Below, one piece after another: positions 1 through 64,000 of a DNA stretch of 64,000 bases; position 1 is the first letter of the stretch, and the number at the start of each line of letters is the position of its first letter. A program made the position numbers and the translations under genes. Location: the NCBI GenBank assembly GCA_009924735.1, contig RFQZ01000001.1, forward strand, positions 62,001-126,000, in the 5' to 3' direction. Below the pieces are notes generated by a model. It had not been told where the DNA came from, did no database searches, and worked only from the letters and a program-made list of their open reading frames with translations. This DNA is from Flavobacteriia bacterium (GTDB taxonomy: Bacteria > Bacteroidota > Bacteroidia > Flavobacteriales_D > Crocinitomicaceae).

Positions 1-1578
1 TCCTTTCTTCGTTTCATCGGTTTGTGGAGAAATTTTAACCAAGATGTCGGCAAATTTACCTCTACCACCGGTTTGTTTCTTGTAAACCTCTCTGTGTTCA
101 GTATCTGCGCTGATGTCTTCACGGTAAGCAACCTGCGGTGCACCTTGACTTACTTCAACCCTAAACTCTCTTTTCAAACGATCCACAATGATTTCAAGGT
201 GAAGCTCACCCATACCTGAGATAATGGTTTGTCCGGTTTCTTCATCTGTATTCACACGGAAAGTTGGATCTTCCTCAGAAAGTTTAGACAAAGCAATGGA
301 CAATCTATCAGTATCTGCTTGCGTTTTAGGCTCAATCGCCAATCCAATTACTGGATCTGGGAAATCCATAGATTCTAGGATGATCGGTGCATTTTCTGCA
401 CAAAGCGTATCTCCTGTTTTGATGTCTTTAAATCCAACTACCGCACCAATGTCACCCGCACCCAATTCAGGGATTTGGTTTTGTTTGTTTGCGTGCATTT
501 GGAAGATTCGAGAAATTCTTTCTTTATTCTCAGAACGTGTATTAAGAACATAAGATCCTGCAACAAGGTTACCCGAGTAGGCACGGATGAAACACAACCT
601 TCCTACAAAAGGATCGGTTGCAATTTTAAATGCAAGTGCAGAAAAAGGCTCTTCTACTGATGGTTGACGTGTTACTTCCTCATCCGTTTTAGGATTGATT
701 CCAGTGATACCTTCCACATCCATCGGCGAGGGCAAAAGTTCCATCACCATGTCCAACATGGATTGAACGCCTTTGTTCTTGAAGGAAGAACCACACATCA
801 TTGGAACTACTTTACCTGAAATTACAGCTTGACGCAAGGCATTTAAGATTTCTCTTTCGGTAAGTGAATTCTCATCTTCGAAAAATTTCTCCATCAAAGT
901 CTCATCAAATTCAGCAACCGCCTCAAGTAATTCACTTCTCAATTTTCTAGCTTCGTCGATGATATCTGCTGGAATTTCAACTTCTTTATAAGTCATCCCA
1001 TAATCTTCTTCATTCCAAACGATTCCCTTGAAATTGATCAAATCAACCACTCCTTTAAAATTGTCTTCATCACCTATGTTGATTTGCAATGGTAAAGCAT
1101 GGCTTCCAAGCATGTCGCGAACTTGTTGACAAACTTTTAGAAAATCTGCACCTTGACGGTCCATTTTGTTCACAAAACCAATTCGGGGTACATTGTAATT
1201 GTTTGCCAATCTCCAGTTGGTTTCAGATTGCGGTTCAACACCATCTACAGCCGAAAACAAGAAAACCAAACCATCAAGTACACGAAGAGACCGATTCACT
1301 TCAACTGTAAAGTCAACGTGTCCTGGGGTATCAATAATGTTGATATGGTATTCTTGACCACGGTACATCCAATTTAGGGTTGTAGCCGCAGAGGTAATGG
1401 TAATTCCACGCTCTTGTTCTTGTTCCATCCAGTCCATGGTAGCAGCACCATCGTGAACTTCACCAATTTTATGATTTACCCCACCATAGAACAAAATTCG
1501 TTCTGTAGTTGTGGTTTTCCCTGCATCAATATGAGCAGCAATTCCAATGTTTCGTGTAAACTTAAGATCTCGTGCCAT
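1..1578 (-). CDS. fusA: Elongation factor G (partial, N-terminal 526 codons)
   Basis: Translational GTPase that drives ribosome translocation after peptide-bond formation. The ORF track misses it because the reading frame has no stop inside the window. Reading the minus strand from ATG at 1578 gives [20 protein letters not shown], followed by the G1 loop ([14 protein letters not shown]), RGITI (G2), DTPGHVDF (G3) and NKMDR (G4). Domain II and part of domains III-IV follow before the frame leaves the window at base 1. It lies 3 bases downstream of rpsG, in the conserved rpsL-rpsG-fusA order, so it is probably transcribed from the promoter ahead of rpsL. Identity is certain; the C-terminus cannot be assessed. 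Confidence 0.97.
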
Positions 1579-1581
1579 GAT

Positions 1582-2052
1582 TTAAAATCTAAAATGTGAA
1601 AACGCTTTATTTGCTTCAGCCATCCTTATGGTATCTTCCTTCTTTTTAAAGGCTGCGCCTTCTTCTTTGGAAGCTGCAATAATTTCTGCTGCTAATTTTT
1701 GAGACATTGTCTTTTCGTTACGCTTGCGAGCATAACCTATCAACCATTTCATTGCAAGTGAAGCTTTTCTTTCTTCACGAACTGGGGTAGGAATTTGGAA
1801 GGTGGCACCTCCAACTCGGCGGCTTCTAACCTCAACACTTGGTGTTACATTTTCAAGTGCTTTTCTCCAAACTTCGATTCCTGCTTGGTCTTCAATTTTA
1901 CCATCGATTAATTCAATCGCATCGTAAAAAATTCTAAATGCTAAACTTTTCTTTCCGGAGTACATTAAGTTATTCACGAACTTCGTAACCATTTGTTCAT
2001 TGAATTTTGGATCCGGAAGGATGGCTATTTTTTTGGCTTTTCTTCTTCTCAT
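1582..2052 (-). CDS. rpsG: 30S ribosomal protein S7
   Basis: Primary 16S rRNA-binding protein that nucleates assembly of the small-subunit head. The 156-residue product is the normal length, and the sequence [19 protein letters not shown], then [20 protein letters not shown] and a [11 protein letters not shown]-type C-terminal region, is typical S7. It sits between rpsL (18-base gap) and fusA (3-base gap) on the minus strand, the standard str operon order. In many bacteria S7 represses its own operon by binding the intercistronic mRNA. The rpsL-rpsG gap here is too short for the enterobacterial type of site, so I do not claim that regulation. Confidence 0.98.
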
Positions 2053-2070
2053 CGCTAAATGCTTTTATGG

Positions 2071-2448
2071 TTATTTCTGTTTAGGGCGTTTGGTTCCATA
2101 CTTAGAACGACGTTGGGATCTTCCTTGAACTCCCGCTGTATCTTCTGCGCCACGAACAATGTGATATCTAACTCCGGGAAGGTCTTTTACACGCCCTCCA
2201 CGTACCAATACCAAGGAGTGTTCCTGAAGGTTGTGACCCTCACCTCCAATGTAGGCATTGACTTCTCTACCGTTGGTAAGGCGCACACGTGCTACCTTCC
2301 GCATTGCAGAATTTGGTTTTTTTGGAGTGGTTGTGTAAACACGAACACATACTCCTTTTCGTTGAGGACATGAATCAAGTGCAGCAGACTTACTTTTCTT
2401 GACTACTGCCGTTCTTCCTTTGCGAACTAACTGTTGAATAGTTGGCAT
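2071..2448 (-). CDS. rpsL: 30S ribosomal protein S12
   Basis: Decoding-centre protein of the small subunit and first gene of the rpsL-rpsG-fusA operon. The 125-residue product starts [20 protein letters not shown] and contains [20 protein letters not shown] and [16 protein letters not shown], the two segments where streptomycin-resistance changes occur. The lysine in TPKKPNS and the VKDLPG stretch look wild-type. A good Bacteroidota promoter lies about 60 bases upstream. Leftward orientation of this highly expressed operon, with dnaA about 33 kb to the right, would fit leading-strand placement if the origin lies between them; that is inference. Confidence 0.98.
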
Positions 2449-2506
2449 AAAAATACTCTTAATTAAACAATAATAAATTTTTAACTCAAACGCTCTTTGA
2501 GGGGTG

Positions 2507-2536
2507 CAAAGATACGAGGTTAATTTAATTACACAA
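2507..2536 (-). promoter_or_regulatory. Promoter of rpsL-rpsG-fusA
   Basis: On the minus strand TATCTTTG (2514-2507) fits the Bacteroidota -7 consensus TANNTTTG, and TTG (2536-2534) lies 19 bases upstream at the -33 position. The predicted start is about 50 bases before the rpsL ATG. Confidence 0.72.
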
Positions 2537-2565
2537 TAGGATTGGGAAAAAAGTTCAAGTTTTTT

Positions 2566-3456
2566 CTACTTGTGCAGCGGAACCATTTGAAAAGGTTCAA
2601 TGTGAATGTGCATATTTTCAATGGCCGGTATTTCACGTTGAATGTGCGCTTTGAATGCGTGCGAGATGTCATGTCCTTCACGCACAGATAATTGCCCATC
2701 TACTCGAATGTGAATATCCACAAAAAACCGCATCCCTATTTTCCGAATTCTACATTTCTCTGTATTGTGGACACCTTCAACTTCTTTGCTTAAAATGTCA
2801 ATTTTTTGTACCAATTCATCATGCAAGTGCTCATCCATCATCTCTCCCAGTGCCGGTCTAAAAATTTTATAGGCATTGTAGAGAATAAATCCGGTAGCAA
2901 AAAGTGCTGCCCAATCGTCTGCGGATTCAAATCCCTCTCCACATATCCGTGCAATGCAAATACCGATGAAAGCGGTAACCGAGGTAATTGCATCGCTTCG
3001 GTGGTGCCAAGCATCTGCCTTCAGGGTAGAACTTTGGGTAAGTTTTGCTTTACGGATTACGAATCGGTAGGAAAGTTCTTTCCAAACAATGATGCCCCCC
3101 AAAACAAAAAGTGTCCAATATTTTGGTTGTGCATGGGGTGTCTGTATGTTCAATATTGAATGATATCCTATAACTAAAGAGGAAAAAATAAGAAACCCTA
3201 CTACGATAAAGGTGATTAGGGGTTCTATCCTCCCATGACCGTATGGATGATTCACGTCCGCCGGCTTACTTGCATATTTAAGTCCAAAAAGAACCAAGGC
3301 AGAAGACAAAACATCTGTTGTTGATTCAATGGCATCGGCAATTAACGCATAGGAATTTCCAAAGAACCCAGCCAACCACTTGGTAAGTGCCATTAAAAAG
3401 TTACCAACGATGCTAAACACTGCTGTTCGCACCGCAATGCTTTCATTTTGAATCAA
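2566..3456 (-). CDS. Cation diffusion facilitator (CDF) metal transporter
   Basis: Inner-membrane proton/divalent-metal antiporter (Zn2+, Fe2+, Mn2+, Co2+ or Cd2+). The 296-residue protein begins MIQNESIAVRTAVFSIVGNF and has the CDF pattern: an early transmembrane helix with SYALIADAIESTTDVLSS, the metal-site Asp on that helix, the HPYGHGRIEP loop, later helices with AWHHRSDAITS, and a soluble C-terminal domain (about residues 205-296) with HIHIEPF, which dimerises and senses metal in this family. Metal specificity cannot be read reliably. It is followed leftward by rpsL's upstream region and lies 36 bases downstream of a tubby-like gene on the same strand. Confidence 0.93.
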   Translation of the reverse strand: MIQNESIAVRTAVFSIVGNFLMALTKWLAGFFGNSYALIADAIESTTDVLSSALVLFGLKYASKPADVNHPYGHGRIEPLITFIVVGFLIFSSLVIGYHSILNIQTPHAQPKYWTLFVLGGIIVWKELSYRFVIRKAKLTQSSTLKADAWHHRSDAITSVTAFIGICIARICGEGFESADDWAALFATGFILYNAYKIFRPALGEMMDEHLHDELVQKIDILSKEVEGVHNTEKCRIRKIGMRFFVDIHIRVDGQLSVREGHDISHAFKAHIQREIPAIENMHIHIEPFQMVPLHK

Positions 3457-3492
3457 AACGATTTTAATTTGGGAATTTAAACAGTAAATCGA

Positions 3493-4080
3493 TTACCCTC
3501 TTCGTCTTTCTAGAAGAATCATCATCATAAGTCCAAGAAGGATTCTGCTTTCTGCTTCACCAAGGTCACCGGTTTTTTGAACTTGGAATTTCCTTCCAAA
3601 AAAGGACTGCATTTTTTTCAATTTTGCAACTACATTATTGTTGCTGTCTTTCACCAAATAGGTTGGGTTGAATAAATACCCCGTAAAAATACCTAAGATT
3701 GGAATTTCAGATAACACTGCATCCAACACTTTAATCCAAGGATTTTCCTCGGAGATTGTATAGTCATGGTTTTGCGCAGCATCGTAAATTTCATAGGTGG
3801 CATTCCAAATGGACCTAATTCCTTTGCGCGTTACCCGGCCGATTTCAACCTCTTGGTCGTCTGTAAAAAGGTAAGATGCAGAAAAATCCAACCATTTATT
3901 GGCTCTGATTCGGAAGTTAACGTTTTTCTTGGCTTCGCCATCGTAAATAAGGATGTCTTCTTTAAGCTTAAACATCTTTTGACGGACATACGCAACTGTA
4001 CTTCCCGTTGCATCTTTTGCGATGAAATCATTGGATAAAGTTCCGATTTTAAAATTTATGTCTAAGGGAAAATTGTACAT
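3493..4080 (-). CDS. Tubby/LURP-one-like beta-barrel protein
   Basis: A 195-residue cytoplasmic protein with no signal peptide. The pattern of alternating beta strands (KDATGSTVAYVRQKMFKLKED near the N-terminus, then DGEAKKNVNFRIRANKWLDF, and later YLVKDSNNNVVAKLKKMQSFFGRKF) resembles the LURP-one-related/scramblase fold related to tubby C-terminal domains. Function in bacteria is unknown. The C-terminal end is hydrophobic (ILLGLMMMILLERRRG) and may be a short membrane helix. It lies just upstream of the CDF gene on the same strand. The fold call is recognition from memory of the family, so it is moderate. Confidence 0.6.
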   Translation of the reverse strand: MYNFPLDINFKIGTLSNDFIAKDATGSTVAYVRQKMFKLKEDILIYDGEAKKNVNFRIRANKWLDFSASYLFTDDQEVEIGRVTRKGIRSIWNATYEIYDAAQNHDYTISEENPWIKVLDAVLSEIPILGIFTGYLFNPTYLVKDSNNNVVAKLKKMQSFFGRKFQVQKTGDLGEAESRILLGLMMMILLERRRG

Positions 4081-4105
4081 AGCCTGGTTGTTTTAAAAAT
4101 TCCTT

Positions 4106-4113
4106 CAAAGGTA
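4106..4113 (-). promoter_or_regulatory. -7 element upstream of the tubby-like gene
   Basis: TACCTTTG on the minus strand matches TANNTTTG about 26 bases before the ATG at 4080. I see no clear -33 TTG at the expected distance, so only the -7 box supports it. Confidence 0.45.
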
Positions 4114-4168
4114 GAAATTTTGATTAGAATGGTTAGCCTAATTTTATCAACAATCCGATCGAGTAGCT

Positions 4169-5359
4169 TTACTCAGTTAAGAATACCCTTCGAACGTTCC
4201 CGCCTTCATACTGAATCAAAACCATCGTGTTTTTTCTTCTTTCGATTTCTCGGCCCATCAGGTCGAGATACCTTACGATGTGTTGTTCAACCTCCTGAAA
4301 TTCAGAAATACCCCCTACGGTCAAGATCAAATTCAAGGTTAGAATGCTGTCACAATCATTTGGATTTGCCATGGTATCTGTATAGGACCCGCTTTGCAAG
4401 TAGGTCATCCCGTTAAATGGCCATGTATAAGATCCCGTGGCGGAAACATTTTGTTGACCAAAAAGGTAGTTGTTAACGATTAAAGATTGAATCATGGTAT
4501 CACACACATTTCCAGCGCAAGCGACCAATTGAACGGCATAAACACCTGGATTGTTGTAACAAATGGAGGGAGGAATTGGGCTCATGGACGTATTGCCATT
4601 TCCAAAATCCCACATAAAAAGGGATGCTCCACTGCATGTATTGGTGAAATCGACGCAGTCTCCAGGACAAATGTTGTTTTGAAAACCAAAAGAAGCGGTG
4701 ACGTTTGCCGCAGGGGTTGTAATGGCTACGTTGTTTATCGCTAAGGAAGGGTCTGTTCCATTTCCATCGTTGTCATTAACCCACTCAAAACCAATTTTCA
4801 AGGTCGTAATGTTTTGACAACTCACAGGAAGCGCATGTGTAAAATGTGACCACAACCCTTGTCCACCGGCACAAGTAGCCGCTGGCGCAATGGTTTGTAA
4901 AGTGGCCCAAGTCAAACCTCCGTCAATACTGTAAAGCACTTTGCCAAAATCAAAACCTGGTTGACCAATTCCGATGTAATCAAACTCGATGGACAAAGCC
5001 CCTGTGTTTAATGTATTGATGTTATTCAAGATGTAGGTCCGCTTGTGGGTGACTGCATCGATAAAACCCAATCCGCCATCTCCAGCATTGTACGTGGCGC
5101 CTGTACCCAAGCACCAAGCACCTTGACATCCCACATGAAGTGTCTTATTTCCATTGCTTGCTACGCCACAATTACCGGCAGCAACGCCTCCTTCAGCATC
5201 CGAAATCACCCAAAGGTTTGCATCAACGCCATTGAGTCCAGAAGAAGCATTCAAGCTCCAATTCGCAGGTGTTTCGAAGTTATCTTGCCAAACAATGGTT
5301 TGGGCTGAAAGGGAAAATGTTAAGGCGAAAAAAACAGTAAGTGCGTAGTAAGTTTTCAT
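4169..5359 (-). CDS. Secreted PKD-domain protein with an atypical C-terminal sorting tail
   Basis: Exported surface or extracellular protein of 396 residues. A signal peptide (MKTYYALTVFFALTFSLSAQ) is followed by a jelly-roll/MAM-like region (about 21-225) starting TIVWQDNFETPANWSLN, then a PKD domain with CVDFTNTCSG, FMWDFGNGN and PGVYAVQLVACAGN. The last 50 residues (YLDLMGREIERRKN to GGNVRRVFLTE) resemble the terminal strands of a type A T9SS sorting domain, but the usual YPNP motif is missing. Many cysteines suggest disulphides outside the cell. It is divergent from the PhoD gene. The ligand is unknown. Confidence 0.75.
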   Translation of the reverse strand: MKTYYALTVFFALTFSLSAQTIVWQDNFETPANWSLNASSGLNGVDANLWVISDAEGGVAAGNCGVASNGNKTLHVGCQGAWCLGTGATYNAGDGGLGFIDAVTHKRTYILNNINTLNTGALSIEFDYIGIGQPGFDFGKVLYSIDGGLTWATLQTIAPAATCAGGQGLWSHFTHALPVSCQNITTLKIGFEWVNDNDGNGTDPSLAINNVAITTPAANVTASFGFQNNICPGDCVDFTNTCSGASLFMWDFGNGNTSMSPIPPSICYNNPGVYAVQLVACAGNVCDTMIQSLIVNNYLFGQQNVSATGSYTWPFNGMTYLQSGSYTDTMANPNDCDSILTLNLILTVGGISEFQEVEQHIVRYLDLMGREIERRKNTMVLIQYEGGNVRRVFLTE

Positions 5360-5411
5360 AAGTCAATTATATGTTAACAAATTTAACCAAATATTAATAC
5401 CAACAACAAAG

Positions 5412-5432
5412 TCACAAATCTTTATTTTGTGA
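5412..5432. repeat. Inverted repeat in a divergent promoter region
   Basis: TCACAAA and TTTGTGA are perfect 7-base arms separated by 7 bases, between the divergent PKD-protein and PhoD genes. It looks like a dimeric regulator's operator. The half-sites resemble CRP/FNR-type sites, but the regulator is not known. Confidence 0.45.
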
Positions 5433-5488
5433 TAAATTTAAGCCATTAAAAATTGAGTTATAACGACGTTTCCACACCTAACTACCCT

Positions 5489-7024
5489 ATGAAAAATATC
5501 TTATTCGTTTTAATGATAGCAGCAAGCACAATTCACATGTACGCTCAAACACAACGGGTTTATTGCTCGGAAATAGATGATATGATCAAAGACAAGGGTG
5601 TATTTCCTTTTGGAATTGCCTCAGGTGACCCTACTCAAAACAGCGTAGTCCTATGGACAGCAATCAATCCATATAAGACTTCGAGTACACTGCAATTAGA
5701 ATGTGAGCTTAGTGAAAACATACTTTTTTCAGATTCCACGTTAAAATTCATCCGTTTCATTCGCTATGAAGATGGGTTCACGGGAAAAATCACTGCGCAA
5801 AACCTTAAGCCAGGGAAGACCTATTACTACCGATTCATCTATAACCAAGACACCTCTGTGGTTGGCATTACAAAAACACTTGGAGAGAATCCTGAGAACT
5901 TAAAATTCGCAGTGGCAAGTTGTAGCAACTTTGAGTGGGGGTATTTCAACGCCTACGGCTCCTTGGCAAAAGTAAAAGAACTTGATTTCGTAATTCATTT
6001 GGGTGATTATATCTACGAGTATGGTCCGGGAACCTATGGTAACAAAGATTTGGCGAGAAAGCACATTCCACAGAAGGAGATCATTTCCATGACAGATTAT
6101 CGTTCTAGGTATGCACAATACAGATTAGATCCAAATTTACAGGAATTGCATAGGGTGGTTCCTTTTATCACCGTGTGGGATGACCACGAAATTGCAAATG
6201 ACTCCTATGTTGAAGGGGCTCAAAATCATCAAGAGGATGAGGGTTCATGGGATGCAAGAAAAGAGAATGGAAAGAAAGCCTACTTTGAGTGGATGCCAAT
6301 AACCGACAACACCATGCACAGCATTCGAAGAAAATTCAAGATGGGGAATTTGGCTGAATTGTATATGTTAGACGGAAGAATGGAGGGGCGTTCACAACAA
6401 TTAAAATCATTTAACGACGCGGACCGCACAGACTCTACCCGATCTATGTTGGGGACGGAACAAAGGGATTGGCTTCAGTATGGCGTGTCCCATTCGATGG
6501 CAAAATGGAAAATCATAGGGAACCAAGTTATTTTTTCTTCCTATAACTACCCGAAACAGATGGCGAAATATGAGAAGAGCATGGATATGTGGGAAGGATA
6601 CCCCATTGAGAGGGACCAAATTCTTTCTAAATGGTATACCGATGAAGAAAAAAACATCATCATTTTAACGGGCGATGTTCATGCCTCGTTTTCCATTGAT
6701 TTACGAAAAGACATTCACGATCCTAAAACACACGTGGGTACAGAATGGGTAGCTCCAAGTATCACCTCTTCAAGTTTAGATGAGTACATACCTACCTGGA
6801 AAGCAAGATTGGCTGAAAAATTTATGGCGAAACGAAAAACCAATCCACAAATCAATTATTTAAATTTCCGTGACCATGGGTTTTTATTGGTAGAACTCAA
6901 CAAAGAAAAGGCTTCCGCGCAGTGGTGGTATGAAAAAAACATCCTTAAACCGAAAGCTAAAATCAAGAAAAAAGCCAGCCGTTCGGTACGCAATATCAAC
7001 CCTGTTTCCACGCAATCTAAGTAG
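5489..7024 (+). CDS. PhoD-family alkaline phosphatase/phosphodiesterase
   Basis: Extracytoplasmic metallophosphatase releasing phosphate from phosphomono- and diesters. I start it at 5489 rather than the ORF-track 5453, because MKNILFVLMIAASTIHMYAQ is then a complete signal peptide. An N-terminal beta domain (FPFGIASGDPTQNSVVLWT) precedes the catalytic domain with VASCSNFEWGYFNAYG, HLGDYIYEYG, TVWDDHEIANDSY and ILTGDVHASF, which carry the metal ligands of the PhoD family. The C-terminus is lysine-rich and lacks a T9SS tail, so periplasmic or Tat/Sec-released location is open. It is about 510 residues, normal for the family. Confidence 0.9.
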   Translation: MKNILFVLMIAASTIHMYAQTQRVYCSEIDDMIKDKGVFPFGIASGDPTQNSVVLWTAINPYKTSSTLQLECELSENILFSDSTLKFIRFIRYEDGFTGKITAQNLKPGKTYYYRFIYNQDTSVVGITKTLGENPENLKFAVASCSNFEWGYFNAYGSLAKVKELDFVIHLGDYIYEYGPGTYGNKDLARKHIPQKEIISMTDYRSRYAQYRLDPNLQELHRVVPFITVWDDHEIANDSYVEGAQNHQEDEGSWDARKENGKKAYFEWMPITDNTMHSIRRKFKMGNLAELYMLDGRMEGRSQQLKSFNDADRTDSTRSMLGTEQRDWLQYGVSHSMAKWKIIGNQVIFSSYNYPKQMAKYEKSMDMWEGYPIERDQILSKWYTDEEKNIIILTGDVHASFSIDLRKDIHDPKTHVGTEWVAPSITSSSLDEYIPTWKARLAEKFMAKRKTNPQINYLNFRDHGFLLVELNKEKASAQWWYEKNILKPKAKIKKKASRSVRNINPVSTQSK

Positions 7025-7164
7025 TTCTACGCAGGTCCTACGTGACAACTACTTAACCCCTTATGTGTAGCTCTATGTATTTTACGTAGTGCGAATTCTT
7101 TTTGCTTTCTCCCCCCGCTTTCATGTCGCAACTTTGATTCACAAACAACGACAAAAACAATATC

Positions 7165-9285
7165 ATGAAAGCAAAAAACCTACTTCTCTCCGCAATTTTT
7201 GGAACCCTTTCCAGTTTCTCGTTTGCCCAAAATCAAAGCACTGTTTGGGCGCAAATCACGGAAGTGAATGCAATTCCTACCATGACCGCAGACGGAAAGT
7301 TAAGTTCTGCAAATCCAGCCCTTGACGCTGCCATTTCTAATGTAAACATCGTTTCGATTGCTAAAGCACTTCCCGCATCAAAAAGTGAAAAATTACAAAA
7401 GGTTTACGCTTTCACATGTAACTGTGAGGAAAGCGAACTAAAGAATAGCCTTAAAGAAGTTTCGGTAGTTTCTGGAATTGAAAATGCACCAAACTACCAA
7501 GCGCTTTATTCGACGAACGATTTCAACTTGATGGTGCCAACAGATTATGCACTTAACCTTATTCAAGCACAAGGTGCTTGGGACGTAACACACGGAAGCA
7601 GTAGCTTTGCGATTGGCATCAGTGACCAAAACATCACCCCAAACCACGAAGAATTAGCCGGGAAAATCGTTCATTACGATGCTTCAAACACAGCTACGCC
7701 TTCACACGGAAATGCCGTTTCTATCATTGCCGCAGGAAATACGGATAACAATCAAGGGTTGAGTGCCATCGGTTTCAATTCGTCCATTGCTTTCTATCAA
7801 ATGAACTACAATGAAATCCTATTGGCTTCTTATGCTGGGATTGATGTAATCAATATCAGTTGGACCTCAGGATGTTTCTACAATCAGTATGAACAAGATG
7901 TAATGACCGAAATATATGACAACGGAACCTTCGCAGTTGCGGCAGCAGGAAATGGAAATACCTGTGGCACACCCGATGCTTTGGTTTACCCAGCTGCTTA
8001 TGCACACGTATTTGCCGTTACAAGCATCGGTCAATCTGACAATCACGAACAAACGGCTGGCGATCCAAATTCAACGCACCAACACAACAACATGGTAGAT
8101 TTATCTGCGCCTGGGTATGATGTTGCCATTGCCCCTATGAGTGGTTGGTATTTAGCAAGTTCAGGTACATCTTATGCCGCACCTTTTGTTACGGGAACCA
8201 TTGCCTTGATGTTGACTGCAAACCCTTGTTTAACGAACAATGACATTGAAACCATATTGAAAAACAGTTCCAACAATATTGACCTTTTAAACCCTAATTA
8301 CGCAGGTAAAATTGGAGCAGGCAGGTTGAATGCTGCAAATGCGGTTGCTATGGCATCTGGGTTTGTTAGCAATGGACATTTCAACGCAAGTGTCGCAGGT
8401 CTATGCCAATCCTCTACAGGTTCCATTACCCTTGCACCAAGCCAATTTACAGCTCCTTTTAACGTGGCTTGGTCGAATGGAATGACAGGATTGCAAAATA
8501 CAGGTTTGGCAAGCGGTAACTATACCCTAACGCTTACTGATGCACATGGTTGTACCGCGGACACGACCATACTCATCAATACAGCAACGCCTTTGCAATT
8601 GAATGCTACTTTGACACATGTTCAATGTTTTGGTCAAAGCAATGGTGCGATTGACGTTACCGTAACGCAAGGCACACCGAACTACAGCTATTTCTGGGAC
8701 AACGGGGCAAACACACAAGACCTTAACAACATTCCTTCTGGAACGTACCGTTTAACGATGGTTGACGGGAATGGATGCACCGCATACGAAAGCTTCGATA
8801 TTTTACAACCTACGCAGTTGAATCTTAACGCTGTGGTTACCGATGTAACGACCAGCACCAACGGAAGCATTGACCTAAGCGTTACAGGTGGCGTACCTAC
8901 TTACTTATTTGCATGGTCAAATGGGGTGAATACCGAAGACTTAACCAATCTAAATGCTGGTGTGTATGACGTAACGGTTTTCGATGCAAATGGATGTACC
9001 TCTAATACCCAAGTAACAGTGTTAGATCTTACTGCAAGCATCGAAGAAAATCAAAATGCTGAGGTAACTGTGTATCCAAATCCAAGCAATGGTAATGCGA
9101 CCATCACATGGACAGGAACAATGACAACGCTTTTGATTACAGATGCGCAAGGAAAACAAGTTGAGAATGTACAGGTAGATGGACAGCAGGCGTACAACAT
9201 AAACCAAAACGCAACAGGAATGTATCTTGTAACGTTGGTAAATGACAAAGGAAATACAACCACAAAAAGAATCGTGGTTATGTAA
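7165..9285 (+). CDS. Subtilisin-like (S8) protease with SprB-type repeats and T9SS sorting domain
   Basis: Secreted serine protease of 706 residues. A signal peptide (MKAKNLLLSAIFGTLSSFSFAQ) and a propeptide-like segment (about 23-120) precede the catalytic domain. The triad is Asp154 (AIGISDQNI), His181 (SHGNAVSIIAAGN) and Ser336 (SSGTSYAAPFVTGT), with the oxyanion Asn in AAAGNGN. Residues about 410-630 hold three SprB-like repeats, each with a WSNG/WDNG turn and ending in DAHGCT, DGNGCT or DANGCT. The tail has VYPNPSNGNATITW and ends KRIVVM, a type A T9SS sorting signal. The protein is therefore probably exported through T9SS and attached to or released from the surface. Confidence 0.93.
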   Translation: MKAKNLLLSAIFGTLSSFSFAQNQSTVWAQITEVNAIPTMTADGKLSSANPALDAAISNVNIVSIAKALPASKSEKLQKVYAFTCNCEESELKNSLKEVSVVSGIENAPNYQALYSTNDFNLMVPTDYALNLIQAQGAWDVTHGSSSFAIGISDQNITPNHEELAGKIVHYDASNTATPSHGNAVSIIAAGNTDNNQGLSAIGFNSSIAFYQMNYNEILLASYAGIDVINISWTSGCFYNQYEQDVMTEIYDNGTFAVAAAGNGNTCGTPDALVYPAAYAHVFAVTSIGQSDNHEQTAGDPNSTHQHNNMVDLSAPGYDVAIAPMSGWYLASSGTSYAAPFVTGTIALMLTANPCLTNNDIETILKNSSNNIDLLNPNYAGKIGAGRLNAANAVAMASGFVSNGHFNASVAGLCQSSTGSITLAPSQFTAPFNVAWSNGMTGLQNTGLASGNYTLTLTDAHGCTADTTILINTATPLQLNATLTHVQCFGQSNGAIDVTVTQGTPNYSYFWDNGANTQDLNNIPSGTYRLTMVDGNGCTAYESFDILQPTQLNLNAVVTDVTTSTNGSIDLSVTGGVPTYLFAWSNGVNTEDLTNLNAGVYDVTVFDANGCTSNTQVTVLDLTASIEENQNAEVTVYPNPSNGNATITWTGTMTTLLITDAQGKQVENVQVDGQQAYNINQNATGMYLVTLVNDKGNTTTKRIVVM

Positions 9286-9310
9286 GGATGGTTAGGTTAA
9301 AGGTTAGGAG

Positions 9311-9338
9311 AAGGGGTAGCAACGGCTATCCCTTTTTC
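9311..9338 (+). terminator. Rho-independent terminator of the protease gene
   Basis: A 10-bp stem (AAGGGGTAGC with GCTATCCCTT, one G-U pair) with loop AACG is followed by a T run, 26 bases after the protease stop. It overlaps the end of the convergent GNAT gene. Confidence 0.8.
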
Positions 9339-9757
9339 TTTTGCATTAAAAAATGTTGAATGGTACCAAAGAGCAAATGCGAAATCGACTGAAGTTCATA
9401 TCCTAACGATTCATAAAATCCCATTGCATTTTCACGCGCATGTAAAAGGATGGTTTCAGCCCCATTTAACCACGCTTCTGCTTCCATTTCTCGAATGATC
9501 ATCCTCCCAATTCCTTTGTTTTGGGCATCCGGATGAACCGCCATGTAACGAATTTGAAAAACTTCGGGAGAAACTTGATCCAACCGACCTACCCCAATTA
9601 TTTTGGATGCGGAAAAACAAGCGAAATGCTTGGTTTGGTCTTCCAATCCATCCCTTTCTGTTCCAAGGGGTTGATTCCATGGTTTACGTAAAACTTCATA
9701 GCGCAGGCTAAAATAGGATTCCCATTCCTGTGCATTTTCTGGTGACCTTATTTCCAT
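9326..9757 (-). CDS. GNAT-family N-acetyltransferase
   Basis: Predicted acetyl-CoA-dependent acyltransferase of 143 residues. The GNAT acetyl-CoA loop is visible in MAVHPDAQNKGIGRMIIREM (about 72-91), followed by ILLHARENAMGFYESLGYEL, the typical strand-helix ending. The N-terminal part (YFSLRYEVLRKPWNQPLGTERD) resembles the ElaA-like/PhnO-like small GNATs. Substrate is unknown. Its start overlaps the end of the upstream CoA-transferase gene by 10 bases, so the two are probably co-transcribed and translationally coupled. Confidence 0.85.
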   Translation of the reverse strand: MEIRSPENAQEWESYFSLRYEVLRKPWNQPLGTERDGLEDQTKHFACFSASKIIGVGRLDQVSPEVFQIRYMAVHPDAQNKGIGRMIIREMEAEAWLNGAETILLHARENAMGFYESLGYELQSISHLLFGTIQHFLMQKKKG

Positions 9758-10800
9758 TTGAAAGCAATTTGGGAAACCCTTCGGGTCATTTCACCGTCGA
9801 TCAATTCTTCCTTGATAAGTTGTTTCGCTTGTGGTGATTTAAATACTTCATCCAGGTTTTTTACAATCCCCATTGGAATAAATTTCTTCGACATCTGTTG
9901 GGAAAGGCTGTAAGAATCCTGTTGTTTTACCATCGGCTCGAGCAATTCGAACAACATTTTTCTGTTAGCTACCCGATCAACATTGTTCAAAAAACGAGGA
10001 TCCTTAAGGATTTCAGGACAATTCAAAAGGATGCATAGCCATTCAAAATGCTTGTTAGATCCAATTGCAAAAGTTACCAAGGCCTTGTCTTTGGTCGAAA
10101 ACAACTCGCCGTAAGGCGCTATGTTGGGATGAAGACTCCCCATGCGAAAGGGAACGTTACCATTCATAAGGTAATTGCTTGCTTGGTTTACAAGGCTGCA
10201 TATTGCCGCATCATAAAGTGACACTTCTACCGTACTTCCCACATTCGTCTTTTGTTTTTTCAATAAAGAGATCAAAATCCCTTCTTTTAGTTGATGCGCT
10301 GCCAAAACATCAATGAATGCAACGGGCATTTTAAGCGGCATCGAATCAAATTCACCGTTCATGGACATAAATCCGGTTTCAGCTTGGAGGATTAAATCAT
10401 AGGCGACACGGTCGGAATCGGAACCAAAACCAGAGATTTTCGCAATGATTAGGTTTGGGTTGACCGCGCGCAATTTCTCTTCTGTCAAACCTAGCTTTTC
10501 GTCATCCCCCTTTTTGAAATTCATGAGAAGTAGGTCTGCGGTTACAAGTTGCGTTAAGAATTGGTGATAATCCGTTGGAAGTGTTAAATCTAAAAATTGA
10601 TAGTTTTTGTTGTAATTACAGCTTGAAAAATACGATGTTATGCTGTTTTTTTCATTGGGTATACGCCAGGATCGGGTGACATCTTTGTGCTTCGGATGTT
10701 CAATTTTAACAACTTCTGCTCCCAATTCAGAAAAAAAAGACCCCACCGTTGGACCTGCCAAAACCGTTGATAAATCTATGACTTTTAAATCTGAAAACAT
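9748..10800 (-). CDS. CaiB/BaiF-family (family III) CoA-transferase
   Basis: Transfers CoA between carboxylic acids through an aspartyl-CoA intermediate. The frame opens at 10836, but MFSDLKVIDLSTVLAGPTVG starting at 10800 is the usual family N-terminus. Typical motifs follow: FFSELGAEVVKIEHPKHKD, LGLTEEKLRAVNPNLIIAKISGFG, and AYDLILQAETGFMSMNGEFD with the expected catalytic Asp region. The length of about 350 residues is slightly short of the roughly 400 usual for the family. The natural acid substrate cannot be inferred. It is followed by the overlapping GNAT gene and diverges from aconitase. Confidence 0.88.
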   Translation of the reverse strand: MFSDLKVIDLSTVLAGPTVGSFFSELGAEVVKIEHPKHKDVTRSWRIPNEKNSITSYFSSCNYNKNYQFLDLTLPTDYHQFLTQLVTADLLLMNFKKGDDEKLGLTEEKLRAVNPNLIIAKISGFGSDSDRVAYDLILQAETGFMSMNGEFDSMPLKMPVAFIDVLAAHQLKEGILISLLKKQKTNVGSTVEVSLYDAAICSLVNQASNYLMNGNVPFRMGSLHPNIAPYGELFSTKDKALVTFAIGSNKHFEWLCILLNCPEILKDPRFLNNVDRVANRKMLFELLEPMVKQQDSYSLSQQMSKKFIPMGIVKNLDEVFKSPQAKQLIKEELIDGEMTRRVSQIAFKWK

Positions 10801-10897
10801 GGAATCAAAATTAAACCAATTCGCCGTTGAAAGCATGATCGCGCAAAAAAAAGTAAAGAATGCTGATTCTCACGGAATGATTTCCATACAAATTAAG

Positions 10898-10905
10898 TAG
10901 ATTTG
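10898..10905 (+). promoter_or_regulatory. -7 element upstream of aconitase
   Basis: TAGATTTG matches TANNTTTG and lies 19 bases before the aconitase ATG, which would give a very short leader. No convincing -33 TTG is present. Confidence 0.5.
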
Positions 10906-10924
10906 CACAACAAAAAAAGTCACT

Positions 10925-13189
10925 ATGGTTTTCGATTTAGACATGATTAAAAAGGTGTATGCACAATACCCTGAGCGCATTGAAGCAGCAAGAAAAATTG
11001 TAAAAAAGCCCCTAACGCTTTCCGAGAAAATTTTATTTGCCCACTTGTGGAACGATGATACCAACCATTCTTATGAGCGTGGAAAGTCCTACGTTGATTT
11101 CGCTCCAGATCGTGTTGCCATGCAAGATGCTACGGCGCAAATGGCTTTGTTACAATTCATGCAAGCAGGCAAAAAACGTGTTGCTGTTCCTTCTACGGTG
11201 CATGCCGACCATTTAATTCAAGCAAGATTAGGTGCAGACAAAGACCTTCAGGCTTCGCTAAATCAAAACAATGAAGTATTTAACTTTTTATCCTCTATTT
11301 CATCTAAATATGGCATCGGTTTTTGGAAACCAGGCGCTGGAATCATTCACCAGGTTGTTTTGGAAAACTATGCTTTTCCTGGCGGGATGATGATTGGCAC
11401 CGATTCTCACACCGTGAATGCGGGTGGATTGGGAATGATTGCCATTGGTGTTGGAGGCGCAGATGCAGTAGATGTTATGGCCGGTATGGCATGGGAATTA
11501 AAGTTTCCAAAACTCATCGGCGTTAAGCTTACAGGGAAATTAAACGGGTGGACCTCTGCCAAAGATGTCATCTTAAAAGTCGCTGATATCCTTACCGTGA
11601 AAGGTGGAACAGGATGTATTGTTGAGTATTTTGGAGAAGGCGCATTGTCACTTTCTTGTACAGGTAAAGGAACCATTTGCAACATGGGTGCAGAAATCGG
11701 TGCAACTACATCCACCTTTGGATATGACGATTCAATGCGTCGCTATTTGAATGCCACGGGTCGCGAAGAAGTGGTAATTGCCGCAGATGCCATCGCAGCG
11801 CATTTAACCGGTGATGCAGAAGTTTATGAAAATCCAAAAGATTATTTCGATCAATTGATTGAAATCAACCTGTCTGAATTAGAACCACACATCAATGGTC
11901 CATTTACGCCAGACCGTGGTACACCGGTATCCAAAATGAAAGCCGAAGCGGAGAAGAACGAATGGCCAATGAAGGTTGAATGGGGATTGATAGGATCTTG
12001 TACGAATTCTTCTTACGAAGATTTGGCTCGGGCAGCATCCATTGTAGAACAAGCCGTAGCCAACGGAATTCAACCCAAAGCTGCTTTTGGAATCAACCCA
12101 GGGTCGGAACAGGTACGTTTTACCGCGGAACGCGATGGGATTCTTACAGCATTTGAGAAAATGGGTACTAAAATTTTCACCAATGCCTGTGGTCCTTGCA
12201 TTGGACAATGGTCTAGGGACGGCGCTGAAAAACAAGAGAAAAACACCATTGTACATTCATTCAACCGTAACTTTTCCAAAAGAGCGGACGGAAATCCAAA
12301 TACACATGCGTTTGTAACGAGTCCAGAAATGGTAGCAGCCTTGGCAATTGCCGGTGATTTAGGATTTAACCCATTGACAGACACCTTAACAAACTCAGAA
12401 GGAAAAGAAATCAAATTAAGCCCTCCAAGAGGCGAAGAATTGCCTTCAAAAGGTTTTGATGTGGAGGACAATGGATACCAAGCACCCGCGGAAGATGGAA
12501 GCAACATCGAAGTATTGGTAGCACCAGATTCACAACGTCTACAGTTGTTGGAAAACTTCCCGATTTGGGACGGAGAGAACATCACGGGGATGAAATTATT
12601 GATCAAAGCTAAAGGAAAATGTACCACAGACCATATCTCCATGGCGGGTCCATGGTTAAAATACAGAGGTCACTTGGACAACATTTCAAACAATTTATTG
12701 ATTGGTGCAGAAAATGCCTTTACTGGAAACATCAATTCCGTTAAGAATTTGTTGACGGGAACGTATGGTGAAGTGCCAGCCGTACAGCGAGCATACAAAG
12801 CAGCCGGAATCCCTACCATGGTTGTTGGAGACCATAACTATGGAGAAGGCTCCTCAAGAGAACACGCTGCAATGGAACCAAGACATTTAGGTGTGGCTGC
12901 CGTATTGGTGAAATCTTTCGCAAGAATTCATGAGACCAATTTGAAGAAACAAGGCATGCTTGGGTTAACCTTTGCGAACGAAAGCGACTACGACAAAATT
13001 TTAGAGGACGATGTGTTTGATTTTGTAGACCTTAAAGAATTTGCCCCGGAAAAACAATTGACTTTGCGCATCCATCATCAAAATGGTACCACAGAGGACA
13101 TCAAGGTAAACCATACCTACAATGCTTCTCAAATCGAATGGTTTAAAGCAGGTTCTGCATTGAACTTGATTAAACTGATGGAGAACTAA
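10925..13189 (+). CDS. acn: Aconitate hydratase (mitochondrial-type aconitase)
   Basis: TCA-cycle enzyme converting citrate to isocitrate with a [4Fe-4S] cluster. The 754-residue protein matches the mitochondrial-type class common in Bacteroidota. Visible signatures are [33 protein letters not shown], the cluster Cys in [13 protein letters not shown] and the pair in [10 protein letters not shown], and the swivel-domain [15 protein letters not shown]. All three cluster cysteines are present. It stands alone between the divergent CoA-transferase gene and a convergent membrane-barrel gene, with a bidirectional terminator after it. Confidence 0.97.
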
Positions 13190-13245
13190 GAACTTTCGTT
13201 CGCAAGTTCGCAAAGGGACTTTACACTTGCCCGAATTACAAAGCA

Positions 13246-13278
13246 TAAAAAAAGCCGCGCAAGCGGCTTTCGTTTTTT
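13246..13278. terminator. Bidirectional rho-independent terminator
   Basis: AAAGCCGC and GCGGCTTT form a perfect 8-bp stem with tetraloop GCAA, preceded by an A run and followed by T's. It can serve both aconitase (+) and the barrel protein (-). Confidence 0.85.
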
Positions 13279-13288
13279 ATAGGGTGTG

Positions 13289-13930
13289 TTAGAATTTCGC
13301 AGAGATGCCAAATTGTAGTAAACCACCACCACCTAAGCCCAACTCGATGTGTGCCCCAATGTTGTTGGTAAAGTACATTTTAGCTCCAACGGCAATCCTT
13401 GCAGTTACAGGGATTAATGCTTTTGTCATATTCGCATCAATAAAATTTGGATTGGTAGGAGCAGTAACGGTTTCCCTTTTGGTGCTTTTGTAACCCGCTG
13501 CAAATCCTGTGTACATATCAATTTTACCTTCTTTTACAAAGTGATAGTTCAAACGAAACATTGCGCGTAGTTTTTTAGAAGTATACTCCCTGTCATAATT
13601 CGTATAAATATAATTTCCATTCGCATCTTGAAGTGCAGTACCTGTGGCATCGTAGGCATAATCTTGAAAAGAATACCCATAACCTGAAACTTCATAATTT
13701 ACATCTGCACCCACACCCACTTTTTCAGATGCCATGTACTCAACACGTCCACCATATGAAAGTGAACCACCCAAAACCTTGTAATTCGAAACGCTTGTTG
13801 CAGACCCATTATATTCCTTGAATAAAATGGCATTCGCCCAATTGGGAACCCCGATGTATGGATCAATAGAAACATCACCTTGCATCATTTGAGCATTTGC
13901 TGACATTGTTAAAAACAACGTAAACATCAT
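13289..13930 (-). CDS. Outer-membrane beta-barrel protein with interrupted signal peptide
   Basis: A small porin-like barrel of about 200 residues. Alternating aromatic strands (KVLGGSLSYGGRVEYMASEK, KLRAMFRLNYHFVKEGKI, MYTGFAAGYKS) end in LLQFGISAKF with the terminal Phe expected for barrel assembly. The track start (MMFTLFLTMSANAQ) gives a signal peptide without a basic N-region. Four codons and a stop lie directly upstream in frame: ATG AAA AAA ATC TAA TTT ATG ATG. If TAA were TTA the protein would start MKKILFMMFTLFLTMSANAQ, a textbook signal peptide. So this is either a recent nonsense mutation, a reinitiation start, or a base error. The gene is otherwise intact. Confidence 0.72.
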   Translation of the reverse strand: MMFTLFLTMSANAQMMQGDVSIDPYIGVPNWANAILFKEYNGSATSVSNYKVLGGSLSYGGRVEYMASEKVGVGADVNYEVSGYGYSFQDYAYDATGTALQDANGNYIYTNYDREYTSKKLRAMFRLNYHFVKEGKIDMYTGFAAGYKSTKRETVTAPTNPNFIDANMTKALIPVTARIAVGAKMYFTNNIGAHIELGLGGGGLLQFGISAKF

Positions 13931-13933
13931 AAA

Positions 13934-13948
13934 TTAGATTTTTTTCAT
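13934..13948 (-). other. In-frame stop (TAA) inside the presumed original signal-peptide start
   Basis: Minus-strand codons from 13948 read ATG AAA AAA ATC TAA, directly ahead of and in frame with the barrel gene at 13930. The start looks ancestral because it supplies the missing basic residues of the signal peptide. Confidence 0.7.
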
Positions 13949-14001
13949 TTTTTTAATTTTTAAATGATTTATAAGAATAGCAAAAATACAAAAAAAACAA
14001 C

Positions 14002-15240
14002 TCAGAGGTCGCTGACGAATGAGGGATACGACTTTTTGATGCTGTGAATGTCATCTATACCAATGGGAACATTGGTCAGCATCCTCGCAACATACGTTGC
14101 GAACACGATGCGATGGTCGTCAAACGAGGCTACTTCTCCACCTCCATATTTCACGCCACCGGTTATGCGCATTGCATCCCCGGAAACTTCGTAGTTTACT
14201 CCCAGTATATCGAGTAAGGCACATGAGGATAAAAAACGATTTGATTCCTTGTTGTACAACCTATGAATTCCTGAAATTTCACTTTGACCCTCCGCTGAAG
14301 CCGCAAGGACACATACCAAGGGAAAAAGATCCGGGCAATTCGTAACGTTCACCTGAAAGCAAAAATGATTTTTGGCTCGCACCCCGATGGAATCATTCGC
14401 TAACAGCAATTCAGCTCCATACGATTTTAAAACCTCTAAAATGTGTTCATCTGCTTGCCTCGAACCCAATGAAAGTCCTTTCATTTGTAAGTCACCCCGT
14501 ATGGCTGCGGCCACCAGGACATTGGCAGCACCGCTCCAATCTCCTTGAATTTCTACCGATTTTCCCAATGGTTTTCCATCCGCCTCAAAAACATAGTGTT
14601 CCTCATTGCGCAATGCCTTAACTCCACGATTGGCCAATCCCTCCATGGTAAGCTCCAAATAAGGCTTGCTGGTTGGGTTCATGAGTTCTATGGTCAAATT
14701 CGATGGCACGGTAGCAGCGAGCATTAAAAACCCCGATGCCATTTGGGAGGTTTGTGAAGCATCAACCACACATTTTTCTCCAATGGTGTTGGGATATTGA
14801 AGTACAAAAGGCCAGGCATTTGGCTCGGACAAAAGGGTACAACCAAATTGAACCAACGAAGGGACCAAAGATTCTGTGGTTCGCTTTTGCAAGGTTCCTC
14901 GGGCATGGAACGTTATGCACTTTGCGAATAAATAACCCAAGGGCAAAAGGGAGCGAAACAGAAATCCCGATTCACCGACATGAAGTTCCAAATGCGTTAA
15001 AAGCTTTCGTTCTTTAGGCGGAGAAATTTGCAACGTGTTTTCATTGAGCACCCATGATGCTCCAAGTTTTTGAATGGCATCCAAGGCATCCATCACATCG
15101 GATGGAAGGGACGTAAAATTACCGGTAAGTGTACTTTTTTCTTCAGCCAAGAGTGAAAGTAGAATTTCACGCTGCATGTGACTTTTGGAAACAGGCGCAT
15201 GTTTTTCGCCCATCACCTCATAAGAACCTATTTCAGTCAT
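14002..15240 (-). CDS. aroA: 3-phosphoshikimate 1-carboxyvinyltransferase (EPSP synthase)
   Basis: Sixth step of the shikimate pathway: joins PEP to shikimate-3-phosphate. The 412-residue protein shows APVSKSHMQREILLSLL (equivalent of the PPSKSxxxR active-site segment), HVGESGFLFRSLLPLG (cf. the G-N-A-G-T-A-x-R loop, here divergent), QGDWSGAANVLVAAAIRG and SFDDHRIVFATYVA with the catalytic Asp-His-Arg region. It is clearly divergent from the enterobacterial enzyme but complete. Its start overlaps the end of the DAHP synthase/chorismate mutase gene by 8 bases, so two shikimate-pathway steps are co-expressed. Confidence 0.88.
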   Translation of the reverse strand: MTEIGSYEVMGEKHAPVSKSHMQREILLSLLAEEKSTLTGNFTSLPSDVMDALDAIQKLGASWVLNENTLQISPPKERKLLTHLELHVGESGFLFRSLLPLGYLFAKCITFHARGTLQKRTTESLVPSLVQFGCTLLSEPNAWPFVLQYPNTIGEKCVVDASQTSQMASGFLMLAATVPSNLTIELMNPTSKPYLELTMEGLANRGVKALRNEEHYVFEADGKPLGKSVEIQGDWSGAANVLVAAAIRGDLQMKGLSLGSRQADEHILEVLKSYGAELLLANDSIGVRAKNHFCFQVNVTNCPDLFPLVCVLAASAEGQSEISGIHRLYNKESNRFLSSCALLDILGVNYEVSGDAMRITGGVKYGGGEVASFDDHRIVFATYVARMLTNVPIGIDDIHSIKKSYPSFVSDL

Positions 15241-16288
15241 TTGGATTGTCGGAAGGTGTGCCTAAAATTTCAGATTGAATGTCGATGGATTCTTGATGAA
15301 TTAACTTGAAAATCTCGGTAGAAAAAGTCTCATTGAGTTCTGAACTTTTGGCTTTTTCTATGTTGGCTTGCAAGGATGTTTTCCATTGGTTGTTTTGGAG
15401 AATGGCCAAATGGTATTTTCTTTTGAAGGCACCGATTTTTCTCGAGAGGTCCATGCGTTGCGAAAGCAATTGAATGATTTGTTCATCAATCAAACCTAAC
15501 AATGCGCGGTATTCCAACATTTCCACTTCATCAATTTCACGGCGACTTCTAAGGGCAAGTTGTCGAAGAAGGGTTTCTAATTCCAGCGGGGTAATTTGTT
15601 GTCTTGCATCGGTAAAAGCATTCACGGGATCGTTGTGGGTTTCAATCATTAACCCATCAAATTTTAAATCCATGGCTTTTTGCGCCACTTCAAATACAGA
15701 TTCAGATTTTCCAGAGATGTGTGAAGGATCGCAAAAAAGTGGCACTTCGGGAAGGTAGCGTCGCAACTCCAACGGTATTTGCCAATTCGGTACGTTGCGG
15801 TATTCTCTTTTCTCGTAGGTAGAAAATCCGCGGTGAATGGCAGAAATTTGTTGCACCCCTGCTTTCATAAAACGTTCGATGCCGCCCAGCCAAAGTTTAA
15901 GGTCAGGGTTGGTGGGGTTTTTCACCATGATTGGGATGTCCACACCTTGTAAAGATTCCGCGAGTTCTTGAACGGAAAAAGGATTTGAGGTGGTCCTTGC
16001 ACCTACCCATAAGATGTCGATTCCGGCTTTTAACGCAATTTCCACATGGCTTGGATTGGCGACTTCGGTGGTAACGGGGATGTTGAATTCTTCTTTGATT
16101 CGTCGCAACCATTCCACGCCGATGTCTCCGATTCCTTCGAAAGCGCCTGGACGGGTTCTTGGTTTCCAAATGCCAGCGCGAAAGGCAAATAAATTTATGT
16201 CTTTTAGGGCAGCAGCCGTTGCTCTTAACTGTTCGTAGGACTCAGCGCTGCATGGTCCGGCAATCACTTTTACTTCCGGAGGCACCAT
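15233..16288 (-). CDS. Bifunctional DAHP synthase / chorismate mutase (AroQ type)
   Basis: Commits PEP and erythrose-4-phosphate to aromatic amino acid synthesis and also converts chorismate to prephenate. Residues 1-255 are a KDO8P-synthase-like (type I beta) DAHP synthase: VKVIAGPCSAESYEQL, FRAGIWKPRTRPGAFEG, QISAIHRGFSTYEKREYRN, LFCDPSHISGKSE and GLMIETHNDP. Residues about 260-345 are an all-helical chorismate mutase domain (YRALLGLIDEQIIQLLSQRM, then DLSRKIGAFKR). The fusion is typical of Bacteroidota; a C-terminal mutase domain often serves as the feedback-sensing part. It begins 2 bases after the rny stop and overlaps aroA. Confidence 0.93.
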   Translation of the reverse strand: MVPPEVKVIAGPCSAESYEQLRATAAALKDINLFAFRAGIWKPRTRPGAFEGIGDIGVEWLRRIKEEFNIPVTTEVANPSHVEIALKAGIDILWVGARTTSNPFSVQELAESLQGVDIPIMVKNPTNPDLKLWLGGIERFMKAGVQQISAIHRGFSTYEKREYRNVPNWQIPLELRRYLPEVPLFCDPSHISGKSESVFEVAQKAMDLKFDGLMIETHNDPVNAFTDARQQITPLELETLLRQLALRSRREIDEVEMLEYRALLGLIDEQIIQLLSQRMDLSRKIGAFKRKYHLAILQNNQWKTSLQANIEKAKSSELNETFSTEIFKLIHQESIDIQSEILGTPSDNPND

Positions 16289-16290
16289 TT

Positions 16291-17820
16291 TTATTTTGCG
16301 TAATTTACAGATCGTTTTTCACGGATGACCGTTACCTTGACTTGTCCTGGGTAAGTCATTTCAGTTTGGATGCGTTGTGAGATGATAAAAGACAGTTCTT
16401 CTGCTTTTGTATCGGTTACTTTTTCCGCTTCTACCATGATCCTTAACTCACGCCCCGCTTGAATGGCGTATGCGCTTCCCACACCATCGTATGAAAGTGC
16501 GAGTGTTTCAAGTTCTTTAATTCTTTTGATGTAAGCTTCAACCACTTCCCGTCGTGCGCCTGGTCTTGCTCCAGAGATGGCATCACAGACTTGAACGATG
16601 GGGGAAATCAAGAATTTCATTTCAATTTCATCATGGTGGGCTCCGATTGCGTTTACCACTTCTGCTTTTTCACCGTATTTCTCAGCGATTTTCATCCCTA
16701 AAATGGCGTGTGGCAATTCGGGCTCTTCATCGGGAACTTTACCAATGTCATGAAGTAATCCAGCTCTTTTAGCCAATTTAACATTCAAGCCAAGCTCAGT
16801 AGCCATGATGGCACACAAATTTGCAACTTCACGGGAGTGTTGCAATAAATTTTGACCGTAAGAAGATCGGTATTTCATTCTTCCAACCATTCGCATGAGC
16901 TCAGGATGTAAGCCGTGAATTCCGAGGTCAATACATGTACGACGTCCGGTTTCAGCAATTTCTTCGTCGAGGTTTTTCTTGGTTTTGGCAACCACTTCCT
17001 CGATGCGCGCTGGATGGATTCGTCCATCGGAAACCAATTGATGAAGGGAAAGCCTTGCGATTTCACGTCGGATGGGATCAAAACAAGAAAGGATAATGGC
17101 TTCAGGGGTGTCGTCTACGATGATTTCTACACCTGTTGCCGCTTCCAATGCGCGAATGTTACGACCTTCTCTTCCGATGATTCGTCCTTTAACTTCGTCC
17201 GATTCAATGTTGAACACTGAAACTGCATTTTCGATGGCTTGCTCGGTTGCTACCCTTTGGATGGTTTGGATTACAATTTTTCTTGCTTCTTTATTTGCAT
17301 TCAATTTGGCTTCTTCGGAAATCTCTTTGATTTGGGCCATGGCGGAAGTTCTTGCCTCGTCTACCAAGGCATCCATAAGCGTTTTCTTTGCTTCCTCCGG
17401 CTGCATACCGCTGATTTTAGAAAGTTCGGCGACCCTTTTCAATTGAATTTTCTCCAATTCCTGGTTCTTCACATCAAGCACTTCGCTTTTCGATTGAATG
17501 TCAGATTTTGCTTTTTCGATGTCGCGTTCGCTTCTGTTAAGCTCGTCCAACTTTTGGTTCACTGTTTTCTCCTTCGCACGGATCCTGTCCTCGTTGGATT
17601 GCATTTTTCGCTCACGGTCCTTGATGTTGGTTTCGTGTTCTTCCTTGAGTTTTAGAAAATTCTCTTTTGCTTGAAGCATTTTTTCTTTCTTGATGCGCTC
17701 CGCTTCTTGTTCCGCATCCTTGATTTTTTGTTTTGATTTTGATCCCAAAACGACGTTTTGTACCACGACAGCACCTGCGCCACCTACGAGAATTCCAATA
17801 ATGATTCCTACTGTGTTCAT
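16291..17820 (-). CDS. rny: Ribonuclease Y
   Basis: Membrane-anchored endoribonuclease that initiates mRNA decay. The order is an N-terminal transmembrane helix ([21 protein letters not shown]), a long charged coiled coil (about 30-200), a KH RNA-binding domain ([21 protein letters not shown]), and an HD domain ([19 protein letters not shown]) whose His-Asp pair binds metal. At 509 residues it is normal length. zapA lies 35 bases upstream and the DAHP synthase gene 2 bases downstream, so RNA decay, division and aromatic biosynthesis genes form one leftward run. Confidence 0.96.
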
Positions 17821-17855
17821 ACCTTTTAAGTTTTTAAGCGGGTATGATAAAGGGA

Positions 17856-18131
17856 TTATAACCAGCTGCTTACCTCATTTTCCAAATCATTGAGTTGAGA
17901 CTCGATGGCTTCGTATGTAGAAGCAGAAGACGTGGGGGTTTTCATTAACAGTTGAAGGGCGGACATGGCCAATAAATCTTGGGAGTCATTCACCGCATAA
18001 TTTTTTTTCAACATATCAACCGCATCATTGATTTTTTTTGCTGCACTTTCCACCTTCTCCTTTTCGGTTTCCTTTACCGTGATGGGATAAGTCCTGCCTG
18101 CAATTTCTATTTTCAATGATACTTTACTCAT
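17856..18131 (-). CDS. zapA: Cell division protein ZapA
   Basis: Small FtsZ-associated protein that bundles FtsZ filaments. The 91-residue product has the ZapA fold: N-terminal beta part ([20 protein letters not shown]) and a C-terminal helix containing [29 protein letters not shown]. Its start overlaps the stop of an upstream coiled-coil gene by 4 bases, which suggests translational coupling. Confidence 0.9.
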
Positions 18132-18448
18132 CTTCTATTTTTTAACTGAGTAATACAGTGTTCAATTTCCTTTACCAATGCATCGATTTCATCGTCATTT
18201 CTACCCTTTATGGCCAAATCAGATTTCTCAATTCCCTGCATTTGTTGTTTTTCTAAAGTTTGTTTCAATTGCAAAACCTCCTTGCTCAGGGTATTGTTAA
18301 TCCCTTTTAATTCAGAGATTTCTGATGCCAAAGCGTTTCGTTCTTTTTCAATTTCACCTTTTAAAGCGGTCATTTCATCCAGTGCGTTTTTCAATCTCAA
18401 GAAGACTGCACGCAAACGAGAAATTTGAGCTTCGATATTGGGTGTCAT
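18128..18448 (-). CDS. Small coiled-coil protein upstream of zapA
   Basis: A 106-residue protein that is almost entirely coiled coil (LKNALDEMTALKGEIEKERN, then LASEISELKGINNTLSKEVL and LQLKQTLEKQQ). There is no signal peptide or membrane segment. It overlaps zapA by 4 bases. By position and structure it could be a ZapB-like partner of ZapA in the division ring, but this is inference from context; sequence alone shows only a coiled coil. It is the first gene of the run, with a -7 element just upstream. Confidence 0.75.
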   Translation of the reverse strand: MTPNIEAQISRLRAVFLRLKNALDEMTALKGEIEKERNALASEISELKGINNTLSKEVLQLKQTLEKQQMQGIEKSDLAIKGRNDDEIDALVKEIEHCITQLKNRR

Positions 18449-18464
18449 TTGAACAAACTTTCTG

Positions 18465-18472
18465 CAAAGTTA
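18465..18472 (-). promoter_or_regulatory. -7 element for the coiled-coil/zapA/rny run
   Basis: TAACTTTG on the minus strand fits TANNTTTG and lies 16 bases ahead of the ATG at 18448. No clear -33 TTG is visible. Confidence 0.5.
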
Positions 18473-18540
18473 ATATTCGGCGGGGGATTATTAATTTATA
18501 CTTTCATTTTTTTTCGATTTTCCTCAGAAAATGAACGAAC

Positions 18541-19203
18541 TCAAATATTATGGGTGGTATAGAAGGCTTTGGCGTAATTAGGGGTACTTGAGGCTAAATC
18601 AAGAAATTCTTTGTTCATAAAGTTTGAATAGGCTTGTTTTATTTGACCTTTTGCCGAGACTTCGATGTGGTCTTGGAAATTAATCTTGCCCATCTTAAGG
18701 ATGTTTTTGACTTTTTCATTGGCATCGCCAACCCAAATCATTTCATCTTGTTGCGTATATGAATGTTCATCTAAAATTTCAGGCCCATCGGTTTTCATTA
18801 GGTTTCCTTCTGGACTTTCAATCCTCCGAAACACCTCATCCCGTCTTGCATCAAACGCTGCGCAAATGACATGTTTGGGAAAAGAAGCACGCGCAACTTC
18901 AATTAAACTCCCGAGCGAAGAGACCCCCAACAAAGGAAGATTCAATGCAAAACACAGGGCCTTTGCGGTGGACATCCCGATGCGCAAACCTGTATACGAA
19001 CCTGGACCCATTCCAACAGAAATACCCGCCAAAACATGCATTGAAATGTCTTCTTTTTGAAGGACCTGTTGGATCAGCAAGGTGAGTTGTTCTCCATGCA
19101 CAAAACCATCACCGTTTACATCGATGACCTGTACACAACGACCATTTTTAGAAAGGGCAACGGAACAAATTTTTGTAGCAGTTTCTAGGTGGAGCAAATA
19201 CAT
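18541..19203 (-). CDS. tsaB: tRNA threonylcarbamoyladenosine biosynthesis protein TsaB
   Basis: Non-catalytic partner of TsaD in making t6A37 on ANN-decoding tRNAs. The 220-residue protein has the ASKHA-type N-terminus (MYLLHLETATKICSVALSKN) and the TsaB signature GISVGMGPGSYTGLRIGMST AKALCFAL near residues 60-90. The weaker C-terminal half is normal for the family. Its ATG shares one base with the stop of the upstream response regulator gene, so the two are coupled. Confidence 0.9.
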   Translation of the reverse strand: MYLLHLETATKICSVALSKNGRCVQVIDVNGDGFVHGEQLTLLIQQVLQKEDISMHVLAGISVGMGPGSYTGLRIGMSTAKALCFALNLPLLGVSSLGSLIEVARASFPKHVICAAFDARRDEVFRRIESPEGNLMKTDGPEILDEHSYTQQDEMIWVGDANEKVKNILKMGKINFQDHIEVSAKGQIKQAYSNFMNKEFLDLASSTPNYAKAFYTTHNI

Positions 19204-19889
19204 TATTTCACTTCCAATTTAAACCCAACTCCGTGAATATTTGAAATGTGAATGGATTCGTCTTCCTTTAGGTATTTCCTAAGTTTGGTGATAAAAACAT
19301 CTAGGCTTCTCCCCATAAAATAATCATCTTGTCCCCAAACGGTATTGAGGATAACCTCTCTTGGCATGACTTGATTTTTAAACTTGTAAAGGAGTTTTAA
19401 GATCTGCGCTTCTTTTTTGGTAAGGGATTTAACCTCAGATTGTATGGTTAAGGTTAAATTCTCGGTGTCAAAGGTAAAGTTACCGATTTGAATGATTTTT
19501 TCCTCAGGGGTTTCGGTTCGAATGTTGACTCTTTTCAGCAATGATTTTATCCTCAAAAGCAATTCCTCTACGGAGAAAGGTTTCGTCAGGTAATCATCAC
19601 CGCCGGCATTAAACCCTTCCACTTTGTCTTCGGTCATGGATTTTGCGGTGAGGAATAAAATGGGGATTTCATTGTTGATGTTTCTGATGTCGCGAGCGAG
19701 GGTAAAACCATCTTTTTTCGGCATCATAACATCGAAAATACAAAGGTGATAGGTTTGTTCATTGAAACGCTTCAAGGCGTCGACGCCATCAATGGCTAAG
19801 GTTACTTTGTACCCTTCAGTTTTTAACTGATCGGAAATTACAAATCCCAGATTTAAGTCGTCCTCTGCAAGTAGTATCGATATGTCCAT
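19203..19889 (-). CDS. OmpR/PhoB-family response regulator (RprY-like)
   Basis: Two-component transcription factor of 228 residues. The receiver domain (1-120) has the acidic pair in LLAEDDLNLGFVISDQL, phosphoacceptor Asp in CIFDVMMPKKDGFTLA, the Thr/Ser switch in LFLTAKSM and the Lys in LTKPFSVEELLLRI. A winged-helix DNA-binding domain follows (LTKKEAQILKLLYKFKNQVM, then WGQDDYFMGRSLDVFITKLR KYL). It resembles Bacteroidota RprY regulators. No histidine kinase is adjacent. It lies head to head with a second regulator and is followed by tsaB. A hairpin lies in its 5' leader. Confidence 0.93.
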   Translation of the reverse strand: MDISILLAEDDLNLGFVISDQLKTEGYKVTLAIDGVDALKRFNEQTYHLCIFDVMMPKKDGFTLARDIRNINNEIPILFLTAKSMTEDKVEGFNAGGDDYLTKPFSVEELLLRIKSLLKRVNIRTETPEEKIIQIGNFTFDTENLTLTIQSEVKSLTKKEAQILKLLYKFKNQVMPREVILNTVWGQDDYFMGRSLDVFITKLRKYLKEDESIHISNIHGVGFKLEVK

Positions 19890-19900
19890 TGAGATGTTAT

Positions 19901-19945
19901 TAAAAGAGAAAAGTCAAGCGCCTTGGTTGCCCAAAGCACTTGACT
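19901..19945 (-). terminator. Long hairpin with GCAA loop and U-rich tail in a regulator leader
   Basis: Read on the minus strand, AGTCAAGTGC TTTGG pairs with CCAAG GCGCTTGACT around a GCAA tetraloop: a 15-bp stem with two G-U pairs and no bulge, followed by TTTTCTCTTTT. It lies between the predicted start (about 19963) and the regulator ATG, so it could be an attenuator or the end of a small RNA of about 60 nt. Confidence 0.6.
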
Positions 19946-19969
19946 AATCAACCTAACCTACTACTGGTA

Positions 19970-20004
19970 CAAAGATAATGTGATTATTATATACTGTTAC
20001 CAAA
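19970..20004 (-). promoter_or_regulatory. Promoter of the leftward response regulator/tsaB
   Basis: TATCTTTG (19977-19970, minus) matches the -7 consensus exactly. TTTG at 20004-20001 is 23 bases upstream, at the long end of the allowed spacing. Confidence 0.5.
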
Positions 20005-20098
20005 TTGTTACTTAATTTTAACAAAATTATGTTAAAATCAACTGCCGGGTAAACGATGCCATTTTTCTATTTTAATAATTTGTAAATTCGAGACACAA

Positions 20099-20773
20099 AT
20101 GGGACACATACTAATAGTGGATGACGAGAAGGACATCCTTGAGATTCTTAAGTTTAACATTGAAAAAGAGGGCTACACTGTGGACCTTGCTTCCAATGGC
20201 TTGGAGGCTTTGGAAAAAATGAAAGTTCGCACCCCTGATTTGGTGTTACTTGATGTGATGATGCCCATGATGGATGGAATCGAAACCTGTCAGGCCATTA
20301 AAGAGCATGCGCACTACAAAGATGTCATCATTTGTTTTTTAACAGCACGTGCAGAAGATTACAGTCAAATTGCTGGTTTAGAGGCAGGGGGAGATGATTA
20401 TATTTCAAAACCCATAAAGCCAAAGGTGTTAATGAGTCGCATTCATGCCTTACTGAGAAGAAAAAACCGAAGCATTGTCGTTCAGTTGGATACACAAACC
20501 GAAGGCATCATCATTAGCAGGGAAACGCACCTTGTTTATGTAGACGGCGTGGGAATACAACTTCCACGAAAAGAATTTGAATTGTTATCCTTGCTTGCTT
20601 CAAAACCCAATAATGTTTTTAAAAGAGAATCCATATTGTCAAACGTTTGGGGAAACAATGTCATTGTTGGCGACCGCACCATTGATGTGCACATTCGTAA
20701 ACTCAGGGAAAAAATAGGCGAAAAATACATTGCTACGATAAAAGGTGTTGGCTATAAATTTGTTGAAAATTGA
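20099..20773 (+). CDS. OmpR/PhoB-family response regulator
   Basis: Second two-component regulator, 224 residues, divergent from the first. Receiver motifs are ILIVDDEKDILEIL, phosphoacceptor LLDVMMPMMDGIE, FLTARAEDYSQIAG and DDYISKPIKPKVL. The C-terminal winged helix has LPRKEFELLSLLASKPNNVF and VGDRTIDVHIRKLREKIGE. The stop overlaps the TTG start of a VWD-domain gene by 4 bases, and a PafA-type phosphatase follows with a 1-base overlap. A PhoB-like role in phosphate control is an inference from that neighbour. No kinase is nearby. Confidence 0.92.
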   Translation: MGHILIVDDEKDILEILKFNIEKEGYTVDLASNGLEALEKMKVRTPDLVLLDVMMPMMDGIETCQAIKEHAHYKDVIICFLTARAEDYSQIAGLEAGGDDYISKPIKPKVLMSRIHALLRRKNRSIVVQLDTQTEGIIISRETHLVYVDGVGIQLPRKEFELLSLLASKPNNVFKRESILSNVWGNNVIVGDRTIDVHIRKLREKIGEKYIATIKGVGYKFVEN

Positions 20774-22278
20774 AAAAAACTACATTCTTTATAATTGGAT
20801 TTTTATTGTGTACCCAAATGGCGTGGTCACAGAATGCAGTCGATTACGCTGCAATTCAAACCAAATTCATGAACTGGGATCCCGTTCGCGGTCTTTGGAT
20901 TTTTGAAAGTATGAAGGCATTGTCTTCCAATCAACCCGCTCCGGATCGAACGTTTCCGGAAGATTTAACCGCATTTGAAATGTTGTCTCTTGCGCCAAAT
21001 GGATCCCGAGAAGACATTCAATCTGAAATCCTACGTCAACCCACAAGTGATGCATTTATAAATGTATTGTCACAGTTGTTCAGCGCGACTTCTTGCAATA
21101 CCCTTACGGGGAGAAGTTATGGAGACCCTCACATTGTGACCATGGATCATACGAGTTATTCGTTTCAAACCGTTGGCGAATTTGTTCTAACCAAAAACAC
21201 AAGCAGAACCTTTGAAGTACAGGCAAGACAAAAGCCGCAGCGCGACGATTTCTCTTTGAATACTGCCGTGGCCATTCAAATGTCTGGAGACCGCATCGCA
21301 TATTATGCGGAGGACATTCCGGATAACTCTGCAATGCCACTTTGGGTAAATGGTCAACCCATTCGATTGGAGGGACGAACCTATTATTTACCCATGGGAG
21401 GAACCATCCGTTTGGTCGGAAGGAATTACATTGTTTCAGGTCCTTTGGGACAAAAAGTAATCATCGACACTCGGTCATCGGGCATCATGCGCTTTGTAAA
21501 CCTTACGATAGAATCCCCGAGTTGCTTAGCCAACAGTTACAGCGGAATCTTAGGGAATGCCAACGGAAATGCTTCCGATGATTTTAATGCAAACCGCTTA
21601 GCGAGTCAAAATGGACTGAATGGATTCATCGGAATGAATTCTCCACAGTATGCAAGCTTAGGGAATGACCTTGAGCAACAATACCTCATGGCTTTCACGA
21701 AGGAATTTGCAGAAGACCATCGCGTTACTGATACGAACTCGTTATTCAATTACCGACCTGGGTTAAACACTTCATTTTATACGGACCGAAGCTTTCCACG
21801 TTTTCACAGAACGTTTAATTCCATACCCAATCAAAACAGAGATCAAGCAAGACAAAGGTGCCAAGAAATGGGAATCAACGAAGCAGAAATGAATGGTTGT
21901 ATTTACGACAATTACTTCCTAAACCTTCCTCCCAATCCCATTCCTGCACCGCCAAGGGCGACAGAGGGTGTTGTACTTAATAAATTAGAACGTCCCATCG
22001 TAAATAGCAATACGGTTGTCCCTGTGATTCCCGAGAGAAATCCTGGAGGAGGCGCTCAACCGATGCAGACCAAACCAACGGAACCTGTTTCAAAACCTCA
22101 AATGTATGAGCCAAAAACTCCCGCATATGAAAAACCCATTCAGATAAAAAATCCCGTTGATTTTCAACCGGCCAACCCAAAACCCTCGAATGAAGTTAAA
22201 CCGGTAAAAACACCCCCAAGCATTTCCCCCGCACCAAAAAACACAAACACTTCCCTACCCTCTAAAGGCAAAAACTGA
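20770..22278 (+). CDS. Secreted von Willebrand factor type D-like protein
   Basis: Exported protein of 502 residues starting with a TTG codon inside TTGA, overlapping the regulator stop. The signal peptide is MKKTTFFIIGFLLCTQMAWS. Residues about 115-260 form a VWD domain: GRSYGDPHIVTMDHTSYSFQ, TVGEFVLTKN and SPSCLANSYSGILGNANGNA. The last 110 residues are a proline/lysine-rich tail (NPGGGAQPMQTKPTEPVSKP) that looks disordered. VWD domains mediate calcium-stabilised assembly or adhesion in animals; the bacterial role is unknown. Translational coupling to both a regulator and a phosphatase is unusual. Confidence 0.85.
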   Translation: MKKTTFFIIGFLLCTQMAWSQNAVDYAAIQTKFMNWDPVRGLWIFESMKALSSNQPAPDRTFPEDLTAFEMLSLAPNGSREDIQSEILRQPTSDAFINVLSQLFSATSCNTLTGRSYGDPHIVTMDHTSYSFQTVGEFVLTKNTSRTFEVQARQKPQRDDFSLNTAVAIQMSGDRIAYYAEDIPDNSAMPLWVNGQPIRLEGRTYYLPMGGTIRLVGRNYIVSGPLGQKVIIDTRSSGIMRFVNLTIESPSCLANSYSGILGNANGNASDDFNANRLASQNGLNGFIGMNSPQYASLGNDLEQQYLMAFTKEFAEDHRVTDTNSLFNYRPGLNTSFYTDRSFPRFHRTFNSIPNQNRDQARQRCQEMGINEAEMNGCIYDNYFLNLPPNPIPAPPRATEGVVLNKLERPIVNSNTVVPVIPERNPGGGAQPMQTKPTEPVSKPQMYEPKTPAYEKPIQIKNPVDFQPANPKPSNEVKPVKTPPSISPAPKNTNTSLPSKGKN

Positions 22279-23903
22279 TGCAACGACTTTTCATTACCCT
22301 ACTCTTTTCATCTTTTCCATTCTTTTTTTTCTGTCAAAAACCAAAACTGGTTGTAGGCATTGTCGTGGATCAAATGTGTTACGAATACCTCTATCGGTTT
22401 CAACCGCACTTTGAAAAAGGTGGGTTTAACCGCTTGATGACAAAAGGGGTAAATTGTAGAAATACAAATTACAACTATGTCCCCACAGTTACCGGACCTG
22501 GCCATGCTTCCATTTATACGGGTACAACACCCTCTAACCATGGCATTGTAAACAACGAATGGTACGTTCGAAGCACGCAAAAAATGACAAATTGTGTCGC
22601 AGATGAAAGCGTACACACCGTGGGAAGTGATTCTAAAAAAGGCAAAGCATCTCCCCACAACCTGGAAACCGTAACCCTGACGGATCAATTAAAAATGACG
22701 TACCCAGATGCCCGGGTTTATGCGATGTCTATCAAGGATCGAGGCGCCATTCTGCCTGGAGGGCATTTAAGCAATGGAACCTTTTGGAATGACAATACTA
22801 CAGGGAAATTCATTTCAAGCTCCTATTTTGGTGAGAACCTACCAGAATGGTTGGTGGCCTTTAACGCAACCCACAATGCAGATACGTATTTACAGGATTG
22901 GAATTTGTCTGTATCCAAAGAATCCTACATCAATCAACTTGATAATTCCCCTTACGAAGTAACTTTGGAAGGGAAGAAAACCCCTGAATTCCCTTATAAC
23001 TTCACGCAGTTTGCCAAAGGAAATTACAGTATGTTTTGCCTATCTCCATTTGCGAATACGCTCCTCACAGACTTGGCCATTGAAACCATAAACCAAACGG
23101 AATTGGGAAGTAAAAAAGATGTGACAGACATGTTGTGCATCAGCTATTCTACGCCAGATTTGGTGGGACATGCCTTCGGACCTTATTCCATGGAAATTGA
23201 GGACATCTATATTCGTTTGGATAAAGACCTTTCGAAGTTGATGACGTATTTAGACAAAACCATTGGGAAAAATGATTACTTGCTTTTTCTAACCGCAGAC
23301 CACGCGGTGGTTCCTGTACCTCAACAGTTGAAAGACCAAAAACTTCCCGGAGGCTATTTCGATGCGAAAAAAGCAATGGCGAAAATTAAATCTTTACAAA
23401 AGGAAACCTTTGGGGCATCCTTGGTTGAGAAAGAAGAGAATTTAAACATTTATTTAAACCATCGCGCCATTGATTCTTTGAATTTAGACTTGCACACGGT
23501 GATCAACCAAACCAATGAATGGGTACTTTCTATGCCTGAAGTGAAATGTTCGGCCACGTCCATGCAGCTTACTTCAGGAAGTTCGGATGACCCTTGGGTT
23601 AAAATGATTCGCGAAGGATTTCACAAAGACAGAAGTGGGGATGTGCTTTTTATTTTAAAACCAGGATATTTGTCAGTGGATGAAGATACGGAAGCAAGTC
23701 ACAAAGGAACCTCCCACGGTGCGGCTTACAACTACGATACCCATGTTCCTTTGTTGTGGTATGGCAATCATTTAAAACACCAAGAGATTGTTCGTCCGAT
23801 TCAAATAGTTGACGTCGCTCCTACCCTTACACATTTCCTTAATTTACAGCGAAATGGGAGTATGATTGGACGTCCCATTGTGGAATTATTTGGTGGAGAG
23901 TAG
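22278..23903 (+). CDS. pafA: PafA-type alkaline phosphatase
   Basis: Periplasmic phosphomonoesterase of the alkaline phosphatase superfamily, like the phosphate-irrepressible PafA of Elizabethkingia. The 541-residue protein has a signal peptide ([19 protein letters not shown]), metal ligand Asp in [17 protein letters not shown], nucleophile Thr in [20 protein letters not shown], and further ligands in [26 protein letters not shown] and [19 protein letters not shown]. The ATG shares one base with the stop of the VWD gene. The 3' end overlaps convergent purC by 18 bases. Confidence 0.92.
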
Positions 23904-24836
23904 GTAGTTTTTTACGTTTTGATTAATCCGGTAGATTAGGTTGGTTTGGTCAGGTTTTTCAAACTTTTTCCCTGTAATTTTCTCATAAAGCTCAATGTAT
24001 CGATCCGAAACAACCTTCACAAATTCATCAGGCATTGTTGGCAGGGTTTGACCGTCCAATCCTTGAAAACCATTTTCTATCAGCCAGATTCTAACAAACT
24101 CTTTGGAAAGCTGCAATTGTGGCTCTTTGTTGGATTGACGCTGCTCATACCCATCCGCATAAAAATACCTTGAAGAATCTGGGGTATGAATTTCATCGAT
24201 GAGCACAACTTTTCCATCTAACAAACCAAATTCGTATTTCGTATCCACCAAAATCAACCCTTGTTTGGCTGCCATTTCTGTGCCTCGCGCAAACAATTCT
24301 CGTGTATATTTTTCCATTTGCACATAGATGGTTTCCGGAACCAGGTTCTTGGCAAGAATGTCTTCCCTTGAGATGTCTTCATCATGACCTTCTTCTGCCT
24401 TAACTGCCGGCGTAATGATTGGTTCAGGGAATTTATCATTTTCAATCATGTTTTCGGGCATGTGAACCCCGCATATCGAGCGTTTGCCTGCATTGTATTC
24501 CCTAGCGGCATGCCCGGCCAAATAACCACGAATGACCATTTCTACGCGAATGGGCTCGCAAGCAAAGCCTATCGACACATTCGGATCGGGAGCATGTTGA
24601 AGCCAATTGGGGACGATGTCCTTTGTTTCTGACAAGAAATAGGTTGCTACTTGGTTTAACACCTGGCCTTTATAGGGAATTGCTTTGGGTAATATGTGAT
24701 CAAAAGCGCTAATTCTGTCTGAGGCTACCATGACCAATCTCCCATCATTTAGCGTATACACATCTCGCACTTTACCATGGTAAACATCGGTTTGACCTGG
24801 AAAGGTAAAAAACTCATTTTTGAGTGTTTGATTCAT
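23886..24836 (-). CDS. purC: Phosphoribosylaminoimidazole-succinocarboxamide synthase (SAICAR synthase)
   Basis: Purine-synthesis ligase joining CAIR and aspartate with ATP. The 316-residue protein has the family core: [80 protein letters not shown] and [17 protein letters not shown]. It is the longer class found in Bacteroidota and fungi rather than the 237-residue E. coli form. Its start overlaps phoH by 23 bases, indicating an operon. Confidence 0.96.
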
Positions 24837-25803
24837 TTTTTTTAGAATTTTCCGCCAACTCTGCTTCGTCGAAAGCTTGAATTATTTTGGAGATTAGTTT
24901 ATGACGAATGATGTCGCTGTGACCCATTTTTATGATCTCAATGCCCTCAATGTCTTTTAATATATGTGTCGCATAGGCCAAACCAGAACGTTGTCGAGAG
25001 GGCAAGTCAACTTGAGACATGTCTCCGGTGATTACAAATTTTGCGGTCATTCCCATACGTGTTAGGAACATTTTCATTTGCATCAGGGTGGTGTTTTGTG
25101 CTTCATCTAGGATTACGAACGCCTTGTCTAAGGTCCTTCCACGCATGAATGCGAGGGGGGCAATTTCTATCACGCCAAATTCCAACATGTCTGCGAGTTT
25201 TTCGGGTGGAATCATGTCGCGAAGTGCGTCGTACAATGGCATCAAATAGGGATCCAATTTTTCTTTTAGGTCTCCTGGTAGGAATCCCAAATTTTCTCCG
25301 GCTTCTACAGCAGGCCTTGTCAACACGATGCGTTTGACTTCTTTGGCCTTCAGGGCACGTACAGCCATGGCTACAGCGGTATACGTTTTACCGGTTCCTG
25401 CGGGACCGATGGCAAATACCATGTCGTTTTTTTGAATGGCATCGACCAACTTTTTTTGGTTGATTGTTCTGGCTTTTATTTTCACACCACCGTTTCCGAA
25501 CACCAAGGTTTCCGAGCCGTTGTCGGTACTTAACAACTTTTCCCCATCGGCAAGCATAAGGTTGTCAATGTTATTCTCTGTCAAGACATTAAACTGTGTG
25601 AAATGCTGGACCATGAGGTTAAACTTAACTTCGAAATGATCGAGCATGTCTTCGTCTCCTTTTACGGTGATTTTATTGCCACGGGCGACGATGGATAATT
25701 TTGGAAAAAACGATTTTAGGTGCTTCAGGTTAAGGTTATTCACGCCAAAAAAAGCAGCGGGATTAACGCCTTCCAACTCTATGTTCCGGATGCTTAAGTT
25801 CAA
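24814..25803 (-). CDS. phoH: PhoH-family ATPase
   Basis: Cytoplasmic P-loop ATPase of the PhoH/PhoL type, linked in bacteria to RNA metabolism. The 329-residue protein has an N-terminal KH-like region (about 1-110), Walker A in [20 protein letters not shown], Walker B in [20 protein letters not shown] and [17 protein letters not shown]. The only suitable start is TTG at 25803: no ATG lies nearby and the frame from TTG ([20 protein letters not shown]) gives the usual N-terminus. It overlaps purC downstream and is divergent from the SAM hydrolase gene. Confidence 0.94.
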
Positions 25804-25819
25804 TTAAAGTTATGTTGTA

Positions 25820-25852
25820 TTTGAATACCTGTAAGAAAAAAATTTACTTTTG
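25820..25852 (+). promoter_or_regulatory. Promoter of the SAM hydrolase/ABM pair
   Basis: TTTG (25820-25823) and TACTTTTG (25845-25852) match both Bacteroidota boxes, 21 bases apart, 37 bases before the ATG at 25890. Confidence 0.6.
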
Positions 25853-25889
25853 GTAAAATTAAAAAAATACCAAACACGAGCGAAAAAAA

Positions 25890-26765
25890 ATGCAAATCAT
25901 AACCCTAACATCTGACATCGGCCAAAGGGATTATTACATCGCTTCGGTTAAGGGGATGATTTACAAGAAAATTCCGGGCGCACAGATTGTTGACATCACA
26001 CATGAGGTTCGTCCATTCGACAATTTAGAGGCTGCCTATCACCTACGTTCATGTTTTGAATCTTTTCCAGACGGCACCATTCATATTATGGGCGTCGATG
26101 CTGAACCGCTCCTTCCTTCCTCAACGCTTTCACCTTACCTCGAAAATGCCATTTCGTTTCCCACCATTGTTATTTTTAAGTCTCAGTACTTTATCTCCAA
26201 TGACAATGGGTTTATCGGCGCATTTCTTGGGGATGATGTACCCGATCGCGTTTACCGTTATGTTCCTGAGCCATCGCAGGAAGGCCATTTGATTTTCACC
26301 ATGCGGGATTGCTTTGTGGACCTGGCTTTAAAAATTTCGCAAAAAACCCCTTTCACTTCATTTTGTAAGGACGTAGAATCTTACAAGCGTGCCTTCGTAC
26401 AGGCTCCATTGATCGAAAAGAACCAAATTCAAGGCGCGGTTATTCACATCGATGCCTTTGGGAACATCATCACCAACATATTGAAATCGGACTTTGAACG
26501 GTATGGCGAAAAAACACCTTTCATAATAAGTTACATTAAGCGATCCAATGACATTGACACCTTGTCAAAAGCCTACAATGAAGTGCCCATCGGAGAGCGA
26601 TTGGCGATATTTAATACCAATAATCGCCTAGAAATCGCCATAAACCAAGGCGCGAACGAAGGAAATGGAGGTGCGAATAAATTATTTGGGGTGCGTTTGG
26701 GCGAAATCGTACGTGTTACCTTTTATCCCGCAGGATCCATCACCACTTTAAATGAAATGTATTGA
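25890..26765 (+). CDS. S-adenosyl-L-methionine hydrolase (DUF62/SAM hydroxide adenosyltransferase)
   Basis: Member of the fluorinase/chlorinase-like fold whose common bacterial members hydrolyse SAM to adenosine and methionine. The 291-residue protein begins MQIITLTSDIGQRDYYIASV (N-terminal Asp site) and contains IPGAQIVDITHEVRPFDNLE, FISNDNGFIGAFLGDD and VIHIDAFGNIITNI, typical of the family. Halogenase activity is unlikely given the standard hydrolase-like sequence, but this is not proved. Its TGA stop overlaps the TTG start of a small ABM gene. Confidence 0.88.
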   Translation: MQIITLTSDIGQRDYYIASVKGMIYKKIPGAQIVDITHEVRPFDNLEAAYHLRSCFESFPDGTIHIMGVDAEPLLPSSTLSPYLENAISFPTIVIFKSQYFISNDNGFIGAFLGDDVPDRVYRYVPEPSQEGHLIFTMRDCFVDLALKISQKTPFTSFCKDVESYKRAFVQAPLIEKNQIQGAVIHIDAFGNIITNILKSDFERYGEKTPFIISYIKRSNDIDTLSKAYNEVPIGERLAIFNTNNRLEIAINQGANEGNGGANKLFGVRLGEIVRVTFYPAGSITTLNEMY

Positions 26766-27064
26766 TTACACGCATTGTAAAACTTTACTTTCATCCTGAT
26801 AAGGTTCAAGATTTTCTTGACTGTTTTGAGGACGTAAAACACAAAGTAAATCAATTTGAGGGCTGCAGGGGAATGAAACTAATGCGGTCAGAAACAGAGG
26901 TGGGACTTTTCTTTACGTACAGTCAATGGGACAGCGAATCTGCCTTGGAAAACTATCGAAATTCAGATACATTTAAAGGACTGTGGTCAAAGATAAAACC
27001 TTTCTTCAAAGAAAAATCCGGAGCGTGGACCGTAGCAGATTATTACAATGGATTTAATTCGTAA
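26762..27064 (+). CDS. ABM-domain (antibiotic biosynthesis monooxygenase-like) protein
   Basis: A 100-residue dimeric alpha/beta-barrel protein. The sequence MITRIVKLYFHPDKVQDFLD, then CRGMKLMRSETEVGLFFTYS QWDSESALENYRNS is typical of the ABM/YgiN-like superfamily, many of which act as small oxygenases or have unknown roles. It starts with TTG inside TTGA, overlapping the SAM hydrolase stop by 4 bases, so the two are almost certainly coupled. No substrate is suggested by the context. Confidence 0.82.
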   Translation: MITRIVKLYFHPDKVQDFLDCFEDVKHKVNQFEGCRGMKLMRSETEVGLFFTYSQWDSESALENYRNSDTFKGLWSKIKPFFKEKSGAWTVADYYNGFNS

Positions 27065-27120
27065 TCTTGTTGTCGATAAGTTCAAGGGAAGAAATTCAGC
27101 TCACATTGCGCGGAAAATCC

Positions 27121-27128
27121 TAATTTTG
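27121..27128 (+). promoter_or_regulatory. -7 element upstream of gldF
   Basis: TAATTTTG fits TANNTTTG 22 bases before the gldF ATG. A TTG at 27106 is too close to serve as the -33 box. Confidence 0.42.
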
Positions 27129-27150
27129 AACTTCCGATATAAATTTTAAC

Positions 27151-27882
27151 ATGGTTGCGCTCTATTTAAAGGAAGTCAGAAGTTTTCTAAGTTCGGTGGT
27201 TGGGTATGTGTTCATATTGATTTACCTCATCGCAAGCTGGCTTTTCAATTGGATGCTTTCCTCCAACACCAACATTCTTGAAGGTTCCCAAGCAGATTTA
27301 ATTCCTTTTTTCAATAGCTCACCCTATATTTTCTTGGTACTCATTCCCGCCATCACCATGCGGTCCATTGCAGAAGAACGCAGAACGGGAACCATAGAGT
27401 TGTTGTTTACACGTCCCATTTCGGATTTAGGCATCTTGTTGGCTAAGTATTTTGCAGGGATTACCTTGTTGCTGATTTCAATTCTCCCTACCCTCATCTA
27501 TTATGCCTCCGTTTATTACCTTGGCAAACCTGTTGGCATCATCGACAACGGCGCTACTTTCACTTCCTATTTGGGACTTTTGTTGTTAGGTGCTACGTTC
27601 GTTTCCATCGGTATTTTCGCTTCCACCCTCACCTCCAGTCAAATTGTCGCGTTCATTATTTCGATGTCTTTATGCTACTTTCTTTACGATGGGTTAACCT
27701 TACTAGGGTCTTATGCCCAATTTGGAAATTTGGATTACATCATTCAATATTTTAGCATTAGTACGCACTATGAATCCATTAAAAAAGGCGTTATTGTGGC
27801 TGGAGATTTGGTTTATTTCCTCTCCCTGATTGTCTTCTTTCTAAGCGCTTCTTTGATCATCCTTAAAACCCTTAAGAAATAG
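27151..27882 (+). CDS. gldF: Gliding motility ABC transporter permease GldF
   Basis: Inner-membrane permease required with GldA and GldG for gliding in Flavobacterium. The 243-residue protein starts MVALYLKEVRSFLSSVVGYV and has about six transmembrane helices, with the ABC-2 loop PAITMRSIAEERRTGTIELL and FTRPISDLGILLAKYFAG. It is followed after 3 bases by gldG. No gldA-like ATPase gene is next to it, which is usual because gldA is often elsewhere. Confidence 0.94.
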   Translation: MVALYLKEVRSFLSSVVGYVFILIYLIASWLFNWMLSSNTNILEGSQADLIPFFNSSPYIFLVLIPAITMRSIAEERRTGTIELLFTRPISDLGILLAKYFAGITLLLISILPTLIYYASVYYLGKPVGIIDNGATFTSYLGLLLLGATFVSIGIFASTLTSSQIVAFIISMSLCYFLYDGLTLLGSYAQFGNLDYIIQYFSISTHYESIKKGVIVAGDLVYFLSLIVFFLSASLIILKTLKK

Positions 27883-27885
27883 AAC

Positions 27886-29673
27886 ATGGCTAAAAGAAGT
27901 TCAAAAGGTTTTTATAATTGGAGCTACTTTTTGGGTTTGGTGGCCATCCTTATTTTCCTAAATGTTATTGGTTCTTTGGTCCATATGAAAGCCGACATGA
28001 CGGAGGACCAGCGCTATTCTTTGGCACCGGGAACCAAGCGGTTTTTAAGTGAAGAAAAAAACTTTCCCAATCGAATTTCAGTAAAAATTTACCTCGATGG
28101 TGATTTACCTGCTGACCTACAAAGTTTTAGAAATGCCATTGAAGATAAGTTAAAGGATTTTAAAGACTTGGCGGGAAATCGCATTGAATATCAGTTCATC
28201 AATCCCAATCCAGAGAATGCAAAGGAGGATGAAAAAAGGGCACTCCACACGAATTTATACAAACAAGGACAGGGGATTTTGCCCATGGATGTTGTGTACA
28301 TGAAAGACGGTACCCAAACCCAAATGATGTTGTGGCCGGGTGCTGAAATCGCCTATTCCTCCAATGGAATCATTAAGGAAACCACCATCCAATTTCTTCC
28401 GGGAACGCAACCAGGTAAACCAATGAATTTGGACAACCTGAATGAAACTTTGGAAAATGCCTTGAATAATTTAGAATACAACCTTCTTTCTGCAATACGG
28501 AAAATCACCCAAATTGAAAAGAAGCGCATTGCGTTTTTACAAGGTCACGGAGAATTGAAGGATGGGGAAACCATACGAGCCCGTGCCATTCTCGCGCCTT
28601 ATTTCTCGTTGACAAAAGTGAATCTGAATGATACCCTAAGCGCGCTCGACGGCGTGGATGGATTGATCATCGCAGACCCAAAACTCCCTTTTACCAACAA
28701 AGATTTATACATCATCGATCAATTTGTTATGAAAGGCGGAAAACTCATGGTTTTCATGAATGAACTGCAATTCATTGATGATTCCTTGATGGCGAGAGGT
28801 GTAACCCATACCATGCGGAAAAACCTGAAAATAGATAACATGCTCTTTGATTATGGGATTAAAATTCATGAAAATTTAGTGGTTGACGCCCAATGCGGCC
28901 CTAAAATAGTCCCTTACGCTGACCAGACCTTGGTGCCTTGGTTTTTCCACATTTTAGCAACGCCATCTACTCACCCCATTACCCGAAACCTTGAGCCTGT
29001 TTCCTTGGAATACGCAAACGAGCTGCAACTCATTAATACCACCGGTGTGAAGTTGACAAAAATTTTAACCACCTCGACCAATGCGAACAAAACCGGATTG
29101 GCACCGCTCATCAGCTTGGCAATGCCTGCTTCTTATGGTGAAAATCCCAAATTGGCTGAGAACCCAAAGGATGACGTAAATAAAATCACGCTTGCTGCCA
29201 TTGCGGAAGGAAGCTTTCAATCCCACTTTAAAAATCGGATCGTAGGAAAATTTGCCGATCCAAAACTTTCTGGATTTCTAAGCCAAAGCAAAGTTGAAAG
29301 CAAGATTTTTGTGGTTGGAAATGGACGATTTCTTGCCAATGAATACGACTCTATGCCCGATGGAAAAGGAGGGATTTCTTTCCGCGCCAATCCTTTTAAT
29401 GAACTTAAAATGAACCGTGTATTGGCCGAAAGAAGGATTCCTTTGTTTTATGGAAACCAAGAATTCATCCAAAACCTGGTGGACTATATGATGGGCGACA
29501 ATTCCGTTTTAGACATACGAAGTCGACAAATTGACATCAAAGAAATTGACAAGGAGAAAGTGAAATCACAAGGAAAAACCTTAAAGTACTTAAACCTATT
29601 CGGACCTGTTTTGCTTATCCTACTTTTTGGGTTTGTAATGTTCCTCATTCGTAAAATGAAATACACTAAATGA
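27886..29673 (+). CDS. gldG: Gliding motility auxiliary protein GldG
   Basis: Substrate-binding-like membrane component of the GldAFG transporter. The 595-residue protein has an N-terminal transmembrane helix (YFLGLVAILIFLNVIGSLV), a large periplasmic region with RYSLAPGTKRFLSE and the GldG pattern KKRIAFLQGHGELKDGETIR, and a C-terminal membrane helix (YLNLFGPVLLILLFGFVMFL). The stop overlaps the next gene's start as ATGA. GldF and GldG order, length and topology match Flavobacteriia. Confidence 0.94.
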   Translation: MAKRSSKGFYNWSYFLGLVAILIFLNVIGSLVHMKADMTEDQRYSLAPGTKRFLSEEKNFPNRISVKIYLDGDLPADLQSFRNAIEDKLKDFKDLAGNRIEYQFINPNPENAKEDEKRALHTNLYKQGQGILPMDVVYMKDGTQTQMMLWPGAEIAYSSNGIIKETTIQFLPGTQPGKPMNLDNLNETLENALNNLEYNLLSAIRKITQIEKKRIAFLQGHGELKDGETIRARAILAPYFSLTKVNLNDTLSALDGVDGLIIADPKLPFTNKDLYIIDQFVMKGGKLMVFMNELQFIDDSLMARGVTHTMRKNLKIDNMLFDYGIKIHENLVVDAQCGPKIVPYADQTLVPWFFHILATPSTHPITRNLEPVSLEYANELQLINTTGVKLTKILTTSTNANKTGLAPLISLAMPASYGENPKLAENPKDDVNKITLAAIAEGSFQSHFKNRIVGKFADPKLSGFLSQSKVESKIFVVGNGRFLANEYDSMPDGKGGISFRANPFNELKMNRVLAERRIPLFYGNQEFIQNLVDYMMGDNSVLDIRSRQIDIKEIDKEKVKSQGKTLKYLNLFGPVLLILLFGFVMFLIRKMKYTK

Positions 29674-30692
29674 ATCGATTGAAAAAGCCCATTTTACTCG
29701 TTGTATTGTTGGCCATTTTGGTCGCCTTGATTTTGTTCACCCAAAAATTAATGAAGTCAAAAGGGAATTCAGACGGCGAAAGAATAGATTTCGCCATCGA
29801 AGACACCACGTCGATCACAAAAATAACCATCGAAGACCCGCTTTCTACCACCATCACTTTGGTTAACAACGAAGGGAATTGGACAGATTCTCACGGGCAA
29901 TGTGTTGCGCAAAGCAATGTCAGCTACATCCTAGACGCTGCGAAATTCATTGAATTTAAAGGGTATTTACCTAAGAATTCGCAGAAAAAATTTACGGAAT
30001 TAATGTCTACCCAGCATACAAAGGTGACTTTTTATGTCAATGGTGATTATGAAAAAACTTGGTACATCGGTCCGCCAGCACAAGACCACTATGGTCAAAT
30101 TATGTTGTTGGAAACAGCCGATGGAAAAAGCACTGAACCGGTCATGATGCGCATTAAAGGTGTAAATGGAATCATTTCTCCAAGGTTTTTTGCAGATGCC
30201 AGAAAATGGATGTGCACAGAAATCTTTGCCTTAAGCCCAAATCAAATTAAATCTGTAGACATTAACCACCTTGAAAACCCAAGCCAAAGCTTTAAGATTG
30301 TTCAGAATCGAAACCGATTTGACGTTACTTCGCGCGGGTCAAAACTGCGTGTTGTCGACACCATGAACGTATACCGATACCTTCAAGCCTATCATAAAAT
30401 ACATTTTAACCTGGCCAATTTTGAATTGAATAAATCGGAATGTGCTGCCATGAAACGCTCAACCCCGTTTTGTGTCCTAACCTTGAAGGAAACCAGCGGA
30501 AAAACTACGAAATTGAAAATGTTCAGGATAAAAACCAAGGAACCCCAACGGGACGAATTTGGCGCCTGGGTCAACATGGATATGAATGTGTTTTGGTGTC
30601 AACTTCCGAATGGTTCGCTGGTGAAATGCCAATATTACGTATTCAACCCAATCCTACTGGGAAATGTCTATTTCCCATCCTTGACGCAATAA
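29670..30692 (+). CDS. DUF4340-like membrane-anchored protein
   Basis: A 340-residue protein with one N-terminal membrane helix (PILLVVLLAILVALILFTQK) and a periplasmic beta-rich domain (ITIEDPLSTTITLVNNEGNW and TWYIGPPAQDHYGQIMLLET) that resembles DUF4340. It overlaps gldG by 4 bases, and dnaN follows. Proteins of this type often lie beside GldG-like ABC components, so it may be an accessory subunit of that transporter; this is context inference. Its biochemical role is unknown. Confidence 0.8.
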   Translation: MNRLKKPILLVVLLAILVALILFTQKLMKSKGNSDGERIDFAIEDTTSITKITIEDPLSTTITLVNNEGNWTDSHGQCVAQSNVSYILDAAKFIEFKGYLPKNSQKKFTELMSTQHTKVTFYVNGDYEKTWYIGPPAQDHYGQIMLLETADGKSTEPVMMRIKGVNGIISPRFFADARKWMCTEIFALSPNQIKSVDINHLENPSQSFKIVQNRNRFDVTSRGSKLRVVDTMNVYRYLQAYHKIHFNLANFELNKSECAAMKRSTPFCVLTLKETSGKTTKLKMFRIKTKEPQRDEFGAWVNMDMNVFWCQLPNGSLVKCQYYVFNPILLGNVYFPSLTQ

Positions 30693-30750
30693 AATTAACA
30701 ACATCTCCCGAGAGTTATGAACGCAATGGAATAAGTTTCCAAACTATTGT

Positions 30751-30758
30751 TATTTTTG
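30751..30758 (+). promoter_or_regulatory. -7 element upstream of dnaN
   Basis: TATTTTTG matches TANNTTTG 18 bases before the chosen dnaN ATG. No -33 box is clear, so dnaN may also be read from the gld operon. Confidence 0.4.
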
Positions 30759-30776
30759 TTTTCTCATTTACAGATT

Positions 30777-31898
30777 ATGAACTTCATTACATCAAGTAGC
30801 ACACTTCTAAGCCATCTTCAAAGCATTTCTGGCGCACTCAGCAGCAATACAAAAATGCCGATTTTAGATAATTTTCTGTTTTCTATTACCGGAAACACGT
30901 TAACGTTGTCCGCCACGGATTTAGAAACGACCATGATTACGCATTTTGAGGTGCAATCAGACGAAGATGGAAAAATTGCCATCCCAGCAAAACTGATTTT
31001 AGATGTGCTAAAAAGCCTACCAGACCAACCCTGCACATTTAGAATCAACATGGCTGACTTCATGGTTGAGATTACCTACGACAACGGTAAATCAAAAATG
31101 TCAGGCTTTAACAGCGAAGAATTCCCTAAAATGCCCGCAGTAGAATACGGAAGTTCCATTGAGTTAACAGGTGAAATCCTTTCCAGTGCGATTCAAAAAA
31201 CCCTTTTTGCGATTGGAACCGACGAAATGCGCCCGGTAATGACAGGCGTTTATTGTCACTTTTCTCCAGAGGACATCACCTTTGTGGGTACAGATGCCCA
31301 TAAATTGGTTCGATACAGACGTAAGGACATTACTACACAAAGTAACTCCGCCTTTATCATTCCTAAAAAACCATTGAATTTATTGAAGACAAACCTTCGA
31401 GGGGATGAAATGGTTAAACTGGAATACAACGAAACAAATGCAACCTTTACCTTTAATGACTTGACCTTGGTTTGTCGATTGATTGACGGTAAATACCCAA
31501 ATTATGAGGCGGTGATTCCAAAAGAAAATCCAAACGTCCTTACCATTGACAGGTTGCAATTTTTAAACAGCTTGAAAAGGGTGTCCATCTTTTCGAATAA
31601 GTCTACCCATCAAGTGAAACTAAAGCTTGCCGGTTCTGAGCTTCAATTGTATGCTGAAGACATGGATTTTTCTAACGAAGCGAATGAAAGATTGACATGT
31701 AACTACGACGGTAATGACATGGAAATTGGTTTTAATTCTCGCTTTTTGGTGGAAATGCTTGCCAATTTAGAAATTGAAATGGTACAACTCGCCATGAGTG
31801 AACCCTCAAGGGCAGGATTGCTTACGCCGTCTGCCAGTCCAAACGTAAATGAAGACATCTTAATGCTGGTAATGCCAGTGATGCTTACTCGTCCATAA
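30777..31898 (+). CDS. dnaN: DNA polymerase III beta subunit (sliding clamp)
   Basis: Ring-shaped clamp that tethers the replicative polymerase. I place the start at 30777 (MNFITSSSTLLSHLQSISGA); the track's upstream MLFLFSHLQI is not conserved clamp sequence. Three clamp domains are recognisable: SSNTKMPILDNFLFSITGNT, then MRPVMTGVYCHFSPEDITFV GTDAHKLVRYRR, and LIDGKYPNYEAVIPKENPNV. The C-terminal end VMPVMLTRP is the usual terminus. At 373 residues it is normal length. Its stop shares a base with the rlmN start. Confidence 0.97.
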   Translation: MNFITSSSTLLSHLQSISGALSSNTKMPILDNFLFSITGNTLTLSATDLETTMITHFEVQSDEDGKIAIPAKLILDVLKSLPDQPCTFRINMADFMVEITYDNGKSKMSGFNSEEFPKMPAVEYGSSIELTGEILSSAIQKTLFAIGTDEMRPVMTGVYCHFSPEDITFVGTDAHKLVRYRRKDITTQSNSAFIIPKKPLNLLKTNLRGDEMVKLEYNETNATFTFNDLTLVCRLIDGKYPNYEAVIPKENPNVLTIDRLQFLNSLKRVSIFSNKSTHQVKLKLAGSELQLYAEDMDFSNEANERLTCNYDGNDMEIGFNSRFLVEMLANLEIEMVQLAMSEPSRAGLLTPSASPNVNEDILMLVMPVMLTRP

Positions 31899-32965
31899 TG
31901 TCACCTGAAAAACTCAACATTCGCAATTTAACCTTCGAGGAATTAAAAACAGCGGTTGTTGCGTTAGGTTTACCCGCATTCCGTACCCAACAAATCTATG
32001 AATGGCTCTGGAAAAAAAATGTAGGGACTTTTGATGACATGAAAAACCTTGGTAAGGGTGCAATAGACGCGCTTAACGAATTGTATTTCATAGATAGAAT
32101 TTCGACCAAAGAAATCCAAACCAGCAACGACAAAACGCTAAAGTGTGCTTTTGAAACCTACGACCACAAAATCGTGGAAGGCGTTTTGATTCCAACGGCT
32201 ACAAGAATGACCGCTTGTATTTCATCGCAAGTCGGCTGCAGCTTATCTTGTGCATTTTGTGCTACCGGTAAATTAAAATTGCTTCGGAACCTCACGCCAG
32301 GGGAAATCGTCGACCAAGTCGTCGAATTAAGAAACTTGGCACTGGAAAAATACGGGATTGCTTTGTCAAATATTGTTTTCATGGGAATGGGTGAACCTTT
32401 GCTAAACTATAAAAATGTAATTCAATCCATTGAAATCATGTCCGCTGAACGTGGACTTTTTATCAGCCCTAGGAGAATCACATTGTCTACAGCAGGCATC
32501 GCGAAAATGATTAAAAAACTAGGAGATGAGGAAGTTCGTTTTAACCTTGCACTTTCCCTACACGCCGCCACAGATGCAAAAAGAAGCAAGGTGATGGAAA
32601 TCAACGATTCCAATGATTTGGAGTCCTTGCGAGATGCCCTCTCGTATTTTCACGAGAAAACACAGTCCAGGATTACGTTTGAATACATTTTATTCAAGGA
32701 TTTTAACGATTCTCTGTCTGATGCAGCGGACTTGGCAAAGTTCTCAAGATGTGTACCGTGTAAAATCAATCTGATAGAATACAATCCGATTGGTGATCCC
32801 TTCTTTGAAAAAGCAAGCTTTGATAATACGCAAGCATTCTCAGAATTTTTGGAAGAAAAAAACATGATTGTCAACGTGCGAAGAAGCAGGGGAAAAGACA
32901 TCGATGCTGCTTGTGGACAGCTTGCAAATAAAAATAAAATGGTTCTAAAAGCAGAGCAAAAGTAG
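31898..32965 (+). CDS. rlmN: Dual-specificity 23S rRNA/tRNA adenine-C2 methyltransferase RlmN
   Basis: Radical SAM enzyme that methylates A2503 of 23S rRNA and A37 of some tRNAs. The 355-residue protein has the radical SAM cluster motif SCAFCATGKL within QVGCSLSCAFC, plus VFMGMGEPLLNY and ITLSTAGIAKMI, and the second catalytic Cys in RGKDIDAACGQL. It overlaps dnaN by one base (TAATG) and is convergent with the next gene, separated by one base. Confidence 0.97.
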   Translation: MSPEKLNIRNLTFEELKTAVVALGLPAFRTQQIYEWLWKKNVGTFDDMKNLGKGAIDALNELYFIDRISTKEIQTSNDKTLKCAFETYDHKIVEGVLIPTATRMTACISSQVGCSLSCAFCATGKLKLLRNLTPGEIVDQVVELRNLALEKYGIALSNIVFMGMGEPLLNYKNVIQSIEIMSAERGLFISPRRITLSTAGIAKMIKKLGDEEVRFNLALSLHAATDAKRSKVMEINDSNDLESLRDALSYFHEKTQSRITFEYILFKDFNDSLSDAADLAKFSRCVPCKINLIEYNPIGDPFFEKASFDNTQAFSEFLEEKNMIVNVRRSRGKDIDAACGQLANKNKMVLKAEQK

Positions 32966-32966
32966 C

Positions 32967-33863
32967 TTACAGAATTTCACGCAATTGGATCATGCTTTCC
33001 AAGGTCTCTGTTTCCCCATTCATTTTACAGAAAGTTTCATAGGTGGAGATGTATCTTCGAAGAATGCGTGTATTTGAAGAGGGCTCGAAAAATCCGCGCT
33101 GCGGTTTAATGTCCATTTCACTTAGAAAATCTGTCATGTGTTGACCATCGAACAGTACACCGTTGTTTGTTGGATTGATGTAAAAAAGCACCCCATAATC
33201 ATTCTCAAGCTCTGATAGCATACCTAAATGGTTGTCATCCATCCAAGCCAATACAAATACATAAGGGAAATCAACGCCATAAATGGGTAAATCCAACTGA
33301 TTGGCCAAGATGGAATAAAGGATTCCTACCGTAAGCGGATGGCCTATTTTAGATTCCAGTACTTTCTCAATGTCCAAGGACTCAATGAATGGAACGGTTT
33401 CTTGGGTTACTTGGAATCCGAGCACTTCGTAAAATACGTGGTTAAAAATTTTAACTTGTTCAAAAGAAGTCTGATTGTCATTCAGTTCCAACCAAATGGC
33501 CCTTCGAATTTCAGCAATTTTTTCAGAAACCTTCGCGTCATCCAAATACACATTGTGAAAGCGATTCAAGGTAATGATTCCATTTAGCAAATCCTTGTCA
33601 TCCGATTTTTTCCAAGCGTCCAATGATTTATAGAGTTCTTCGCAACGAAGTTCCTTGCAAATTTCTTCTGCCCTCTGTTGTTGTAAATCTTGCCTATTGT
33701 CTGCTATGATTTTCTCAAGGATTGGCAGCACTCGAATGCGTTCAGCTTTGATCAAAGACTTTATGACACAAAAGATTTTCTCATCTGGATCTTCCAGAAG
33801 CGAAACAAGGGCATTTAATTTTTTTACGGAAATAATCACGGTGTAAAAGTATTTGCGCAGCAC
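32967..33863 (-). CDS. SirB1-type transglutaminase-like protein
   Basis: A 298-residue cytoplasmic protein. The C-terminal two-thirds matches the SirB1/transglutaminase-like family: FEQVKIFNHVFYEVLGFQ, then LESKIGHPLTVGILYSILAN QLDLPIYGVDFPYVFVLAW and LFYINPTNNGVLFDGQHM. The His and Cys of active transglutaminases are not evident, as in most SirB1 proteins, so enzymatic activity is doubtful. The exact start is uncertain; a GTG seven codons further in is also possible. It is convergent with rlmN. Confidence 0.75.
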   Translation of the reverse strand: MLRKYFYTVIISVKKLNALVSLLEDPDEKIFCVIKSLIKAERIRVLPILEKIIADNRQDLQQQRAEEICKELRCEELYKSLDAWKKSDDKDLLNGIITLNRFHNVYLDDAKVSEKIAEIRRAIWLELNDNQTSFEQVKIFNHVFYEVLGFQVTQETVPFIESLDIEKVLESKIGHPLTVGILYSILANQLDLPIYGVDFPYVFVLAWMDDNHLGMLSELENDYGVLFYINPTNNGVLFDGQHMTDFLSEMDIKPQRGFFEPSSNTRILRRYISTYETFCKMNGETETLESMIQLREIL

Positions 33864-33992
33864 CTACGAAAACTTCGAAGGAAAAATGTTTATCCATAAT
33901 ATAATGTTAATTGGGATGTAACCATTCCGAATTTAGGACGTTAAAAAACCTCAGAAATCAAATGAGCTATGCTACAGGTTATTTGAAGGAAG

Positions 33993-34014
33993 GGGGGCAG
34001 TGCCCCCTTTTTTT
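33993..34014 (+). terminator. Orphan rho-independent terminator
   Basis: GGGGGCA-G-TGCCCCC followed by seven T's reads as a terminator only on the plus strand, but no plus-strand gene lies upstream within 1 kb. It sits directly before the -7 box of the small lipoprotein gene. Confidence 0.65.
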
Positions 34015-34015
34015 A

Positions 34016-34023
34016 TATCTTTG
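34016..34023 (+). promoter_or_regulatory. -7 element of the small lipoprotein gene
   Basis: TATCTTTG exactly matches the Bacteroidota -7 consensus, 21 bases before the ATG at 34045. The -33 region is occupied by the G/C hairpin. Confidence 0.5.
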
Positions 34024-34044
34024 AAATTCAAAAAAACATTCAAA

Positions 34045-34386
34045 ATGAAAAACCTTACCTTTTTACTCTTACTTGCAATCTTTACAAATTGTGGAACGAC
34101 CAAAAAACAATCAAAAAAAGACACAGCCACCCAACTGGTGAGTGCCACCGTAGGAATTATCCATGTGAATGAAGAGGGTTGTCCACTGTACATCGAGGTT
34201 ACTTCTGCATTAAACAACAATCAAACGGTACCTTTTGGCAAGGCTTATCCTTTGAATTTGGCAAACAACATGAAGAAGAAAGGCTTAAAAGTTGAGTTTA
34301 CCTATACGCTATCTAAAGCCATGCAACCTGAAGGATGTACGGCAGATGCAGTCATTCAATTGAATGAAATCAATGTAATTCCTTGA
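34045..34386 (+). CDS. Small secreted lipoprotein-like protein
   Basis: A protein of 113 residues; I start it at 34045 because MKNLTFLLLLAIFTNCGTTK is then a lipoprotein-type signal with a Cys after a hydrophobic stretch (Asn before Cys is unusual). The mature part has three cysteines including EEGCPLYIEV and PEGCTADAVIQLNE, and a probable beta-sandwich. Function is unknown. It overlaps the convergent ureohydrolase gene by 17 bases at the 3' end. Confidence 0.7.
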   Translation: MKNLTFLLLLAIFTNCGTTKKQSKKDTATQLVSATVGIIHVNEEGCPLYIEVTSALNNNQTVPFGKAYPLNLANNMKKKGLKVEFTYTLSKAMQPEGCTADAVIQLNEINVIP

Positions 34387-35320
34387 TTTTCATAAAGTCC
34401 ATACACAAATAACTCAGCGCTTTCCCAACAATTCTGTTTTCCATTTCATTACATGGTGCTGCTTCGGTGAGGTGTAGGTATGAAATTTTTGCTGGATCAA
34501 CGGATAAAAGCAATCCACGAATTTGGTCTAAGCCCCAACCTGATGGTGAATGGGCCGAGGAAGGCATGTTTTGAATGCAATCCATGTCAATTTCGAGCCC
34601 TATGTTTTGATCTTCTGACATCGCCTTGACGAAATCATTTTGGAGGTTTCTTTCACCGGTCAGGTAATCTTCATAAAAAGTCGCAAACACATTTTGATCG
34701 GCCATGAAATCGGCCATGAACGAATTCAAATAATAGACATGCAGACCCAGGACAGCATAGGACGTTAAGATTTTCTCTGCCATGGCATACGAAAAAGAAT
34801 TCCCACTGTGCCTTCTGTCTGTTTCACGGCAATCTGCGTGGGCATCTACATTTATGACGGACGAAGTGTTTTTTGTTTTAGAAGCCCAACGCATCAGCGG
34901 AAGTGCATTGTTATGTCCGCCGCCAATCACAACAGGAATTTGATCTGCAGTGACATTGTCAAGCAATATGGTTTCAATGAAATCATCCAATTCAGATACC
35001 CAACCGCTTGCATCGAAAGCATCCAAAGGGGAAGGACCAACCGATTTCACACAACCTAGAAGGGAAAAATCTTGCCCTTGGTATTGCATGGGAAGGAAAC
35101 AGTTCAAGAAGGCATCGAAAGCATTTTCAGCACCTAGCCGACCATAATTGGCATATGGACCTATCGATTCAGAGATGCCTAAAATTTTAAAACGCGTCTG
35201 CACAACCGCATTTGGTAGGTAATCGCCCACTTTGTATTCACCTTCACGCGAGGAAAATGAAAGTTCATTCAAGTACGCTTGAAATGGAATGAAGATAAAG
35301 TTACCGTTCGATGATTTCAT
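34370..35320 (-). CDS. Arginase-family ureohydrolase (formimidoylglutamase-like)
   Basis: Dinuclear Mn2+ hydrolase of the arginase/agmatinase/formimidoylglutamase superfamily. The 316-residue protein shows the metal ligands in IGGGHNNALPLMRW, NVDAHADCRETD and EIDMDCIQNMPSSAHSPSGW. Substrate is not certain: HutG-type formimidoylglutamases in Bacteroidota look similar, but no other hut genes are nearby. It overlaps the thioesterase gene by 20 bases, indicating co-expression. Confidence 0.83.
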   Translation of the reverse strand: MKSSNGNFIFIPFQAYLNELSFSSREGEYKVGDYLPNAVVQTRFKILGISESIGPYANYGRLGAENAFDAFLNCFLPMQYQGQDFSLLGCVKSVGPSPLDAFDASGWVSELDDFIETILLDNVTADQIPVVIGGGHNNALPLMRWASKTKNTSSVINVDAHADCRETDRRHSGNSFSYAMAEKILTSYAVLGLHVYYLNSFMADFMADQNVFATFYEDYLTGERNLQNDFVKAMSEDQNIGLEIDMDCIQNMPSSAHSPSGWGLDQIRGLLLSVDPAKISYLHLTEAAPCNEMENRIVGKALSYLCMDFMKIKELH

Positions 35321-35726
35321 AAACTTTCAATTTTTCAACGATCCAACCGGGTGTGCGCATGGGTTTTAACTGAGGGGTGGATACAAAAACCAAGGTGGTT
35401 TTTGCTTCTGTGATTTTCACGTTGCTTTCATTCCAAATTTCGTAGTGAAATTCCAAGGAGGCATTGTTGAGTTTTACCAATTGTGTAGTAAGGGTCAAGA
35501 GGTTGTCATATTTTGCGGGAAGCAAATAATTGATTTCCAAACTTTTTACAGGCAAAAGGATTCCCATTTGTTCGAGTTCACTGTAGACGATTCCAATCAT
35601 TCTCAGGCACTCCACTCTTCCCATTTCAAGGAACGCTGCATAGTTGCCATAATAGCAATATCCCATTTGATCGGTTTCGCTGTAACGAACCCTGAATTTT
35701 ATCGAATTTTGGCAGTGTAAATCCAC
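35301..35726 (-). CDS. 4-hydroxybenzoyl-CoA thioesterase family (YbgC/FadM-like) acyl-CoA thioesterase
   Basis: Hot-dog-fold thioesterase of 141 residues that hydrolyses acyl-CoA esters. The motif RVRYSETDQMGYCYYGNYAA FLEMGRVECLR has the catalytic Asp (ETDQMG) and the typical helix. A GTG codon at 35726 is the likely start (MDLHCQNSIKF). It overlaps the downstream ureohydrolase gene and lies divergent from dnaA. Chain-length preference cannot be read. Confidence 0.87.
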   Translation of the reverse strand: MDLHCQNSIKFRVRYSETDQMGYCYYGNYAAFLEMGRVECLRMIGIVYSELEQMGILLPVKSLEINYLLPAKYDNLLTLTTQLVKLNNASLEFHYEIWNESNVKITEAKTTLVFVSTPQLKPMRTPGWIVEKLKVYEIIER

Positions 35727-35746
35727 CCTCGAAATTAAGATTTTAT

Positions 35747-35776
35747 TTTGTTATTAAGGAAAAAAGAGTACTTTTG
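35747..35776 (+). promoter_or_regulatory. Strong promoter in the dnaA leader region
   Basis: TTTG (35747-35750), 18-base spacer and TACTTTTG (35769-35776) match both promoter boxes. Predicted start is about 35783, giving a leader of about 200 nt before dnaA. Confidence 0.7.
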
Positions 35777-35838
35777 GCGTCCGCTTCTTATTTCACAGCG
35801 TCGTTTTTTTTCTTGCCCTCCACAAGTAAAAAAAAGAT

Positions 35839-35865
35839 AAAAGTCAATAGCAATTTGACTTTTTT
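35839..35865 (+). terminator. Terminator-like hairpin in the dnaA leader
   Basis: AAAAGTCAA and TTGACTTTT form a perfect 9-bp stem with a 7-base loop (TAGCAAT), ending in T's, about 60-80 nt after the predicted start. It could attenuate dnaA or end a small RNA. Confidence 0.55.
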
Positions 35866-35878
35866 AATAAGATTTTTA

Positions 35879-35887
35879 TGTGGATAT
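35879..35887 (-). promoter_or_regulatory. Possible DnaA box upstream of dnaA
   Basis: TGTGGATAT on the plus strand is an 8/9 match to the reverse complement of TTATCCACA. It is a single site in an AT-rich leader, so it suits dnaA autoregulation better than proof of an origin. Confidence 0.4.
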
Positions 35888-35985
35888 TTGTTCACTCGAA
35901 ATTAACGATACATAACATTTAGTTAACATTGCTAAAAGTTTGTATTACAAGATATTAGTGTTATACTGTTAAAAGTTTTTTTATT

Positions 35986-37416
35986 ATGTTAAAGGATCAC
36001 GAAACGACATGGAAAGCATGTTTGAATGTCATTAAAGACAACATTTCATTACAAGCTTTTAAAGTGTGGTTTGAACCAATCATCCCTGTGAAATTGGAAA
36101 AGAGCATCCTTACGATACAAGTTCCTTCGCACTTTTTTTACGAGTGGTTGGAGCAGCATTACATCGGATTGCTCAGCAAGGTTATTAAAAAAGAAATTGG
36201 TTCAGAAGCAACGCTGGAATACAGCATTGTAATGGAAAGCAACAACCGTAATGCAACGCCTTACACGGTAAAACTTCCTACGCAAAACTCAAATGCCACC
36301 CGAAACACTCCAGTAAACGTTCCCATAGGCGCAACAGAGCATCAAATCCGTAACCCATTCATCATCCCAGGATTAAAGAAAGTGAACATTGAGTCTAACC
36401 TAATGCCCATTTTTACTTTCGAGAATTTTATTGAAGGAGATTGCAACCGTTTGGCACGTGCATCAGGATACGCGGTATCCAACAAGCCTGGCGGTACAGC
36501 CTTTAATCCTTTGTTAATTTATGGAGGCGTAGGACTTGGAAAAACGCACCTTGCCCATGCCATAGGCATTTCAATTAAGGAACAACATCCCAACAAAACG
36601 GTTCTTTACGTGCAATCAGAAAAATTTGCGCATCAATTCATCGATGCCATTAAGAACCAAACCACCAATGATTTCATCCATTTTTACCAAATGATGGACG
36701 TATTGATCATTGATGATGTTCAATTTTTTGCAGGCAAAGAACGTACACAAGATGTGTTCTTCAGCATTTTCAACCACCTTCACCAAAATGGCAAACAAAT
36801 CATTTTAACCTCTGACAAAGCACCGGTTGAAATGCAAGGAATGGAACAAAGGTTACTTTCTCGTTTCAAATGGGGATTAAGTGCGGACCTAACCATCCCA
36901 GATTTAGAGACCAGGATTGCCATTTTAGAAAAGAAAATGTACGGAAGTGGCATAGAGCTACCGAAAGAAGTTGTAGAATACTTGGCTTACTCCATTAACA
37001 CCAATGTTCGAGAAATTGAAGGCGCACTGAACACTTTGTTGGCGCAGGCTTCCTTGAATAAAAAATCCATCAACTTGGAATTGGCCAAGCAAATGGTTGA
37101 CAAATTTGTCAAAAACACCGCACGCGAAGTTTCCATTGAATACATTCAAAAAATTGTATGTGATTATTTCGATCTTCCAATCGAAATGTTGAAATCGAAA
37201 ACCCGCAAGCGCGAAGTGGTTCAAGCGAGACAAATCAGCATGTATTTCTCAAAGAAAATGACAAAATCTTCCTTGGCAAATATCGGTGCGCATTGTGGTG
37301 GTAAAGACCATGCTACCGTTTTGCATGCTTGCAGAACCGTTGTCAACCTTTCTGAAACAGACAAACAATTTCGTCATTACCTAGACGAATTGGAGAAGAA
37401 ATTAACCCTTCATTAA
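35986..37416 (+). CDS. dnaA: Chromosomal replication initiator protein DnaA
   Basis: AAA+ initiator that binds DnaA boxes and opens the origin. The 476-residue protein shows the N-terminal domain (WKACLNVIKDNISLQAFKVW), a variable linker, the ATPase with Walker A (LIYGGVGLGKTHLAHAIG), Walker B (VLIIDDVQFFAGKERTQ), the DRH-like RLLSRFKWGLSADL, and domain IV with GGKDHATVLHACRTV for box recognition. A 200-nt leader with promoter, hairpin and a DnaA-box-like site lies upstream. dnaN is 4 kb away on the same strand with other genes between, unlike the classic dnaA-dnaN pair. Confidence 0.98.
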   Translation: MLKDHETTWKACLNVIKDNISLQAFKVWFEPIIPVKLEKSILTIQVPSHFFYEWLEQHYIGLLSKVIKKEIGSEATLEYSIVMESNNRNATPYTVKLPTQNSNATRNTPVNVPIGATEHQIRNPFIIPGLKKVNIESNLMPIFTFENFIEGDCNRLARASGYAVSNKPGGTAFNPLLIYGGVGLGKTHLAHAIGISIKEQHPNKTVLYVQSEKFAHQFIDAIKNQTTNDFIHFYQMMDVLIIDDVQFFAGKERTQDVFFSIFNHLHQNGKQIILTSDKAPVEMQGMEQRLLSRFKWGLSADLTIPDLETRIAILEKKMYGSGIELPKEVVEYLAYSINTNVREIEGALNTLLAQASLNKKSINLELAKQMVDKFVKNTAREVSIEYIQKIVCDYFDLPIEMLKSKTRKREVVQARQISMYFSKKMTKSSLANIGAHCGGKDHATVLHACRTVVNLSETDKQFRHYLDELEKKLTLH

Positions 37417-37431
37417 CCAATTGAGGTACAC

Positions 37432-38031
37432 ATGTACCTAACCATTACCCACAAAACGGAGCTTGCATTCGTAGAAAGCAAATCAAAATTCATTGGGATT
37501 CTCTTTCCATGCCCTCATCTAGATGCATTTAAAGCTGAATTAGCGAACGTAAAAACCACCTACCCCAACGCTTCCCATTATTGTTCCGCAGGTATTTTTG
37601 GAAACCCTTTTTCTCACCGATCATCTGACGACGGAGAACCTTCTGGATCCGCCGGAAATCCGATGCTTGGACAACTTCGCGCAGCAAACCTTGTGAATGT
37701 TGCTTGCATAGTAGTTAGGTATTATGGCGGAACAAAATTAGGCGTGCCCGGTTTAATTAAATCATACAAAGCAGCCTGTTTTCAAGCCATTGAACAAACT
37801 GAACGCATTCCATTTGTCAAAAAAAACATCCTCGAAATACGCGGGAACTATGAAATGCTTATGCGTTTTTACAGTAAAAATCACAAAAAAGGGTGGGAAA
37901 TGAAGACCCTAACCCTTGCATCGGAAATGGTCATACATGCCCTTCTCGAAGCGGAAGCTATGGAAGATTTCAAAAATAACTTAACTTTATTTCCGCTTTT
38001 GGAATTTGACGTAGTCCCTGAAAATCAATAA
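37432..38031 (+). CDS. YigZ/IMPACT-family protein
   Basis: A 199-residue cytoplasmic protein of the UPF0029/IMPACT family. The signature is YCSAGIFGNPFSHRSSDDGE PSGSAGNPMLGQLRAAN, then ACIVVRYYGGTKLGVPGLIK, followed by a ferredoxin-like C-terminal domain. The bacterial role is unclear; the eukaryotic homologue modulates translation control. It lies 15 bases after dnaA and one base before the HMCES-type gene, so the three probably form an operon. Confidence 0.9.
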   Translation: MYLTITHKTELAFVESKSKFIGILFPCPHLDAFKAELANVKTTYPNASHYCSAGIFGNPFSHRSSDDGEPSGSAGNPMLGQLRAANLVNVACIVVRYYGGTKLGVPGLIKSYKAACFQAIEQTERIPFVKKNILEIRGNYEMLMRFYSKNHKKGWEMKTLTLASEMVIHALLEAEAMEDFKNNLTLFPLLEFDVVPENQ

Positions 38032-38032
38032 G

Positions 38033-38746
38033 ATGTGTTATAGCAACTCAAGTACTTCGACCAATGTTAGCTTAGGTAAAAAATTCAATCGACCGGTTGA
38101 CCATTTGCCTGATACACCCCCCTTGCACTTTGTCTCTGGTTTTCATTTCCCAAAATGGAGAATCGTTACCCAGGAGGCGATAGAAATCATGCAATGGGGA
38201 CTTATTCCACGATGGTTTAAGGATGTAGATTGGAAAAGCATCGCATCCAAAACACTCAACGCCAGAATAGAAACCCTAGCCGAAAAACCGAGTTTTAAAC
38301 ATTTGATAGCCTCCCAACGTTGCATTGTTCCATCGAATGGATTTTTTGAGTGGCAGACCAGGGGAAAGGAAAAAATACCTTATTTCATAGCGCCAAAAGA
38401 CGAGGAATTGTTTTGCATGGCGGGACTTTTCGACCAATGGACCGCTCCCGACACGGGTGAAACAATGCGTTCCTTTACCATCCTAACCACCGAGGCCAAT
38501 GAACTTATGGCCGAAATTCACAATGAGAAAAAAAGAATGCCTTATGTATTGAAACCAGAAGACTGTTTAAACTACCTAGAAAACAGCCATTTACCGATTA
38601 ATTTTTCGGATTTCCCTTTGATTTTGGAGGAAGAAATGCATGCCCATCGCATTGATAAGAAACTCCTTTTGTCTGAAAACGCAAACCAAGAAGCTGTGAA
38701 AGCAATTTTTGTTGATAATATTGGAGAACAAAGTAGCCTATTCTAG
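38033..38746 (+). CDS. SOS response-associated peptidase (HMCES/YedK family)
   Basis: Protein that forms a covalent DNA-protein crosslink with abasic sites in single-stranded DNA. The mature N-terminal Cys2 (MCYSNSST) is the crosslinking residue, and the other active-site residues appear in LNARIETLAEKPSF (Asn, Glu) and AEIHNEKKRMPYVL (His). CIVPSNGFFEWQ is also typical. At 237 residues it is full length. Its place in the dnaA transcript fits a replication-coupled repair role, by inference. Confidence 0.9.
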   Translation: MCYSNSSTSTNVSLGKKFNRPVDHLPDTPPLHFVSGFHFPKWRIVTQEAIEIMQWGLIPRWFKDVDWKSIASKTLNARIETLAEKPSFKHLIASQRCIVPSNGFFEWQTRGKEKIPYFIAPKDEELFCMAGLFDQWTAPDTGETMRSFTILTTEANELMAEIHNEKKRMPYVLKPEDCLNYLENSHLPINFSDFPLILEEEMHAHRIDKKLLLSENANQEAVKAIFVDNIGEQSSLF

Positions 38747-38778
38747 CTAGATGATATTAATTTTGTGAAGTTGTAACC

Positions 38779-39447
38779 ATGAAAATTACCCATCTTCTTT
38801 TTATTCTTCCTTTCTTTTTTTGCGGATGCATAGAAATCATTGATGACATCACGGTACACAATGATGGAACGGGCTCCTTTAAGTATTCCATTAACCTAAG
38901 TTCCAGTAAAATAAAGGTAAATTCCATTTTAGCTTTGGACAGTCTGAATGGAAAAAAAGTCCCTGACATGGGAGAGATTGTGGAAAAAATTCAAACCTTT
39001 AAAAATACCTTGGAAACACAACCTGGGATCTCAAATGTCAAGACTGAATTCAATCAAGTTGAATTTATTCTGAAGGTTTCGTGTGATTTTACCAACGTAG
39101 TTGCTTTGCAAAATGGGATAAAAGAAACCCTTGTGGCAATAAGCAAGGAGAAAAATACCGAGATCTACAATTCAAATTGGATTACTTGGGATGGCAAAAC
39201 CCTTAGCCGTTTGATTCCCAACGCCATTGCTGTAAAAGCCAAAACCTATGAAAACTCAGACATGGATTTATTGAAGAACGGGAGCTACACAAGCATTTCA
39301 CGCTTTGACCGTGCCATCGATAAAACCACCAATGTGAATGCTAAAATTAATCCTTCGAAAACAGCTACCATGCTTCGTGTCAACACGTATGATTTACGTC
39401 AAAACAATCACCTGATCGAGAATACCATATCTTTAACGCCTAACTAG
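38779..39447 (+). CDS. Putative lipoprotein of unknown family
   Basis: A 222-residue protein with a lipoprotein signal (MKITHLLFILPFFFCGCIEI, lipobox FCGC). The mature part reads IIDDITVHNDGTGSFKYSIN and looks like a beta-rich periplasmic domain of unknown function. It heads a three-gene rightward set (gaps of 2 bases and 0 bases) with two larger exported proteins. I do not recognise a characterised family. Confidence 0.72.
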   Translation: MKITHLLFILPFFFCGCIEIIDDITVHNDGTGSFKYSINLSSSKIKVNSILALDSLNGKKVPDMGEIVEKIQTFKNTLETQPGISNVKTEFNQVEFILKVSCDFTNVVALQNGIKETLVAISKEKNTEIYNSNWITWDGKTLSRLIPNAIAVKAKTYENSDMDLLKNGSYTSISRFDRAIDKTTNVNAKINPSKTATMLRVNTYDLRQNNHLIENTISLTPN

Positions 39448-39449
39448 GT

Positions 39450-41252
39450 ATGAAACAAACCCTTATTGTACTTTTTTCCTTTGTATGGCTGCATTTGAAT
39501 GCCCAAAAATCTGAGCAAATCATCCCCCAGGAAGCCGTTACTGTTTTTAGCATCAACAACATCAGCTTGCTGCAAAAAGTCACCATCGATGAATTGATCG
39601 AATATGACTTCATGGATGAAATCCACCAAGAATTGTTTGACGGTTCCACCGATCAGAAGTCTTTGAAAGACGCGGGGATAGATTTTGACCAACGGTTAAA
39701 CATATTTTACGGAAAAAACCTTAAGTATGAGCTTTCTGGATTCACCTTCGGACTGAAAAACAAAACCGATTTGTTCAAGGTGTTTGATGATTTCGACGCC
39801 ATGGAAAGTCCGTATAAAAATGTGGATGTTTACGGATCCTTCTTCAATAACTTAATTATCCAAAACCAAGCTGCCATTTTGGTGCGAGTTGAACCCCTCG
39901 AGTCACATGTCTTGGAGGTGACAGATTCCATTTGGTATTCCCGGGGGAATCTTTCTCCTTATTATGCTGATTTTGAGAATGGGGAAGACAATCCGGATGA
40001 TAATGTTATGAATCAGGAAATTGACATGGACATCCTTACCAAAAACTACAATGAAATGAGGGACAGTGTTCAATTTATCCTTCAGAATGCCTACTTCAAA
40101 GAGGTGATGGAAGGATTGTTCGTACAACGTAAATCACTTTATTCCCAAGCGCCCCAGTTTCAAGAACAGTTAACACATACGACAGAAGGTATTTTCTATA
40201 TGGACAATGCACGTAATTTTGAAAAAACAAATAACCTATGGTATTTGAAAACCGTCCTTCCTTCCCTGTATACCGACATACAGGAAATTTATGAAGGCAA
40301 TATAATTGTTGGTGACCTCATCCTTAAGGACCACAACATCGAATTTCAAATTACAGCAAAATATGGCGAGAAATTAGGTTCGATTTACCAGGAAATGAAC
40401 GATTCTAAATTCGATAAGAACATAACAAAATACATCAAAGAGGACCAAGCTGCTTATTTCACTTACAACATAAACTTGCGCAAAGCTTATGACAAAGCGT
40501 TTGAGGTGATTGTTCCTATTTTGAGCAAGGAGAAAAACCAGGACATCTCGATGAATGTATTGTTCTTGAAATTAGCAAATGAATTTGTAAACAAAGATGC
40601 CCTGTTCAACACCTACAAAGGAAGCATGTTCGGAACCTTTAACGGAATTCAAAAAGTAAAAACCAAAAAAATCGAATTCTTTTACGATGAAGTCACCTTT
40701 GAATATGGGGAAAGAACTTCAGAAGCAGAAGAAGACATGCCCATTTTCACGTTGGGATTCACGACCGACCGTCCCGACATCCCAGAATTGGTTCTTTCAC
40801 ACCTAAGCCAAGTAACCAGTAAATTCGAGAAAAAGGAAAATTATTGGATTTATAACAACGCGATTTTTGAATCGGCACCGGTTTACCTCATCAATAAAAA
40901 CGGTTTGTTGATTGTTACCAATGACAAAGATTTGGCAGACAACCATTCCAACGGCTATGGCGCTGAATCGATTTCAAAAAAAGCGGTAAAAGCCATCAAG
41001 AACTCAGGATTTATGACGGCTGCTGCAGACATCAAAATTGCCGCAAGCAAATTCCCGACAGACTTGTTACAACCAGAACAACAAAGATTGATTGAATCTC
41101 TGAAAGGAAAATCGGGAAATATGAAACTCACTTCCTCTGATACCTCCAGTAACCAAACCAATGTTTCCTTGGTGTATTCGTATGAAGGCCAAGAAAATTC
41201 CGGGAAACATTTATTGGATTTGTTAAACACAATGTATTTGCTGACCAAGTAA
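39450..41252 (+). CDS. Exported DUF4836-like protein
   Basis: A 600-residue protein with signal peptide MKQTLIVLFSFVWLHLNAQ. It resembles large Bacteroidota envelope proteins of the DUF4836 type: an N-terminal segment (VTVFSINNISLLQKV), a region LNIFYGKNLKYELSGFTFGL, and an acidic central part. It ends close to a second, shorter protein of similar layout. No catalytic motif or T9SS tail is visible. Function is unknown; tandem placement after a lipoprotein suggests one envelope complex. Confidence 0.7.
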   Translation: MKQTLIVLFSFVWLHLNAQKSEQIIPQEAVTVFSINNISLLQKVTIDELIEYDFMDEIHQELFDGSTDQKSLKDAGIDFDQRLNIFYGKNLKYELSGFTFGLKNKTDLFKVFDDFDAMESPYKNVDVYGSFFNNLIIQNQAAILVRVEPLESHVLEVTDSIWYSRGNLSPYYADFENGEDNPDDNVMNQEIDMDILTKNYNEMRDSVQFILQNAYFKEVMEGLFVQRKSLYSQAPQFQEQLTHTTEGIFYMDNARNFEKTNNLWYLKTVLPSLYTDIQEIYEGNIIVGDLILKDHNIEFQITAKYGEKLGSIYQEMNDSKFDKNITKYIKEDQAAYFTYNINLRKAYDKAFEVIVPILSKEKNQDISMNVLFLKLANEFVNKDALFNTYKGSMFGTFNGIQKVKTKKIEFFYDEVTFEYGERTSEAEEDMPIFTLGFTTDRPDIPELVLSHLSQVTSKFEKKENYWIYNNAIFESAPVYLINKNGLLIVTNDKDLADNHSNGYGAESISKKAVKAIKNSGFMTAAADIKIAASKFPTDLLQPEQQRLIESLKGKSGNMKLTSSDTSSNQTNVSLVYSYEGQENSGKHLLDLLNTMYLLTK

Positions 41253-42620
41253 GTGAAAAACATAAACAAAGGATTTTTTTTCATCATCTTAACCCTGTTT
41301 TTAGGGGCAATTCTCTATTTCCGAAATGATTTGTTTTTAGGTAAGCAATCCCCCAGAATGGTCGACCGTTTGCCGCATGCAGATGTGTTGGCAAGGGTAA
41401 AATTTCTTGACCTCTCGAAGGAATTGAACGCCATTCTGTTCAAATACAAATTGCCTATACGTGAATTTGCGGCCCCCGATTTTCTTTTAAGTCAGGCGAA
41501 AAACAGTGGTTTGGATGTGCAAAAGAACGTATACATCTTCGCGTCCAAAGACCAGTCCGAATGGGGAGGAATGGTTTCTGTGACGGACAGCGCTAAAATC
41601 ATTGATGCCGTGGACCGATTTCGAAAAAACACCCAAGTGTTGGATTCATCGGAAAACGGGATTCGGATTTTTCATTTTCCTGAAATGAACCTCAGTGTTT
41701 CCTATGAAAATTCGTACTTACTCATTTATTCAGGCAACTTACTCAAAAAAAGATTGGCTGAAATTCATGATTCTGAATACGGTAACATCAGAAGTTCATG
41801 GAAAAAGTTTCTGGCCCTTAAAAAATTCAATCAAGAAAAGTTGGTGGTCTTTTTATCTGGAAAACCCTTGAAAGACTATGGGTTTGACTACGCCTTGTTC
41901 GCCCATGACAATGATACCTTGAATGTGAATGTTAAGTTTTACCTGGCAAGTAAGGATGCCCTCGGATACACCTTAAAGACAAATGGAAGAGGCCTGCCCT
42001 TGGGAAATGAAAAATCAAAATCCATCGAATTGCATCTAAACAAGCCATTTTTACCCGGTAAATCAGGGGATGCGCTGAAGAAACAATTGGTCACCATGGG
42101 AAAAAAAATAGGATTTCCTACCCTCGCGTTTTTAGATGCCTGGGAAGGCGATTTGTCCTTTCGAGAAGGGGGAACGGTAAAATCCAAACAACGAATCATT
42201 GTTTCTGAATTGGATGAGGATTTCAATGTTCGCGAAGTGACAAAATTTCAAGACATCGAGGTGCCTGGGTACTCGATTGCATTTAACATGAATGAAAAGG
42301 GACCTCAATTTATAAACACCTTGTTTCAAAAAGGATTGCTCCGAACGGAAGAAAATAAGTTGCGGTTTTTGTTTTCACCATTGCTCACCTTGCGAAAAAT
42401 GGACAGTTATTATTTCTTCACTTCTTCTTTGCGCACGCCTAAGTTGGTTGATCAATCTGAAAATCATGTGCAATGGAATTATGAAGGGAGTCCATTTCGA
42501 GTGGACCTCAAAAAAGCATCTCCTCAAGGAATTGAAGGTACCCTGATGCTTCCTGCAAAACAATTGATTTTGAAACTGCAAAAACGAAATGCTAAAAAAT
42601 CAATCGGCAGTATTTTCTAA
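41253..42620 (+). CDS. Membrane-anchored protein, diverged paralogue of the preceding gene
   Basis: A 455-residue protein starting with GTG immediately after the previous TAA. An N-terminal hydrophobic helix (GFFFIILTLFLGAILYF) anchors it. The segment GLDVQKNVYIFASKDQSEWG GMVSVTDSAKIIDAVDRF aligns in pattern with GIDFDQRLNIFYGKNLKYEL of the previous gene, so the two look like ancient duplicates. Function is unknown. The 3' end overlaps convergent dusB by 21 bases. Confidence 0.7.
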   Translation: MKNINKGFFFIILTLFLGAILYFRNDLFLGKQSPRMVDRLPHADVLARVKFLDLSKELNAILFKYKLPIREFAAPDFLLSQAKNSGLDVQKNVYIFASKDQSEWGGMVSVTDSAKIIDAVDRFRKNTQVLDSSENGIRIFHFPEMNLSVSYENSYLLIYSGNLLKKRLAEIHDSEYGNIRSSWKKFLALKKFNQEKLVVFLSGKPLKDYGFDYALFAHDNDTLNVNVKFYLASKDALGYTLKTNGRGLPLGNEKSKSIELHLNKPFLPGKSGDALKKQLVTMGKKIGFPTLAFLDAWEGDLSFREGGTVKSKQRIIVSELDEDFNVREVTKFQDIEVPGYSIAFNMNEKGPQFINTLFQKGLLRTEENKLRFLFSPLLTLRKMDSYYFFTSSLRTPKLVDQSENHVQWNYEGSPFRVDLKKASPQGIEGTLMLPAKQLILKLQKRNAKKSIGSIF

Positions 42621-43610
42621 AGCGAAGTCGATGTTTAAATAGGTATTTTTTACCTCTTCAAGAATGCTTAGCACTTCCTCCAGTTCTGAAGATGTCACCA
42701 AACGGGTTTTGAAATCTTTAAAATGTGGAATTCCTCTGAAGTAATTTCCATAGTGACGTTTCATTTCTGCAATGCCAACCTTGTTTCCTTTCCATTTGAT
42801 GCTCATTGCCAAGTGATCTTCCACAGCGGAAACACGCGCATCCATGGTGGGAGGGTCTATCATAATCCCTGAATTCACATAGGTTTTAATTTCGTTAAAA
42901 ATCCATGGATACCCAATCGAAGCGCGACCAATCATAACGCCATCGACACCATACCTTTCCTTGAATTCCTTTGCTTTTTGTGGCGAATCAATGTCTCCAT
43001 TTCCAAAGATGGGAATGTGCATTCTCGGATTGTTTTTCACTTCGCCTATCAGCGTCCAATCTGCGTCGCCCTTGTACATCTGTTTTCGGGTTCTTCCATG
43101 GATGGAAAGTGCTTCAATGCCAATGTCCTGCAAACGTTCCGCATTGTCGACAATGTTTTTTGTTGAATCGTCCCAACCCAATCGGGTTTTAACGGTAACG
43201 GGAATTTTCACTGCGTTTACAACCGCCTGGGTCATTTTCACCATCTTCGGGATGTCTTGTAAAATACCAGCTCCGGCACCTTTGCATGCGACTTTTTTCA
43301 CGGGACAACCATAATTGATGTCCAATAAATCCGGGTTAACTTTTTCGATGATTTCTGCTGCGTGTACCATGCTTTGAATGTCAGAACCAAAAATTTGGAT
43401 GCCAATGGGTCTTTCATATTCGAAAATATCCATCTTTTGGACACTTTTCGCTGCGTCTCGAATCAAACCTTCAGAGGAGATAAATTCTGTGTACATTAAA
43501 TCTGCACCATGTTTTTTACACAAGGCACGAAAAGGAGGATCGCTTACATCTTCCATGGGGGCAAGCAACAGCGGAAAATCGCCCAATAAAATATCCCTGA
43601 TTTTTACCAT
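42600..43610 (-). CDS. dusB: tRNA-dihydrouridine synthase DusB
   Basis: FMN-dependent reductase making dihydrouridine in tRNA D-loops. The 336-residue protein has APMEDVSDPPFRALCKKHGA DLMYTEFISSEGL, the catalytic Cys in NYGCPVKKVACKGAGAGIL, and FGNGDIDSPQKAKEF with the C-terminal helical domain. It shares one base with the upstream manC stop and overlaps the convergent membrane protein gene. Confidence 0.94.
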   Translation of the reverse strand: MVKIRDILLGDFPLLLAPMEDVSDPPFRALCKKHGADLMYTEFISSEGLIRDAAKSVQKMDIFEYERPIGIQIFGSDIQSMVHAAEIIEKVNPDLLDINYGCPVKKVACKGAGAGILQDIPKMVKMTQAVVNAVKIPVTVKTRLGWDDSTKNIVDNAERLQDIGIEALSIHGRTRKQMYKGDADWTLIGEVKNNPRMHIPIFGNGDIDSPQKAKEFKERYGVDGVMIGRASIGYPWIFNEIKTYVNSGIMIDPPTMDARVSAVEDHLAMSIKWKGNKVGIAEMKRHYGNYFRGIPHFKDFKTRLVTSSELEEVLSILEEVKNTYLNIDFALENTAD

Positions 43611-44692
43611 TACAAGAAAAGAGAAGGGTTTTTTTCTTGCATTTGCTTGAGGTATTTTTTGAGGTCCTGCTCTTTGTCTTTTCGAAGGATCATGAGCATG
43701 CCATCGGATTCAACTACAATCGTATCTTGGATGCCATCGAGCAATACCACTTTATCTTTTGGCAAATGAATAAGGCAATTGTTTGTATCGAACATAAACA
43801 CATGGTCACCTACAATGGCATTTTGGTTTTCATCCAACTTCATGTGGTCGATCAAACTTCCCCAAGTACCCAAATCGCTCCAATCAAAATCTGAAAGTAC
43901 GACGGAGACGTTTTTCGCATGTTCCATTACGGCAAAATCGATGGATATGTCTTCACACGCCGCAAAGGCATTTTTCATGAAGCCTATCTCTGCCTCTGAA
44001 TTGTACACTTGGGTATTTTTACAAAATACATCGAACAAATCGGGTTGAAACGAATGCAATGCATTGAGAATGGTTTCGGCTTTCCAAATGAAAATACCGG
44101 AATTCCAGACATAATTTCCAGCCGCGACGAATGCTTTGGCGGTTTCTAAATCTGGTTTTTCACAAAAACGATTCACCGCATGCACATCACCCGCGGTTAC
44201 TTGATCTGCAGTAAATTCTATGTATCCATAGCCCGTATCGGGTCTTGAAGGTTGGATTCCTAAGGTAACCAATTGTCCTTTTTCGGATTCATTGAGCGCA
44301 ACATCCACCAAGGATTTAAAACGTTCGATTTGCACAATTAAATGATCAGAAGGCGAAATCACGAGGTTTGCCTGAGGGTTTAAATCATAAATCTTTGCAG
44401 CGGCAAAGGCAATGCAAGGAGCTGTATTTTTTCTTTCCGGTTCGCAAATTACCTGAAGGGCGGTCAATTCGGGCAATTGTTCCAACACCAAGTCTAGGTA
44501 AGATTCATTGGTAAGCACATAGATGTTCGACACCTCAGAGATTTTTTCCATTCTTTCGAAGGTGAGCCTCAATAAGGACTTCCCGATGCCGAGGACATCT
44601 AAAAACTGTTTGGGCTTATGTTGGGTAGACATCGGCCAAAAACGGCTACCTACCCCACCGGCCATGATTAAACTATAGGTATTCTTCATCAT
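43610..44692 (-). CDS. manC: Mannose-1-phosphate guanylyltransferase
   Basis: Makes GDP-mannose for surface polysaccharides. The 360-residue protein has the nucleotidyltransferase signature MAGGVGSRFWPMSTQHKPKQ FLDVLG, the ISPSDHLIV segment with the metal Asp, and TGYGYIEF and FCEKPDLETAKAF. It lacks the C-terminal isomerase domain of bifunctional ManC proteins. It overlaps the upstream SprT-like gene by 20 bases and abuts dusB. Confidence 0.93.
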   Translation of the reverse strand: MMKNTYSLIMAGGVGSRFWPMSTQHKPKQFLDVLGIGKSLLRLTFERMEKISEVSNIYVLTNESYLDLVLEQLPELTALQVICEPERKNTAPCIAFAAAKIYDLNPQANLVISPSDHLIVQIERFKSLVDVALNESEKGQLVTLGIQPSRPDTGYGYIEFTADQVTAGDVHAVNRFCEKPDLETAKAFVAAGNYVWNSGIFIWKAETILNALHSFQPDLFDVFCKNTQVYNSEAEIGFMKNAFAACEDISIDFAVMEHAKNVSVVLSDFDWSDLGTWGSLIDHMKLDENQNAIVGDHVFMFDTNNCLIHLPKDKVVLLDGIQDTIVVESDGMLMILRKDKEQDLKKYLKQMQEKNPSLFL

Positions 44693-45314
44693 CGTCTAAT
44701 TTTATTACGGTTGCCAATACGTGGACCAAATAGACCTTTCCGGTTGAGACTTCGGTGCATTCATACCTGGTTCGCCGTTTGTTCCCCTTTTCAAAAGCTT
44801 TGTTATTGAGCACAAATTTACTGCTTTTTGGTAGTTTTTCGAGTATCACCTGCCCATGAATGGGTTGATCATACGCTTGTAATATCCTACTCAAGTCTAC
44901 GTCGGTGCAAGAAGAAGCTTTGAGTTCATAATGCGACTTTTTTAAACTTGCATTCAATTCCTTAGGCAATTCCGGGTGGTCTAGGATCAAGTCTATTAAG
45001 GTTCGGTAAGCCAATTTCCATTCAATTCCATGCGGCGCCACTTTCGTTCCGTACTTCACAAAGGTATGGTAGTGAGCAAATTCGTGTAAGGTGGTGAGTA
45101 AAAAGGCATAGGGATTCAAATCTCCGTTTACGGTAATCTGAGGTTTCCCTTCCGTTCCCCGCACCCGAAAATCTCCCCATTTGGTTTTTCTCCCTTTTAC
45201 GATTTTAAAATGAACATTGGATTCAAGCAACAATTGAGAAATCACCCCTGTAAATGCAATGGGTATGTATTTTTCAAAGACATCTTGATATTTTGCTGCT
45301 TTATTCTGAATCAT
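44673..45314 (-). CDS. SprT-like zinc metalloprotease
   Basis: A protein of 213 residues. I use the start at 45314 (MIQNKAAKYQDVFEKYIPIA); the longer ORF-track version overlaps the divergent mlaE start and its extra 58 residues look non-coding. The SprT zinc motif is TLHEFAHYHTFVKYG, with a downstream His in PHGIEWKLAYRTLI. SprT/SPRTN-like proteins in eukaryotes cut DNA-protein crosslinks; the bacterial role is less clear. It overlaps manC by 20 bases. Confidence 0.84.
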   Translation of the reverse strand: MIQNKAAKYQDVFEKYIPIAFTGVISQLLLESNVHFKIVKGRKTKWGDFRVRGTEGKPQITVNGDLNPYAFLLTTLHEFAHYHTFVKYGTKVAPHGIEWKLAYRTLIDLILDHPELPKELNASLKKSHYELKASSCTDVDLSRILQAYDQPIHGQVILEKLPKSSKFVLNNKAFEKGNKRRTRYECTEVSTGKVYLVHVLATVIKLDDDEEYL

Positions 45315-45317
45315 TGT

Positions 45318-45325
45318 CAAAGATA
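45318..45325 (-). promoter_or_regulatory. -7 element abutting the sprT-like start
   Basis: TATCTTTG on the minus strand is a perfect -7 box only 4 bases before the ATG. If used, transcription would begin at or within the start codon (leaderless mRNA). No -33 box is evident. Confidence 0.35.
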
Positions 45326-45386
45326 GGAATCCCGTCGCTTGTAGATGGTGTCTGTAAAAATTAATACTAACTTTAACCACGTGAAA

Positions 45387-46121
45387 ATGATTAAAAATAT
45401 TGGGATTTATTTCCTCATGATGGGATGGGTGCTTCGTCGTCCTAGAAAATTCGGGATTTTCTGGAAGATGCTTATGAGTGAAGTTCATTTAATTGGCATC
45501 AACTCAATTCCCATTGTGGCATTGATGTCGACCTTTATGGGAGCGGTCATTTCACTTCAAACGGCTTCGAACATGGACAGCCCATTGTTGCCAGATTACA
45601 CCGTAGGGTACATCACCCAATCCAGTGTGATTTTGGAATTTTCACCCACCATCATTTCGCTTATTTTGGCAGGTAAGGTTGGGTCCAACATCGCCTCTGA
45701 AATAGGAACGATGCGCATCACCGAACAGATTGATGCCTTAGAAATCATGGGCGTAAATTCCTTGAATCATTTGATATTGCCTAAAATTGTGGCCTCCATT
45801 TTATACTTCCCCATCTTGGTGATTTTTTCAATGTTTCTTGGCATGTTTGGTGGTTACATCGCGTTGATAGTTTCAAATTTAACAAATACTGAAACCTATG
45901 TTTTGGGATTAAGGTCCTGGTTTGAAGTCTCTAATGTTTGGTATGCACTCACCAAAACCGTAGCTTTTGGATTCATCATCGTTTCCATTTCTTCGTTTTA
46001 TGGATATTATGTTAAAGGAGGTTCTTTGGATGTTGGACGTGCCTCGACCAAAGCCGTCGTAATCAGCAGCGTGGTAATCCTAATCGCGAATTTTATCATT
46101 ACGAAATTGATGCTTCTATAA
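45387..46121 (+). CDS. mlaE: MlaE-family ABC transporter permease
   Basis: Inner-membrane permease of the Mla/Mce-type lipid transport system that moves phospholipids between membranes. I start it at 45387 (MIKNIGIYFLMMGWVLRRPR), giving 244 residues, normal for Bacteroidota. Family features are IPIVALMSTFMGAVISLQTA, ILAGKVGSNIASEIGTMRIT and EQIDALEIMGVNSLNHLILP. mlaF follows after one base. No MlaD/Mce-domain gene is in the immediate neighbourhood. Confidence 0.92.
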   Translation: MIKNIGIYFLMMGWVLRRPRKFGIFWKMLMSEVHLIGINSIPIVALMSTFMGAVISLQTASNMDSPLLPDYTVGYITQSSVILEFSPTIISLILAGKVGSNIASEIGTMRITEQIDALEIMGVNSLNHLILPKIVASILYFPILVIFSMFLGMFGGYIALIVSNLTNTETYVLGLRSWFEVSNVWYALTKTVAFGFIIVSISSFYGYYVKGGSLDVGRASTKAVVISSVVILIANFIITKLMLL

Positions 46122-46122
46122 A

Positions 46123-46890
46123 ATGATTACGGTACAAAACATCAACAAGTCCTTTGGTAAACAGCAAGTTTTGTTTGACATAAACGCGCAGTTTGAAACG
46201 GGGAAAATCAATTTAATCATTGGACAATCTGGACAAGGAAAATCGGTTTTGGCGAAATGCATGGTTGGACTTCACGAAGTAGATTCAGGCAACATCCTTT
46301 TTGACGGCAGGAATTTTTCGGAAATGAATTTGACGGATCGAAGTGAGATACGACAAGAAATTGGAATGTTGTTTCAGGGCAGCGCTTTGTTCGACTCCTT
46401 GACCGTGGAGGAAAATGTAGGATTCCCTTTGACGATGTTTAAAAACTTAACCAAAAAAGAGCTAAGCCATCGCGTAGACTTCTGTTTGGAACGTGTAAAC
46501 CTCGCCGGTAAAAACAAACTTTATCCTTCGGAATGTTCCGGGGGTATGCAAAAACGCGTAGGCATTGCACGTGCCATCGCCATGAATCCAAAGTACTTGT
46601 TTTGCGATGAACCAAATTCAGGATTAGACCCCAAAACATCCATCTTAATAGACGCGCTGATCAAAGACATTACCTATGAATATGGCATGACCACCGTAGT
46701 GATTACCCATGACATGAACAGTGTAATGGAAATTGGTGACAACATACTTTTCATTTACCAAGGTCAAAACTGGTGGAGCGGTGATAAAAACAGCATCATT
46801 ACCACCGACAATCCAGAAATTGTCAACTTCGTTTACGCTTCGGAGTTCATGAAAGAGATTCGTCATTCCTTGAAAGCGCAAATTCGCTAG
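46123..46890 (+). CDS. mlaF: MlaF-family ABC transporter ATP-binding protein
   Basis: ATPase partner of MlaE. The 255-residue protein has Walker A (LIIGQSGQGKSVLAKCMVGL), the signature YPSECSGGMQKRVGIARAIA and Walker B (YLFCDEPNSGLDPKTS), followed by the H-loop VVITHDMNSVMEI. It lies one base after mlaE and forms a compact operon that ends before the tRNA-Leu promoter. Confidence 0.93.
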   Translation: MITVQNINKSFGKQQVLFDINAQFETGKINLIIGQSGQGKSVLAKCMVGLHEVDSGNILFDGRNFSEMNLTDRSEIRQEIGMLFQGSALFDSLTVEENVGFPLTMFKNLTKKELSHRVDFCLERVNLAGKNKLYPSECSGGMQKRVGIARAIAMNPKYLFCDEPNSGLDPKTSILIDALIKDITYEYGMTTVVITHDMNSVMEIGDNILFIYQGQNWWSGDKNSIITTDNPEIVNFVYASEFMKEIRHSLKAQIR

Positions 46891-46939
46891 CATTCAAATG
46901 CGTTCCGCAGGATTATACAAGCAAATCCTCCTCAACGGG

Positions 46940-46970
46940 TTTGCTACTTTTCATTTCTTTTGTATCTTTG
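46940..46970 (+). promoter_or_regulatory. Promoter of tRNA-Leu
   Basis: TTTG (46940-46943), a 19-base spacer and TATCTTTG (46963-46970) match both consensus boxes with ideal spacing. It is one of the clearest promoters in the window; the mature tRNA starts about 35 bases after the predicted start. Confidence 0.8.
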
Positions 46971-47009
46971 CCATCCAATTTAGCTCAAAGGAGATAAATA
47001 TTGTGACAT

Positions 47010-47094
47010 GCGGATGTGGTGAAATTGGTAGACACGCTAGACTTAGGATCTAGTGCCGAGAGGTATGCGGGTTCGAGTCCCTCCATCCGCACCA
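47010..47094 (+). tRNA. tRNA-Leu (anticodon UAG)
   Basis: An 85-base class II tRNA. Acceptor strands GCGGATG (47010-47016) and CATCCGC (47084-47090) pair perfectly. The D-arm reads TGGTGAAATTGGTAGACACG, the anticodon stem is CTAGA/TCTAG with loop CTTAGGA (anticodon TAG at 47044-47046), a variable arm is present, and the T-arm contains GGTTCGAGTCC. Discriminator A and encoded CCA end the gene. It decodes CUN leucine codons and lies between mlaF and tig. Confidence 0.97.
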
Positions 47095-47096
47095 AC

Positions 47097-47130
47097 AAGG
47101 TCTCGTTAAAATAGCGGGGCCTTTTTTTTT
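47097..47130 (+). terminator. Terminator after tRNA-Leu
   Basis: AAGGTCTCG pairs with CGGGGCCTT (two G-U pairs) around a 9-base loop, followed by a run of T's, 2 bases after the tRNA CCA. Confidence 0.75.
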
Positions 47131-47151
47131 GAAAATTTTATTGAAAAAACT

Positions 47152-48504
47152 ATGCAAGTAAGTAGACAAAACCTTGATGCACAAAACGCATTGTTAAAAG
47201 TTGAAATCGAAAACAAGGATTACGCAGAAAAAGTGCAAAAATCGCTTGACAAACACAGAAAAACAGCAAAAATACCAGGTTTTCGTCCCGGAACCGTTCC
47301 CTTAAGCCTCATTCAAAAAAAATACGGAAAGGCCGTACTCGCGGAGGAGCTCAACAAACTTTCAAACGAAGGGGTATCGAACTTCATACGTCAAAACAAC
47401 ATTGAGATCCTTGGTCACCCGATTCCCAAAATGGACGCCGATGTCGTTGGAGACTTCGACCGTCCAGATCAATTTGAATTTATCTTCGAAATTGGTTTGG
47501 TGCCCACTTTTGATTATCACTCTGTGTTGAAGGAAGGCATTGAATACAATACCGTTCGCGTGGATGACAACCTTGTTACCCAACAAATTGAGGACATCCA
47601 ACGACGCTATGGAAAACTCGTCAACGCTGAACATGCCGAAGCAAAAGACATGGTTTTAGGTCAGTTGGTTGAATTAAACGAGGATGGTACAGTCAAAGAA
47701 AATGGTGTAAAACACAATACCACGGTGAGCTTGGAATACCTTGACAATCCAAAAGGAATCGAAGTGTTGCTTGGAAAGAAAAAGGAGGATGTCGTACGTT
47801 TAGACCCTGATTGGGTATCGAAAAATGAAGAAGACAAAATTTCTTTACTGGGCATCAAAGCCGAAGACCTTCCCAATGTTGGCAATTCTTTTCAATTCAC
47901 AGTTACCGAAGTAAAACGAATGGAAAAAGCCGAGATGAATGAAGAATTATTCGCGAAGCTTTTTAGAGAAGGAGAAATTACGGACGAAACAGGTCTCAGG
48001 GCGCGGGTACACAAAGACCTTGAGCAAATGTTCGAGCAAGATGCGGACCGTTTGCTTACGCGAAAAGCCTATGATTTATTGGTGGAAAAAGTAGAAATGA
48101 ATTTTCCAGAAACTTTTTTGAAGAAATGGATAAAAATGAGTTCGGAGAATCCAATCTCAGATGAAGACCTCAACAAAGAATTTGATGGCTATTTGAAATC
48201 ACTCAAGTGGCAAATGATCCAAACCCGGATTTTTAAGGATGCAGAAATCAGAATTTCCAACGAAGAAGTAATCACATTTACCAAAGGATTGATGTTGAAC
48301 AACTACGCGCAGTATGGAATTCCTGCACCTGAAGATGCTGAATTGGAAGCGTCTGCAAGGAACATGCTTAGCAACAAAGAACAAGCAAATGGGATTTATG
48401 ATCAATTGGCTGAACAAAAATTAACCTCTTTTTTCAAGTCCAACATGAGCCTAAAAATGAAACCCTTAACCTACGAGGTGTTTGTTCAAGAACTCAAAAA
48501 ATAA
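47152..48504 (+). CDS. tig: Trigger factor (ribosome-associated chaperone)
   Basis: Nascent-chain chaperone and peptidyl-prolyl isomerase docked at the ribosome exit tunnel. The 450-residue protein has the ribosome-binding N-terminus with IPGFRPGTVPLSLIQKKYG (equivalent of the GFRxGxxP loop), a central PPIase-like domain (DMVLGQLVELNEDGTVKENG), and a long helical C-terminal domain. Bacteroidota trigger factors are often divergent like this. It follows the tRNA terminator and is convergent with oxyR, the stops being adjacent. Confidence 0.92.
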   Translation: MQVSRQNLDAQNALLKVEIENKDYAEKVQKSLDKHRKTAKIPGFRPGTVPLSLIQKKYGKAVLAEELNKLSNEGVSNFIRQNNIEILGHPIPKMDADVVGDFDRPDQFEFIFEIGLVPTFDYHSVLKEGIEYNTVRVDDNLVTQQIEDIQRRYGKLVNAEHAEAKDMVLGQLVELNEDGTVKENGVKHNTTVSLEYLDNPKGIEVLLGKKKEDVVRLDPDWVSKNEEDKISLLGIKAEDLPNVGNSFQFTVTEVKRMEKAEMNEELFAKLFREGEITDETGLRARVHKDLEQMFEQDADRLLTRKAYDLLVEKVEMNFPETFLKKWIKMSSENPISDEDLNKEFDGYLKSLKWQMIQTRIFKDAEIRISNEEVITFTKGLMLNNYAQYGIPAPEDAELEASARNMLSNKEQANGIYDQLAEQKLTSFFKSNMSLKMKPLTYEVFVQELKK

Positions 48505-49428
48505 TTATTTCCAATCCAATAGCTGAAGAGGTCCTGTCGCTTTTTGCGTGGCGTATTTCAATTGAATTTCCCTAAGGATGATTTGAATGCTAGTTGTTTT
48601 GTGTGTCTTGTGGGCAAAAACCCCTAAGATTTCCCTGGCAGGCATCCCATAGTTTGATTGTAGGCTTTTCAACTTCCCTGCATCCATTTTTGGCGATGCG
48701 TAGTTGGCAGGAATTAGGGTGTATCCTCCGTTGATGTTGACCATGTCGACCAATATCTCTAAACTTCCCCCAATGTAATCCCACTCGATGGGGTCGACGG
48801 CATCTTTGAGGTTACAAAAATTGACCATTTGTGTACGCAAACAATTCCCTTTGCTCAACAACCACGGCTGTAAATTCGTGAGCGACTCTATGGCTATTTC
48901 ACCCGTTGAATCTTCATTCGTGTAAATTTTGATTTCCTCTTGGTACAAGGGAATGCTGCGGTGCCGAGGGTCCGAATAAGGCCCAGCGAAAATCGCCAAA
49001 TCTACCTTATTTGTTTCCAGTGCCAAAAGCAGTTCTTCGGTACGGTATTCCATGAAAAGCAATTTTGCATTGGGCAATGCCTTTCGCAATCCCAAAAAAA
49101 CATCCGATAACAAATAGACCGCAATGGTGGGAATGACCCCAATCCTGATTTCTTCGAAAACCTTTCCCGACATTTTTTCATTCAATTGGGTTATTTTGTC
49201 GTTTTCATTCAGGATTTCACGCAAAATCGGAATGACGGATTGACCATATGGCGTAAGGGTAAGGGGTTGTGTCACACGGTCAAAAACAGGATGTCCCAAT
49301 TGTTCTTCGGCCTTTTTTACTTGCATGGATAAGGTAGGTTGGGTGACAAAACACCTTTCACTCGCACGTAAAAATTGCAGTTCCTCACTTAACACTACCA
49401 GGTAGCGCATCTGTTGTAAAGAAATCAT
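48505..49428 (-). CDS. oxyR: LysR-family peroxide regulator OxyR
   Basis: Thiol-based activator of peroxide defence. The 307-residue protein has the LysR HTH (MRYLVVLSEELQFLRASERC FVTQPTLSMQVKKAEEQLG). In the effector domain, SKGNCLRTQMVNFCNLKDAV holds Cys196 and Cys205, at the spacing of the redox pair C199/C208 of E. coli OxyR (GHCLRDQAMGFC). Divergent placement from a 2-Cys peroxiredoxin gene strongly supports the role. Confidence 0.9.
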   Translation of the reverse strand: MISLQQMRYLVVLSEELQFLRASERCFVTQPTLSMQVKKAEEQLGHPVFDRVTQPLTLTPYGQSVIPILREILNENDKITQLNEKMSGKVFEEIRIGVIPTIAVYLLSDVFLGLRKALPNAKLLFMEYRTEELLLALETNKVDLAIFAGPYSDPRHRSIPLYQEEIKIYTNEDSTGEIAIESLTNLQPWLLSKGNCLRTQMVNFCNLKDAVDPIEWDYIGGSLEILVDMVNINGGYTLIPANYASPKMDAGKLKSLQSNYGMPAREILGVFAHKTHKTTSIQIILREIQLKYATQKATGPLQLLDWK

Positions 49429-49444
49429 ATTGATAATTTTGATT

Positions 49445-49452
49445 CAAATATA
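49445..49452 (-). promoter_or_regulatory. -7 element of oxyR
   Basis: TATATTTG on the minus strand fits TANNTTTG 16 bases before the oxyR ATG. The intergenic region with ahpC (170 bases) is the expected location of OxyR sites; I could not define one with confidence. Confidence 0.5.
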
Positions 49453-49544
49453 AAAAGTATTGATTAATTCTATAGCGCTTTGCGTATAAATTTGCTGGCC
49501 GTAAAGAAATGAACAAGAGACTTTGAAATTTTGTTTTTAATTCA

Positions 49545-49572
49545 TTGCGTGTGGGATTGTTTCCTACTTTTG
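49545..49572 (+). promoter_or_regulatory. Promoter of the peroxiredoxin gene
   Basis: TTG (49545-49547), a 17-base spacer and TACTTTTG (49565-49572) match the Bacteroidota promoter form, 26 bases before the ATG. Confidence 0.65.
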
Positions 49573-49598
49573 TTTCGTAACCTTAAAAATCAAATAAA

Positions 49599-50231
49599 AT
49601 GTCAACATTAGTTGGAAAAAAAGCTCCGTCTTTCAAAGCATCGGCGGTCGTTAATGGGGGAGAAATCGTAAATGATTTTTCATTGGACCAATTTATTGGT
49701 AAGAACCATGTATTGTTCTTCTTTTACCCGAAAGATTTCACCTTCGTATGCCCATCTGAATTGCATGCATTTCAAGCGGTATTAGGAGATTTTGAAGCAC
49801 GTGGGGTAAAAGTTGTAGCTTGTTCTACAGACACTGAGGAGTCGCATTGGGCTTGGTTACAAACCCCTAAAAACAAAGGTGGAATTGAAGGCGTTACCTA
49901 TCCAATTGTAGCGGATACGAGCAAAACCATTTCAGAGTCCTTTGGGGTTTTGGCTGGTGAGTATGACTACGACATGGATGGAAATTTATCTGCAAATGGA
50001 CCTATGATTGCGTACAGAGGATTGTATTTAATTGACAAATCGGGTACGGTTATGCACCAATTGGTTAATTTTTTCCCATTGGGAAGAAACGTAGACGAAG
50101 CCTTAAGAATGGTGGACGCATTGCAATATTTTGAAGAACATGGTGAAGTTTGTCCTGCCAACTGGCATAAAGGGGACACTGCAATGAAAGCGACCTTTGA
50201 AGGCGTTGCAGACTACCTTACAAATCATTAA
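49599..50231 (+). CDS. ahpC: 2-Cys peroxiredoxin (AhpC/Prx1 type)
   Basis: Thiol peroxidase that reduces H2O2 and organic peroxides. The 210-residue protein has the peroxidatic Cys in YPKDFTFVCPSELHAF and the resolving Cys in EEHGEVCPANWHKGD, the typical 2-Cys pattern. The product is longer than AhpC of enterics and closer to Prx1 proteins. It is divergent from oxyR, has its own promoter and a strong terminator. Confidence 0.95.
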   Translation: MSTLVGKKAPSFKASAVVNGGEIVNDFSLDQFIGKNHVLFFFYPKDFTFVCPSELHAFQAVLGDFEARGVKVVACSTDTEESHWAWLQTPKNKGGIEGVTYPIVADTSKTISESFGVLAGEYDYDMDGNLSANGPMIAYRGLYLIDKSGTVMHQLVNFFPLGRNVDEALRMVDALQYFEEHGEVCPANWHKGDTAMKATFEGVADYLTNH

Positions 50232-50241
50232 TCAAAGATTT

Positions 50242-50268
50242 AAAAGCCACCTTAGGGTGGCTTTTTTT
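50242..50268 (+). terminator. Rho-independent terminator of ahpC
   Basis: AAAAGCCACC and GGTGGCTTTT form a perfect 10-bp stem with a 4-base loop (TTAG), followed by T's, 11 bases after the stop. Confidence 0.9.
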
Positions 50269-50371
50269 ATGCATTCAACTTTCAATAACAATTCAGTGTG
50301 GAAATCTAAAGCGATACCCTTGAATACATTTACAAGCAAAGAATTAATTTTAGCCTGAAAAATTTTTTTAC

Positions 50372-51127
50372 ATGAAAAATAAAATGAAGATATTCTTTAC
50401 CTCATTGTTCCTCCTTGCGAGCAGTGTGTACATTTTTGCCCAAGGAAGTTTTGGGGGAGACAGCGCGACGGCAGGTACGGAAGCGACTGCGGAAAAAGTA
50501 CAGAAAGTTGCGGAGGTTTCTGCATTCAGCTTCTTAATGAAAGGCGGCGTATTCTTGATTCCCATCATTCTATTGTTGTTTTATACCTTGTATGTCATCA
50601 TTGAACGATCCCTATACCTTCGTCGTGTGACTAAATTTGATTCAAAAATCATGGACAGCATCCGCCCCCACATGCTCAAAGGAAATTTTAAGGATGCCCT
50701 GGGAACGATTCAAAGCAATGACACTGCCTATGGGAATGTACTTAAGGAAGGATTGGCCTGTATCGATTCAGACAAAAAAGCATCGGAAGTAGAGTCCAAC
50801 ATGGACAAAGTCGCAAACATTGAGATTGGTAAAATGGAGAAAAACATGGGCAGCTTGGGACTGATTGCGGGCATTGCACCCACCGTTGGTTTCATCGGTA
50901 CCATTTCAGGGGTTATTAAAATCTTCTATTCCATTTCCATCACAGAAAACGTTTCCATTGGTAACATTTCCGGAGGTCTTTACGAAAAAATGATTTCTTC
51001 TGGAGCAGGTTTGATCGTAGGTATTATTGCGTATGCAGGTTATCACATCCTTAACGCCGTAATTGATGCCTATGCTTTACGCATTCAACAAGTGAACTTG
51101 GAATTCATCAAATCTACACAACCCTAG
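50372..51127 (+). CDS. exbB: ExbB/TolQ/MotA-family proton channel protein
   Basis: Stator-type proton channel that energises TonB-dependent or Tol-type transport, or similar machines. The 251-residue protein has an exported N-terminus (MKNKMKIFFTSLFLLASSVY IFAQ), then three transmembrane helices, the first with FLMKGGVFLIPIILLLFYTL. The MotA/ExbB signature is LGLIAGIAPTVGFIGTISGV IKIF. exbD follows after 3 bases. In Bacteroidota similar pairs power TonB uptake; T9SS/gliding uses GldL/GldM instead. Confidence 0.9.
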   Translation: MKNKMKIFFTSLFLLASSVYIFAQGSFGGDSATAGTEATAEKVQKVAEVSAFSFLMKGGVFLIPIILLLFYTLYVIIERSLYLRRVTKFDSKIMDSIRPHMLKGNFKDALGTIQSNDTAYGNVLKEGLACIDSDKKASEVESNMDKVANIEIGKMEKNMGSLGLIAGIAPTVGFIGTISGVIKIFYSISITENVSIGNISGGLYEKMISSGAGLIVGIIAYAGYHILNAVIDAYALRIQQVNLEFIKSTQP

Positions 51128-51130
51128 GTT

Positions 51131-51529
51131 ATGGCCATCAAGCGAAATAAACGTTTTCACATCGAGGTTGCTACCAGTGCCTTGAGTGACATCATGTTCT
51201 TTTTATTGCTATTTTTCTTGATCATATCCACCTTGGCAAATCCCAATGTTATCAAGGTGCCATTGCCAGAATCCAAAACAACCACCAAGACGAATAAGCA
51301 ACATTTAACGCTTACGGTTACCCAAGACAAACATTATTTTCTCGACAAGCAAGAAGTACAATTCTCGGAACTTGAATCCATGTTGGTAAGCAAGACCAAT
51401 GAATTAAACGACAAAACGGTGATTTTACGCATCCCTTTTGATTCTGATGTACAAGAATTGGTCGATTTACTCCGCATTGGAATGGACAACAATCTTAAAG
51501 TTATCATTGCCACCAAAGGCGATAATTAA
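51131..51529 (+). CDS. exbD: ExbD/TolR-family biopolymer transport protein
   Basis: Partner of ExbB with one transmembrane helix and a periplasmic domain. The 132-residue protein begins MAIKRNKRFHIEVATSALSD IMFFLLLFFLI, with the conserved membrane Asp just before the helix. The C-terminal part (LTLTVTQDKHYFLDKQEVQF) is the typical ExbD fold. Only one exbD follows, unlike the exbB-exbD-exbD sets common in this phylum, and no tonB gene is adjacent. Confidence 0.9.
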   Translation: MAIKRNKRFHIEVATSALSDIMFFLLLFFLIISTLANPNVIKVPLPESKTTTKTNKQHLTLTVTQDKHYFLDKQEVQFSELESMLVSKTNELNDKTVILRIPFDSDVQELVDLLRIGMDNNLKVIIATKGDN

Positions 51530-51540
51530 TTTTCAAAGAT

Positions 51541-52194
51541 TCAGTAGACAAAATCCACAAAAAAGTAACATACGCCATTATCATAGATAACACAAGTGGC
51601 AGCAATGGTATTTGAATCATAACCCTTTTCAAGGAAGAAGGTATTGTGTAACAAACTTCTTTGGGTACATCGGTGCATAAATGATGATTCCCAACACGTG
51701 ATCATATGATCCGCCAACTCCTCATAGGTTTCAAATTTATAGGTAGTGTACCCTCCATTTTCAGTTAAGGTTAAACGAAATCCTTTTTTCTTCGTGGGAT
51801 AAACTTCATCTAAAAACATAAATTGATTTGTATCATTGGCCCACCAAGGTCTTCTGTCGACATGAAAGAGCCTCCTTTGATTTACATTCTGCAATGTATT
51901 TGGTAAAACAACTGAATCATATAAAGTTTGAGACCACGTAAGTTTCATTAATGGATGATTGTTAACCAGTGAAGGCCAGGCGACCTCTAAGTCCTTACCG
52001 TAACCGGTTTGCGTAATTGTGTCGCGAAAATAATTGAGTTTTTCAAACAACATTTTCGAAGCTGTTTTTGTATCAAAATTCTTATAATCAATTCGGGTAG
52101 GTTGGGCATGGGTTGCGGTTGCGATGAACAAGCAAAGCAGCAGTTGAATTCTATTGATTGGAATGCATTTGAACTTACTTTTGACGTCTTTCAT
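51541..52194 (-). CDS. Secreted CAP/SCP-like protein
   Basis: An exported protein of 217 residues. I start it at 52194 so that MKDVKSKFKCIPINRIQLLL CLFIATATHAQ is the signal peptide. The body vaguely matches the CAP (SCP/TAPS) fold: KLNYFRDTITQ, LTWSQTLYDSVVLPNTLQ, then ELADHMITCWESSFMHR (cf. the conserved W-x-x-S-x-x-H). Many CAP residues are missing, so it is a divergent member at best. Function is unknown. It is convergent with exbD and divergent from two small secreted paralogues. Confidence 0.5.
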   Translation of the reverse strand: MKDVKSKFKCIPINRIQLLLCLFIATATHAQPTRIDYKNFDTKTASKMLFEKLNYFRDTITQTGYGKDLEVAWPSLVNNHPLMKLTWSQTLYDSVVLPNTLQNVNQRRLFHVDRRPWWANDTNQFMFLDEVYPTKKKGFRLTLTENGGYTTYKFETYEELADHMITCWESSFMHRCTQRSLLHNTFFLEKGYDSNTIAATCVIYDNGVCYFFVDFVY

Positions 52195-52268
52195 TTTTAG
52201 CATTTTTTTTAATAGAACCCACCTGGAAAGATTTTGTAACATTTAAATCATTTTTGATTTTCAACCTT

Positions 52269-52697
52269 ATGATGCGATGCTTATTACTCCAATTAATTTT
52301 GTTGTCCTGTATGAATGGCTATGGTCAACAAAAGCTCATCATTCATGTATATGAGCGTACCGAACATGTTTGTTTTCGGAAAACAACCATAGACTCAACC
52401 CTTAACGATCCTGATATCGCTTATGACTTAGATACGGCCCATACTAGATATGAAATCGACTTAGGTAAGCTCACTTCTTCCTACTACGTCAATGACGAAC
52501 TTCTGAGTGTATTGCCCATTACGCTATTTAAACCCAGTGAAAACCTATTGAAGATTTCCATTATGGAAGAAGGCTTCGATTATGGTTTATTGGTACAAAC
52601 GGATCCATTTCACGAAAATGTAACCTGGTTTTGGTTCTTGGACCATCAAACCACCGTTAAAAAAATCAGCAAGTTTTACATTGAAAAACCCTCCTAG
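52269..52697 (+). CDS. Small secreted protein, paralogue 1
   Basis: A protein of 142 residues with signal peptide MMRCLLLQLILLSCMNGYGQ. The mature chain (QQKLIIHVYERTEHVCFRKT, then ISIMEEGFDYGLLVQTDPFH) matches the next gene in layout: LIIHV/LIIQV at the start, a Y-rich centre, and EEGFDYGLLV/EIGFDIGLIV near the end. It is a tandem duplicate. No family is recognised. Confidence 0.72.
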   Translation: MMRCLLLQLILLSCMNGYGQQKLIIHVYERTEHVCFRKTTIDSTLNDPDIAYDLDTAHTRYEIDLGKLTSSYYVNDELLSVLPITLFKPSENLLKISIMEEGFDYGLLVQTDPFHENVTWFWFLDHQTTVKKISKFYIEKPS

Positions 52698-52765
52698 ACA
52701 ATCCGACATCACCCATGACGCCATGTAGCGTTTACCCCAGACAAACAATCACTCATACCTTAACC

Positions 52766-53179
52766 ATGAAAACACTCCTTTTGACCTTGTCGTTGTGCTT
52801 TTGCGTTCTGACCTTTTCGCAACAATTGATCATTCAAGTAGATGAGGTTCAATCGTATTACGGAGACACCACTCAGACCTTGGAGGAAGTATTGAATGGG
52901 CCGCTTCACGACGACATCCCCGTCCCCAAAAATTGTAGATATGTAATCAATACCGCTAAGCCTTCGGTAGCCTTTTACAGAGATGATGTGCTCGAAGGTT
53001 CGAGTCCAGTAAAAATTACGTATGACCAAGATTATATGGTAATTGATCTGTTAGAAATAGGATTTGACATTGGTCTCATCGTGAACCTAACCAACGAATC
53101 AATCTTACTGTACGACAATCGACCGCCTTATGTAGAGTATATGAAATTCACAAAATGCCAGATTTTAAAGTCCCCTTAA
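52766..53179 (+). CDS. Small secreted protein, paralogue 2
   Basis: A protein of 137 residues. I start it at 52766 (MKTLLLTLSLCFCVLTFSQQ), which gives a clean signal peptide. The mature chain LIIQVDEVQSYYGDTTQTLE and LLEIGFDIGLIVNLTNESIL parallels the preceding gene. Both are short, exported and of unknown function. It is the last ordinary gene before the accessory island. Confidence 0.72.
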   Translation: MKTLLLTLSLCFCVLTFSQQLIIQVDEVQSYYGDTTQTLEEVLNGPLHDDIPVPKNCRYVINTAKPSVAFYRDDVLEGSSPVKITYDQDYMVIDLLEIGFDIGLIVNLTNESILLYDNRPPYVEYMKFTKCQILKSP

Positions 53180-53336
53180 TTCTCAAAGATTTATATCGAA
53201 CAAGAAGTTACAAAAAATGCCTCTCTCTCGAGAAGCATTTTAATGTGGTACCTCCAGGGCTACTCATCCGTATTTTACAAATGTGGACTAAAAACAAAAT
53301 CCTTTTATTTACAAGGTTTTATGTGGTATTTAATTT
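53180..53336. other. Non-coding left edge of the accessory island
   Basis: AT-rich sequence between the secreted paralogue and the Cys-rich remnant. A 72-aa ORF on the plus strand (53155-53373) overlaps the paralogue's end and has no recognisable protein character. I see no clear promoter, repeat or RNA here. Confidence 0.5.
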
Positions 53337-53489
53337 ATGGACTTTTGTGATGAGAAGGAGGATATTATTCTAAAAATGAGAACAGGTGATGTATGCAATA
53401 CTTGTTTAAAGAGGATAACGGACAGAGGAGTTAATGCTGGATTACTTGGGAATATATTCAACACCATGGAAAATATTCGAAAAGGGTAA
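53337..53489 (+). pseudogene. C-terminal remnant of a Cys-rich protein, truncated at the IS edge
   Basis: The frame reads MDFCDEKEDIILKMRTGDVC NTCLKRITDRG and so on to GNIFNTMENIRKG, where the TAA is supplied by the IS left end. The compact pattern FC-x(15)-CxxC with KEDI looks like the zinc-binding C-terminal end of a larger protein. An in-frame stop lies 2 codons upstream of the ATG, so the rest of the gene is gone. It is too short for the ORF track. Probably the tail of a lost island gene; no function assigned. Confidence 0.55.
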
Positions 53490-53510
53490 ACTTCCCCGTT
53501 TTTCAGACAA
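53486..53510. repeat. IS3 left inverted repeat
   Basis: CTTCCCCGTTTTTCAGACAA aligns with the right-end repeat after one single-base gap. Confidence 0.75.
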
Positions 53511-53542
53511 TTTAAAATCATTAAATTTAAATTGTTTTAGTT

Positions 53543-53809
53543 ATGAAAAAATCAAAATTCTCAGAAGTCCAAATCGTAAAAATTCTTAAGGAATACGATG
53601 CTGGCAAACAAACCAAGGATTTATGTCGCGAATATGGTATTTCGGCACCAACCTTTTATTCATGGAAGCAAAAATACGGTGGTATGGATGCTCAACAATT
53701 GAAAGAATTAAAGGCATTGCAAGATGAAAATGCACGATTGAAACGTATGTTTGCTGATTTGAGCCTTGATCATCGAATCTTAAAAGATATTATCGAAAAA
53801 AAGCTTTAA
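53543..53809 (+). CDS. IS3-family transposase OrfA
   Basis: An 88-residue HTH protein binding the IS ends. MKKSKFSEVQIVKILKEYDA to CREYGISAPTFYSWKQKYGG is the IS3 (IS911-like) HTH, followed by a leucine zipper (LKELKALQDENARLKRMFAD). Its last codons overlap a slippery run A7G (53796-53803, GAAAAAAAGC); a -1 frameshift there would join it to OrfB (reading KKALRLCERKELVEEIIYEE), giving the usual OrfAB transposase. Confidence 0.92.
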   Translation: MKKSKFSEVQIVKILKEYDAGKQTKDLCREYGISAPTFYSWKQKYGGMDAQQLKELKALQDENARLKRMFADLSLDHRILKDIIEKKL

Positions 53810-53832
53810 GGCTCTGTGAACGCAAGGAATTA

Positions 53833-54591
53833 GTGGAAGAGATTATCTATGAGGAGAAGATTAGCGTTAACAGAGCTTGTAAAATTGTTTGTATGACAAG
53901 AAGTATGTTTTATTACTCGAGCCGAAAGAATGATGAAGTGGTTATCGAGAAACTCAACGAGCTTTCGGAACGTTATCCAACTCGGGGTTTTGAGACGTAT
54001 TATGGAAAAATACGCTTAGCCGGACTTACTTGGAATAGGAAACGAGTGCTTCGAATTTATCGAAATATGAACTTAAAAATGCGTAGGAAACGTAAAAGAA
54101 GAATACCAACTAGAATAAAAGAAGCGCTGATTGTACCAAATCATTTAAATGAAACATGGTCGATTGATTTTATGAGTGATGCATTGGAAAACGGAAGAAA
54201 GTTCAGGATTTTAAACGTAATGGATGATTTTAATAGGGAGGCGTTGATTAATGAGGCGTATTATTCTATTCCAGCTGAAAGACTGGTGAACTCGTTGAAA
54301 CAACTCATTCAATATCGTAATAAACCCAAAAGAATCCGAACTGATAATGGCCCTGAGTTCTTATCCAAAAGGTTCGTTGAGTTCTGCACTGAACAACAAA
54401 TTGAGCTTTGTTATATTCAGCCTGGTAAGCCCGCTCAAAATGCCTATGTTGAACGGTTCAATAGAACGTTTAGAGAAGATGTGCTTGATGCCTATTTATT
54501 TAAATCCATACAAGAAGTAAATGCATTAGCCTTCGGTCAGAGTCCTTGGTTATTCACAGGTCAATCATTAGTTGATGAAATGAATTATTAA
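53833..54591 (+). CDS. IS3-family transposase OrfB (C-terminus degraded)
   Basis: Integrase-type DDE transposase. The track start is GTG; in practice translation probably comes by -1 frameshift from OrfA. DDE residues are visible in ETWSIDFMSDAL (Asp), IRTDNGPEFL (Asp) and NAYVERFNRTFRED (Glu). After EVNALAF the expected W-MxDYNxxRPHxSL tail is replaced by GQSPWLFTGQSLVDEMNY, while the DNA still contains CACAGG...CAATCATTA, so small deletions have probably decayed the 3' end. Activity is therefore doubtful. Confidence 0.85.
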   Translation: MEEIIYEEKISVNRACKIVCMTRSMFYYSSRKNDEVVIEKLNELSERYPTRGFETYYGKIRLAGLTWNRKRVLRIYRNMNLKMRRKRKRRIPTRIKEALIVPNHLNETWSIDFMSDALENGRKFRILNVMDDFNREALINEAYYSIPAERLVNSLKQLIQYRNKPKRIRTDNGPEFLSKRFVEFCTEQQIELCYIQPGKPAQNAYVERFNRTFREDVLDAYLFKSIQEVNALAFGQSPWLFTGQSLVDEMNY

Positions 54592-54608
54592 GTTATTATA
54601 TTTATGCG

Positions 54609-54633
54609 TTGTTTGAAAATGGGGAAGGCTACA
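54609..54633. repeat. IS3 right inverted repeat
   Basis: TTGTTTGAAAATGGGGAAGG CTACA is the inverted counterpart of the left end and marks the exact junction with the truncated restriction enzyme gene. Confidence 0.75.
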
Positions 54634-54806
54634 CAATCTCCAGCTTCTTCATTTTTGATTTCAGAAATCGGTAAAATGTTTAAAATTTCAAAGCTGCCAC
54701 CGAAGTAAACTTGATTTTTCGAATTGTCGTTTGGCGAAAGTTTTTTGATGTAAATTTTTGTACAACCGTTATCAATGAACAGCGACTTTAGATTTTGTAG
54801 GTTCAT
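54634..54806 (-). pseudogene. Type II restriction endonuclease, N-terminal fragment (cut by the IS)
   Basis: The minus-strand frame (ORF 54588-54806) encodes about 57 native residues, [40 protein letters not shown], then runs into the IS end (VAFPIFKQRINIIT). The KKLSPNDNSKNQ segment reminds me of MvaI/BcnI-family enzymes, which cut CCWGG or CCSGG; that recollection is tentative. It starts inside the 3' end of the Dcm-like methyltransferase gene (35-base overlap), the classic methylase-then-endonuclease order. The catalytic part is missing, so the enzyme is inactive. Confidence 0.6.
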
Positions 54807-56004
54807 TGATTTTCAAAATTTCTTTTATAATATTCTTTCCAACTGCTTGAATTAATGGTGTTACAACAGAATTTCCAAATTGTTTATAGGCTTGATTGTC
54901 AGAAACTGGAATGATAAAACTATCAGAAAATCCTTGAAGTCTTGCACATTCTCTTGGTGTCAATCTTCTTGGGTTTAATCCGTCTTGCGGTATTAAAATT
55001 TCTGCTCCGTCTTTGTAATATCTTGCACTCATTGTTCTTGAAATACCATCTAAATTGGTTAATCCAAAACCAAAACCGTTACCTTTGGCTTTGTGCTTTT
55101 TCGCATATTCTTGCAAGTAATTCCAAAGTTTGTCCGACAAGGTGTATTTTGGGTCAACTTCTTCTTCTAAAATATCTCGAATGGCAAATTTTGTATCTCC
55201 CATTTTCGGAAATTCAAAAGTTTCTTCGCCTTTAAAAACTTTGTTGTTAAAACCAACAATGATTATTCTTTCTCGGTGTTGTGGTACAAAATGTTGTCCG
55301 TCCAAAACCTTGAAATGAATTGAATAACCTAATTCTTTTAAAGTTTCTTTTATGACTGTAAAAGTTTTTCCTTTATCGTGAGAAACAAGATTTTTTACAT
55401 TTTCCAACATAAATGCCTTTGGCATTTTATGTTTTATAATTCTTGCAACGTCAAAAAATAATGTTCCTTGAGTTTCGTCTAAAAAGCCGTGGGCTCTGCC
55501 CAAGGCGTTTTTCTTTGAAACTCCTGCAATTGAAAACGGCTGACAAGGAAAACCTCCTAATAAAATGTCGTGGTCTGGAATTTCGTTTTCGTTTATTTTA
55601 GTAATGTCTCCAAAAGGTACTTCTCCGAAATTGGCATCATAAGTTTTTTTTGAATAAGTGTCCCACTCGCTTGTAAAAACGCATTTACCACCAAGATTTT
55701 GAAAAGCCAATCTTATTCCGCCAATACCTGCAAACAAGTCAATAAATTTAAACTTTGGTGTCGTTGGTGGTGGAAATGGAATGTCCCAATTTATTGGTAA
55801 ATAATATTGAAAGTCTGGTTCCTCGACAATGTTCAATTTATCGTGTAAATCTGTCAAATAAGTTGTTGCAGTTGGTTTGTAGTATTGAGAAACTCCATTT
55901 TTGTGGTTCTGAAAAAAGTGCGTCAAATGAGCCAAGTCGTTATTTTCCGTCTTGGTAATCTCTAATTTGAGTTTAATTTTTATGTCTGAATACTTTTTGC
56001 TCAT
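54772..56004 (-). CDS. Dcm-like DNA (cytosine-5) methyltransferase
   Basis: Modification methylase of 410 residues. After an 80-residue N-terminal extension come motif I ([20 protein letters not shown]), motif IV with the catalytic Cys154 ([20 protein letters not shown]), motif VI (MLENVKNL), motif VIII ([11 protein letters not shown]) and motif X ([11 protein letters not shown]). [20 protein letters not shown] matches E. coli Dcm closely, so CCWGG is the likely target, by inference. Its restriction partner is truncated downstream, leaving an orphan methylase. Confidence 0.93.
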
Positions 56005-56424
56005 TGTGTTGCAAGTTCGTTATTTTTTTTTCAATTGTCTTTGGAAATCAAGGCAAAATTTTTAACAAATTTCAGCTCTTTTTTTGTCAGTAGTTGTTTA
56101 GCACGGTCGTCTTTTAGGGTGAGGCATAACGGTTTGCGTGCAGGCGATGTTGCCTTGTGTTGTCCCGCATGTGCGGGGGCAAGGCAATATTGCTTACACG
56201 CTGTTATAGCCAGTGGTTTTTGTCCACCGACCTTGCAAACCATTGTCAGTATTAAGTTTTTGTGTCATTATCGTGTCAGCTGTGCGTTGCGTTTTTTATT
56301 TTTTTTGAAGCGTTGGAATTTTTTTAAAACAATATTTCTTTTGGGTCGGCTTTGCAAGCTCTATTAAAAACTTTGGCGGTGGGATGGCTTGTGCGGTTTT
56401 TAATTGTGCTTGCATTTGCGTTGG
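56005..56424. other. Non-coding spacer between the two restriction-modification modules
   Basis: Holds a long imperfect hairpin (56123-56211) and G/T-rich DNA on the plus strand. The 70- and 110-aa ORFs here overlap the hairpin and lack protein character. I see no convincing TANNTTTG promoter for the Dcm-like gene, which may be read through from the nuclease gene. Confidence 0.55.
56123..56211. repeat. Long imperfect hairpin element
   Basis: The left arm GGCATAACGGTTTGCGTGCA... and the reverse complement of the right arm, GGCTATAACAGCGTGTAAGC..., share GGC(T)ATAAC, GCGTG and TTGCCTTG over about 33 bases. The loop holds a second perfect stem CCCGCA-TG-TGCGGG. Part of it recurs near 61.76 kb. 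Confidence 0.7.
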
Positions 56425-58701
56425 CTATTTTATTTTTGAGTTCATTAGTTTTTCTATACTTATTGCAATAGGTCTTTTGTTTTCGCCAAGCCCATCAAGC
56501 TTTGTCAAATCAATTTTTAGGTTGTTAAATTCCTTTTCATATTCTTTTTCCAACTGATAAACCAAATACATTTCTTGACTTGGTGTAGTCTTGTATTTTA
56601 AGTCTTTTTTTAATTCGGATTTTGTGTAAACTTTTGCCCCATTACTTTTAAGTTTAAAAAACAAAGTTGATTCGGTTTGGTCTTTTGAATATAAAAGTAA
56701 ATATTGAGCACCAATCTCATTGGTACTTAATTCATACTTGTCACCATAACGAACATTATAAAAACCCTCGCTTTTAATCCAACTTAAATGAATATTGTCT
56801 TTATAATAACCGACTAGAACAAAAGTTTCGCTTGGAATTAATTTTTTGTTGCTTATATATTCTGGTAATGGTTCGTTTAAAGTATCACTATCAAGTTTTC
56901 TTTTTTGATGAATATCATAAATTTTAACAGCGGTGTATTCTCTTTGAGAAGCTCTGTCAATAAAGTTTGCAACTACTTTTTTTATGAAATTTTTTAAGTG
57001 TTCCTTATCCTTATTGTCTTTGTTGGGTTTAATTACAAAAGCCCCTAGGCCGGGTATTAATTCATGAAAACCTCTAAAAGGCTCATCCTTGCCCTCGCCA
57101 GGATATAAAACATAAGCACCACCAGTTCTTCTAATAGCATCTTTATAAGCATGCATTTTTAGTAAATCCTGATTTTTAAATGTGCCTTTCTTTACTTCTT
57201 CTGCCTCTTCCTTTATTAGTTCAATATTTTCTTCCTCTGTCAACTCCTCGTCTTTAGATTTAGAAATTAGCTCATAGAAATTTTTGACTTTGTATTTTGC
57301 ATCAAAGTGAATGTGTGTAATCAATTCTGTTCTTTCTGCATCTTTTGCTTCTGTTATTTCTTCAGGCCAAATAGATAAAGTGTAATCAGGACGTAGTGTG
57401 GTTGTGTAACTGCCTGAATTCGGAAAAGTTTTGCCCCCACCAAATGAACGATTATAAGAAAATTGAATATTTAAGTTTCTTGAAGGAGATTTGTATACTC
57501 CTTTCATTGCTATTGCAGTACCTTGTTTTAAGTTTAGCGTCAATTGATCTTTATCGTATTGAATCAATTCTGCAATACTTTTTGGTTCAATTTCAAACAC
57601 TTCTTTTAATAAATCTAACAAAGTAAAGAACAACCAATATTCATATAACGTAGCAATATCTTTTTTGCCAGCATCATAAACATTATCTCCACCATGCCAA
57701 ATCAATTTAGAGGCCAGGTCAAACTTAAGCCATGCACTTAAAACCTCTCTATACCCGCTTTTCCTTTGAAGTACTGGGCTATTTAGTTTTAGAGAAGTAG
57801 GTCGTGATATTTGCTTGAAAAATGATTGATTTAATAAAGTAGATATTTTTGTTGCTAGCAATCCAGATTCAAATTTTGCAGTTGAATACTTTTCAAATTT
57901 CAATTCGCAATTTTCACAGAAAAAAAGAAATTCTTCTAATGCATGTTTAATAAAACGATTTTCGGCTGTGTCTATTGATTCTGTCTTCCTTGTACTATCT
58001 ATTTTAGTTGGAATCGAGGTTAATCCGTAAGTCTTATTCAAAAAATGGTCATTACTTATTTCCATTCGGTTACTTTTGGCAACCAATTGTTTTATGTTTT
58101 TTTGATTAAATCTTCGTATTCTTCGAATATCTTTTACCTCATGTTCCTCTTCCCATTTGGTTGTAGGATTGGACACAATTTTTTGAATAGCTTCTTCAAA
58201 TTCTAGTGAATCGATTAATGATTTTACAAAAGAAAAGCGTTGATATAGAGTTTCTGGGTTCTTATTGAAATCGGTTTCAAAATGTTGATTAATCGGAGAA
58301 TCAATCTGCATGATTAAATCAGTGCATCTTTCGGTGATGCTCTCAAGCATGAAGCGGTAGTCAGACCGATATTCGCTTTTAACAGATCGTACCTCAATCG
58401 GTAATAAAATTGGTGAGTTATTTATTTCAAGCGAATGTGTACCAACATATATATTAGGATTAATACTGCCTTTATGTTTACCAAACTTAGAATGAGATAC
58501 AATTGCATTTTTTTTACTCCCCTCTTTGAATTTAATAGTTACATCCGAAAACTGATATTCATAAGAGTAACCTTCCAAAAGTTGATATTTTGCTTCACCA
58601 AACTGTAAAACGTCTTCATCAGAAATTTCAAAAAGAGTGTCATTATCACCTTCAATTTCTAATATCAATCCTTGTTTAATATGTGAAAGCTCTATTTTCA
58701 T
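56425..58701 (-). CDS. DUF2357/PD-(D/E)XK nuclease subunit of a McrBC-like restriction system
   Basis: A 758-residue protein. The N-terminal 300 residues carry DUF2357-type features (RRIRRFNQKNIKQLVAKSNR, then SPVLQRKSGYREVLSAWLKF). A PD-(D/E)XK nuclease core follows: Glu in TLYEYWLFFTLLDLL, Asp439 in RPDYTLSIW, Asp467-x-Lys469 in IHFDAKYKVK, and MHAYKDAIRRTGGAYVLYP. About 200 further C-terminal residues are unassigned. It begins 2 bases after the McrB-like ATPase, so it is the cleavage subunit by position, as McrC is to McrB. Confidence 0.83.
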   Translation of the reverse strand: MKIELSHIKQGLILEIEGDNDTLFEISDEDVLQFGEAKYQLLEGYSYEYQFSDVTIKFKEGSKKNAIVSHSKFGKHKGSINPNIYVGTHSLEINNSPILLPIEVRSVKSEYRSDYRFMLESITERCTDLIMQIDSPINQHFETDFNKNPETLYQRFSFVKSLIDSLEFEEAIQKIVSNPTTKWEEEHEVKDIRRIRRFNQKNIKQLVAKSNRMEISNDHFLNKTYGLTSIPTKIDSTRKTESIDTAENRFIKHALEEFLFFCENCELKFEKYSTAKFESGLLATKISTLLNQSFFKQISRPTSLKLNSPVLQRKSGYREVLSAWLKFDLASKLIWHGGDNVYDAGKKDIATLYEYWLFFTLLDLLKEVFEIEPKSIAELIQYDKDQLTLNLKQGTAIAMKGVYKSPSRNLNIQFSYNRSFGGGKTFPNSGSYTTTLRPDYTLSIWPEEITEAKDAERTELITHIHFDAKYKVKNFYELISKSKDEELTEEENIELIKEEAEEVKKGTFKNQDLLKMHAYKDAIRRTGGAYVLYPGEGKDEPFRGFHELIPGLGAFVIKPNKDNKDKEHLKNFIKKVVANFIDRASQREYTAVKIYDIHQKRKLDSDTLNEPLPEYISNKKLIPSETFVLVGYYKDNIHLSWIKSEGFYNVRYGDKYELSTNEIGAQYLLLYSKDQTESTLFFKLKSNGAKVYTKSELKKDLKYKTTPSQEMYLVYQLEKEYEKEFNNLKIDLTKLDGLGENKRPIAISIEKLMNSKIK

Positions 58702-58703
58702 TT

Positions 58704-60233
58704 TTATGCTTCAGCGTAACTTGCAAAACCGTTTTCAACGGCATTTTTATACATTCTGCAAATTTTTTCGAATGATATTTTGTATTTGATATTTGAGTCT
58801 GCTTTAAGTTCAATCTCGGTTAAGCTATTACTCAGGAATTTATCCAAGTAATCTTCTTTAATTTTTGAACTATCTGTCAAACAAAAACTACCTAGAATAG
58901 GAAGTACTTTTGTAAGCTTGTTTCTTGAACCGTGCAATTTGGGTAGTAATTTCTGCATTATGGCAATATCAAGTAGGTTGTCGCCTGCTTCGCCAAGTTC
59001 TTTTAGCATATACATTAACCTTCCAATTTCGCTTGCTGTTCTATAACCAAATTCAGCCCCTGATTTTTTCAACTCAGAAAAGAATAGTTTTAAGTCTTCT
59101 TCCGATGGTTTTAAATTCTTATCTGTTTCTTGTAATGCCATTGCCATAAAATCGTCCGACATATTTGCTCCTTGAGCAGTTAGCAACTCCATTCTTAGCG
59201 GTACATCACTTTCAATAAAATCTGCTAAGTCCTTTTCAGTTAATCGAAATTCAATTGTGTTTGCTCTGTCTAAAACCTTTGGACTAAACATATAAGTAGT
59301 CTCATCAATATTTACAGTGCCTATAATGAATAAATTTTTAGGAAGTTTTAATTTTTGAGGAATAGTGATTAAATTATTTATTGGTTCTGGTAGTATTTTA
59401 TGAAGTGGAATTGTATCTCCAGATTCCATGGTACTCAAAAAATCAGCAAAATAACGTTCAACATGACTTAAATTCATCTCATCTAATATCAAGAAGTAGG
59501 GTTTTGTGGGTTCTTCTGAATTCTCAATATTTTGCTTTGCTCTAATCATCAAATCCAATACGCCATTTTCAGGGGTTATATATTCTTGTTTATTTAAAGC
59601 ATTTGGATAACCTAAGAGAGGTTCACGGTTGGTCCAATCGGCACCCACAGGAACAATTAAATATTCTGATTCATCTCTTGTAATCCATTGAGCAAATGCT
59701 TGTGCCAATTTTGTTTTACCAGAACCTGAAAGTCCACTGCAAATTACAAATGGTTTGGTGCACAAAGAAGCAATGAAACGTTGAATGATTTGAGGAGAAA
59801 AGATCAGCCCTGCATCTAAACAAAGCTCATAAAAATTATCAAATTTGAAATTTATAGATGCCTTTACAGGATTTGGTTTCTGCATTTTCAAAATAAATTC
59901 TCTAACCTTTGAAGTATCGCCAATAAGATCACCTTCACTATTGTACATTCCCCAAACACCTTTAGATTGCTCTAGAAACAGTGTTTGACCTGCATAATTT
60001 TTCGTTATTTTTTTCCAACCCTCAATGTATTCTTGTAAAGGTTTATTTTCATCTGCATCATCTAAATATGCAATAATATACTCACACTTTTTCCAAGCGG
60101 TATTAGATCTCGTGGCAGTACCTGATTGTAGTAAGGATGACCGAGAAGTGTCTCTATGATAGCCAGAGATTGTACTGGCATCCATAAATTTTGAGAATGA
60201 GCTAAATGCTTTTAAAATATCTTCTTTATCCAT
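58704..60233 (-). CDS. McrB-like AAA+ ATPase/GTPase of a restriction system
   Basis: Motor subunit of 509 residues. The N-terminal 130 residues are an unassigned domain (possible target-recognition part). The AAA+ core has Walker A at 167-174 (CSGLSGSGKTKLAQAFAQWI), Walker B at 247-252 (YFLILDEMNLSHVERYFADF), sensor region IIGTVNIDETTYMFSPKVLD RANTIEF in McrB style, and a C-terminal helical lid. It overlaps the methyltransferase gene by 22 bases and abuts the nuclease gene. Nucleotide preference (GTP as in McrB, or ATP) cannot be read. Confidence 0.87.
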   Translation of the reverse strand: MDKEDILKAFSSFSKFMDASTISGYHRDTSRSSLLQSGTATRSNTAWKKCEYIIAYLDDADENKPLQEYIEGWKKITKNYAGQTLFLEQSKGVWGMYNSEGDLIGDTSKVREFILKMQKPNPVKASINFKFDNFYELCLDAGLIFSPQIIQRFIASLCTKPFVICSGLSGSGKTKLAQAFAQWITRDESEYLIVPVGADWTNREPLLGYPNALNKQEYITPENGVLDLMIRAKQNIENSEEPTKPYFLILDEMNLSHVERYFADFLSTMESGDTIPLHKILPEPINNLITIPQKLKLPKNLFIIGTVNIDETTYMFSPKVLDRANTIEFRLTEKDLADFIESDVPLRMELLTAQGANMSDDFMAMALQETDKNLKPSEEDLKLFFSELKKSGAEFGYRTASEIGRLMYMLKELGEAGDNLLDIAIMQKLLPKLHGSRNKLTKVLPILGSFCLTDSSKIKEDYLDKFLSNSLTEIELKADSNIKYKISFEKICRMYKNAVENGFASYAEA

Positions 60234-61213
60234 GTTGTGAAGTTTTCTTTATTTAACGGAAATGGTGAAGAATATCCTATTGGAAATCCCATAAGATATT
60301 CAGCATGCAATGCATTTGGCTTACCAAAAACCTTTACATATTTTGCACAAGATGGATGCTTTTGCATTGAGTTATAATGATAATTACCCATTGTAGTAGG
60401 GGTGTGTATGAATATTGGATCATTAGGATATTGTTTAGATATCCATGTCTTTGATTTTTCAAAAACAGTATTGACTTCTATTTCAGAAACATTATTCATA
60501 GTATAATTTTGATCCATTTGTCTATTGACCAAAATACGAAAAGCAACAGCAGCAGCAATTGGAGCCTGTGCATTACCGACACCTCTTTTTTGTGGTGCTA
60601 GCACTGGCACAGGTGCAGGATATTTAATTTTATTCGGATTGTCTTTCCAAAAGTCAGAACGAAATTTTGGTAGATTTTTTGTGTTTAGGGATAATTTTAA
60701 CAACGCCTCTTTTGAATTTATAGCTAGTAGCCAAAATCTTGGTCGTTTATGGTCAGCCCCCAAATCCATACATGCTAGTTTACAAGATGAAACTTCATAA
60801 CCTATAGCTTCTAAGTCATTTTTTGCTATCAAAATGGCCTCTGATGTTACATTTTCTGCAAAAACTACAGGTGCATTTGATTCTTTTACAAATTCTAACA
60901 TTTCAGGCCAAAGATTCTTTTCTGAAATATTATTACCACGAGCTGCATAACTGAATGCCTGGCAAGGAAAACCTCCACAAAGCACGTCAAATGAACCTTT
61001 AAAGTCCTTGGGATCTATTTTTTTTATATCATCAAAAATTTCAAAGTTTTCTAACCAGCCGTCTATTTGCCTTTGTCTAAGAACAGTTTGACAATATTTA
61101 TCTATTTCCACACTGGCAATACATTCATGTCCAAGAATTTTACCACCTAAAATGCCTCCACCTATTCCTGCAAAAAGATGCAATTCTCTTATTTTCAATT
61201 CTTTATTTTTCAT
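60212..61213 (-). CDS. DNA (cytosine-5) methyltransferase with unusual motif order
   Basis: Modification subunit of 333 residues, started at 61213 (MKNKELKIRELHLFAGIGGG). Motif I (LHLFAGIGGGILGGK), motif IV with catalytic Cys (CGGFPCQAFSYAARGNN), motif VI (VFAENVTSEAI) and VIII (DHKRPRFWLLAI) come in order. GVGNAQAPIAAAVAFRIL (motif X-like) then appears at about 211-228, before a recognition-domain-like stretch and LHAEYLMGFPIGYSS (motif IX-like) at about 303-317. In standard enzymes IX precedes X. It overlaps the controller by 11 bases and the AAA+ gene by 22. Confidence 0.88.
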   Translation of the reverse strand: MKNKELKIRELHLFAGIGGGILGGKILGHECIASVEIDKYCQTVLRQRQIDGWLENFEIFDDIKKIDPKDFKGSFDVLCGGFPCQAFSYAARGNNISEKNLWPEMLEFVKESNAPVVFAENVTSEAILIAKNDLEAIGYEVSSCKLACMDLGADHKRPRFWLLAINSKEALLKLSLNTKNLPKFRSDFWKDNPNKIKYPAPVPVLAPQKRGVGNAQAPIAAAVAFRILVNRQMDQNYTMNNVSEIEVNTVFEKSKTWISKQYPNDPIFIHTPTTMGNYHYNSMQKHPSCAKYVKVFGKPNALHAEYLMGFPIGYSSPFPLNKENFTTWIKKIF

Positions 61214-61406
61214 TTTTTTTGCTTGATTCAATTAATTCAACTACATCAACATCTAGAATTTTAGCTATGTCATTTAGTACTTCAAGTCTTGGTTGTTGTC
61301 GGTTTTGCACGTAACTATTCACCATGTTGTAGCTTTTGCCTAATTGCTCAGCTAACCACGTTTGTTTAATTCCTTTTCTGTCTAGCACTTCCTTAATTCT
61401 GTTCAT
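61203..61406 (-). CDS. Small HTH controller (C-protein-like) of the restriction module
   Basis: An Xre-family protein of 67 residues. I start it at 61406 (MNRIKEVLDRKGIKQTWLAE), a typical N-terminus; the track's upstream codons are not needed. The HTH reads KQTWLAEQLGKSYNMVNSYV QNRQQPRLEVLNDIAKILDV, followed by an acidic tail. It is first in the run and overlaps the methyltransferase gene, as C genes of R-M systems do. A palindrome sits over its promoter, so autoregulation is likely. Confidence 0.86.
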   Translation of the reverse strand: MNRIKEVLDRKGIKQTWLAEQLGKSYNMVNSYVQNRQQPRLEVLNDIAKILDVDVVELIESSKKNEK

Positions 61407-61427
61407 AGCCAAAATAATATTGGTCGT

Positions 61428-61435
61428 CAAAAGTA
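61428..61435 (-). promoter_or_regulatory. -7 element of the controller promoter
   Basis: TACTTTTG on the minus strand, 22 bases before the controller ATG. The position about 19-20 bases upstream, where the -33 box should be, lies inside the palindrome at 61450-61474. Confidence 0.62.
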
Positions 61436-61449
61436 ATCATTATTGGTAA

Positions 61450-61474
61450 ATTTATCTCATTAAACGAGATAAAT
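61450..61474. promoter_or_regulatory. Palindromic operator of the controller
   Basis: ATTTATCTC and GAGATAAAT are perfect 9-base arms with a 7-base spacer. It overlaps the -33 region of the controller promoter, so a bound HTH dimer could repress or, at another occupancy, activate the restriction genes. Confidence 0.65.
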
Positions 61475-61497
61475 AAAGTGTGTATGGTTTGGCAAAA

Positions 61498-61562
61498 AGT
61501 GGCTCTTTTGGTTTTGCCGAAGGGTTGGCTTCGTGTGTTGGGGCAAAACCAAATGTGCCACT
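61498..61562. repeat. Hairpin with 21-base arms
   Basis: AGTGGC-TCT-TTTGGTTTTGCC pairs with GGCAAAACCAAA-TGT-GCCACT: 18 of 21 positions pair, with a 3-base internal mismatch. The 23-base loop contains GAAG...CTTC. Confidence 0.65.
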
Positions 61563-61754
61563 TGTGCGGTTGGCTAAAATTGTTTTTAAAAAAGTGCGGT
61601 GGGGAAAAAATAAAAACATCGGGTCGGATTGAGTGTCGGCTTACTAGCTGTCCAGTTGCAATATGGTCTGTATGTTTTTGGTCACCTGTCAAAATGGTTT
61701 GTCTTTGTTTTAATGTTTAAATTTTTAAATTTTGGTCGGTCAGTCGTCTTGTGA

Positions 61755-61780
61755 ACGGTCGTCCTACCATTGGCTATAAC
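61755..61780. repeat. Partial copy of the 56.1 kb repeat
   Basis: ACGGTCGTC followed 8 bases later by GGCTATAAC. At 56103-56130 the same ACGGTCGTC is followed 11 bases later by GGCATAAC. Confidence 0.5.
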
Positions 61781-61884
61781 TCGTTTATACACGCTAAAAA
61801 TTAGACTCAATACACCCAAATCAGTTGTATAGGCAAACCTTTATTACCTATATACGAAAATACAAATTTGACTTTACTAAAAGA

Positions 61885-62997
61885 TCATCCCGCTCGAAAC
61901 AACTGCATGCTGATTCCGTCGGCGGCCAACCAGTGGTCTTGGGCTAGGCAATAGCCGTTGTGTTGTAAGTGTATTTTATCCTGCTTAATTAAGGTTTCAA
62001 GCATCCGCTGTTCTTCGACACGAAATCCACCCAAGGCGTCAATGCGCTCTATTGTCACTCCATGTTGTGTGCGGAGTCCGGTAAGCCAAAGTTCGTTCCA
62101 TTGGTTGTCTGCACTCAAGGTTTCTTCTTCATACCAATCCTGTTGTTTTAGGTATTGGGCATTGTTTGATACATTCCACCGGCGTGTACGTTTTCCATCA
62201 AAGGAATGGGCTCCAGGACCAAGCCCCAGGTAGGCTTTCCCTTTCCAATAATTGCCGTTATGAACGGCGCGTTTTTCGGGTTTTGCATAATTAGAAACCT
62301 CGTAATGTTCAAATCCCCGAGTGCTCAATGCTTGCTCAACGAGGCGGTAATGTGCTACCTGTTGCTCGTCGTTGAGCTGAGGTTCCTTGCCCGTTTTCAC
62401 GCGGTGATGCAATAAGGTTTGTGGTTCTTGCGTAAGCGCATAAGCCGAAACGTGCGCGATCGGGTAGGTATCAATCAGTGCCAACAGTTCTTCTAGATCC
62501 GCCTCCGTTTGTTGGGGCACGCCAAAGATTAAATCAATCGAAACTGAAAAGGCATACTGTTGCAGTAGATCGAGTCCCTTTCTAGTGTCTGTTGCGCGGT
62601 GGTTTCTGTTCATCCAGGTAAGGAGTTCATCATTCATGGTTTGCACCCCAATGCTTAGTCGATTAAACCCTAATCGCCACCAAGCGTCTAGGTTTTCCAG
62701 GATCAAGTCTTCTGGATTAACTTCCAAGGTTATTTCAGCATCAGTCGATAAAGAAAATTGGGAACGAATGGCAAGGAGAAAATTTCCAATTTCGTCAGGG
62801 GTTAAAAGACTCGGTGTACCCCCACCGAAATAGACACTTTCGATTGGGTCTTGGATTTCTTGCGCTCGGTTTTCAAGTTCCTCGATCATTTTTAACAACA
62901 TTTCCCCTCTGTATCCTTGAAAGGTAGTGGAGAAATGAAAATCGCAATACGTACATTTTTTTCTACAAAACGGAATATGTATGTAAATCCCAGCCAA
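61885..62997 (-). CDS. hemW: Radical SAM haem chaperone HemW
   Basis: Radical SAM protein related to coproporphyrinogen III oxidase, acting as a haem chaperone. The 370-residue protein starts with TTG (MAGIYIHIPFCRKKCTYCDF HF) and carries the cluster motif CRKKCTYCDF, then PIESVYFGGGTPSLLTPDEI, RLSIGVQTMNDELLTWMNRN and IDLIFGVPQQT. The C-terminal HemN-like domain follows. The extra Cys after the cluster that marks some oxygen-independent CPO enzymes is absent, which supports HemW. It starts 2 bases after the T9SS gene's stop. Confidence 0.93.
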   Translation of the reverse strand: MAGIYIHIPFCRKKCTYCDFHFSTTFQGYRGEMLLKMIEELENRAQEIQDPIESVYFGGGTPSLLTPDEIGNFLLAIRSQFSLSTDAEITLEVNPEDLILENLDAWWRLGFNRLSIGVQTMNDELLTWMNRNHRATDTRKGLDLLQQYAFSVSIDLIFGVPQQTEADLEELLALIDTYPIAHVSAYALTQEPQTLLHHRVKTGKEPQLNDEQQVAHYRLVEQALSTRGFEHYEVSNYAKPEKRAVHNGNYWKGKAYLGLGPGAHSFDGKRTRRWNVSNNAQYLKQQDWYEEETLSADNQWNELWLTGLRTQHGVTIERIDALGGFRVEEQRMLETLIKQDKIHLQHNGYCLAQDHWLAADGISMQLFRAG

Positions 62998-62999
62998 GG

Positions 63000-64000
63000 C
63001 TACTCCTTAATAAACTTGCGCACCAATGTTAATTCATTGTTGACAGTCACCAAAACGGTATACATCCCCTTGGATAGAAAGGCTATGTTAACAGGCGTTT
63101 GAAGGGTGTTTTCCAGCGTTTGGGTCAAAACCGTTTTGCCCGACAAATCTAGGATGGAATAACGGGTGAGGTGAGCTTGCGCACTGAGAAATAAAATGTT
63201 TTGTGCAGGATTAGGAAATACATTTAAGGCAACCCTATTTAATTCATCCAAAGATATTTGATCTACGCAAAAAGGCAAGACCGCTTGGTTTCCAAAATCA
63301 GAACTGTCCGTTGAGATGCCTGTGAGGGAGTCGCCCAAATAACTGATTTCTACACTTCCACTGTTTTGACAGAAAGGAAGTCCATAAATACCGTCCCCAT
63401 AAGAATCGTTAATGATGTAGGAATAACAACCATAATCCAAACACCAGTTTACGCTGTTCAACCCAGCGGCATTGTCTTGGTAACCGTTTCCGGAATATAG
63501 CACGGTCCCTGAGGCATTTTGCAATTCCCAAGAAGTTTCTGAGCCGTAGCAATCAAGCGTAAGGTCCATTACAACGGTTTGGCCATTTATAACGACGACA
63601 AAATTACTGCTTTGGGTATTGTTTAAATTGTTTTCATCTGTGCCTGTATTTGGATTGGAAACAGAGGCGCTAAAGCTATGGTTTCCTCCTCCTAAGGAAG
63701 CGGGAGGAAGCGTTATGGTTGTGGATTGCCATTGTGCCAAAGAACCTGACCAGTTGTAAGTTAGGTTGTTCGCCCCATCGTAACCATAGTTAATGGTTAG
63801 TGAAGTCAACGTAACCGCTCCGCCATTTGAAATGGAGACGGTTGGCGTAACTTCAGCACTACAAAAGGTACCTGAAACCCCACCCACAGCAGATGCAATC
63901 GGATCCACTTGAATCGGTACACCGCCCGACGGATCATAACCATTCACGAAGGTCGCATTGGATTGGTTTGGATCCAACCAGTATTTCAATTGGTTGGTGC
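63000..64000 (-). CDS. T9SS-exported surface or secreted protein (partial, C-terminal part)
   Basis: The frame continues past the right edge (residues TNQLKYWLDPNQSNATFVNG precede the track start, a TTG), so this is partial. It includes a CARDB-like beta domain (SAEVTPTVSISNGGAVTLTS, then ITLPPASLGGGNHSFSASVS), a second beta domain with CYGSETSWELQNASG and NDSYGDGIYGLPFC, and a T9SS sorting domain with LNVFPNPAQNILFLS and the final YTVLVTVNNELTLVRKFIKE. The N-terminal enzyme or adhesin part is out of view. Confidence 0.85.
   Translation of the reverse strand, partial: TNQLKYWLDPNQSNATFVNGYDPSGGVPIQVDPIASAVGGVSGTFCSAEVTPTVSISNGGAVTLTSLTINYGYDGANNLTYNWSGSLAQWQSTTITLPPASLGGGNHSFSASVSNPNTGTDENNLNNTQSSNFVVVINGQTVVMDLTLDCYGSETSWELQNASGTVLYSGNGYQDNAAGLNSVNWCLDYGCYSYIINDSYGDGIYGLPFCQNSGSVEISYLGDSLTGISTDSSDFGNQAVLPFCVDQISLDELNRVALNVFPNPAQNILFLSAQAHLTRYSILDLSGKTVLTQTLENTLQTPVNIAFLSKGMYTVLVTVNNELTLVRKFIKE

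Follow-up and report, generated by a model that had tools for sequence, protein, structure and literature searches.

Transcriptional control of restriction is known mainly from the C proteins of Type II systems, from RptR of Type I systems in Gammaproteobacteria and from HsdC of Mollicutes. The C proteins, among them C.AhdI, C.BclI, C.Csp231I and C.PvuII, are small helix-turn-helix (HTH) proteins of the Cro/C1 fold that head restriction genes and have an operator in their own promoter; in relatives of C.Csp231I, covariation between recognition helix and operator has also been described (PMC3115060). RptR is encoded by the first gene of its restriction operon and represses its own promoter through a site conserved in relatives; it is linked to Type I systems and binds repeated 6-bp TAGCTA sites as an unusual single-groove dimer (PMC12255303). 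In Mollicutes, the HTH regulator HsdC serves both Type I and Type II systems; a motif is conserved upstream, and HsdC binds mainly direct repeats that overlap the -10 box (PMC5282649). The LlaJI cassette, with two C5 methyltransferases, a McrB-like R1 and a McrC-like R2, is described as two methyltransferase genes followed by two restriction endonuclease genes, with no HTH gene (PMC1459862).

We analysed a 64,000-nucleotide stretch of a Flavobacteriia bacterium contig (RFQZ01000001.1, positions 62,001 to 126,000; hereafter the window), in which an HTH gene heads a set of restriction genes on the minus strand. This gene (61203-61406, with its ATG at 61404-61406) encodes a Cro/C1 (XRE) protein of 67 amino acids with HTH_26/HTH_3 domains, the proposed autoregulator. 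Behind it lie the gene for the C5 cytosine DNA methyltransferase M1 (60212-61213), whose ATG lies inside the 3' end of the HTH gene, that for a McrB/LlaJI R1-like AAA ATPase (58704-60233), overlapping the end of M1, and that for a McrC/LlaJI R2-like subunit (56425-58701) with DUF2357 and a PD-(D/E)XK nuclease domain (PDDEXK_7). All four genes overlap or abut, and the overlaps suggest that they are co-transcribed. By gene content the operon is predicted to be a LlaJI-like restriction-modification system, although the relation to McrB is weak by Pfam and NCBIfam and comes from gene order and from a strong match only to PADLOC PDC-M26A. In contrast to LlaJI, the HTH gene comes first and the gene for the second C5 methyltransferase, M2 (54772-56004, minus strand), follows the restriction genes, 420 nt beyond the operon. 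M2 has no operator copy of its own and could be expressed independently, outside the HTH operon. Directly beyond M2 lies an IS3-type transposase-like ORF together with an unknown ORF of 72 amino acids (53833-54591), which suggests a mobile island.

The first-pass annotation of this DNA had described a perfect N7 palindrome with 9-base arms at the -33 position, ahead of an HTH gene leading the restriction operon, and this observation held. The palindrome, ATTTATCTC-ATTAAAC-GAGATAAAT, is exact at 61450-61474 and never arose when the window was shuffled 100 times. It is single-copy in the 2.5-Mb genome, where allowing up to three mismatches yields one further match, with three mismatches. Comparison with relatives narrows the conserved element to a 19-bp core, the dyad TATCTC-N7-GAGATA at 61453-61471, which occurs once in its own genome with up to one mismatch allowed; the three outer bases of each arm (ATT/AAT) are not conserved among relatives, and in the closest relative the arm is interrupted at these bases. 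Between the core and the HTH start codon on the minus strand, 17 nt from the core, lies TACTTTTG (61435-61428), which is of the TAnnTTTG type and a good Bacteroidota -7 box by the consensus of PMC7366714. The core thus lies 18-36 nt ahead of this box, geometrically covering the -33 region. The window promoter lacks a TTTG at -33, and Flavobacterium promoters in general have no recognisable -33 motif (PMC7366714). A sigma-70 scan is of little use here because Bacteroidota promoters differ, and a terminator scan was likewise uninformative. The intergenic DNA beyond the operator (61476-61780) contains a 22-nt inverted repeat (61497-61518/61542-61563) and has a second genomic copy of 76% identity (G000:C49:3535-3748); similar words are found ahead of the HTH gene in some relatives.

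The first-pass annotation had proposed looking for the palindrome in related upstream regions, and there it proved to be conserved. Genomes and viral contigs were searched with the HTH protein alone as query, so that neither the site nor the restriction genes entered the selection. After removal of near-duplicates, 131 upstream regions remained (the window and 130 others), and each was scored against the core as it stands in the window, with no other sequence contributing to the pattern. Perfect cores were found in 6 of the 130 other regions, cores with at most one mismatch in 24 and cores with at most two in 40, against 0, 0.04 and 0.54, respectively, expected from shuffles. Real flanking genome sequence (514 kb) contained 17 two-mismatch sites and none better, or about 0.003 per 110 bp. 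A search blind to the pattern, which tried 4096 arm words with 13 gaps on regions from the group with a matching recognition helix, ranked TATCTC with a gap of 7 first among palindromes, with a score of 89 where shuffles reached no more than 43. Across 110 family genomes, only 2 of the 26 loci with an exact core match adjoin an HTH gene, so a core match alone is not diagnostic.

The site also keeps its place in the promoter. Its centre lies mostly 53-57 nt ahead of the ATG, and a TAnnTTTG-like -7 box follows 14-18 nt downstream in 31 of the 40 sites (3.3 expected). In a second class (11/40, 3.1 expected) the -7 box is 5-9 nt from the site, approximately one helical turn closer. A search for a second operator found none, extra half-sites numbering 3 against 2.6 expected.

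Operator and protein vary together. Among the upstream regions of HTH proteins with the helix S[YF]NMVN[SGA]Y[VA]QN, 28 of 43 had the site, compared with 12 of the remaining 87 (p = 7e-9); these counts are inflated because related sequences share ancestry and are not independent events. For the other 15 of these 43 proteins, no site with two mismatches or fewer was present. Dyad base 7 changes together with HTH residues 37 and 40, being G with Q/R and A with R/S. A small group in which K, S, T or G replaces the Q of YVQN prefers TATCAT-n3-ATGATA, and in three loci operators such as TATATC-N7-GATATA occur with HTH proteins having K or S at this position. Such variant operators with altered helices hint at a readable operator code. 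For the SYVVxTNYCNN helix group, a de novo palindrome search gave nothing above shuffles. Five genomes each hold five to seven HTH relatives; at the loci examined in one of them (G836), the recognition helices differ, as expected if cross-talk is avoided.

Conserved ahead of HTH homologues, fixed in its promoter position and covarying with the recognition helix, the dyad is a putative HTH operator. These lines of evidence agree on the HTH protein as binder despite the shared ancestry of the sequences, and the palindrome is very probably the operator of the protein encoded beside it, controlling four tightly packed genes. We consider it probable that an HTH dimer on the 19-bp dyad autorepresses the whole operon and that this arrangement forms a portable front end, a reading grounded in sequence comparison, namely operator conservation, fixed promoter spacing, recognition-helix covariation and gene order. 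From these we infer dimer binding, repression and co-transcription. Sitting on 61453-61471, the dimer would cover the promoter, of which TACTTTTG is the -7 box, on its -33 side and would block RNA polymerase. Bound in this way, the HTH protein would repress its own gene together with the co-transcribed M1, McrB-like and McrC-like genes, and the restriction operon as a whole would be kept at a low set level.

The predicted structure of the HTH protein is of the Cro/C1 type, and its matches include repressors (SinR, CylR2, DdrO) and the C proteins C.AhdI and C.BclI. Its closest solved relatives by both sequence and fold are 3omt and 3bs3, Bacteroidota HTH structures of unpublished function whose recognition helices diverge from that of the window protein and to which no operator or target has been assigned. 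With the C proteins, the locus further shares the predicted co-transcription with restriction genes. In contrast to them, it has one 19-bp dyad in place of two GACT-type operators, a methyltransferase gene inside the controlled operon, and relatives that are not confined to Type II systems. C proteins were absent from the PDB matches to E=0.01 in a single-sequence search and to E=1 in a profile search; the window contains no exact C-box (GACTNNNAGTC) and its promoter no copy with one mismatch. The missing C-box, the single operator and the missing sequence match rule out identity as a classical C protein. RptR likewise differs, since the operator here is one 19-bp dyad, the fold is Cro/C1 and the family serves all restriction types; neither TAGCTA repeats in the window promoter nor the RptR fold in the HTH protein was encountered. 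Direct repeats of the HsdC type, such as (GTGTTAN5)2, were not encountered either, the window having instead an inverted repeat at the -33 region. The HTH protein would act like a restriction controller, with RptR and HsdC as functional counterparts that use other sites.

Activation by the HTH protein is possible, although we regard it as unlikely that an activator, or an activator-repressor resembling a C protein, binds as a dimer at about -38, recruits RNA polymerase and produces a delayed rise of the operon. The missing TTTG at -33 and the fixed promoter geometry are compatible with such a protein, the usual site centre of approximately -38 would suit a class II activator, and C proteins have the same fold (TMq 0.77 for C.AhdI) and likewise precede restriction genes. 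However, the -33 motif is absent from Flavobacterium promoters anyway (PMC7366714), and C proteins that act as activator-repressors use two operators (PMC3115060), whereas a single one is found here. In 11 of the 40 sites the operator is shifted about one turn towards the -7 box, where activation is unlikely; placed inside the promoter spacer, it fits a repressor better. Repression is therefore preferred, given that the nearer position is tolerated, that no second operator exists and that repressors are among the closest fold relatives. Related to this is the proposal of the first-pass annotation that the HTH protein regulates all four genes in the manner of a C protein, delaying restriction until methylation is complete. 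Its regulatory part is supported by conservation, promoter position, helix covariation and tight gene packing; its classical C-protein mechanism is not supported. That mechanism would accord with an HTH gene at the head of a restriction operon and with an M2 that might be expressed independently past the 420-nt gap, but there is one operator, no GACT/AGTC C-box and no C protein among the PDB profile matches to E=1. Moreover, M1 precedes the nuclease genes in the same operon, so that the site alone cannot let modification precede restriction, and a role in delaying restriction is accordingly doubtful.

It is less credible still that another protein binds the palindrome, be it a regulator of the host or a methyltransferase in the way that M1 acts on the LlaJI promoter, and that the HTH gene only travels along. 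LlaJI itself is reported, in a title cited in PMC1459862, to be under epigenetic regulation; yet the site accompanies HTH relatives ahead of several methyltransferase families, varies with the HTH recognition helix and is single-copy in its own genome. As for an RNA hairpin or terminator, the perfect arms could fold, but a palindrome placed ahead of the -7 box would not be part of the operon transcript, and the terminator scan found no terminator. A chance repeat in AT-rich DNA is ruled out by conservation. Both of these last readings are therefore highly improbable. Autorepression by the HTH protein remains the reading that we favour.

Comparison of the downstream genes indicates that operator, promoter and HTH gene together are probably a portable front end of unrelated restriction-modification systems in Bacteroidota. 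Of 62 loci examined to approximately 9 kb, 51 have a following gene whose start is no more than 30 nt from the HTH stop codon, with an overlap in 29, and 45 operons contain a methyltransferase motif. By Pfam, the first genes behind the HTH gene (n = 54, with overlapping counts) include N6_Mtase (17), N6_N4_Mtase (9), Eco57I (9), ResIII (9), C5 methylase (4) and HSDR_N (3), and the second gene encodes a Type I specificity subunit in 13 cases. Based on this content, Type I, Type III, Eco57I-like and C5 systems have a common front end. The closest relative of the window (L098) matches it at 89% DNA identity in the promoter and 88% in the HTH gene, but identity drops to 68% within the following gene, and its M2-type methyltransferase, McrB-like and McrC-like proteins share only 49%, 30% and 22% identity, respectively, with those of the window. 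Conversely, no related HTH gene precedes the five closest relatives of M1, and the HTH gene is absent from 12 close relatives of the window's McrC. The association of the palindrome thus belongs to the HTH cassette and not to the enzymes, and the closely similar promoter and HTH gene of the closest relative, set against its divergent enzymes, argue for a portable module. Tenacibaculum phages PTm1 and PTm5 (loci L274, NC_049340.1 192669-197857, and L037) encode an HTH relative of 75% identity with its own dyad, ATACTCATTTGATGAGTAT; in PTm1 the gene immediately behind the HTH gene carries the annotation restriction endonuclease subunit M.

We found no description of this Bacteroidota HTH family in the literature searched, and a 2009 survey of C-protein sites (PMC2632904) lies outside it; the novelty of the family is provisional. 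A single HTH family, with an operator code that can be defined, appears ahead of most kinds of restriction system in a whole phylum. More tentatively, these front ends may perhaps act as interchangeable controller cassettes throughout Bacteroidota, ahead of Type I, Type III, Eco57I-like and C5/LlaJI-like systems and in Tenacibaculum phage, with different helix-operator pairs sorting resident and incoming systems into compatible and mutually repressing groups. A shared operator predicts cross-talk or exclusion between restriction systems, and the operator is directly testable. Such cross-talk or exclusion would have consequences for gene transfer in Bacteroidota, for their resistance to phages and for their transformation.
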